A DNA stretch of 35,076 nt from Alloprevotella sp. OH1205_COT-284 (GTDB lineage: Bacteria > Bacteroidota > Bacteroidia > Bacteroidales > Bacteroidaceae): contig NZ_RQYI01000025.1 in the NCBI RefSeq assembly GCF_003859795.1, forward strand, positions 1-35,076. The letters are read 5' to 3'. Both the position numbers and the translations under genes were made by a program. The notes under the pieces are model-generated. The model did not search any database. It was given only the letters and a program-made list of their open reading frames with translations, and was not told where the DNA came from. Positions 1 through 35,076 of this stretch are shown one piece after another (position 1 is the stretch's first letter; each line of letters starts with the position of its first letter).

Positions 1-137
1 ATTAGCTATATATAAAGGACTTTGAAAAAAGCATTTTAGCGAAATTCTTATTCGTTTATACCTCCATCACTCCAAATTCCGGATGAACCTAATTGGCGAG
101 CGATCTACAACATCGCCTGCCGAAGCATCAAGGTCGA

Positions 138-854
138 TTAGTTTCTGGCATTTGCTGCTTGAATCATTTGCTGAGAAGCATATAGATATACCTCTACACG
201 GCGATTCAGAGTCTTGCCAAGTACCGTATTGTTATCGGCCACCGGATAGTCCTCACCCAAGCCTTTAACTTCCTTGATTTGAGAAGTACGGGCCCCACTT
301 TGCACCAAATAGTTGAACACACTTTGTGCACGCTGCAACGAAAGAGCTTGGTTTTTTGCTTTGGATTGCTCGGGGGTGCTGTTTCTCCAACCGGCATTAT
401 CGGTATATCCCATGATCGCCACATCCATATCGTTGTTGGTTTGGAGCACCTCTGCTGCAAACTTGTTGAGCGAAGCCATGGCCGAGGGAGTGAGTTGTGC
501 ATTTCCCGTGGCAAAAAGAATGCCACTGTCGAAAGTCACTTTAACGTATTTCACGCCGTTGGGGCCTTCGAGCACTTCTGCTTTGGCATTTTCCACAGCG
601 GCTGCGGCAGCCTTGGCTTTATCCATGCGATTGCCGATATATACCCCTGCACCGGATCCGACCGCAGTTCCGATGGCAGCACCAATGGCAGTTCCTTTGC
701 CGTCCTTACTGATGAGGTAGCCCACGAGAGAACCGAGAGCCGCACCGCCACCACCGCCGATGAGTCCGCCTTTCATTTTATTATTCCATTCGCCACAAGC
801 GGCAAACATTAAAGATGCGCAGAGCGCAAGCACAAGAGTCTTGATCGATTTCAT
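138..854 (-). CDS. OmpA-family lipoprotein with glycine-zipper region
   Basis: This encodes a predicted 238-residue outer-membrane lipoprotein that probably ties the outer membrane to peptidoglycan. Residues 1-20 form a lipoprotein signal (positive start, hydrophobic core, ending FAAC with Cys20 as the lipidation site; Phe at -3 is slightly off consensus). Residues 29-74 are Gly/Ala-rich with GxxxG spacing, a glycine-zipper-type membrane segment. Residues 105-227 match the OmpA C-terminal peptidoglycan-binding domain, with the GYTDNAG loop (Asp152), the LSLQRAQSV helix (Arg175) and the closing NRRVEV strand. The open frame extends 42 codons further upstream, but the ATG at 854 is chosen because it places the signal peptide at the N-terminus and lies about 45 bases after a good promoter. 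It is divergent from the next gene. The fold assignment is firm; the exact cell role is inferred from the family. Confidence 0.9.
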   Translation of the reverse strand: MKSIKTLVLALCASLMFAACGEWNNKMKGGLIGGGGGAALGSLVGYLISKDGKGTAIGAAIGTAVGSGAGVYIGNRMDKAKAAAAAVENAKAEVLEGPNGVKYVKVTFDSGILFATGNAQLTPSAMASLNKFAAEVLQTNNDMDVAIMGYTDNAGWRNSTPEQSKAKNQALSLQRAQSVFNYLVQSGARTSQIKEVKGLGEDYPVADNNTVLGKTLNRRVEVYLYASQQMIQAANARN

Positions 855-906
855 TTCAAATAAAAATAAATAGGTTGTTTGTGTTAGTTCTGATGTAAAT
901 CTTGCG

Positions 907-938
907 CAAAAATACTCAATTAGACGTGAGAGGCCAAA
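907..938 (-). promoter_or_regulatory. Bacteroidota promoter for the OmpA-like lipoprotein
   Basis: Read on the minus strand, TTTG (938-935) is followed by exactly 20 bases and then TATTTTTG (914-907), matching the phylum -33/-7 pattern TTTG-N20-TAnnTTTG. Transcription should start near 900, giving a leader of about 45 bases. Confidence 0.7.
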
Positions 939-957
939 GAAATAGGAAAAAACTTTG

Positions 958-965
958 TATATTTG
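958..965 (+). promoter_or_regulatory. Possible -7 box for the gene at 1052
   Basis: TATATTTG followed by CA fits the phylum -7 box on the plus strand. No TTTG is present 19-21 bases upstream, so only half of the promoter is supported. It would overlap the divergent lipoprotein promoter region. Confidence 0.4.
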
Positions 966-1051
966 CACGTAATTAGACAAAGTGTGTAATTCCCCTTACG
1001 AGGCTACTGAATTTCTCGCCCTCAAAAGATAATTATTTTCTATAAAAAATC

Positions 1052-2038
1052 ATGGAAAATACAGACTTCGATAAATTAGACTCCCAAGACATCAACACCA
1101 TTCAAACAGACTCGAATGTGTCATCGAACGATACACTGCCCACTCCGCCCCAAAAGAAGAAAAGGAAACTATGGATTTCTTTTTTTCTCTTATTTGTGTT
1201 GGGCGTAGGAGGCGGAGTGTTGTACTATTTCTATGAACAGGAAAATGAAGCATCGGCCTATCGGATATTGGAAAACAATGAAAATATCGAAGACTACGAA
1301 ACTTTTCTTCAAAAATATCCGCATAGCGATCGAGCCGAACAGGTAAAAGAACGCCTAACTACCCTTCGAGCCATGTATGCCGAATGGCAACGTTTGTCCA
1401 AAAGCGAATATGCAAAAGATTTCGAACGCTTCATAAAGAACTATCCCAACAGCATCTTGGTGAAACAATGCGAAGTCAAAATAGACTCTCTCGACTGGAT
1501 CGAAGCCGTCATGGCCAACACGCCGGAAGCCATCGAAAGATACTTGCAAAAACATCCCGAAGGTCGCTATTTGGCAGAAGCCTCGGCTGCACAAGAGGCG
1601 ATGCGCACAAACAAGGTTGATGACAGCGAAATCAGCCTGATAGCCGCAACTCTCGAACGCTTCTTCCAAGCCTATGCCAACAACGATGACGCTTCGCTGT
1701 GTACGTGCATAACGCCGGTCATGACCAAATTCCTCACCAAATCCAATGTCACAAAGGCCGAAGTGGTGGACATCGTGGCACGTACCTATTCGGAATACAT
1801 TCGGAACTGCTCGTTTGTGCTCAACAATGATTATGTCTGTACAAAAAGCACAGCCGAAGACGGAACAATTCGCTACAAAGTAAACTTCACCGTGGATCAA
1901 CACATTGATCGGGACAACGAAGGAAAAATATTCGGCTCATACACCGCTCATGCGGAACTGACCGAACAATTCAAATTATCTTCGCTCGAACTAAACGAGG
2001 TATCACGCAAAGAAAAGAGCGACTCCGCCTATGAGTAA
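1052..2038 (+). CDS. Membrane-anchored protein with three helical repeats and NTF2-like tail
   Basis: I do not recognise a named family. The 328-residue product has a Ser/Thr/Asp-rich cytoplasmic start, a KKKRK positive cluster, and one membrane segment (about 40-60), so the rest probably faces the periplasm. Three similar helical units follow, centred on YETFLQKYPHSDRAE (82-96), FERFIKNYPNSILVK (124-138) and IERYLQKHPEGRYLA (161-175). They share the pattern aromatic-x2-(F/Y)-(L/I)-x2-(Y/H)-P-x(S/G) seen in TPR-like scaffold repeats. Residues about 195-315 begin with LIAATLERFFQAYANNDD and alternate helix and strands, resembling an NTF2/SnoaL-like domain. It is followed after 56 bases by the MaoC gene in the same direction. 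A role in envelope protein-protein contacts is a guess from architecture only. Confidence 0.75.
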   Translation: MENTDFDKLDSQDINTIQTDSNVSSNDTLPTPPQKKKRKLWISFFLLFVLGVGGGVLYYFYEQENEASAYRILENNENIEDYETFLQKYPHSDRAEQVKERLTTLRAMYAEWQRLSKSEYAKDFERFIKNYPNSILVKQCEVKIDSLDWIEAVMANTPEAIERYLQKHPEGRYLAEASAAQEAMRTNKVDDSEISLIAATLERFFQAYANNDDASLCTCITPVMTKFLTKSNVTKAEVVDIVARTYSEYIRNCSFVLNNDYVCTKSTAEDGTIRYKVNFTVDQHIDRDNEGKIFGSYTAHAELTEQFKLSSLELNEVSRKEKSDSAYE

Positions 2039-2094
2039 TAGGCAAAGTTTGGCAAAATCCGGTTATCGAAACATTCAACAAAATAAGAAATACC

Positions 2095-2556
2095 ATGCTT
2101 GTAATCAACAACTTTGAAGAATTTGCTTCGCACAAGGGCGAAGTGTTGGGTATCTCCGACTGGCTCGAAATTCCGCAAGAGCGCATCAACTTGTTTGCCG
2201 ACGCCACCATTGACCATCAGTGGATTCACGTGGATGAAGAAAAAGCCAAAAACGGTCCATTCGGCAAGACCATTGTTCATGGCTATCTGACCCTTTCACT
2301 CCTGCCACACTTGTGGTCTGAGATCATTCAAGTGAACAACCTCAAAATGATGGTCAACTACGGAATGGACAAAATGAAGTTCGGACAAGCCGTATTGTCG
2401 GGGCAGAGCATCCGCTTGAAAGCCATTTTGGAGGACATTGTCGACCTGAGAGGCATTTGCAAAGCCGACATCAAATTTACAATCGAGATCAAAGATCAGA
2501 AGAAACCGGCACTCACCGGAGTTGCCACATTCTTGTATCACTTCGAGCAAAAATAA
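2095..2556 (+). CDS. MaoC-family (R)-specific enoyl-CoA hydratase
   Basis: A 153-residue single hotdog-fold protein of the MaoC dehydratase family, which hydrates trans-2-enoyl-CoA thioesters to (R)-3-hydroxyacyl-CoA. The diagnostic stretch at 32-68 contains NLFADATIDHQWIHVD, then GPFGKTIVHGYLTLSL. Asp40 and His45 are the expected catalytic pair (D-x4-H). Length fits single-domain bacterial members, and there is no signal peptide, so it is cytosolic. Its TAA stop directly abuts the ATG of the next gene, which implies translational coupling and one transcript. The substrate in this organism (fatty-acid or hydroxyacyl metabolism) cannot be told from sequence. Confidence 0.9.
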   Translation: MLVINNFEEFASHKGEVLGISDWLEIPQERINLFADATIDHQWIHVDEEKAKNGPFGKTIVHGYLTLSLLPHLWSEIIQVNNLKMMVNYGMDKMKFGQAVLSGQSIRLKAILEDIVDLRGICKADIKFTIEIKDQKKPALTGVATFLYHFEQK

Positions 2557-3165
2557 ATGGATTCATATCTCACGCTTTCGAGCGACGGCGAAGCTATTTA
2601 TACCGAAAAACGCAGCAAGTTTTATGCTTTCGCCTTTCGTGTCAAAAGTGAGGAGGATGTTAAAACACATGTGGCGGCATTAAAGAAGAAATTCTACGAT
2701 GCCCGCCACATTTGTTACGCCTATGCTTTGGGAAACGACGCCTCCACCACACGCTGCAACGACGACGGAGAGCCTGCGGGATCAGCCGGAAAACCCATTC
2801 TCGGCCAAATCCGTTCGGCAGGTGTAACATTTGTGCTCGTTGCAGTCGTTCGTTATTTCGGAGGCGTAAAACTGGGAACGGGAGGCTTGGCCACGGCCTA
2901 CAAAACCGCTGCCGCAGAAGCCCTTTCGGCAACGGAAAAAGAAGAAATGATCATCACACAACGCTTCGAGTTTGAAGTGCCCTATACGGAAACCGATACG
3001 GCCATACGGTTCATTCGAAATGAAGAAGGAAACATCTCCGAAATCAACTACACCGAAACCGGCACTCGAATGACCGTAGAAATCCGATGCTCCCAAGCCG
3101 AGAATTTGCAAAAAAGGCTCTCCAAAATACACTCTCTGCAATGGGTAAACGAAGCCATGACATAA
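2557..3165 (+). CDS. YigZ/IMPACT-family protein
   Basis: A 202-residue member of the YigZ/IMPACT (UPF0029) family. The N-terminal domain carries the family signature: the SKFYAFAFRV start, then HICYAYALG, RCNDDGEPAGSAGKPIL and VVRYFGGVKLGTGGLATAYKTA. The C-terminal 70 residues form the smaller ferredoxin-like half, with the usual weaker conservation. The biochemical function of bacterial members is not settled; the eukaryotic homologue IMPACT acts on Gcn2/Gcn1 signalling. The start ATG follows the MaoC stop codon without a gap. A strong bidirectional terminator lies 125 bases downstream. Family assignment is secure; function is not. Confidence 0.92.
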   Translation: MDSYLTLSSDGEAIYTEKRSKFYAFAFRVKSEEDVKTHVAALKKKFYDARHICYAYALGNDASTTRCNDDGEPAGSAGKPILGQIRSAGVTFVLVAVVRYFGGVKLGTGGLATAYKTAAAEALSATEKEEMIITQRFEFEVPYTETDTAIRFIRNEEGNISEINYTETGTRMTVEIRCSQAENLQKRLSKIHSLQWVNEAMT

Positions 3166-3290
3166 AAAACAAAAGTATGTCGCACCGTTTCCTCCATTGA
3201 AAACATGTTTTTTTTCAAAATTGGCCGTCAGCTCCAAAAGCGTTTCGAGCCAAAAGATGACTTAGGGAGATCTCCTCTCCCCAAAAGAAA

Positions 3291-3345
3291 AACCATGTCC
3301 ATGTTTGCAAATCCGTACGCCTGCAACACGGACATGGTTCTTTTT
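3291..3345. terminator. Bidirectional terminator between yigZ-like gene and folC
   Basis: AACCATGTCC (3291-3300) pairs with GGACATGGTT (3330-3339). The stem continues inside through TGTTTGCA (3302-3309) against TGCAACA (3322-3328) with one bulge. CTTTTTG follows on the plus strand, and an A-rich stretch (about 3282-3290) gives a T tract for minus-strand transcripts. It sits between convergent genes, as expected. Confidence 0.8.
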
Positions 3346-3365
3346 GTTCCACTTCCAGTTTTGTT

Positions 3366-4673
3366 CTATCTCTTGTTTTCCTCTTTTGTCATATCCCTCA
3401 ATAAATCTGCAACGACAAAAGAGCTTCCTCCCACAAAAATGGCCGAATCGGCATCAGCTTCTTCGAGAGCTTTGCGATAGGCTTCGCCGACAGACGGATA
3501 CGCACGTCCGTTCAACCCCTCTCTTACAGCCTGTTCTCTGAGTAGATGAGCCGGAAGTGCGCGTTCCACAGAGGGTTGGGTGAAGTAGTAGGTAGCCTTT
3601 TGAGGCAGCAGTTCCAAAATCGGCAACAAGTCTTTATCGGCACACACGCCAAAGACGATGTGCAGCGTACTACACGGCAATTCCTTCAATTGCCGCGAAA
3701 GGTATCGCCAAGCATCTCTGTTGTGTCCCGTGTCGCAAATCACAAGTGGTGCTTGTTGCAAACACTGCCACCGTCCCGTCAGCCCCGTCAGTTGCATCAC
3801 TTCGGCAAATCCCTTTCGCACACACTCTGCGGAAATTCTCTTTGTGATATGCAAAGGCAAATGGGCAATGGCAGTTAAAATCGTAGCCGTGTTTTTGACT
3901 TGACACGCACCGCCGAGAGCTGCCGCAATTTCGCCATATTCGGAAGTGTCATAACGCATTCCGCCCTCACGATTCACTTTCGTCGCAACTACCCTTCTTT
4001 CTTCTTCGGCAAAAAACAACGGTGCATTCTTTCGTTGGGCTTTTCGAAGAAACACGGTTCGTGTTTCCGGCAGCATCTCTCCAATGACCACCGGAGTATT
4101 CTCCTTGATGATGCCCGCTTTTTCCCGGGCAATCTGCGCCAAGGTCTCTCCCAAAAACTGCGTATGGTCGAGCGAGATGTTCGTGATGACACTCAATAGG
4201 GGGGAAATCACATTCGTACAGTCCAAACGCCCTCCCAACCCCACCTCTACAACGGCGACGTCTGCTTTTTCTTCTTCAAAATAGGCAAACGCCAATGCCG
4301 TTGTCAATTCAAAAAACGAAGGGTGCAACGGTTCAAAGAAAGACCTCTCTTCGGCCACAAAGCGAATCACACGCTCTTCCGAAATCGGCACGCCATTAAC
4401 GCGTATCCGTTCTCGAAAATCCGCCAAGTGAGGAGAAGTGTATAAACCTACGCGAAAACCTGCGGATTGAAGAATCGCCGCCAAGGTGTGGGAAACCGAC
4501 CCTTTTCCATTCGTACCTCCGACGTGTATGGTGTGATAGGAGCGATGCGGATGTCCGAAATGTTCATCGAGTTTTTTCGTCGTTGAGAGTCCTTCCTTAT
4601 ATGCTCCTGCCCCGACGTTTTGAAACATCGGGGCAGAGGTAAAGAGAAACTCCAAGGTTTCTTGGTAATTCAT
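3366..4673 (-). CDS. folC: Bifunctional dihydrofolate/folylpolyglutamate synthase
   Basis: A 435-residue Mur-ligase-type enzyme that adds L-glutamate to dihydropteroate or to reduced folates at the expense of ATP. The P-loop HVGGTNGKGSVSHTLAA (50-66) is diagnostic. Further family motifs are YTSPHLADFRERIRVNG, FELTTALAFAYF, VVEVGLGGRLDCTNV, SLDHTQFLGETLAQIAREKAGI and, in the C-terminal ligase domain, VICDTGHNRDA and VFGVCADKD. Length is normal for FolC. The open frame could begin 18 bases earlier at a GTG inside dnaJ, but the ATG at 4673, one base after the dnaJ stop, matches FolC N-termini and suggests coupling to dnaJ. Another folate gene, folP, lies at 31283-32155. Confidence 0.95.
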   Translation of the reverse strand: MNYQETLEFLFTSAPMFQNVGAGAYKEGLSTTKKLDEHFGHPHRSYHTIHVGGTNGKGSVSHTLAAILQSAGFRVGLYTSPHLADFRERIRVNGVPISEERVIRFVAEERSFFEPLHPSFFELTTALAFAYFEEEKADVAVVEVGLGGRLDCTNVISPLLSVITNISLDHTQFLGETLAQIAREKAGIIKENTPVVIGEMLPETRTVFLRKAQRKNAPLFFAEEERRVVATKVNREGGMRYDTSEYGEIAAALGGACQVKNTATILTAIAHLPLHITKRISAECVRKGFAEVMQLTGLTGRWQCLQQAPLVICDTGHNRDAWRYLSRQLKELPCSTLHIVFGVCADKDLLPILELLPQKATYYFTQPSVERALPAHLLREQAVREGLNGRAYPSVGEAYRKALEEADADSAIFVGGSSFVVADLLRDMTKEENKR

Positions 4674-4674
4674 A

Positions 4675-5820
4675 TCAGCTGAAATAAGCACGGAATGAGT
4701 TGAAGATTTTATCTTTGATACTCTTATTCGGCATCATATTTTCGGCATCTTTGAGCATTTCAAAAGCCTTTCGTTCTTCTTTCGACAGAGTTTCGGGAAT
4801 GTAGACACTGATATTGATCACAATATCGCCGCGTCCATATCCATAGCCGGGAACGGCAGGCAATCCTTTGCTGCGCAGACGCATGCGAGTTCCGGGCTGT
4901 GTTCCCGATTTTATCGTTACCCGTGCTTTTCCTTCGAGGGTAGGCACTTCGACCACATCACCGAGCGTGGCCTGACCGACAGTGAGCAGAAGATTATAAA
5001 TCAAGTCGTTGTCGTCGCGCACGAAATGTTCATGAGGAATTTCTTCGATCAACACTTGAATATCTCCCGCCACTCCGTTGCGTTTGGCAGCATGTCCTTT
5101 TCCGGGCGCATTGACCACCATGCCTTCGGCGACACCGGCGGGAATTTTGATCTCTACGATCTCTTCTCCCGAAACAGTACCTTCGCCGTGGCATTTCCGG
5201 CATTTGTTTTTCACAACCTTGCCTTCTCCCCGACAGGTCGGACAGGGCGTTTGTTGTTGCACCATGCCAAAAATACTGCGAACACTCCTCACCACATAGC
5301 CGCTGCCGTTGCAGGCCGAGCAAGTTTCGGGATGATGTCCTTTTTCACATCCGTTTCCTCCACACTCGTCGCAATTCACCTGCTTCTTTACTTTGAATTT
5401 CTTGGTCACACCCGTGCTGATTTCTTCGAGTGTCAGACGCGTTTTCAAACGCAGGTCGCCACCTCGGTATTGCTGCGTTTGCGCACCGCCGCCAAAGCCG
5501 CCGAATCCGCCAAAACCGCCGCCGAAGATGTCACTGAAATGAGAGAAAATGTCGTTGATATCGGTGAAGCCGCCACCGCCAAAGCCGCCGGCACCATTCA
5601 GTCCGGCTTTACCAAACTGATCGTAACGCTGACGTTTTTCGGGATCGCGCAACACTTCATAGGCCTCCGCCGCTTCTTTGAATTTCTCTTCGGCTTTGGC
5701 ATCACCGGGATTTTTGTCGGGGTGATATTTCATGGCCACCTTGCGGTAAGCCTTTTTGATGTCGGCTTCGCCTGCACTTTTGTCGACACCCAGTATTTCG
5801 TAATAATCGAGATCTGCCAT
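4675..5820 (-). CDS. dnaJ: Chaperone protein DnaJ (Hsp40)
   Basis: A type I DnaJ of 381 residues, the J-domain co-chaperone that delivers unfolded proteins to DnaK and stimulates its ATPase. The J domain (about 5-70) carries the essential HPD triad at 33-35. A Gly/Phe-rich linker spans about 74-113. The zinc-binding region has all four CxxCxGxG-type motifs, with cysteine pairs 150/153, 167/170, 193/196 and 207/210. The C-terminal substrate-binding beta domain follows (about 215-345) with [21 protein letters not shown]. It lies 79 bases after grpE and one base before folC on the same strand. dnaK is not in the window. Confidence 0.97.
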
Positions 5821-5899
5821 GGGTTAATTATGATTGGTCGACGATTGCTCGCCGTTGGGTTCTACATTCGTTTTATTCGCGTTCGGTTCAAGGCCACAC

Positions 5900-6487
5900 T
5901 TATTGTCCCACCACCACCTTTGCATGTCTCAACACTTTATCGTTGAGCATATAGCCCGTTTGCACGCAGTCGATAATGTGGTTTTTCTTATCTTCCTCCT
6001 CTGTGGGAAAAAGCGCAACGGCTTCATGAAAATCGGTATCAAATACAGCCGCTTCCGTGTCCATTTTTTTCAAACCTTGTTGTTCAAGCGTGCGGAGCAA
6101 TTTTTGGAAGATGAGGAGCAATCCTTCCTTCAAAGCCTCAACGTCGCTGTTTTCATTCATGTTGGTTTCTGCACGTTCCATATCGTCCAAGATGGGCAGC
6201 AGGCTCTCCAACACTTTTTTTCCTCCGTTCAAAATCAAATCCGTTTGCTTGGCAATGCTATGCTTTCGGAAGTTGGCAAAATCCGCTGCTTGTCGGAGCA
6301 ATTTATCTTTCAGCTCGACAATTTCGGCCTCGGCCTGTGCCAATTTGTCTTCTTCTGTCAGTTCGGCAGTTTCTGCTTCTTGGATTTCTTCGGTGTTTTC
6401 CGGAGCGCAAGTTGTTTCTTCCGTTTGAGAGGGTGTCTCGTTTTTTATTTCTTCCGTTTGAGGGGTGTTCAAATCTTTTTCTTCCAT
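5900..6487 (-). CDS. grpE: Nucleotide exchange factor GrpE
   Basis: A 195-residue GrpE, the DnaK nucleotide exchange factor. A Glu/Thr-rich disordered start (1-45) leads into the long coiled-coil helix (about 47-95; LAQAEAEIVELKDKLLRQAADFANFRK), followed by the beta domain with the typical VLESLLPILDDMERA, FQKLLRTLEQQGLKKM and TDFHEAVALFPT segments and a terminal LNDKVLRHAKVVVG. The ATG at 6487 (MEEKD) is preferred. An in-frame ATG at 6529 would add 14 residues encoded inside a hairpin. It lies upstream of dnaJ as in many bacteria, and downstream of the ABC-F gene by 102 bases. Confidence 0.95.
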   Translation of the reverse strand: MEEKDLNTPQTEEIKNETPSQTEETTCAPENTEEIQEAETAELTEEDKLAQAEAEIVELKDKLLRQAADFANFRKHSIAKQTDLILNGGKKVLESLLPILDDMERAETNMNENSDVEALKEGLLLIFQKLLRTLEQQGLKKMDTEAAVFDTDFHEAVALFPTEEEDKKNHIIDCVQTGYMLNDKVLRHAKVVVGQ

Positions 6488-6506
6488 GACGTTTGGTTTA
6501 TTGTTT

Positions 6507-6543
6507 GACCCTCTTTCAGCAATTTCCATGCCAAAAGAGGGTC
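6507..6543 (-). promoter_or_regulatory. Hairpin in the grpE leader
   Basis: GACCCTCTTT (plus strand 6507-6516) and AAAGAGGGTC (6534-6543) form a perfect 10-base inverted repeat with a 17-base loop. It sits between the ABC-F stop and the grpE start. On the minus strand it is not followed by a T run, so it is not a typical terminator. It is not a CIRCE element, whose arms are TTAGCACTC/GAGTGCTAA. Role unknown: attenuation, RNA stability or temperature sensing are options. Confidence 0.5.
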
Positions 6544-6589
6544 ATCGATACCTTTCAAATGTTTTATTGAGGGTTTGATGGCTGAGCGT

Positions 6590-8209
<1,620 letters not shown>

Positions 8210-8241
8210 TTATGATAAAATAGTTTGTTCGTTTCGAGGCG

Positions 8242-8249
8242 CAAAGATA
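8242..8249 (-). promoter_or_regulatory. Probable -7 box of the ABC-F gene
   Basis: On the minus strand TATCTTTG (8249-8242) followed by CG matches TAnnTTTG, 33 bases before the ATG. The TTTG expected 20 bases upstream is not clear. Confidence 0.5.
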
Positions 8250-8314
8250 CGTTTTTTTTTGATTTTGAGCGAAGAAAGCTCTGACTAAGGGCACTACACG
8301 AACAAAACAAGAGG

Positions 8315-8369
8315 TGAAATGTCACTTCGACCGACAAGATGAGAAATTTGTTTTTGCCGTGACATTTCA
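8315..8369. repeat. 11-base inverted repeat upstream of the ABC-F gene
   Basis: TGAAATGTCAC (8315-8325) is repeated inverted as GTGACATTTCA (8359-8369), with a 33-base spacer. It lies about 70-130 bases upstream of the ABC-F -7 box. It could be a hairpin or a pair of protein-binding half-sites; no protein is implied by the sequence. Confidence 0.6.
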
Positions 8370-8541
8370 TTATTCAACGCGTCCGAAATCCAATCAAGAG
8401 GCAAGAAAGACCAACTTCCCTCTGAGGCAGAAATTTCTATCTCTGAGGTAGTTTTTGTTAGCTCCAAGAGAAGAAGGTCCTTCTCCTGCCGAAGCGAAGA
8501 AGCCGCGTTTCTCGCACGCGCGCGCGTTTCCCTTGTGATTA

Positions 8542-8823
8542 GTTTTTGCTTTCACTGCCTTCGCAAAACAAAACAAACCACTGAATATCAATTCGTTTCC
8601 AGCGAAGGCAAGTGAAGGCAAAACAAAATCGTCTTTTCCAATCCACTGTAAATCAATATATTGATTTGTCTTTTTGCTTTCACACCCTTGAAAAAGGGTG
8701 ATATTTCGCACCAAGTTGGTGAAAGCAGGTGAAAGCAAACCATAGGTTTTGCCTTCACCGTATCAATACTGATTTTCAGATACTTACAATATCTCCAAAA
8801 AGTTTTCCTTCACTTGCCTTCGC
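8542..8823. repeat. Cluster of palindromic repeats built on TTTTGCYTTCAC
   Basis: The 12-base core TTTTGCYTTCAC occurs at 8544 (plus), 8612 (inverted), 8672 (plus), 8729 (inverted, one mismatch), 8747 (plus) and 8803 (plus, one base missing). Longer similarity of 22-23 bases, ending in GCCTTCGC, links 8542-8564, 8602-8624 (inverted) and 8802-8823. Additional hairpins are AATCAATATATTGATT (8651-8666), CACCCTT-GAAA-AAGGGTG (8683-8700) and CACCAA-G-TTGGTG (8709-8721). The 8729/8747 pair folds with a short central loop. No ORF is inside, so it resembles a REP/BIME-type or MITE-like element rather than an insertion sequence. Confidence 0.65.
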
Positions 8824-9228
8824 AAGAAACTCACTGACAATCAAAAAGAAAGACGTTTTAGCGGAGGCAAAACGGCAAAAACAAAAAATAGGGGAAAGAA
8901 AACGGCAAAAAAGGGCGGTTTCATCGAAACAGCAACGGAAGCGGAAGACGGAGTGCAAAATCGAAAGTTACGGTTTCAAAAGAAATCCGTTTTTTTGTGA
9001 GAAAAGCATAGCATAACTTGCTCAGGCAGATGCGTAGCAAACGATGAGCTTCCGTTCATTTCATTCACGTCAGAAAGAAGTATTCTTGACCAACTTTCCG
9101 ACAAGAATCTCAATATACAAATCACTGCCGAAAATTCTTATATTTCTCCCCAAAACTCCTCATAAAATTTCTGACACGAGAAAGTTCATCGGTTTTTGGG
9201 CTGTAATCGTTACAATTTTTGGAAAATC

Positions 9229-9260
9229 TTTGGAAGATTTGGAAGCGTGCATTATTTTTG
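9229..9260 (+). promoter_or_regulatory. Promoter of the cytochrome bd operon
   Basis: TTTG (9229-9232), 20 bases, then TATTTTTG (9253-9260) match the Bacteroidota pattern exactly. Transcription should begin near 9267, leaving a leader of about 93 bases before the first gene at 9360. Confidence 0.75.
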
Positions 9261-9359
9261 TAGGGTGAAACACTTTTTAATGTAGTTTCAGCAGATGTTT
9301 TCTTCATGAAATTTCTGCCTTCCCTTTCGTAAACAAAGACGCACCACATTTTTCAAATC

Positions 9360-9563
9360 ATGACCGCTTCTATCAGAAATGCCATTCGTTTTTATGTCGA
9401 AGGTTTCAAGAGCATGACTTGGGGACGCACCCTTTGGTTGATCATCCTCATCAAACTCTTCGTCATGTTCGGCATCCTTCGGGTGTTTTTCTTTCAACCC
9501 ACACTCAAAGGCTCTCCCGAAGACAAACAGCTCCAAGTGGCCACCGAACTCGCAAATCCATAA
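9360..9563 (+). CDS. DUF4492 small membrane protein upstream of cydA
   Basis: A 67-residue protein with an amphipathic start, one membrane helix (about 22-45, starting WGRTLWLIILIKLFVMFGIL) and a short hydrophilic tail. I recognise it as the DUF4492 family, found immediately before cydA in Bacteroidota. It is the first gene after the promoter and 19 bases before cydA. Its size, topology and position are like those of the small accessory subunits of cytochrome bd in other phyla (CydX, CydH/CydY, CbdX), although I see no direct sequence match. That it is an oxidase subunit is inference. Confidence 0.85.
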   Translation: MTASIRNAIRFYVEGFKSMTWGRTLWLIILIKLFVMFGILRVFFFQPTLKGSPEDKQLQVATELANP

Positions 9564-9582
9564 AATTAAAATTCTTACCAAT

Positions 9583-11079
9583 ATGATGTTTCTCAACGCA
9601 ATTGACCCCGCTGTGCTCGACTGGTCGAGAGCACAGTTTGCCCTCACAGCCGGCTATCACTGGCTTTTTGTTCCGCTCACCCTCGGTCTGTCGGTGGTGA
9701 TGGCCATCATGGAAACCATCTACTATCGCACGGGGGACGAGTTTTGGAAAACCACTGCCAAATTCTGGCAAAAACTCTTCGGCATCAACTTCGCCATCGG
9801 CGTGGCCACTGGGCTGATTTTGGAGTTTCAGTTTGGCACGAATTGGAGCAACTACTCTTGGTTTGTGGGCGACATTTTCGGTGCTCCGCTCGCCATTGAG
9901 GGTATTTTGGCCTTTTTCATGGAGTCTACGTTTATCGCCGTGATGTTCTTCGGTTGGAACAAGGTGAGCCGTGGTTTCCACCTCGCTTCGACATGGCTCA
10001 CCGGCATGGGTGCCACTCTTTCGGCATGGTGGATTCTCGTGGCCAACAGTTGGATGCAACACCCTATCGGTATGGATTTCAACCCCGACACCGTACGCAA
10101 TGAGATGATGGACTTCTTTGCCGTGGCCTTCCAACCTTTCGCCGTACACAAGTTTTTCCACACCGTTTCGAGTGCCTGGCTTTTGGGCGCAGTGTTTGTG
10201 GTGGGTGTGAGCTGCTGGTATCTGCTTCGCAACCGCAACGTGAAAATGGCTACACAAAGCATTAAAGTTGCGGCCATTACCGGACTCATTTCCACTGCTA
10301 TTACCGCTTTTACCGGCGACCAAAGCGGCATCGACATCGCTCGCCATCAGCCCATGAAGCTGGCCGCTGCCGAAGGACTGATCGACGGAAGCAAACAAGC
10401 ACCTTTCTCCATAGTGCCCGGCGTGGAAGTGCCCGGCGTGCTCTCCATTCTCGCCACCCACGACCTCGACGGCTACGTGCCCGGCATCAACTGCATTCTC
10501 TACAACGGCTATACCGACCCCAACGGCAACCAAGTAGAGCCGGCCACGGCCAAAATGGAAAAAGGAAAAATGGCTCTCGCCGCTTTCAAGGAATATCGCC
10601 GCACACGCGACAGCCAACCCGAAAAAGCCCAAGCCGCACTTGCCAAATTTCAGGAGAACAAGGCCTATTTCGGCTATGGCTACATTCAAAAACCGGAAGA
10701 TCTCATTCCCCCCATCGCTCTGACCTATTGGCCTTTCCGCATCATGGTCTTCTCTGCCGGAGTGCTTGGCCTTGTCCTGTTGCTCCTTTGGTGGTTTGAG
10801 CGCAAAGGACAACTATTGCGCCACCGTTGGCTGTTGCACGCCGGCATGTGGAGCGTGTTGCTTGCTTACCTCGCCAGCCAATCGGGTTGGATTGTGGCAG
10901 AAGTCGGACGTCAGCCTTGGGCTATTCAAGACCTCCTGCCTGTCAATGCCGCAGTTTCCAAACTCAGCGTGACGAGTGTTCAAACCACGTTCTTCCTTTT
11001 CCTCATCATCTTCACCGCACTGCTCATTGCCGAAATCCGCATCATGACCAATGCCATTCGCAAACACGTTCAAGAATAA
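9583..11079 (+). CDS. cydA: Cytochrome bd ubiquinol/menaquinol oxidase subunit I
   Basis: A 498-residue haem-bearing subunit I of cytochrome bd oxidase in the inner membrane, which oxidises quinol and reduces oxygen to water at low oxygen. Key residues are visible: His26 (equivalent of the E. coli His19 ligand), His193 in FFHTV (equivalent of His186) and Met388 in FRIMV (equivalent of Met393). Acidic residues in APLAIEGILAFFMEST and the GRQPW motif near the C-terminus are also present. The quinol-binding Q-loop region (about 255-375) contains HQPMKLAAAEG and appears of the short type. The gene follows DUF4492 and precedes cydB by 20 bases. A 435-codon open frame on the opposite strand is a composition artefact. 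Confidence 0.97.
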   Translation: MMFLNAIDPAVLDWSRAQFALTAGYHWLFVPLTLGLSVVMAIMETIYYRTGDEFWKTTAKFWQKLFGINFAIGVATGLILEFQFGTNWSNYSWFVGDIFGAPLAIEGILAFFMESTFIAVMFFGWNKVSRGFHLASTWLTGMGATLSAWWILVANSWMQHPIGMDFNPDTVRNEMMDFFAVAFQPFAVHKFFHTVSSAWLLGAVFVVGVSCWYLLRNRNVKMATQSIKVAAITGLISTAITAFTGDQSGIDIARHQPMKLAAAEGLIDGSKQAPFSIVPGVEVPGVLSILATHDLDGYVPGINCILYNGYTDPNGNQVEPATAKMEKGKMALAAFKEYRRTRDSQPEKAQAALAKFQENKAYFGYGYIQKPEDLIPPIALTYWPFRIMVFSAGVLGLVLLLLWWFERKGQLLRHRWLLHAGMWSVLLAYLASQSGWIVAEVGRQPWAIQDLLPVNAAVSKLSVTSVQTTFFLFLIIFTALLIAEIRIMTNAIRKHVQE

Positions 11080-11099
11080 ACCTCAAAAACATTAGCACT

Positions 11100-12248
11100 A
11101 TGATAACCTACGAATTTTTGCAACAATATTGGTGGTGCCTCGTCAGTCTGCTCGGTGCCTTGGTCGTGTTTCTCATGTTTGTGCAAGGAGCCAACAGCCA
11201 AATCTTCACACTCGGAAAAAACGAAGAGGAACGCCGGCTCATCATCAACTCCACCGGTCGCAAGTGGGAGTTCACGTTCACTACGCTCGTCACTTTCGGC
11301 GGTGCTTTCTTTGCCTCTTTTCCTTTGTTTTACAGCACCAGTTTCAGCGGAGCCTATTGGGTGTGGATGCTCATCCTTTTCAGTTTCGTGCTGCAAGCCG
11401 TGAGCTATGAGTTCCAATCGAAACTCGGCAACGTCCTTGGCACCAACACCTACCGCTGGTTTCTCGTCATCAACGGCATTCTCGGCCCCGTACTCATCGG
11501 CACGGCCGTCGGCACGTTCTTTCATGGTGCCAATTTCATCGTAAACAAAGACGTGATGGGCGACAGCCTCGCCACCGCAATCAGTCAGTGGAGCACGCCG
11601 TGGCACGGCCTCGAAGCCGTGGCCAACCCTTGGAACGTGGTACTCGGACTGGTCGTGTTTTTTCTTTGCCGCGTGTTGGGCAGTCTGTATATGCTCAACA
11701 ACATTGACGACGCCATACTCCAACCTCGTTTGCGCCGTCAGGTCTTGACCGACACCGTTCCCTTCCTCGTGCTCTTCCTCGCCTTTGTCGGCCACCTCTT
11801 GTTCATGGAGGGTTGGAGCGTAGATCCGATTACGGGTGTCGTAAGCATGGAGGCTCACAAGTATCTCGCCAACCTCTTGGCACTTCCCGCCGTTTCGGTT
11901 CTCTTCTTGGTCGGAGTGTTGCTCGTGCTTTTCGGCATCGTCCGCACCCTCCTTTCTCCCACCTTTTTGCGCGGCATTTGGTTTTCGGGCATCGGCACGG
12001 TGCTGACCGTTTGGGCATTGCTCATGCTCGTCGGCTACAACAACACCCCCTACTACCCTTCGCTGACCGATCCGCAAAGCTCCCTCACGCTGGCCAACAG
12101 CTGTTCGAGCGAGTTTACGCTGATGGCCATGAGCATCGTTTCGCTCATCATTCCCTTTGTGTTGGCCTACATCTTCTACGCATGGCGATCCATAGATTTA
12201 CAAGGCATCACGCGCAAAGAACTCGAAGAAAGCGAGCACAAATACTAA
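11100..12248 (+). CDS. cydB: Cytochrome bd oxidase subunit II
   Basis: A 382-residue multi-pass membrane protein of the CydB family, the structural partner of CydA. It begins MITYEFLQQYWWCLVSLLGALVVFLMFVQG and has about nine hydrophobic segments. The KWEFTFTTLVTFGGAFFASFP stretch and the GTFFHG and YNNTPYYPS segments are typical. The open frame continues upstream inside cydA, but the ATG at 11100 gives the normal family length and N-terminus. A strong terminator lies 22 bases after the stop, which closes the DUF4492-cydA-cydB operon. The cydCD exporter genes are not in the window. Confidence 0.96.
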   Translation: MITYEFLQQYWWCLVSLLGALVVFLMFVQGANSQIFTLGKNEEERRLIINSTGRKWEFTFTTLVTFGGAFFASFPLFYSTSFSGAYWVWMLILFSFVLQAVSYEFQSKLGNVLGTNTYRWFLVINGILGPVLIGTAVGTFFHGANFIVNKDVMGDSLATAISQWSTPWHGLEAVANPWNVVLGLVVFFLCRVLGSLYMLNNIDDAILQPRLRRQVLTDTVPFLVLFLAFVGHLLFMEGWSVDPITGVVSMEAHKYLANLLALPAVSVLFLVGVLLVLFGIVRTLLSPTFLRGIWFSGIGTVLTVWALLMLVGYNNTPYYPSLTDPQSSLTLANSCSSEFTLMAMSIVSLIIPFVLAYIFYAWRSIDLQGITRKELEESEHKY

Positions 12249-12270
12249 ATTCTTTTTCATTTTACAGATT

Positions 12271-12320
12271 TGCCCCGACCGTGGAAGCTCCGGTTTCTCG
12301 TGTCGGGGCAAAGTCTTTTT
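12271..12320 (+). terminator. Terminator of the cyd operon
   Basis: TGCCCCGAC (12271-12279) pairs with GTCGGGGCA (12302-12310) to give a GC-rich 9-base stem with a 22-base loop. AAGTCTTTTT follows. Confidence 0.85.
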
Positions 12321-12471
12321 CACGCCGATTTCTTTTTCCGTCAAACGGTTCTGCACGTTTCCACAAGCATTTCCGACAAAACATCTGCCCGATCATTTTT
12401 CTTTCTTGCCATTCCTTGATTTTGTGCGCACACTTTCAATCATTTTGAAGCCTCGTTTTTATCTTTTTTCG

Positions 12472-12479
12472 TACCTTTG
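12472..12479 (+). promoter_or_regulatory. Probable -7 box of the PurF-like gene
   Basis: TACCTTTG followed by CA matches TAnnTTTG, 55 bases before the ATG. The nearest upstream TTTG (12444-12447) is 24 bases away rather than 20, so the -33 part is uncertain. Confidence 0.5.
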
Positions 12480-12534
12480 CAACACGTTCGGCTGCAACGC
12501 CGTTTTTTCACTACATTCACAAAGCTAAACAGTC

Positions 12535-13974
12535 ATGGGAGGTTTTTTCGGCACGGCATCGCGTGTGCCCTGCATCACCGATTTGTTCTACGGCACCGAC
12601 TACAATTCCCACCTCGGCACACGTCGCGGCGGTTTGGCCACCTACTGCCGGGAAAAAGGTTTTTTGCGCAGCATCCACAGTTTGGAGAGCACCTATTTCC
12701 GCACCAAGTTTGAAAGCAATCTGGACAAGTTTGTAGGCAATTCGGGCATCGGCATCATCAGCGACACCGATGCGCAGCCGCTTTTGATGAACTCCCATTT
12801 GGGCAGGTTTGCCATCGTCACCGTTGCCAAAATCAACAATCTCGAAGCCTTGGCCGAACGTCTTTTGGCAAAAGGACTGCCGCTGTCCGAGTTCAGTTCG
12901 GGGCGCATCAATCCCACCGAAATCATCTCGCTGCTCATCATCGGCGGAAAAGACTTTGTGGAAGGCATCGAAAACGTGTTTCGCGAAGTGAGAGGTTCTT
13001 GTTCACTGCTCTTGCTCACGGAAGACGGCATCATCGCCGCTCGCGACTCGTGGGGGCGAACGCCCATTGTTATCGGGCGCAAAGACGGAGCTTATGCCGC
13101 AGCCTCCGAAAGCACTTCTTTCCCCAACTTGGGCTACGAAATCGACCGCTATCTCGGCCCCGGAGAAATTGTACATCTTCGCCACGACCGCATCTGCCAA
13201 CTCCGCCGCCCCAACAAGGCCATGCAGGTGTGCTCCTTTCTGTGGGTTTACTATGGTTTTCCCACGTCTTCTTATGAAGGGCGCAATGTTGAAGACATGC
13301 GTTTTGCCTGCGGAAAAGCCATGGGAGAGAGCGATCCGACCGAAGTGGACTGCGCCTGCGGCATTCCCGACAGCGGCATCGGCATGGCCTTGGGGTATGC
13401 CGCCGGACACAACGTGCCCTATCAGCGCGCCATTTCCAAATACACCCCCACGTGGCCGCGTTCTTTCACGCCGCCCAATCAAAGCATGCGCAGTCTTGTG
13501 GCCAAAATGAAACTCATCGCCAATCGGGAGATGCTCGCCGGCAAGCGCGTGCTCTTTTGCGACGACAGCATCGTGCGCGGCACGCAACTGCGCGACAACA
13601 CCGCCATTCTTCACGAATACGGAGCCAAAGAGGTGCACATGCGCATCGCCTGTCCGCCACTCATCTACGGATGTCCGTTCATCGGTTTCACCTCCTCAAA
13701 AAGCGATTTGGAACTCATCACGCGGCGACTCATCGGTGAGTTTGAGGGCGACCCCAACCGTAATTTGGAACGCTATGCCACAACCGGTTCGCCCGAATAC
13801 AAACGCATGGTCGGCGAGATTGCCCGAAGGCTCAACCTCGACAGCTTGAAATTTTCCACCATCGAAGACCTCATCGCCAGCATCGGACTGCCCAAATGCA
13901 AGGTCTGCACCCACTGTTTCGACGGCTCCTCAACACACACGCTCGAACAGCCCAATCTCGACAACACCCCATAG
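12535..13974 (+). CDS. PurF-like amidophosphoribosyltransferase lacking the glutaminase nucleophile
   Basis: A 479-residue protein with the two-domain layout of glutamine PRPP amidotransferase (class II glutaminase, then type I phosphoribosyltransferase). The PRTase half is intact, with the PRPP loop VLFCDDSIVRGTQ at 339-351. Four cysteines at 233, 380, 458 and 461 sit where the 4Fe-4S ligands of Bacillus PurF lie (CSFLWVYYGFP, IYGC, CTHCFDG). The N-terminus is MGGFFG instead of the usual (M)CG(V/I)FG, so the nucleophilic Cys is Gly2. The HNGN oxyanion region is replaced by AKINN. It therefore should not hydrolyse glutamine; it may use ammonia or have another role. I recall similar MGGFFG proteins in Bacteroides, so this looks like a stable subfamily. 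It is a single-gene unit after the cyd terminator. Confidence 0.88.
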   Translation: MGGFFGTASRVPCITDLFYGTDYNSHLGTRRGGLATYCREKGFLRSIHSLESTYFRTKFESNLDKFVGNSGIGIISDTDAQPLLMNSHLGRFAIVTVAKINNLEALAERLLAKGLPLSEFSSGRINPTEIISLLIIGGKDFVEGIENVFREVRGSCSLLLLTEDGIIAARDSWGRTPIVIGRKDGAYAAASESTSFPNLGYEIDRYLGPGEIVHLRHDRICQLRRPNKAMQVCSFLWVYYGFPTSSYEGRNVEDMRFACGKAMGESDPTEVDCACGIPDSGIGMALGYAAGHNVPYQRAISKYTPTWPRSFTPPNQSMRSLVAKMKLIANREMLAGKRVLFCDDSIVRGTQLRDNTAILHEYGAKEVHMRIACPPLIYGCPFIGFTSSKSDLELITRRLIGEFEGDPNRNLERYATTGSPEYKRMVGEIARRLNLDSLKFSTIEDLIASIGLPKCKVCTHCFDGSSTHTLEQPNLDNTP

Positions 13975-14061
13975 CCTCTGCACTCGCGGCGACGTCCCCT
14001 CTCGTTCGCAAGACACCGGCGAAGTGCTCTCGAAGAAACATTCGTTTTTGTTCGTTTCCCG

Positions 14062-14106
14062 ATCTTCGGGATGAGTCTTCGCGGAAGCTCATCCCGAAGA
14101 TTTTCG
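14062..14106 (+). terminator. Long hairpin after the PurF-like gene, probable terminator
   Basis: ATCTTCGGGATGAG (14062-14075) is matched perfectly by CTCATCCCGAAGAT (14088-14101). The loop holds a second small stem, CTTC/GAAG. TTTTC follows, a weak T tract. It lies 87 bases after the PurF-like stop. The rest of 13975-14331 contains nothing I can name; no clear ruvA promoter is seen. Confidence 0.6.
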
Positions 14107-14331
14107 TATTCCCCCCAAGAGGAAAAACACTCATTTTGGGCAAAACACACATCGGAAACGCACATTTCACCACGCCAAACAATAAAAAAGGCCTCTCTGC
14201 GTTAAAAAATATATGCACACACGCAAAGGCCGTATCATCAACCGGCCGCGATTATCGCAACCGACGAGGATGAAACACGGCATCGTGCCCGACGGCAAGT
14301 GCCCTCGCCCATCGACAACAGACAAAGACAC

Positions 14332-14943
14332 ATGATAGCATACATCAAAGGCGTCATCGCCGAACTCTCTCCCACCGAAGTCATCATCGAAACCGCCGGC
14401 GTGGGCTATCGCCTCGCCATTTCGCTCAACACCTTTTCGGCATTGCAAGGCAAGGAAACCGCAAAGGTTTATGTGACCGAAATCATTCGCGAAGACGCAT
14501 ACGACCTCTTCGGGTTCTCCTCCAAACAAGAGCGCACCTTGTTTGCCGCTCTCACCTCGGTCAACGGCATCGGCGGAGCTACGGCACGCATGGTGCTTTC
14601 GGCCTTCACGCCGGCAGAATTGGCCGACGTCATTCAAAGCGAACAGACCTCCATGCTCAAAAGCGTGAAGGGCATAGGCCCGAAAGCCGCAGCACGCATC
14701 GTGCTCGACCTGAAAGATAAAATCGCAGCCCTCCTTTCCGACGGCAGCATTGACGTATCTCCTTCGGCAGGCGGAGGCATCGCCACGGCCGACAAACAAA
14801 CGGCCGAAGAGGCCATTTCGGCTCTTTCCATTCTCGGTTTTCCGCCCCCTACGGTGCGCAAAGTGGTGTCCGCCATTCTCAAAGAAGAACCGGGCTTGGA
14901 TGTACAGCAAATCATCAAACGCGGTCTGAAACAAATCAAATAA
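14332..14943 (+). CDS. ruvA: Holliday junction branch-migration protein RuvA
   Basis: A 203-residue RuvA, which binds four-way DNA junctions as a tetramer and loads the RuvB motor. Domain I begins MIAYIKGVIAELSPTEVIIETAGVGYRLAIS. Two helix-hairpin-helix motifs are visible (LTSVNGIGGATARMVLSAF and LKSVKGIGPKAAARIVLDLKDKI). After an acidic/Gly linker, domain III (EEAISALSILGFPPPTVRKVVSAIL) contacts RuvB. The open frame starts 33 bases earlier, but the ATG at 14332 gives the conserved N-terminus. sprA starts 42 bases after its stop on the same strand, and ruvB is not in the window. Confidence 0.96.
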   Translation: MIAYIKGVIAELSPTEVIIETAGVGYRLAISLNTFSALQGKETAKVYVTEIIREDAYDLFGFSSKQERTLFAALTSVNGIGGATARMVLSAFTPAELADVIQSEQTSMLKSVKGIGPKAAARIVLDLKDKIAALLSDGSIDVSPSAGGGIATADKQTAEEAISALSILGFPPPTVRKVVSAILKEEPGLDVQQIIKRGLKQIK

Positions 14944-14985
14944 CCCGGTGTTCGCATCCGGCATTCTCCATAGTTTTCCATTCAC

Positions 14986-17900
14986 TTGAAACGACATTTC
15001 TCCTTTCGGCTCATGGGCTGGGTGGCACTGCTCGGTGTCACCGCCTTTGCCGCAACCTCACGCCCAATCGCCAATCGCCCTCTCTCTGCCACGCCCTCTG
15101 CCACAACGCTCGCAACAACGGCTACGGAAGAGAGAGATACTATCGTGCCCTTTCGAGTGCGCCCCACTGTGACGAAGCGCGCCAACGAGGTGCGACGTTC
15201 CGGCGACCTCAAAGACCCCGAAAATCTGAAAACGGGATTGGTGTATGACGAAGAAAGCGGCATCTACAAATATGGCACACGCATGGGCGAAGAGTTCCTC
15301 TACGTCCCTTTCTTCATGGGCGATGACGAAGTTTTGAAAATGGGGGTCAGGCAGTCGATGCGCGACTATTTCAAACGACGTAACCACGAAGAATTTACAG
15401 CCAAGGGAAAAGAGAAATTCGACTTTTCGGACATGAAGTTTGAACTCGGGCCGGCCGAAAAGATATTCGGCCCCGGCGGCGTTCGTGTCAAGACGCAGGG
15501 AAGCGCGGAACTGAAAATCGGAGCCAACCACCGCTTCACTGACAACCCCTCGCTCTCCGAACGCAATCGCAGCGTATTCGGATTTGATTTCAACGAAAAG
15601 GTAAACCTTTCGCTCAACGGAAAAGTGGGCGACAAGGTCAATATGGACTTCAACTACAACTCCGAAGCCACCTTCAACTTCGACGCACAAAGTCTAAAAC
15701 TTCGCTATGAAGGCAAAGAGGACGAAATCATCAAACTCGTTGAAGCCGGCAACGTGTCGATGCCCACCAACTCCTCGCTCATCCGAGGAGCACAAAGTCT
15801 ATTCGGCGTGCGCACCGATATGCAGTTTGGCAAGCTCAAACTCCAAACAATGGTGGCGCAAAAAAAGTCGTCGGCACAAAGCGTGCAGTCCAAAGGTGGC
15901 GTGCAGCTGACAGATTTTGAGTTTTCGGCCTCCGACTACGACGAAAACCGCCACTTTTTCCTCGCTCATTACTTTCGAGATAATTATGACCGCTGGATGA
16001 CACAGCTCCCCACCATTCTTTCGGGGGTGACGATCAATCGTGTCGAGGTGTGGGTGTCCAACAAGACCGGTGCCACCACCAACACCCGAAACCTCATCGC
16101 ACTCACCGACCTTGGGGAATACAAGCACCGCAACCCAAAACTGTGGAGCCAAGGCAGCGAAGAGGTTCCTGCCAACAATGCCAACTCCGCTTATGACGCC
16201 CTCTCCCAACTACTGGGTGAGGGACGCGACGTTTCGCAAGCCTTCTCTCTTCTGCAAGGTGCGGGGCTCGAAGGCGGAGAAGATTTCGAGAAGTTGGAAA
16301 ATGCCCGTCTGCTCTCGTCGTCGGAATATCGCCTCAACAGTGCACTCGGCTACTTGTCCCTGCGCTCCACTCTCCAAACGGATCAGGTCTTGGCCGTAGC
16401 CTACGAATACACCTACCGGGGTAAGACCTATCAAGTGGGGGAATTTTCTACAGACCGCAAAGACAACACGCAGGCACTGCTCGTCAAAACACTGAAAAAC
16501 ACGGCCTGCACGCCGCGCATGGGCAACTGGGATCTGATGATGCGCAACGTCTATGCTCTCGGAGCAAGTTCGGTGCAATCGGAGCGTTTCCGCCTCGACA
16601 TCAAATACCTGTCCGACACTTCGGGGGTGTATCTGTCTTATTTGCCCGAACCGACACTGAAAAACAAAAAGCTCCTTTCGCAAATGGGGTTGGATGAGCT
16701 GGACAACAACAATAAACGATTTCCCAACGGATACTTCGACTTTGTGGAAGGCTACACCATAGACTCCAACACCGGCCGAATTTTCTTTCCCGTGGTCGAG
16801 CCTTTCGGCGCTCATCTGGAAAAAATCATCGGCAACCCCGATGTGGCACGACGCTATGCTTACACCGAACTATACGACTCCACACGCACCATTGCCAAAC
16901 AAATCGCCGAACATAACAAGTATGTACTCGCCGGACAATACAAAGCAACAAAAAACGATGAAATCCAACTCGGCGCGAGCAACATTCCCCACGGCAGTGT
17001 CGTCGTAACGGCCGGCGGACAGCTCCTCACAGAGGGTTCGGACTATTCGGTCGATTATAGTTCGGGCATTGTCAAAATTCTCAACAAAAGCATTCTCGAC
17101 GCAGGCACTCCCATCAGCTGTTCGCTCGAAAGCAACACCGACTACGGCATGCAGCGCAAAACGATGGTCGGGTTGAACTTCCAATACGATTTCTCCAAGG
17201 AATTTCAATTCGGCGGAACATTGCTGCATTTGGACGAACAACCGCTCACCAACAAAGTACCCATGGGCAGCGAACCGCTCAACAACACCATTTGGGGACT
17301 AAACCTCTCGTGGAAGAAACAAAGCCAAGGACTTACCAACTTGTTAAACCGTGTGCCCTTCATTCAATGCAGTGCCCCTTCACAAATCAATTTCACGGCC
17401 GAAGTTGCACAACTCATCGCCGGAAAGAGCACGGGAGCGCAAGGCAACGCTTCTTATGTGGACGACTTTGAAAACTCGAAATCCGTCATCGACATCTCTC
17501 AACCGCAGGCTTGGATGCTGTCATCGACTCCTGCCATGTTTCCGGAATCGAAACTCTCCAACGACGTCCGCTACGGATATAATCGTGCCTTGATGGCATG
17601 GTATTTCATCGATCCCATATTCACACGCCGCAGCTCCTCGCTCACGCCGGGCTATATCAAAACAGACCTCAAACAACTCTCCGATCCTCGCGTGAGAGAG
17701 GTGTATATGTCCGACCTCTATCCCAACAAGAGCATCAACTACAAGGAGGCCTCTACCCTCTCGGTGCTCAATCTTGCGTTCTATCCCAACGAGCGCGGTC
17801 CTTATAACCTCGACCCTGCACTCGACCGCGATGGGCGTCTGAGCAACCCACGACAAAGGTGGGGCGGCATGATGCGCCGCATCGAAACATCAGATTTTGA

Positions 17901-20900
17901 AGCAGCCAACATTGAGTATGTCGAATTTTGGATGATGGATCCTTTCACCGCCCACAACGGACAAATGCCGACTCACACAGGAGATTTGTATCTCAACCTC
18001 GGAGAAATTTCGGAAGATATTCTCAAAGATGGCAAAAAATACTACGAAAGCGGCCTGCCCACCGACGGCAATGCCTCACACTATGCCGAAACCGCTTGGG
18101 GACGTGTACCGACACAAAGCTCCGTGACCTATGCCTTCAACACCTCCTCCGGAAGTCGCCGCCGTCAAGACGTGGGTTTCAACGGCCTCACCTCCGAGGA
18201 AGAACGTACCTATGGCGTTTATGCCGACTATTTGGCCAAGGTGCGCGGAGTAGTGCGCCCGGAGGTTTACGACTCCATTTTTCAAAATCCTTCGGCCGAC
18301 AAATATCACTACTTCCGAGGTCGCGACTGGGACGAACGACATACTTCGATTCTCGACAGATACAAATACATCAATCACCCCAACGGCAACTCCGTTGCGG
18401 CAGAAGACAGTCCCGAAAGCTATTCCACGGCCTACAAAACCACCCCCGACGCCGAAGACATCAATCAAGACTACACGCTCAACGAATACGAAAAATACTA
18501 TCAATATCGCATTCGCATCTCCCCCGAAGCCATGACCGTGGGGCAGAACTACATCGTAGACAAACGAGTAACTTACCCGAAAACACGCGACGGCTCAACT
18601 TCCGAAACCAAATGGTATCTTTTCCGCATTCCGTTGAGCGAATACGAACGCCGCGAAGGCAATATCAACGACTTTTCTTCCATTCGCTTCATGCGTATGT
18701 TCATGACGGGCTTTGACCAACCCGTCGTGTTGCGCTTTGCTACGCTCAATCTCGTGCGCGGCGAATGGCGAAGCTACGAACAGGCGCTCTATTCCGGCAA
18801 ACTGCCCGATGCCTCCGGAACGTTGGCCGTGAGTGCCGTGAACTTTGAAGAAAACAATGAGAAAACACCCGTAAACTACCTCCTTCCCCCCGGCATCAGC
18901 CGTGCCATAGAGCCGGGGCAGGAACAGGTGCTTCAAAACAACGAACAAGCCCTCGCTCTCACCATTAAGAACTTGGCGAGCGGCGACGCAAGAGCCGTGT
19001 ATAAAAACACTACGCTCGACCTCCGTCGCTACAAACACCTGCAACTTTTTGTGCATGCCAACGCATTGCCCGGCGACAACGATCTCGAAAACGGTCAGAT
19101 GAGCCTTTTTCTACGATTGGGATCGGACTACAAGAACAACTTCTACGAATACGAAATACCGCTCACCATCACACCCGAAGGCATGTATGCCGGCACATCT
19201 GGACAGCGCGCCGTTTGGCCGGAAGACAACATGATCGACATTGACCTCTCGCTGCTCACCGGTGTGAAGAAAAATCGCAATCATCAGAAGTCGCTCGGTC
19301 TGATCGGCTTCAACAAGCTATACAGCGAGTATGATCGCAATCGCCCCAAGAACAAAATCAGCGTGCTCGGCAACCCTTCGCTCGGCGAAGTGCATACCGT
19401 TATGATCGGTGTGCGCAACAATTCGCGCGCCGTCAAGAGCGTGGAAATATGGGCAAACGAATTGCGCCTGCAAGAATTTGCCAACAAAGGAGGTTGGGGA
19501 GCACAAAGCAGTCTGAACCTGCAATTGTCCGATTTGGCCTCGATGAACCTCAGCGGACATCTCGAAACCAATGGCTTCGGCGGATTGGAAGAAACCGTCA
19601 GCCGACGGCGCGACAATGACCTCTACCAATATTCCGTCACCACCAATTTCGAAGTGGGAAAACTCCTGCCCGAAAAAGTCAAACTCAACGCCCCCGTATA
19701 CTACTCTTACTCCAAGGAGCACATCGTGCCTCGCTACAATCCGCTTGACACCGACATGAGCATGAAGGAAGCTCTCGACGGCCTCACCACCAAAGCCCAA
19801 CGCGACTCCCTGCGCAATATTACCGACAAAGTCGTGGTCAATCGCAACTTCTCCGTTTCCGGCTTGCGCTTCAACCGAAAAACAAAAGGCTTCCCCATGC
19901 CCTACGATTTAGGCAACTTCACCTTTGGATATGCCCACTCCTTGCGGCACTCCACGGGAGAAACCACCGCATGGGAACGTGACGAGCACTGGAAATTCAA
20001 CTTTGCCTATACTTATTCCACTCCTTCCAAGCCTTTCGAACCTTTCAAAAAAATCATCGATGCCAAGAAAAAATGGTTCCGTCTATTCAGAGAATTCAAT
20101 ATCAACTACTTACCACAAAGTATTACCTTCAACTCCGACATCACGCGCAACTACTACGAACTTCAAGAACGCGACATCCGGCAACCCGACAACAATGCGT
20201 TGCCGCTGAGCTTCTCCTCAGATTTCTTGTGGAACCGTGCCTTTCAGCTTCGTTGGGATCCGACGCGTATGATCCACTTCAACTTCTCTTCCGGCACCAA
20301 TGCCGAGATCGAGCAACCCCGTGTGGCGGTAAACAAAGACTTGTTTCCCGACGAATACGCCGTTTGGAAAGATTCCGTCATCCACTCCATTCGCGAACTC
20401 GGCCGACCACTCACTTACCGACAAACGGCCGACCTTTCTTGGGATTTGCCGCTTAACAAAATACCGGCACTCGAATGGATCACAGCCGATGCCAAGTATA
20501 ACTCAACTTACAATTGGACACGCGGTGCCGAACTCAGTTCGGGCATGGCTATGGGACACACCATCGCCAATCAACGCAATCTGAGTGCCAATGCGCGCCT
20601 CAATTTCGAAACGCTCTACAATTTCATTCCTTTCCTCAAAAAAGTAAATCGAAAGTTTTCGATGTCGTCGGCGCGAAACGGCATGAAAGAAGAAAAGAAG
20701 AAATACGAAAAAGAAATACACCTCAAAGCCGACACCACAACCATCGTGCCCCACAACCAACGGTCAAAACGCCTCCGTGTGACCGCTATCCGTCCCGACG
20801 GCACGCGCTATCCCATTCGTTTCAAAGTGCTCGACATCAACCGCATCGAGGTGCTCAATCGCGACAGTATCTCTTTGAAAATCGTGGTTACGCCGCGCAA

Positions 20901-22401
20901 AAAAATGGAGGAACAAACATGGTATAAAGCCACCGAATATGCCACGCGCGGCCTCATGATGGTGCGCAACATCAACATCTCCTATCGCAACACCTTCAAC
21001 TTGTCGTTGCCCGGTTTCCTCCCCGAAATCGGCGACTTCTTCGGACAGTCGCGCCGCGGTCTGTTCCTGTCGCCCGGCCTCGATTTCGCTTTCGCCACGA
21101 CCGACGAGCACTACATCGACCGAGCCGCCGACAGAGGCTGGCTGCTCATGACCGACAGCATCATCACCCCTGCCACGAGCAACTACACCGAAGACTTACA
21201 AATCCGTGCCACAATCGAACCGATACGCGACTTGAAATTCAACCTCAACCTCTCGCGCAACAACAATCGGGTAAAAAGCATACAATATATGTTTGAGGGT
21301 CGCCCCACCACGCAAACCGGCTCGTTCACCATGACCACCCTCTCGATCGGCACAGCTTTCGCCTCATCGGGAAATGCCGACAACGGCTATCGCAACGCCA
21401 CGTTCGATCGCTTCCTCCGACTGCTCGACGACTGCCGCGACCGCGTCGAACAACGATACACAGGCGCACACTATCCCGTCGGTTCGGGAGATCTCGCCGG
21501 ACAGCCCTATGACCCGAAAAACGGAAGCGTAGACAAATATTCGAGCAACGTGATGATCCCGGCTTTCCTCAGTGCCTACGCCGGCGGAGGTTCGAGCCTC
21601 GACATATTCCCGGCTATCACGCGCCTCCTCCCCAATTGGGCACTCACCTACGGCGGCCTGTCTTCGTTACCGGCTTTCAAACAGTGGTTCAGATCTTTCA
21701 ACCTCAACCACGGCTACAAAAGCATTTACAATGTCGGCAGCTACAACACCTTCCAATCCTATCGCGAATCCATGGACGGCATCGGCTTCGTAAACAATGT
21801 CAGCAGCGGCCTGCCCACTCCTTCGTCAATGTACGACATATCCACCGTGAGCATCAACGAGAGTTTCTCTCCTCTTCTCGGCATCGACATGACATTTCAC
21901 AACAACCTCACCGCAAAACTCGAATATCGCAAAACCCGCGTCCTCACGCTGTCGATGACCTCGCAGCAAATCACCGAAACGCACTCCGACGACATCGTTT
22001 TCGGCGCAGGCTATCGCATCAGCAACTTCAACCCCTTCTCCGGCAGTTCGGGAGCGAAAAAAACGACCCGTTCGTCGCCTCGCGGCAAGTCCAGATCAAA
22101 CGACAACAACAATCGTTCAAACAGCTCACGCGGTTTTGCCAACAGCCTCAACCTCCGTTTCGACATCTCTCTGCGTGACCAAAGTTCACTGCAACGCAAC
22201 ATCCTCACCACCCTCTCTCAGGCCACGGGAGGCAATCACGCCGTGCAGATTTCTTTCTCGGCAGACTACACCGTTTCCAAGTTCCTCACGCTCTCGGCCT
22301 ACTATGACCGACAGGTGAACCGCCCCCTGCTCACCTCTTCGTCTTACCCGACAACGACGCAAGACTTCGGCATCAATCTCAAATTTCAACTCACAAGATA
22401 A
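14986..22401 (+). CDS. sprA: SprA/Sov, outer-membrane translocon of the type IX secretion system
   Basis: A 2471-residue protein matching SprA (Flavobacterium) or Sov (Porphyromonas), the very large outer-membrane beta-barrel channel through which type IX secretion substrates leave the cell. An N-terminal signal (about 1-23, MKRHFSFRLMGWVALLGVTAF) is followed by a Thr/Ala-rich spacer. A first SprA_N-type segment contains GPGGVRVKTQGSAELKIGAN and NLSLNGKVGDKVNMDFNYNS, and the long array of beta strands includes LRLQEFANKGGWG and DFGINLKFQLTR at the end, consistent with a barrel closing at the C-terminus. The start used is TTG at 14986; an ATG at 15013 would shorten the signal. A Ser/Asn/Arg-rich loop lies near residues 2360-2385. 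It is the longest gene here and lies directly after ruvA, an order I recall from relatives. No other type IX gene is in the window. Confidence 0.95.
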   Translation: MKRHFSFRLMGWVALLGVTAFAATSRPIANRPLSATPSATTLATTATEERDTIVPFRVRPTVTKRANEVRRSGDLKDPENLKTGLVYDEESGIYKYGTRMGEEFLYVPFFMGDDEVLKMGVRQSMRDYFKRRNHEEFTAKGKEKFDFSDMKFELGPAEKIFGPGGVRVKTQGSAELKIGANHRFTDNPSLSERNRSVFGFDFNEKVNLSLNGKVGDKVNMDFNYNSEATFNFDAQSLKLRYEGKEDEIIKLVEAGNVSMPTNSSLIRGAQSLFGVRTDMQFGKLKLQTMVAQKKSSAQSVQSKGGVQLTDFEFSASDYDENRHFFLAHYFRDNYDRWMTQLPTILSGVTINRVEVWVSNKTGATTNTRNLIALTDLGEYKHRNPKLWSQGSEEVPANNANSAYDALSQLLGEGRDVSQAFSLLQGAGLEGGEDFEKLENARLLSSSEYRLNSALGYLSLRSTLQTDQVLAVAYEYTYRGKTYQVGEFSTDRKDNTQALLVKTLKNTACTPRMGNWDLMMRNVYALGASSVQSERFRLDIKYLSDTSGVYLSYLPEPTLKNKKLLSQMGLDELDNNNKRFPNGYFDFVEGYTIDSNTGRIFFPVVEPFGAHLEKIIGNPDVARRYAYTELYDSTRTIAKQIAEHNKYVLAGQYKATKNDEIQLGASNIPHGSVVVTAGGQLLTEGSDYSVDYSSGIVKILNKSILDAGTPISCSLESNTDYGMQRKTMVGLNFQYDFSKEFQFGGTLLHLDEQPLTNKVPMGSEPLNNTIWGLNLSWKKQSQGLTNLLNRVPFIQCSAPSQINFTAEVAQLIAGKSTGAQGNASYVDDFENSKSVIDISQPQAWMLSSTPAMFPESKLSNDVRYGYNRALMAWYFIDPIFTRRSSSLTPGYIKTDLKQLSDPRVREVYMSDLYPNKSINYKEASTLSVLNLAFYPNERGPYNLDPALDRDGRLSNPRQRWGGMMRRIETSDFEAANIEYVEFWMMDPFTAHNGQMPTHTGDLYLNLGEISEDILKDGKKYYESGLPTDGNASHYAETAWGRVPTQSSVTYAFNTSSGSRRRQDVGFNGLTSEEERTYGVYADYLAKVRGVVRPEVYDSIFQNPSADKYHYFRGRDWDERHTSILDRYKYINHPNGNSVAAEDSPESYSTAYKTTPDAEDINQDYTLNEYEKYYQYRIRISPEAMTVGQNYIVDKRVTYPKTRDGSTSETKWYLFRIPLSEYERREGNINDFSSIRFMRMFMTGFDQPVVLRFATLNLVRGEWRSYEQALYSGKLPDASGTLAVSAVNFEENNEKTPVNYLLPPGISRAIEPGQEQVLQNNEQALALTIKNLASGDARAVYKNTTLDLRRYKHLQLFVHANALPGDNDLENGQMSLFLRLGSDYKNNFYEYEIPLTITPEGMYAGTSGQRAVWPEDNMIDIDLSLLTGVKKNRNHQKSLGLIGFNKLYSEYDRNRPKNKISVLGNPSLGEVHTVMIGVRNNSRAVKSVEIWANELRLQEFANKGGWGAQSSLNLQLSDLASMNLSGHLETNGFGGLEETVSRRRDNDLYQYSVTTNFEVGKLLPEKVKLNAPVYYSYSKEHIVPRYNPLDTDMSMKEALDGLTTKAQRDSLRNITDKVVVNRNFSVSGLRFNRKTKGFPMPYDLGNFTFGYAHSLRHSTGETTAWERDEHWKFNFAYTYSTPSKPFEPFKKIIDAKKKWFRLFREFNINYLPQSITFNSDITRNYYELQERDIRQPDNNALPLSFSSDFLWNRAFQLRWDPTRMIHFNFSSGTNAEIEQPRVAVNKDLFPDEYAVWKDSVIHSIRELGRPLTYRQTADLSWDLPLNKIPALEWITADAKYNSTYNWTRGAELSSGMAMGHTIANQRNLSANARLNFETLYNFIPFLKKVNRKFSMSSARNGMKEEKKKYEKEIHLKADTTTIVPHNQRSKRLRVTAIRPDGTRYPIRFKVLDINRIEVLNRDSISLKIVVTPRKKMEEQTWYKATEYATRGLMMVRNINISYRNTFNLSLPGFLPEIGDFFGQSRRGLFLSPGLDFAFATTDEHYIDRAADRGWLLMTDSIITPATSNYTEDLQIRATIEPIRDLKFNLNLSRNNNRVKSIQYMFEGRPTTQTGSFTMTTLSIGTAFASSGNADNGYRNATFDRFLRLLDDCRDRVEQRYTGAHYPVGSGDLAGQPYDPKNGSVDKYSSNVMIPAFLSAYAGGGSSLDIFPAITRLLPNWALTYGGLSSLPAFKQWFRSFNLNHGYKSIYNVGSYNTFQSYRESMDGIGFVNNVSSGLPTPSSMYDISTVSINESFSPLLGIDMTFHNNLTAKLEYRKTRVLTLSMTSQQITETHSDDIVFGAGYRISNFNPFSGSSGAKKTTRSSPRGKSRSNDNNNRSNSSRGFANSLNLRFDISLRDQSSLQRNILTTLSQATGGNHAVQISFSADYTVSKFLTLSAYYDRQVNRPLLTSSSYPTTTQDFGINLKFQLTR

Positions 22402-22458
22402 TTTCGACGTATAAAAACGGCCAACTTCCGCTGCGGAAACAGCCAACCTTACACGCGA

Positions 22459-22523
22459 AAATCTAACTAACGAGTAGAACAAACTAAGTAACGAGTAGAA
22501 AATTCTACTCGTTACTTAGATTT
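22459..22523. repeat. 21-base-period repeat with perfect palindrome after sprA
   Basis: Three copies of the core TTCTACTCGTTAST occur. Two are in tandem on the minus strand, ending at 22479 and 22500 (21 bases apart), and one is on the plus strand starting at 22503. The last two form a 17-base perfect inverted repeat (22484-22500 and 22503-22519) with a 2-base loop. ATTTTGG follows, so it may also end sprA transcription. The same core recurs twice at 27334-27368. Confidence 0.75.
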
Positions 22524-22641
22524 TGGCGGATACCGCAGCCGTTTTTTCTACTTTCTCTCCGACAACTTTCTCTCGAAAATGGCCGTTTTTTACTCTTCTC
22601 ATAAAAAAACGAAGTTCATTATAAAAAAATCATCAGACAAT

Positions 22642-22673
22642 TTTGGTTTATAAAATAAACTATATTATATTTG
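22642..22673 (+). promoter_or_regulatory. Promoter of the membrane protein/regulator operon
   Basis: TTTG (22642-22645), 20 bases, then TATATTTG (22666-22673) fit the phylum pattern exactly. Transcription should start close to 22680, so the open frame beginning at 22678 is not the true start; the ATG at 22822 is used instead and the leader is about 140 bases. Confidence 0.8.
22646..22660. promoter_or_regulatory. Palindromic operator-like site 1, inside the promoter
   Basis: GTTTAT-AAA-ATAAAC is a perfect dyad with a 3-base centre. It lies entirely between the -33 and -7 boxes, where a bound protein would block RNA polymerase. The similarity to site 2 extends five bases into the TTTTG that forms the -33 box. 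Confidence 0.65.
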
Positions 22674-22725
22674 CAGCATGGGAGTAGCATTATCCGGAAC
22701 TTCCATCTCTTTTTTTATCCAAACA

Positions 22726-22740
22726 GTTTATTTTATAAAC
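22726..22740. promoter_or_regulatory. Palindromic operator-like site 2, in the leader
   Basis: GTTTAT-TTT-ATAAAC is the same dyad in opposite orientation, followed by CAAAA. Its centre (22733) is 80 bases from the centre of site 1 (22653), close to a whole number of helical turns. Confidence 0.6.
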
Positions 22741-22821
22741 CAAAACTTGCTCGTTCTCGGGGTTCGGCCTGATCAGCCGCAACATCTTGGAAAAGCGTTT
22801 CTCTCCAAATTCTCTATCATC

Positions 22822-23490
22822 ATGAACACACAAGAAATGACTCGGCAAGAAAGCCTTGATCTCATTGCCGAAATGATCGAATCGACCAAACACCGCTATC
22901 ATCTCAACGATGGCAACATTTTTCTGTTTTGGGGGTATCTCAGCGTTGCCACTTGTTTGCTCGTTTGGGCATTGCTCTCCCTCACTGCCAATCCGCTTTT
23001 CAATCTTCTTTGGTTGCTCATTCCCATATTCGGAGGACTATATACGGTTTTCCAAAAGTATCCCAAGAAAAACAAGGGCTATGTGAAGACCTTCACCGAC
23101 CGCATCATCGGTACGCTGTGGTCACTGATCGGTTCGTTTGCTTGGGTGCTGCTCATCATTTGCTTTGCCGTCCAGTTCTTTTTCGGGCATGGGGTGTGGT
23201 TCATCATGCTCGTTTATGCTTTCCTTGTGGTAGGCATCGGCAGTGCGGTGACGGGCATCGTCGTGCAAGAACGAAGTTTGGTGGTTGGCGGCTGTTTCAG
23301 TGCCATTGCCGGCAGCCTGTTCTTAATTGCCCAACTCATGCACTTTCCGATGAAAGCCATGTGGGTAGTTCCTCTATATATCGTCTGTTTTATGGTGATG
23401 ATGGTGGTTCCCGGCCATATCATCAACGCCAAAGCCCGCCGCCAATCGACTGTCGAAACCGGAACTAACGCTCCATCTCATGCTTGCTGA
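22822..23490 (+). CDS. Multi-pass membrane protein paired with a winged-helix regulator
   Basis: A 222-residue protein of no named function that I can identify. A soluble N-terminus (1-34, with QESLDLIAEMIESTKHRYH) is followed by about six hydrophobic segments (roughly 35-54, 58-75, 92-116, 122-143, 148-166 and 171-192) and a basic C-terminal tail. The ATG at 22822 is chosen because the mapped promoter lies too close to the earlier in-frame ATG at 22678. Its last 11 bases overlap the start of the winged-helix gene, so the two are translated together. The pairing suggests that the regulator controls, or is sensed through, this protein, but that is inference. Confidence 0.8.
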   Translation: MNTQEMTRQESLDLIAEMIESTKHRYHLNDGNIFLFWGYLSVATCLLVWALLSLTANPLFNLLWLLIPIFGGLYTVFQKYPKKNKGYVKTFTDRIIGTLWSLIGSFAWVLLIICFAVQFFFGHGVWFIMLVYAFLVVGIGSAVTGIVVQERSLVVGGCFSAIAGSLFLIAQLMHFPMKAMWVVPLYIVCFMVMMVVPGHIINAKARRQSTVETGTNAPSHAC

Positions 23491-23764
23491 ACTCGACCCC
23501 TTGCTCCACTCCCAACTCCGCTTGGCCATCGTTTCCCTCCTCATGGGAGTGGAAGAAGCCGACTTCGTCTTTCTGCGCGAAAAGACCCAAGCCACCGCGG
23601 GCAACCTCAGCGTGCAAATCGACAAATTGTCGAACGCCAATTACATCGAAGTTTTGAAACTCCAATCCGGAAAGCGTCCGCGCACCATCTGTCGGATGAC
23701 GCGAGAAGGGCGCAAGGCTTTTGAAAACTACGTTGAGGCGTTGAAAAGCTATTTGCCGATTTAG
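23480..23764 (+). CDS. Small winged-helix transcriptional regulator
   Basis: A 94-residue single-domain winged-helix protein of the type often annotated HTH_34, related to MarR/ArsR-like folds. Residues 3-22 (AELDPLLHSQLRLAIVSLLM) form the first helix, 26-54 hold the helix-turn-helix with recognition helix near TAGNLSVQIDKLSNANYI, and 57-76 form the wing (VLKLQSGKRPRTICRMTREG). The final helix probably dimerises. No metal-binding cysteine cluster is visible. Such small dimers usually bind palindromes, and two identical palindromes flank the operon's transcription start, so autoregulation is a reasonable hypothesis. The start overlaps the upstream gene by 11 bases. Confidence 0.85.
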   Translation: MLAELDPLLHSQLRLAIVSLLMGVEEADFVFLREKTQATAGNLSVQIDKLSNANYIEVLKLQSGKRPRTICRMTREGRKAFENYVEALKSYLPI

Positions 23765-23842
23765 AACACACGACCTTCGCCGAAAAACAATGCTTACGCA
23801 GCCGTATTCAAAGGCAGAAGAAGCGTTTGAACGGCCAATGTG

Positions 23843-23873
23843 TTTGTGGATTTGGCATGTTTGTGTATATTTG
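23843..23873 (+). promoter_or_regulatory. Promoter of the 5'-nucleotidase gene
   Basis: TTTG (23843-23846), 19 bases, then TATATTTG (23866-23873) followed by CA. Transcription should begin near 23880, 31 bases before the ATG at 23911. Confidence 0.75.
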
Positions 23874-23910
23874 CAGCCCAAACACAACTTTTATCATTAT
23901 CTCTACCTTC

Positions 23911-25512
23911 ATGAAAAACCGAATATTTCTCTTGGCTTTCGCCCTGCTGGGACTTCTTCCGGCAATTGCCGATCGCTCCAACACGGTCACCGTTGCCGTA
24001 TTCTCCGTCAATGATTTTCACGCCGGCCTTCTGCCCGATGCCCGACAGTCCGTGCCCGGTGCGGCTTATGTGGTGCAAACGCTCGACTCGCTGAAACAGG
24101 TCTATCCCTATCACGTCACCGTATCGGCCGGCGACAATTTCGGAGGCAGTTTCTTCTATAATGCCACACGCAACAAAAGCCTTATGCCCCAAGCCTTCAA
24201 AGACATGGGCATTGACATCAGTGCCGTGGGCAACCACGAGTTCGACGAAGGACAAAAAGCTTTGGCCGATAAGTGGCACGACACGGAGTTGCGCCCCCGG
24301 TCTTCAAATCTGACTTACGTTTGTGCCAACGTACGCAACTCCGAAGGTCGCATCCCCTCCTTTGCCCAACCTTGGGCTGTTGTTCCGGTTTCGGTGGGAG
24401 GCGGCAAAAGCATCCATGTGGCCTTTGTCGGATTGCTCACGAGCAACACCCCTTGGCAGGCTCGCGCAAGCAACCTCCGCGGACTCTCTTTCGACGGCAA
24501 CTACACCGCTGTGCTCGATTCCGTTTCGCGCCTGCCGGGCTACGATCAAGTCGAAAAAGCCAACATACGCCTCCTTCTCACCCACATCGGGTCGCACATG
24601 GAAGACGGAACGCCCAAATGGGAAGATCGCGACTCGATGAACCTCAAAACGCTTGACCGCAACGATATAGACGCCATTTTCTCGGCACACTCCCACACCG
24701 CCGTCATCGGCATGAGCGATAGCCGTCGCCCCTACCCCATTCTCCAAGGTTTATGGCACGGCATCTACATTTCCATGTTCAAATGCGAGATAGACACGAC
24801 CAACGGTCGCCTCGTCGGCATCACTCCCGAACTCGTCCGTGTCAATCCCAACGCCGCCCTTTCGCCCAAAGCCGCACGCCTGCAAGCACAAATCGAAGAG
24901 CAATATCACACCACCCTCTTCCGCGGCATGCCGCTCAGCCGCAAACTCACGGTCAGCGCACAAAACTTCCGCCATGACCGCCACAAAAACGATCTGCAAA
25001 CCAAGATGGGTGCTCTCGTTTGCGAAAGCTATGCCAAAGCCTATCGCATGGCGGCTCATTTGCCCGAAGAGGCATTGGTAGTAGGGGTGAGCCATTTCGG
25101 CAGTATCCGTGCCGGTTTTTCAAAAGGCGATGTCACCGTGCTCAACGTGGGCGAAGCCCTACCTTTTGCCAATGCTCTGAAAGCCTATCGCTACACCGGC
25201 CGGCAACTGCTGGAACTGATGAACCACGGCATCAACGTCTGCAAACTCGGACGCATCCAAACGTCGGGCGTGAACGTGAAACAAGACAAGCGCGGACGCA
25301 TACGGTCGCTTACGCTCACCCTCCCGTCGGGAAAGACAGTTCCCCTGCACCCCACGAGCCAACTGATCGTCGTGGCCGATGAATACATGACCACCGGCGG
25401 CGACGGCTATCTGCCCTCACAGTTTCCGAAAGAAGCGGAACAAACCCTTCCGCTCCCCACTTCGACCGACGCTTTCATTGCCTATCTCAACACTCTCGAC
25501 AGCATCCGATGA
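23911..25512 (+). CDS. Secreted 5'-nucleotidase/metallophosphatase
   Basis: A 533-residue two-domain enzyme of the UshA/5'-nucleotidase family, which removes phosphate from nucleotides or related esters outside the cytoplasm. A signal peptide covers about 1-20. The metallophosphatase domain shows its metal ligands in order: VNDFHAG (34-39), GDNF (74-77), GNHEFDEG (108-115), then LLTHIGSHMEDG and FSAHSHTAV. The C-terminal 5'-nucleotidase domain (about 330-533) contains LVVGVSHFGSIRAGFSKGDVTVLNVGEALPF and ends with VVADEYMTTGGDGY. In many Bacteroidales I recall these two domains as separate genes; here they are fused. The ATG at 23911 fits both the signal peptide and the promoter. The following ORF overlaps its stop by 4 bases (ATGA). 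Confidence 0.92.
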   Translation: MKNRIFLLAFALLGLLPAIADRSNTVTVAVFSVNDFHAGLLPDARQSVPGAAYVVQTLDSLKQVYPYHVTVSAGDNFGGSFFYNATRNKSLMPQAFKDMGIDISAVGNHEFDEGQKALADKWHDTELRPRSSNLTYVCANVRNSEGRIPSFAQPWAVVPVSVGGGKSIHVAFVGLLTSNTPWQARASNLRGLSFDGNYTAVLDSVSRLPGYDQVEKANIRLLLTHIGSHMEDGTPKWEDRDSMNLKTLDRNDIDAIFSAHSHTAVIGMSDSRRPYPILQGLWHGIYISMFKCEIDTTNGRLVGITPELVRVNPNAALSPKAARLQAQIEEQYHTTLFRGMPLSRKLTVSAQNFRHDRHKNDLQTKMGALVCESYAKAYRMAAHLPEEALVVGVSHFGSIRAGFSKGDVTVLNVGEALPFANALKAYRYTGRQLLELMNHGINVCKLGRIQTSGVNVKQDKRGRIRSLTLTLPSGKTVPLHPTSQLIVVADEYMTTGGDGYLPSQFPKEAEQTLPLPTSTDAFIAYLNTLDSIR

Positions 25513-25841
25513 CGCGCCGTTTGAGCATACTCCTTTTAGGTTTCGCCCCTCTCTTGGCTTCGGCACAAGAGGTGGGCGATTCCACTTTGCTCCGTCCGTC
25601 GCTCTCCACCTGCGCCGCCTCTATCTGTTTTCCCACCCGATTCGGCAGTCAAACCGCTCGGCATCTCCGCCATGAGGCAAAACGCGCCGCCTTTTCATAC
25701 GTAAGAATTTCACGATTTAGAGAAAAGCCCTTCAAAATCCCGGTCACAACCCCCAACGCCTCCCTCAAAGACATCTATCTCCGTTTCCGCCCCAAAAGAA
25801 ACACAGACTTCCGAAACTGCGGTGAAATAAAAGAAGAATAA
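25509..25841 (+). CDS. Short secreted protein or gene remnant, coupled to the 5'-nucleotidase
   Basis: A 110-residue open frame that begins at an ATGA overlap with the preceding stop codon. Residues 1-20 (MTRRLSILLLGFAPLLASAQ) are a convincing signal peptide with an ASA cleavage site. The rest is basic, unusually rich in Arg, Ser and Phe, and I recognise no domain. The tight coupling and the signal peptide argue for a real translated start. The poor quality of the remainder could mean a gene truncated or frameshifted after the first 30 or so codons. No obvious continuation was found in another frame. Confidence 0.45.
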   Translation: MTRRLSILLLGFAPLLASAQEVGDSTLLRPSLSTCAASICFPTRFGSQTARHLRHEAKRAAFSYVRISRFREKPFKIPVTTPNASLKDIYLRFRPKRNTDFRNCGEIKEE

Positions 25842-25859
25842 AGAATTTCCGGCCGATAA

Positions 25860-25891
25860 TTTGGCCATTGTTCGGAAATGTATTATTTTTG
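25860..25891 (+). promoter_or_regulatory. Promoter upstream of the 33-codon ORF and tRNA-Glu
   Basis: TTTG (25860-25863), exactly 20 bases, then TATTTTTG (25884-25891). The predicted start near 25898 is 135 bases before the tRNA, so the primary transcript includes a leader that could be translated. Confidence 0.7.
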
Positions 25892-25911
25892 AAGTCGAAA
25901 TAAGAAAGGAA

Positions 25912-26013
25912 ATGAAATCCCTGCGTTTTTTCTTGCGCTTCTCAAACTACGTTTCGGTAACACAGAACTTAGAACGCCTAAATCATCAAGAAACGCAAAG
26001 AAAAACAGAATGA
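25912..26013 (+). CDS. Possible 33-residue small ORF in the tRNA-Glu leader
   Basis: This short frame starts about 14 bases after the predicted transcription start. It is preceded by AGAAAGGA, which is unusually close to a Shine-Dalgarno sequence for this phylum. The peptide begins MKSLRFFLRFSNYVSV, is basic and amphipathic, and ends 19 bases before tRNA-Glu. It is too short for homology judgement. It may equally be an untranslated tRNA leader removed during processing. Confidence 0.3.
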   Translation: MKSLRFFLRFSNYVSVTQNLERLNHQETQRKTE

Positions 26014-26032
26014 TTTATAGCCTTTCTCTCTC

Positions 26033-26107
26033 GGTGCCTTCATCTAACGGTTAGGATACATGCCTCTCACGCATGACATACGGGTTCGATTCCCGTAGGC
26101 ACTACCA
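26033..26107 (+). tRNA. tRNA-Glu (anticodon CTC)
   Basis: A full cloverleaf is visible. The acceptor stem is GGTGCCT (26033-26039) with AGGCACT (26097-26103, one G-T pair). The D arm contains AACGGTTAGGAT. The anticodon stem is CATGC/GCATG around the loop CTCTCAC, with anticodon CTC at 26066-26068. The T arm is ACGGG-TTCGATT-CCCGT. Discriminator A26104 is followed by an encoded CCA. It reads GAG glutamate codons. Confidence 0.95.
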
Positions 26108-26123
26108 CACAAACACCGATGTC

Positions 26124-26168
26124 GAGGTGGGCTTTTTCAAGAGTCCCGCCTCTTTTCTTTTGTTTTTT
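26124..26168 (+). terminator. Terminator after tRNA-Glu
   Basis: GAGGTGGG (26124-26131) pairs with CCCGCCTC (26145-26152, one G-T pair) around a 13-base loop. A long T-rich tract follows (TTTTCTTTTGTTTTTT, 26153-26168). Confidence 0.85.
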
Positions 26169-26237
26169 CGCGCAAAAGCGAGTCAGTAGAAATTTACGGC
26201 TCCATACCCCTCTCCCATTATTTGAAGCACAAAAATC

Positions 26238-27044
26238 ATGGCCGTCACAGAAATCACTTCGCTATCACATCCGGGCGTCGAAATATTCGGAACACTCACA
26301 GAAGCCCAACTACGCAATCGACTGGAACCGGAGAAAGGCATTTTCATTGCCGAAAGCCCGAAAGTCATCAAAGTCGCCATGGAAGCAGGCTACGAACCGC
26401 AGGCTTTGTTGTGCGAACGCAAACATATATCGGGCGATGCAGCCGACATCATTTCGCGTTGCGGCGACATTCCCGTCTATACCGGCGAACGAGAAATTTT
26501 GGCAAAACTCACAGGCTATCAGCTCACTCGCGGCGTGTTGGCAGCCATGCGTCGCCCCCAAAAACGCAGCGTGGAAGACATTTGCCGGAACGCCCGACGA
26601 ATCGCCGTTATCGACGGCGTGGTAGACACCACCAACATCGGCTCAATCTTTCGTGCCGCCGCGGCTCTGGGCATGGATGCCGTATTGCTGACACCGACGT
26701 CTTGCGACCCGCTCAATCGCCGTGCCGTTCGTGTTTCGATGGGGGCTGTATTTCTCGTGCCTTGGACTTGGTTGGAAGCTCCGATTTCGTCGCTTGGCGC
26801 ATTGGGATTTCAAACGGCGGCTTTGGCACTGACCGAAAAGTCCGTATCGCTCGCCGACCCCATACTCAAAACCGAGAAGAAGCTGGCCTTTGTTTTGGGC
26901 ACGGAGGGCGACGGGCTGTCCGCCGAAGTCATTGCTTCCACGGACTACGTCGTGCGCATTCCCATGTCGCACAACGTAGATTCGCTCAACGTAGCGGCCG
27001 CCGCGGCCATTGCTTTTTGGGAACTGCGTCCCGATCAAAAATAA
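26238..27044 (+). CDS. SpoU/TrmH-family RNA 2'-O-methyltransferase
   Basis: A 268-residue SPOUT-class methyltransferase that uses S-adenosylmethionine to methylate ribose 2'-OH in rRNA or tRNA. The N-terminal substrate-binding domain (about 1-105) begins with the typical RNRLEPEKGIFIAESPKVI. The knotted catalytic domain shows motif 1 (IDGVVDTTNIGSIFRAAAALG, with Asn133 and Arg139), motif 2 (FVLGTEGDGLS, about 218-228) and motif 3 (VRIPMSHNVDSLNVAAAAAIA, 239-259). Length and architecture are those of RlmB/TrmH-like enzymes with an N-terminal extension, but the exact RNA target cannot be set from sequence. It stands alone after the tRNA-Glu terminator. Confidence 0.92.
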   Translation: MAVTEITSLSHPGVEIFGTLTEAQLRNRLEPEKGIFIAESPKVIKVAMEAGYEPQALLCERKHISGDAADIISRCGDIPVYTGEREILAKLTGYQLTRGVLAAMRRPQKRSVEDICRNARRIAVIDGVVDTTNIGSIFRAAAALGMDAVLLTPTSCDPLNRRAVRVSMGAVFLVPWTWLEAPISSLGALGFQTAALALTEKSVSLADPILKTEKKLAFVLGTEGDGLSAEVIASTDYVVRIPMSHNVDSLNVAAAAAIAFWELRPDQK

Positions 27045-27503
27045 AATTCCGCAAATACGCTTCCTCAAAATCGTGCCCCACCTCAGAAATATCGAGATCA
27101 TGGCTGTCGGATAAAGTTTTTTCGCAAATCATGTCTATGCTCACGCCTACCTTGATGCACGATGAAAGCACGCAAAGCCCACCGATGAGGACACCAAAGC
27201 TGTCTGTCGGAGCATTAAAATCGCAAAAGCCTCCCATATCTGAGAAAAGACCTTGCAGACAAAAGTAGAAAGTCCGAATCACCGAAAAGAGAAGCAAGTA
27301 GGAAGTGGTGAAATTTAGGTCAGAGATAGAAAATTCTACTCGTTGCTTGGGAATTTCTACTCGTTACTCCGTTTTCTCTACGCCTTGGCGTAAGATGCGC
27401 CCCGACGCATTGCAGTATATCCGGACAAATCGAAGAGAAACCGAAACAATGTTTCGTAAAAAACAACTTTCTGCCCCCCTACCAAGAGTTTTTCTTATTT
27501 TTA
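27045..27503. other. Non-coding region after the RNA methyltransferase
   Basis: No gene is supported. A 103-codon frame on the minus strand (26986-27297) overlaps the methyltransferase end and has no recognisable features. A TACGCC-TT-GGCGTA dyad lies at 27379-27392, and the repeat at 27334-27368 is listed separately. Confidence 0.5.
27334..27368 (+). repeat. Second locus of the 21-base-period TTCTACTCGTTACT repeat
   Basis: TTCTACTCGTTGCT (27334-27347) and TTCTACTCGTTACT (27355-27368) are tandem copies, 21 bases apart. They match the core and period of the repeat at 22459-22523, about 5 kb away. Confidence 0.7.
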
Positions 27504-27683
27504 TCTACATTGTCTACACCAACCACGTTAAACATCAGATATTTAGATGGTTGCGAATGTAGACAACGCAGAAAACAATCTACATTCGTCGTCACAACCT
27601 ACACCCCATATCGGGAAGGCGTGCAGATGCCCGAAATCGCCCATGTAGGCAGTGTAGGTTTTCAGAAAATCTGTCTACATTCA
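27504..27683. repeat. Iteron-like cluster of CTACA/TGTAG motifs
   Basis: TCTACATT or close variants recur in both orientations: TCTACATTGTCTACACC (27504-27520), AATGTAGACA (27556-27565), TCTACATTCG (27579-27588), CCTACACC (27598-27605), ATGTAGGCAGTGTAGG (about 27643-27658) and TGTCTACATTCA (27672-27683). CGAATGTAGA (27554-27563) and TCTACATTCG form a 10-base inverted repeat. No gene lies within. This resembles clustered protein-binding sites, but no partner is evident. Confidence 0.55.
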
Positions 27684-27789
27684 TTTTCATCTGATTTTCA
27701 TAGACTTAACCTATATCAGTGTATATTGGCAAGACATCTGCATACATTCCTATCTTTTTGAAATTCAGCAATATGCAAGGCGCAGTGTA

Positions 27790-27892
27790 GTTTTTTCGAC
27801 GATTTTACGAAAAAACATTGGGGAAGCCCGCATAAAGCACCTTTTCTCCCCCAAAACCACGTTTGACAGATAGCCGAAAGTGCGTTCGGCTA
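27790..27892 (+). other. Two hairpins ahead of a small ORF
   Basis: GTTTTTTCG (27790-27798) pairs with CGAAAAAAC (27808-27816), a 9-base perfect stem with a 9-base loop. TAGCCGAA (27871-27878) pairs with TTCGGCTA (27885-27892), an 8-base stem with a 6-base loop that ends four bases before an ATG. Together they could belong to a structured leader or a small RNA. Confidence 0.4.
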
Positions 27893-27896
27893 CATC

Positions 27897-28070
27897 ATGG
27901 AGCAAACAGAGATGATGTTGTGGAGATTTCGTTGCGGAGAAGGTGTGGTCTTTCTGCGAACTCACTACACCCGTTTCGTCGATTTCATGGAAAATCCTCA
28001 AAAAGAAGAATACGAAATCTTGGCAGGAGCACGCAAAGTCATCGCCATACAAAAAAGCATCTCTGTTTGA
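27897..28070 (+). CDS. Possible 57-residue small protein or gene fragment
   Basis: This frame encodes MEQTEMMLWRFRCGEGVVFL and continues with HYTRFVDFMENPQKEEYEIL to a TGA at 28068. Codon choice and residue mix look like real protein, unlike the frames around it. The same frame is open ten codons further upstream without an earlier ATG, so it could be a truncated gene end. A strong terminator follows after 28 bases. I do not recognise a family. A 115-codon frame on the opposite strand is most likely its shadow. Confidence 0.3.
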   Translation: MEQTEMMLWRFRCGEGVVFLRTHYTRFVDFMENPQKEEYEILAGARKVIAIQKSISV

Positions 28071-28098
28071 CGAAGAGCTTGCTTTTTTGAAAAAGAAA

Positions 28099-28137
28099 GC
28101 CCGAAGCTGCATTTCACAGAGCTTCGGGCAATATTTT
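28099..28137. terminator. Bidirectional terminator downstream of the DUF4834-like gene
   Basis: GCCCGAAGCT (28099-28108) and AGCTTCGGGC (28120-28129) form a 10-base perfect stem with an 11-base loop. AATATTTTTA follows on the plus strand and TTTCTTTTTC on the minus strand. It can end the psd-pssA-DUF4834 transcript and any plus-strand transcript from 27.9 kb. Confidence 0.85.
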
Positions 28138-28232
28138 TAGGCCGTTTTGAAGTTTTCCGGACAGCAATAATCGAGATTGACTTTTGAGGCACTATTCGTT
28201 TTTTGCGGAACAGCCGACGACTTTCCATACGC

Positions 28233-28556
28233 TTATCTCGGCATTTCTTCAAAATCCACATATTCACTATCGTCTTTGTAAAAGATCTTTTCTTTCGGGC
28301 GACCGGCGTGTGCCGTTCTTTTCGTGCGTTCGGAAGATGCCCCAAAAGCGGAGTCATCGGAGCCGGCGGCGGCAGATCGGGAGGAACGTCTGTTTTGTTC
28401 GGACGAAAATGCTCCGAAATGTCGAAAAAACATACGCCCAAACGGTTTCATGCCGAAAAGAGAAAACAAGAAGCCCAACACTCGGTTGAGCACGACAAGA
28501 AAGACGACGAAAATCGCAACAAAGAGAAACAGAAAAAAAAGCAATATACCCGTCAT
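28233..28556 (-). CDS. DUF4834-like small membrane protein
   Basis: A 107-residue protein with a strongly hydrophobic N-terminus (MTGILLFFLFLFVAIFVVFL, membrane helix to about residue 28). An Arg/Ser-rich middle follows, then a conserved-looking tail with KEKIFYKDDSEYVDFEEM. I recognise this hydrophobic-start, KDEGEYVDFEE-tail pattern as DUF4834, a Bacteroidales family of unknown function commonly next to phosphatidylserine genes. The open frame extends to 28607, but the ATG at 28556 gives the family start. It lies 169 bases after pssA on the same strand and ends before a strong terminator. It may be an accessory to lipid synthesis, by context only. Confidence 0.75.
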   Translation of the reverse strand: MTGILLFFLFLFVAIFVVFLVVLNRVLGFLFSLFGMKPFGRMFFRHFGAFSSEQNRRSSRSAAAGSDDSAFGASSERTKRTAHAGRPKEKIFYKDDSEYVDFEEMPR

Positions 28557-28725
28557 AAATGGAAATCCTAAGACCGGAGAGATGGAAAAGATATGTAAAG
28601 CGATCAAAACAAGACTGACGCAAAACTACTCATGCGCTCAAAGGTCGAATTAGATTGCCGGGGCGTTCCATATCTTGTCGGCTTTGTTTTGAGAAGTTTT
28701 GCCGTGCCCTCGGAATGCACTCTTC

Positions 28726-29460
28726 TCAATATGCAGGATGCGTACTTTTTTGCGAACTGAGGAGAGAAACAAAGACATAAAGCAAAATGATTGCCGCTAT
28801 GCCCAACACACCGACATTCGTCAGAAAACAGAAGATCAAAATAGCAAGAGAAGCGATGAGAAAGGAGTAGCGAACGACGTTTTCCCTCCAACCAAAACTC
28901 TTGAATTTGAGTGCGAACATCGGAATTTCACTGATCAAAATCCAACACGAAAGCAAAGTTCCTGCGGCTATCAACCAGAAAATCACCTCCCTGGGCAAAA
29001 CTGTCACGGCATCGCTGTCGAAAAGACTGACGCCCAACGATGCCCAAAACAAAGCATTGGCCGGTGTGGGCAAACCGATGAACGAATGTGTTTGCCGCGT
29101 GTCCAAATTGTATTTGGCCAATCGGTAAGCCGAAAAAGCCACAATGAGAAAGCCTCCGTAAGGTATCAGGGTGGCAAGAGGCGATTCGGCAAACGGCATG
29201 GTGATGGCGAGCATCTGCACGACGAGTGTGGCAGGGGCAAGTCCGAAAGTGACCACGTCGGCCAAAGAGTCGAGTTCTTTCCCAATGGGACTGCTCACTC
29301 CGAGCAAACGCGCCGTGAAACCGTCGAAAAAGTCGAAAACGGCACCCAAGACGATAAAGCCCAAGGCCAACGAGAAAGATTGCTGAAAAGCTGCTCCCAC
29401 GGCCAAACTGCCCGATAGAAGATTGCAAGAGGTTATGATATTGGGGATGTGACGTTTCAT
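28726..29460 (-). CDS. pssA: CDP-diacylglycerol-serine O-phosphatidyltransferase
   Basis: A 244-residue integral membrane enzyme that makes phosphatidylserine from CDP-diacylglycerol and L-serine, the step before phosphatidylethanolamine. The CDP-alcohol phosphotransferase signature D-x2-DG-x2-AR-x8-G-x3-D-x3-D is complete: Asp43, Asp46-Gly47, Ala50-Arg51, Gly60, Asp64 and Asp68. About seven hydrophobic segments are visible. The ATG at 29460 (MKRHIPNIIT) is preferred over the frame start at 29487. It follows psd by 67 bases, so both steps are probably on one transcript. Confidence 0.95.
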   Translation of the reverse strand: MKRHIPNIITSCNLLSGSLAVGAAFQQSFSLALGFIVLGAVFDFFDGFTARLLGVSSPIGKELDSLADVVTFGLAPATLVVQMLAITMPFAESPLATLIPYGGFLIVAFSAYRLAKYNLDTRQTHSFIGLPTPANALFWASLGVSLFDSDAVTVLPREVIFWLIAAGTLLSCWILISEIPMFALKFKSFGWRENVVRYSFLIASLAILIFCFLTNVGVLGIAAIILLYVFVSLLSSQKSTHPAY

Positions 29461-29527
29461 AAAAAGAATTAGCATTGATCCATGCACAAAGCCGCCTGCT
29501 CCGTTGGAGCCGACGGCCTTCTTATAT

Positions 29528-30247
29528 TTATGCCGGATTGTCAGAAGTTTTCACCGGCGTAAGGTATCCTAAAACGGTGGCGTTGCCGGTGGTGGCCTGT
29601 CCGAGGGCGACATCTATTTCGGTACCGACAGGCAGATAAACATCCACTCTCGATCCGAACTTGATAAAGCCCATGTGGTTGTCAATATCGCAAGTCTGCC
29701 CCTCTTCAGCATAAGTCACGATGCGTCGCGCCACGGCTCCCGCCACCTGCCTCACCAACACATCGTGGCCGGAGGGGGTGGAAATGACCACCGTGCTGCG
29801 CTCGTTTTCCGTGCTGGCCTTGGGCAACCAAGCCTTGTGGAAGTTGCCATTGTGATGACGCACCAACTTCACTTTTCCGGCGACCGGAAACCAGTTGGCG
29901 TGTACGTTGGTCACAGACATAAACACAGACACCATTAGTCGGCGATCGCGAAAATATTCGTTTTCTTCCACTTCTTCTATGACCACAACTCGCCCGTCGG
30001 CCGGAGCCACGACAACATTTTCCGTTTCGCCCATAAAAATGCGGAGCGGACAGCGGAAAAAATTGACGATGATGCCATATACAATGGTCAAGACGGCCAC
30101 AATCAGATAGAAACAAAGCGGACAGGCCTCTATCAGCAACCAATAAGACAATACGGCCACGATTATAAATGCGCTTCCGCTCAGAAATAATGTGGTTCGC
30201 CCTTCGTTGTGCAAACGATGTCGCTTTATGGTTTTGAGTTTCGTCAT
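29528..30247 (-). CDS. psd: Phosphatidylserine decarboxylase
   Basis: A 239-residue decarboxylase that converts phosphatidylserine to phosphatidylethanolamine. Two adjacent membrane segments (about 20-40 and 44-64) precede the catalytic domain. [16 protein letters not shown] (78-93), [19 protein letters not shown] (106-124) and NERSTVVI are family motifs. [15 protein letters not shown] contains the Gly198-Ser199 self-cleavage point that creates the pyruvoyl group. The short length fits the PSD-A (archaeal-type) branch common in Bacteroidota. It is the first gene of the psd-pssA-DUF4834 unit and is preceded by a long leader. Confidence 0.95.
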
Positions 30248-30441
30248 AGATGATATTAAATAGATGTAAACGAAAAGAGCCTTTCGCTCCCTTTGATTCG
30301 TTTCCGACGAGGCGGAGTTCGGAAGATGTCGTCGGCCGATTTGCAGCCTTTTTTTTACGATCGGAGTTAACCGTTTTTACCGGTCAAAGACGGGTATGAA
30401 CAAACGACCAAAACTTGTTTATTTCGGTCAATCGTGACATT
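30248..30441 (-). promoter_or_regulatory. Long untranslated leader of psd
   Basis: The promoter at 30479-30448 implies about 190 bases of leader before the psd ATG. It contains a hairpin (CCGACGA, 30304-30310, with TCGTCGG, 30329-30335) and a smaller GAGC/GCTC stem. I do not recognise a known riboswitch. Confidence 0.4.
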
Positions 30442-30447
30442 CGTCTG

Positions 30448-30479
30448 CAAAAATACGTTTTTTTTATCACCTCAACAAA
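30448..30479 (-). promoter_or_regulatory. Promoter of the psd-pssA unit
   Basis: On the minus strand TTTG (30479-30476) is followed by 20 bases and TATTTTTG (30455-30448), then CAG. It lies just past the cdaA stop codon. Confidence 0.7.
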
Positions 30480-30499
30480 TAATTGAGGGGCTATCATGA

Positions 30500-31270
30500 T
30501 CATTCTGCTTCGCTCAACAGCTTGGTAAGTTTGCTTTCGAGTTGTTCGGGCGACAGTCGCAAGGTGAATTGTCCGTTTTGCGCGATTGAGATATTGCCGG
30601 TTTCTTCGCTGACGATAATGGCCAGACAATCGCTCTTTTGAGAGATGCCCAACGCCGACCGATGTCGCAGGCCGAGAGCCTTGGGGATGTCATTGTCGTG
30701 GGAAACGGGGAGGATGCAGGCGGCGGCTTTGAGGCGTTTCTGTGCAATGAGCATCGCTCCGTCGTGCAAAGGAGAGTTTTTGAAAAAGATGTTTTCAATG
30801 AGGCGTTGGGAAATGGCGGCATCCAGCTCTTCTCCCGTTTCGGCGATGTCATTGAGTTTCACCGTTCGCTCAATGACGATGAGTGCTCCCATTTTCTGTT
30901 TGCTCATGCTCATGCAGGCCATGACGATGGGCATGATCGCTTCCCGATGCAACTCCTCGGAGCCGTTGCGGTGCAACCATCGAAACAAGCGCGATGCCCG
31001 TTGCGTGCCGATATTTGAAAAGAACTGGCGTATTTCTTCTTGAAAGAGAATGATCAATGCCAACGAACCCACATTGATCAAACGGTCGAAAATTCCTCCC
31101 AAAAGTCGCATTTCAAACACCTGCGACACCAAAATCCAAACGATGAGGAAAGTGATCACTCCGGCAAAGATATTGGCCGAACTGGACTCTCTCATCAGTT
31201 TATAGATGTAAAACAGGAGCAACGCCACAAGGACGATGTCGAGGATGTCTTTGATACCAACTTCTATCAT
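30500..31270 (-). CDS. cdaA: Membrane diadenylate cyclase (CdaA/YbbP family)
   Basis: A 256-residue enzyme that condenses two ATP into the second messenger c-di-AMP. Three membrane segments at the N-terminus (about 10-25, 33-50 and 60-76) anchor it. The DAC domain (about 105-215) carries both active-site motifs, DGA (170-172, in NSPLHDGAMLI) and RHR (202-204, in GLRHRSALG). The C-terminal SEETGNISIAQNG segment is also typical. It follows folP by 12 bases and must share its transcript. In Firmicutes, cdaA sits with cdaR and glmM instead; no such genes are here. Confidence 0.95.
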   Translation of the reverse strand: MIEVGIKDILDIVLVALLLFYIYKLMRESSSANIFAGVITFLIVWILVSQVFEMRLLGGIFDRLINVGSLALIILFQEEIRQFFSNIGTQRASRLFRWLHRNGSEELHREAIMPIVMACMSMSKQKMGALIVIERTVKLNDIAETGEELDAAISQRLIENIFFKNSPLHDGAMLIAQKRLKAAACILPVSHDNDIPKALGLRHRSALGISQKSDCLAIIVSEETGNISIAQNGQFTLRLSPEQLESKLTKLLSEAE

Positions 31271-31282
31271 GGGCTGTCGGGG

Positions 31283-32155
31283 TTATCGGCCTGCCGTTTC
31301 GGCGGCGTTCATGGCGTTGAAAATGCGGCAAGTTTCGACGGCCGCTTTCACATCGTGCACGCGAAGGATGTGTGCTCCTTTCATCAAAGCAAAAGCATGA
31401 ATGGCGGTCGTTCCATTGAGCGCGTCTTGGGGGGTGGAGCCGAGCAAACGATAGATCATGGATTTGCGACTGACACCCACCAGCAGCGGACAATTCAATT
31501 CATGAAAAAACTCCAACCGCTCCAAGAGGCGATAGTTGTGCTCCAACGTTTTGCCAAAACCGAAGCCCGGGTCGACAATGATGTCTTTTCCGCCATAATC
31601 TCGCAAACGCTGTGCACGACGCGCCAAATACTCGATGACCTCTGCCACGACATCCTCATAGTGCGGAGCAGCCTGCATTGTGCGCGGCTCGCCCTGCATG
31701 TGCATCAACACATAGGGTACGCCGAGCCGTGCCACCGTGCGCAGCATTCCTCTGTCCAGTTCGCCCCCCGAGATGTCGTTGATCATCTGCACGCCATATT
31801 CCTCCACACAGCCACGCGCCACCTCCGAACGCCATGTGTCTACCGAAACTATCGCCTCCGGGGCTTCCTCGCGAACAATGGCGAGTGCCGTGCTCAGGCG
31901 GCGCATTTCCTCATCGCCGTTCACGTCATCGGCTCCCGGACGTGTCGAACAAGCTCCCACGTCGATGATGTCCCCGCCTTCATCAATAATTTCACGCACG
32001 CGCCGACGGATCTGCGCGGCATCGGTGTCGGGAGTGCGCGAGTCGGCATAAAAGGAATCGGGCGTGACATTGAGGATGCCCATCACGATCGGGCGGTTCA
32101 AGACATACAGCCGCCCTCCGAGGTTGAGCGTGGGGGTAGAAAAGGGTGCGTACAT
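31283..32155 (-). CDS. folP: Dihydropteroate synthase
   Basis: A 290-residue TIM-barrel enzyme that joins p-aminobenzoate to the pterin diphosphate in folate synthesis; it is the target of sulfonamides. Conserved motifs in order are MGILNVTPDSF (25-35), IIDVGACSTRPGA, VSVDTWRSEVA, MINDISGG, VLMHMQGEPRTMQ, IIVDPGFGFGKT and LLVGVSRKSMI. The pterin- and diphosphate-binding residues of these motifs all appear present. The ATG at 32155 is used rather than the frame start at 32203, because the promoter's -7 box lies between the two. It is followed closely by cdaA and is divergent from murF. Confidence 0.96.
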   Translation of the reverse strand: MYAPFSTPTLNLGGRLYVLNRPIVMGILNVTPDSFYADSRTPDTDAAQIRRRVREIIDEGGDIIDVGACSTRPGADDVNGDEEMRRLSTALAIVREEAPEAIVSVDTWRSEVARGCVEEYGVQMINDISGGELDRGMLRTVARLGVPYVLMHMQGEPRTMQAAPHYEDVVAEVIEYLARRAQRLRDYGGKDIIVDPGFGFGKTLEHNYRLLERLEFFHELNCPLLVGVSRKSMIYRLLGSTPQDALNGTTAIHAFALMKGAHILRVHDVKAAVETCRIFNAMNAAETAGR

Positions 32156-32172
32156 GAAGTTTTTATTTTGTG

Positions 32173-32205
32173 CAAAGTTACTTTTTTGTAATTTGACAAG
32201 CAAAA
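32173..32205 (-). promoter_or_regulatory. Promoter of folP-cdaA
   Basis: On the minus strand TTTTG (32205-32201), 20 bases, then TAACTTTG (32180-32173) followed by CA. The start of transcription would be close to 32166, leaving a leader of only about 10 bases. Confidence 0.7.
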
Positions 32206-32243
32206 TAAAATTCTCCTTTTTTCTCTTTTCAGAAAGGAAACAC

Positions 32244-32251
32244 TACTTTTG
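32244..32251 (+). promoter_or_regulatory. Probable -7 box of murF
   Basis: TACTTTTG followed by CA lies 20 bases before the murF ATG. The -33 element is poor (TTTC at the right distance). The transcript would have a very short leader. Confidence 0.5.
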
Positions 32252-32271
32252 CACGCAAATCTCACAGCATC

Positions 32272-33618
32272 ATGGAAATCTCGCGACTTTACGAAATCTT
32301 TTGCCAACACCCCGTCGTCACCACCGACACACGCGACTGCCCGGAAGGCAGCATCTTCTTTGCACTCAAAGGTGCTCATTTCGACGGTAATCGCTTTGCC
32401 CTTCAAGCCTTGGAAGCCGGTTGCGCCTATGCCGTGGTCGATGATGCCGAAACGGCCGCAGCCGACAAACGCTGCATCTTGTGCGACAATGTTTTGACCA
32501 CGCTGCAACAGCTCGCCGCTCATCATCGCCGACATTTGAACACGCCGATTTTGCAAATCACCGGCACCAACGGCAAGACTACCACCAAAGAACTCGTGGC
32601 CGCTGTGCTCTCAGAGCGATACAACGTGCTCTACACCATTGGCAATCTCAACAACCACATCGGCGTGCCCAAAACCCTTCTCCGCCTCACAAACGAGCAC
32701 GAGTTCGCCGTGATCGAAACGGGGGCTAATCATATAGGGGAAATCGCAGCATTGAGTGAAATCGTACAACCCGATTGCGCCCTCATCACCAATGTGGGCA
32801 AAGCACACTTGGAGGGTTTCGGCTCGTTTGAAGGCGTCATCGCGGCCAAAACCGAACTCTACGATTTCATCCGCCGACGCAACAACGCATCTCCCGACGA
32901 AAACAAGCAAACCGCGTTCATCTTTCTTCCGGCCGACAATCCTCACCTCGTCCCCCACGCCGAAGGGTTGCCCACCTTCACCTACGGTTCGGAAAACAGC
33001 GGCACGGACATTGAGGGGGCGGCAATGGTCTGCGACCCGTTTCTCACATTTCGGTGGCGCGAGCGGGGCGGCGAATGGCGCCGTGTGTCCACTCGGCTCA
33101 TCGGAGCTTACAATCTCCACAATCTTTTGGCCGCCGTTGCCGTTGGGCGACATTTCGGCGTCGCCCCGAATCGGATCGACGCGGCTTTGGCACGCTATGC
33201 TCCCAACAACAGCCGTTCGGAGTTTCGCCGCACAACACGCAATCGCCTCATCATCGACGCCTACAACGCCAACCTCTCTTCGATGCAAGCCGCATTGGAA
33301 AACTTCCGCCTCATCGCCGATGTGCAAAAAACAGCCATTCTCGGCGAAATGCGCGAATTGGGTGCTACCTCTCTCGCCGCCCACTCCGAAGTGGTGACCT
33401 TGGCCGCCGCCGCAGGTTGCAGGGAGGTGTGGCTCGTCGGGGCGCAATTTGCCGCCGCAGACTCCCCTTCCACCGATGTTTCGCCCACCCTGTTTCGATA
33501 TTTCTCCGACGTAGAGGCCGTGAAGTCCGAACTGCGCAATCATCCTTTGGTCGATCAACTCATTCTTATAAAAGGATCCAACGGCACAAAACTCTTTGAA
33601 CTGCCCGAACTCTTGTGA
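32272..33618 (+). CDS. murF: UDP-N-acetylmuramoyl-tripeptide--D-alanyl-D-alanine ligase
   Basis: A 448-residue Mur ligase that adds D-Ala-D-Ala to the cytoplasmic peptidoglycan precursor with ATP. The N-terminal substrate domain (1-90) has TDTRDCPEGSIFFALKG. The ATPase domain begins with the P-loop ITGTNGKTTTKELVAAVL (96-113), followed by NLNNHIGVPKTLL, AVIETGANHIGEIAALSEI and ALITNVGKAHLEGFGS. The C-terminal domain has IDAYNANLSSMQAAL and ILGEMRELG, all diagnostic of MurF. It stands apart from the other mur genes, which are not in the window. Confidence 0.96.
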   Translation: MEISRLYEIFCQHPVVTTDTRDCPEGSIFFALKGAHFDGNRFALQALEAGCAYAVVDDAETAAADKRCILCDNVLTTLQQLAAHHRRHLNTPILQITGTNGKTTTKELVAAVLSERYNVLYTIGNLNNHIGVPKTLLRLTNEHEFAVIETGANHIGEIAALSEIVQPDCALITNVGKAHLEGFGSFEGVIAAKTELYDFIRRRNNASPDENKQTAFIFLPADNPHLVPHAEGLPTFTYGSENSGTDIEGAAMVCDPFLTFRWRERGGEWRRVSTRLIGAYNLHNLLAAVAVGRHFGVAPNRIDAALARYAPNNSRSEFRRTTRNRLIIDAYNANLSSMQAALENFRLIADVQKTAILGEMRELGATSLAAHSEVVTLAAAAGCREVWLVGAQFAAADSPSTDVSPTLFRYFSDVEAVKSELRNHPLVDQLILIKGSNGTKLFELPELL

Positions 33619-34032
33619 CGTCCTTTTGGCTTCCGCAATCTTGAAAAATCGCTTTTTCGCACGACAACAGAGAATGCGTACGGAAACCGCCCCTTCAAAG
33701 AGCGGTTTCATCGAATAGACGACCGCGGATGAGATGACGCCGGCGGTGCGGAGTGTTCGTTGGAAAATTGCCGCCTCAAAAAGATGCCATTTTTCAAAGA
33801 GCGTCGCACGGCTTACCGAAACAGATGTGTCGCGAAAGGCAGGTGGGCGACAAAAATGTATTCGGAAAGCCCAAACGCCACCGTTCTTTTCATCAAAACG
33901 CGCATATCCTCATCACTTGGCCTTCATCCTCTCTCCGGCTCGTGCAAACCGGTCAGAAATACACGTTTGAAGCGTCATTTTTCGGTTTCACACAAAAAAA
34001 CGAGGAGAAAATGCAAGTTTTTCGACAAAACA
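33619..34032. other. Non-coding region between murF and tRNA-Lys
   Basis: No gene is supported. A 179-codon frame (33760-34299) runs straight through the tRNA and is spurious. One hairpin is present: GAAACCGC (33683-33690) with GCGGTTTC (33702-33709), an 8-base stem with an 11-base loop but no T tract. I see nothing else. Confidence 0.6.
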
Positions 34033-34064
34033 TTTGGAGGTTTCCAAAATAATCTCTACTTTTG
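34033..34064 (+). promoter_or_regulatory. Promoter of tRNA-Lys
   Basis: TTTG (34033-34036), 20 bases, then TACTTTTG (34057-34064) followed by CA. Transcription should start near 34071, about 55 bases before the mature tRNA. Confidence 0.8.
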
Positions 34065-34125
34065 CACTCGCAAACCTGAAACGAGGACGTTTATCACAAA
34101 CATTCCGACAAAAACAGTTTGCCGA

Positions 34126-34198
34126 GATCTGTTAGCTCAGCTGGTAGAGCAATACACTTTTAATGTATGGGTCTTGGGTTCGAGTCCCAAACAGATCA
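34126..34198 (+). tRNA. tRNA-Lys (anticodon TTT)
   Basis: Cloverleaf: acceptor stem GATCTGT (34126-34132) with ACAGATC (34191-34197). The D arm contains AGCTCAGCTGGTAGAGC. The anticodon stem is ATACA/TGTAT around CTTTTAA, with TTT at 34159-34161. The T arm is TTGGG-TTCGAGT-CCCAA, and the discriminator is A34198. The next three bases are CCC, so the CCA tail is not encoded, unlike tRNA-Glu in this window. It reads AAA/AAG lysine codons. Confidence 0.96.
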
Positions 34199-34200
34199 CC

Positions 34201-34246
34201 CAACGAGAATCATCGTTTTCAGATGGTTCTCGTTGTTTTTATTTTA
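34201..34246 (+). terminator. Terminator after tRNA-Lys
   Basis: CAACGAGAATCATC (34201-34214) pairs with GATGGTTCTCGTTG (34222-34235), 14 pairs with one G-T, around a 7-base loop. TTTTTATTTT follows. Confidence 0.9.
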
Positions 34247-34383
34247 ATGAATGGCTGAATCGGAAAACCAAAAACTTGAAAGAATGTTCCGGGGCATAAA
34301 ATGAAATACCGTAAATTTACCACATTGACTTTATCCCTCAAATTTGAGCGTATATCCCTCCTCTCTCTTCCTCGTTGCTGGCG

Positions 34384-35071
34384 ATGGTGTTTCTCGCCAT
34401 GTGTTTCGTGAAATACACGCCTTTCATCGTTTCGTTCATCAGTCTGACGGCCGATGCGATCGTTGTGTATCACTTGCAAGAACCCGATTTGTGGAACATC
34501 TTCAAATTCCTTCTCTGCGCGCAGTTTTTCCTCTGCATGTTAGGCGAATTGCTACGTCGCGTGCTATCCGTACAAGCCCAAGACATCGACCAGCACCACC
34601 GCGAAGCGGCCTTGATGCACGCCGTGAGACTCAACCAACGAGAGATTGAGGCATATTTGCGCATGAGCAGCAACGACACCGACCGACGACGACACCGACC
34701 GCTTGTTTTCGATGCTCAAACCGAGCTCGCAACGCAACATCATCAATGCCGTGCACCAACATTTGCACAACCACCTGTCGGACAGTTGCAACCTCGCCAA
34801 CCTCCTACCCCTGCTCACCAAGTCGAAGGTGGAGGTGTGCAACCTCATCTTGCAGGGAAAGAAACGGAGCGAAATCGACCGGCTGCTCAACAAGACGGAG
34901 AAGAACATTGATGTGGTGCGCGCCCACATCCGCAAAAAACTCAACATCCCCGGCGAACAAGATCTCAAAAAATACCTCATAAAACTGGTTCATCCGACAT
35001 TTGGAGTGATGCGGCAATCGTGCAGCGCATATAGCCTTAACAGAAAATACCTTTCATCCCTAAAACCATAG
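34384..35071 (+). pseudogene. LuxR-type membrane regulator interrupted by a 16-base duplication
   Basis: Two frames together make one protein. The first (from ATG 34384, or TTG 34375) has two likely membrane helices, MVFLAMCFVKYTPFIVSFIS and about WNIFKFLLCAQFFLCMLGEL, then a helical linker ending YLRMSSNDTDR. The second frame continues LFSMLKPSSQRNIINAVHQH and ends in a LuxR/GerE-type helix-turn-helix (LTKSKVEVCNLILQGKKRSE, then LLNKTEKNIDVVRAHIRKKL). At the switch point ACGACACCGACCG occurs twice (34673-34685 and 34689-34701) with a 16-base period. Removing 16 bases joins the frames with no stop, giving 223 residues. As written the gene is broken, either a pseudogene or an off state. Its targets are unknown. 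Confidence 0.75.
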
Positions 35072-35076
35072 GCCAC

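What the first reader, a model, noticed from the sequence alone, without database searches (positions are those of the whole stretch)
34384..35071. A 16-base tandem duplication exactly explains a frameshift in a LuxR-type membrane regulator
The N-terminal membrane half and the C-terminal helix-turn-helix half lie in different frames (offset +1). At the junction the 13-mer ACGACACCGACCG occurs at 34673 and 34689, period 16. Deleting one 16-base unit shifts the frame by just the amount needed and gives a continuous 223-residue protein reading through SSNDTDR-LFSMLKP. A duplication of this kind can arise and revert by slipped-strand mispairing, so the gene could switch on and off between cells. 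It could also be a recent loss or an assembly error.
Basis: partly seen in the sequence, partly recalled or inferred. Interest (0 to 1): 0.72.

Follow-up and report, generated by a model that had tools for sequence, protein, structure and literature searches.

The report
Decayed regulator gene beside a transposon
This is an ordinary broken gene: a remnant of a probable membrane-anchored DNA-binding regulator that has lost its front third, is out of frame in the middle and has a transposable element inserted near its end, so the short repeat at the break is most likely not an on/off switch for a working gene.

Summary
The frame break and the repeated 13-mer are real; the reading built on them is not borne out. 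The window is a whole contig (G000:C18) of a draft genome in the genus of Alloprevotella rava. Eleven intact relatives are single proteins of 332-379 residues. Against them the window gene has three lesions. (1) It begins only at about residue 121, and the missing part was not found elsewhere in the genome. (2) The linker between its two halves is out of frame. (3) An ISL3-family insertion sequence starts at 34987, with an 8-bp target duplication matching contig C40. The repeat is not a full 16-nt tandem copy either: 13 nt match and the 3-nt spacer has no second copy. Losing one unit would restore neither end nor the normal linker, so phase variation is very unlikely. How the 13-mer pair arose (local copying, or small deletion plus chance) stays open. 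An ordinary pseudogene; low interest.

The parts
34126..34200 (+). tRNA-Lys (anticodon ttt), directly upstream of the remnant
   Evidence: ARAGORN
34201..34368 (.). Sequence between the tRNA and the remnant, where the first ~120 codons would be expected
   Evidence: Unique in the own genome at E<=1; against the loci held, one weak 28-base match, E 0.04; relatives' N-part not found elsewhere in the genome
34369..34677 (+). N-half remnant (103 codons, no stop), homologous to about residues 121-226 of the relatives; one codon shorter than them at GELLRR
   Evidence: 52-68% identical to 10 relatives, 64 of 103 to the eleventh
34673..34685 (+). First copy of the 13-mer ACGACACCGACCG
34678..34678 (+). 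Frame junction: one nucleotide stands where relatives have a codon
34689..34701 (+). Second copy of the 13-mer; the spacer 34686-34688 has no second copy
34679..34986 (+). DNA-binding-half remnant (LuxR/GerE HTH), 102 complete codons without a stop, in the other frame
   Evidence: GerE; 56-70% identical to 10 relatives, 66 of 102 to the eleventh
34979..34986 (.). 8-bp target-site duplication ATAAAACT, repeated on contig C40 directly after the IS end
34987..35076 (-). One end of an ISL3-family insertion sequence (28-bp terminal repeat at 34987-35014); the minus strand encodes VAYGFRDERYFLLRLYALHDCRI, the likely transposase C-terminus; the contig ends inside the element

Best explanation
A decaying gene. 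Its ancestor made one protein of about 332-379 residues, hydrophobic in its N-half and with a C-terminal LuxR-type DNA-binding domain, as intact relatives do. In this genome the first third is gone, the linker is out of frame (net two nucleotides short against the relatives), and an ISL3-family element has inserted a few codons before the natural stop. The 13-mer pair lies at the linker break. It most likely dates from the same small local rearrangement (imperfect copying of neighbouring sequence) that shifted the frame; a plain small deletion with a chance likeness is the alternative. Shown: the three lesions, the linker length of the relatives, the target duplication. Inferred: the order of events, how the repeat arose, and that no useful product is made.
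For: Homology starts only at residue 121-122 of the relatives, and no other place in the own genome matches the full protein at E<=1. The stretch EAYL-to-DRLF is 21 residues without a gap in 11 of 11 relatives; the two window pieces align to it with one residue column unfilled. The IS terminal repeat lies at 5 places of the genome, all within 170 bases of a contig end. ATAAAACT flanks both sides, and across the empty site the gene frame continues on C40 to LLLEKEQ-stop; 5 of 11 relatives have LLIEKEY there. A related element carries Zn_ribbon_ISL3 and DDE_Tnp_ISL3. Open full-length relatives exist in the genus: G075 (two), G103, G172, G199. P. dentasini (L026) also holds only a 3' fragment.
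Against: Both pieces are free of stops over 103 and 102 codons and 52-70% identical to relatives, so decay is recent or a fragment could still be used. The 13-mer pair is improbable as pure coincidence: 1 of 40,000 draws from relatives' linker columns, 0.0044 given the window's own residues. The genome is a draft, 95.55% complete by its listing, so the missing 5' part could lie in a gap, though not directly upstream on this contig.
Confidence: 0.93

Rival explanations
1. One reading: a functional one-unit gene gains and loses a 16-nt unit by slipped-strand mispairing and so turns on and off between cells.
For: Two perfect 13-mers 16 nt apart at the frame break; a 16-nt change does alter the frame by the right amount.
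Against: Period-16 identity is 13, not 16; 0 of 11 relatives have the one-unit linker; the gene lacks its first ~120 residues and its 3' end is an insertion sequence.
Confidence: 0.02
2. A variant inside the best explanation, about the linker lesion only: a plain small deletion, the 13-mer pair being a chance likeness of conserved codons (ND.PT and DDTDR).
For: The window aligns with relatives over the linker with no other gap. In relatives the same 13 position pairs agree at 4-9 of 13 (mean 6.2; 9 in A. rava), against a mean of 3.26, and 9 or more at 0.22% of positions, along the same 11 genes: part of the likeness is old.
Against: Simulated chance of a run of 13 or more: 1 of 40,000 draws from relatives' columns, 0.0044 given the window's residues.
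Confidence: 0.35
3. Assembly or sequencing error at the linker in an otherwise intact gene.
For: Draft of 93 contigs; contigs end in the IS; raw reads could not be seen.
Against: The 29-nt repeat region is short enough for ordinary short reads to span (general knowledge); the 5' loss and the IS insertion are independent lesions.
Confidence: 0.04
4. The C-terminal piece is still made as a separate soluble DNA-binding protein with an IS-encoded tail.
For: Open frame of 122 codons from TTG 34703; GerE domain above Pfam's cut-off (24.4 against 23.5 bits).
Against: The 11 relatives compared are single full-length proteins; the one comparable short piece found, L026, looks like another remnant. No promoter or ribosome-binding-site search was run.
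Confidence: 0.03

Closest known systems
Intact LuxR/GerE-type regulators with a hydrophobic N-half in Prevotellaceae (P. multiformis L022, Hoylesella marshii L023, Alloprevotella rava L024)
   Same: The two window pieces align with their C-terminal two thirds, 59-70% identical for these three; GerE domain at the C-terminus of L022 and L024
   Different: The window lacks the first ~120 residues, has the linker out of frame and ends in an insertion sequence
ISL3-family insertion sequences (IS204/IS1001/IS1165 group)
   Same: Terminal inverted repeats, 8-bp target duplication, Zn_ribbon_ISL3 and DDE_Tnp_ISL3 in a related copy, L075
   Different: Only one end is in the window; no complete copy of this genome's element was seen, and the related copy L075 has its transposase in several open pieces
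Phase-variable genes with coding repeats (mechanism recalled; papers seen in a search listing only)
   Same: A short direct repeat at a frame break
   Different: Two copies of 13 nt only, in a gene broken at both ends; no variation shown

Membership tests
LuxR-type regulator family of Prevotellaceae with hydrophobic N-half | C-terminal GerE/LuxR helix-turn-helix | tested here: met
   PF00196 24.4 bits against a cut-off of 23.5
LuxR-type regulator family of Prevotellaceae with hydrophobic N-half | One continuous frame of ~332-379 residues with the complete N-terminal part | tested here: not met
   First ~120 residues absent, linker out of frame, 3' end in an IS
LuxR-type regulator family of Prevotellaceae with hydrophobic N-half | Membrane-spanning N-half | not tested
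   Judged by eye; no membrane predictor was run
Phase-variable gene by slipped-strand mispairing | Repeat tract whose unit number sets the frame of an otherwise intact gene | tested here: not met
   13 of 16 nt repeated; gene broken at both ends; one-unit form in 0 of 11 relatives
Phase-variable gene by slipped-strand mispairing | Both forms present in a population | not testable with these tools
   No reads available
ISL3-family insertion sequence | 8-bp target duplication | tested here: met
   ATAAAACT on both sides; that 8 bp is typical of the family is recalled
ISL3-family insertion sequence | ISL3 transposase domains | tested here: met
   Met in the related copy L075 of another genome, not in the window itself: PF14690 1.8e-7, PF01610 1.5e-25; the window end shares VAYGFRDERYF with it

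The most novel reading that the evidence does not exclude
The DNA-binding half, cut loose from its membrane half by the frame break and given a new tail by the insertion sequence, is still made as a soluble regulator: a membrane-tethered sensor turned into a free one by decay.
Probability: 0.03. Interest if true: 0.4.

Novelty: already known. Interest (0 to 1): 0.1.

Why it matters
It matters mainly as a correction. A short repeat at a frame break looks like a genetic switch until full-length relatives and the contig ends are checked. The locus also links two contigs of this draft genome through an insertion sequence.

Tried and rejected
Rejected: phase variation (both ends of the gene are also lost); a clean 16-nt tandem duplication (run of 13 only; one-unit linker in 0 of 11 relatives). 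Programmed frameshifting was set aside because the relatives compared read in one frame; no slippery-site search was run.

Led nowhere: similarity of the stretch between the tRNA and the remnant; tRNA-Lys(ttt) in 9 relatives, whose flanks were not compared gene by gene; a motif search for the linker in more distant relatives, which matched 2 of 12 and was not used; NCBIfam on three relatives gave no match above a cut-off. Paper searches gave nothing on this locus: Alloprevotella, insertion sequence, pseudogene: 1 paper, not on this; LuxR, transmembrane, Prevotella and others, at least 4 of 5 terms: 6 papers, none judged relevant from title and start of abstract; phase variation terms, at least 5 of 6: 84 papers, 12 listed. 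I saw listings only and read no paper.

Rows dropped: L026 has no complete linker (its ORF starts inside it), so the linker table has 11 of 12 loci. The script stopped with an error on that row; its repeat count over the window was run and its background comparison. In one search the linker was cut at a fixed length of 15 residues, so the equal length rests on the alignments. L030 is the same gene as L024 and was left out of the counts. Distant relatives (L008/L021 and L036-L046) and the second G221 copy, which was not fetched, are not in the linker counts.

Full report
Where it lies. The window is the whole contig C18 of a 2.31-Mb draft genome in 93 contigs, listed as 95.55% complete. Genome G075, listed as the same genus, has a 177,362-bp contig C4 with the same gene and the same length as Alloprevotella rava DSM 22548 NZ_JACICA010000004.1. 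So the window comes from the genus in which GTDB puts A. rava (inferred from that match). Upstream of the finding is tRNA-Lys(ttt) at 34126-34200; the contig ends at 35076.

The observation. The 13-mer ACGACACCGACCG stands at 34673 and 34689. The two halves are open in different forward frames, and the second has a GerE domain at E 2.2e-5. The first is hydrophobic by eye; no membrane predictor was run. The window holds 4 direct-repeat runs of 13 or more at periods 7-60, this one included, against 0 in each of 20 order-2 Markov simulations: such repeats exceed chance, but this one is not alone. The period-16 identity covers 13 positions and ends on both sides. The three spacer bases have no second copy, so it is not a clean 16-nt tandem duplication.

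What intact relatives look like. Scanning genome contigs with the DNA-binding piece, a search that finds close relatives only, gave 5 loci. Four are open over 337-357 residues from the first ATG, and one, P. dentasini, is a 3' fragment. Among 399 genomes drawn from the family, 19 (own included) matched a full-length relative at E<=1e-6. Among 58 of the genus, 6 matched at E<=1e-5, own included, or 5 of 19 of those at least 90% complete and at most 5% contaminated. Open full-length copies in the genus are in G075 (two), G103, G172 and G199, with a distant one in G030. Of three relatives scanned, Pfam finds only GerE above cut-off in each. So the natural protein is one chain, and the gene is patchily present.

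Lesion 1, the front. Matches to the window begin at residue 121 of 337 or 122 of 342, at window 34369. The own genome shows no other match to the full protein at E<=1, and the stretch 34195-34380 matches only itself. In a draft, absence of the missing part is likely, not certain.

Lesion 2, the linker. From EAYL to DRLF, 11 of 11 relatives have 21 residues without a gap. The window's first frame gives EAYLRMSSND and its second gives PTDDDTDRLF; placed on the relatives, one residue column is unfilled, with one nucleotide left there. The net change is two nucleotides short. Elsewhere the N-piece has one further in-frame gap of one codon. How the 13-mer pair arose is less clear. In the relatives the same 13 position pairs agree at 4-9 of 13, mean 6.2, highest in A. 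rava, while along the same 11 genes the mean is 3.26 and 9 or more occurs at 0.22% of 11,144 positions; so part of the likeness is old. A perfect run of 13 or more is still improbable by chance: 1 of 40,000 draws from relatives' columns, 0.0044 of 40,000 given the window's residues. I therefore favour a local copying event that both shifted the frame and made the repeat, with a plain deletion as second choice. Neither is a reversible switch of a working gene.

Lesion 3, the end. From 34987 the window carries GGTTCATCCGACATTTGGAGTGATGCGG, found at 5 places of the genome, all within 170 bases of a contig end. Two have the window's inner sequence (C18, C34) and three the other end (C14, C27, C40). 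A related element in G199 (L075), itself in several open pieces, carries Zn_ribbon_ISL3 and DDE_Tnp_ISL3. The minus strand of the window end reads VAYGFRDERYFLLRLYALHDCRI and shares VAYGFRDERYF with that element's transposase end. ATAAAACT stands directly before the element in the window and directly after it on C40, and across the empty site the gene frame runs to LLLEKEQ-stop; 5 of 11 relatives have LLIEKEY there. The link from C18 to C40 is inferred from these signs; no read spans it here.

Verdict. A regulator gene in decay, broken at the front, in the linker and at the end. Confidence 0.93 for that; 0.02 for the switch. Both pieces remain free of stops (103 and 102 codons), so decay is probably recent or a piece might still be used; nothing here tests expression.

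Noticed in passing
L026, 3968-4333: Prevotella dentasini holds only the 3' third of the same gene, starting within the linker: a second remnant in another species.
   Followed up: partly
G103:C6:511428-512345 (L054): A divergent copy of the regulator (27% identical to the query) with one internal TAG, in a genome that has an open copy on another contig.
   Followed up: no
L022 948-2684 and the like stretch in L023, L025, L031, L032: Open copies are often divergently paired with a TPR protein with an AraC-type HTH_18 domain (Pfam run on L022 only; the others by sequence likeness). In the window genome the 6 matches to it cover only its C-terminal part (within residues 452-574 of 579), 25-34% identical.
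   Followed up: partly
L032 2716-4017, L047 1-1303: Open copies next to a protein with DUF4099, DUF3945 and Toprim_Crpt domains (Pfam run on L032; L047 by likeness), which I recall from conjugative elements: the regulator may travel.
   Followed up: no
G000:C40 (L076): The contig on the other side of the insertion has two tRNA-Lys(ctt) genes and then long ORFs that look like a metal-efflux pump operon (by eye, not scanned).
   Followed up: no
G000:C6 end (L006): A terminal repeat related to that of the IS occurs twice in direct order near a contig end, perhaps another element of the same group.
   Followed up: no
window 10413, 8869, 6415: Three other short direct repeats of 13-15 bases at periods 15, 30 and 33.
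   Followed up: no
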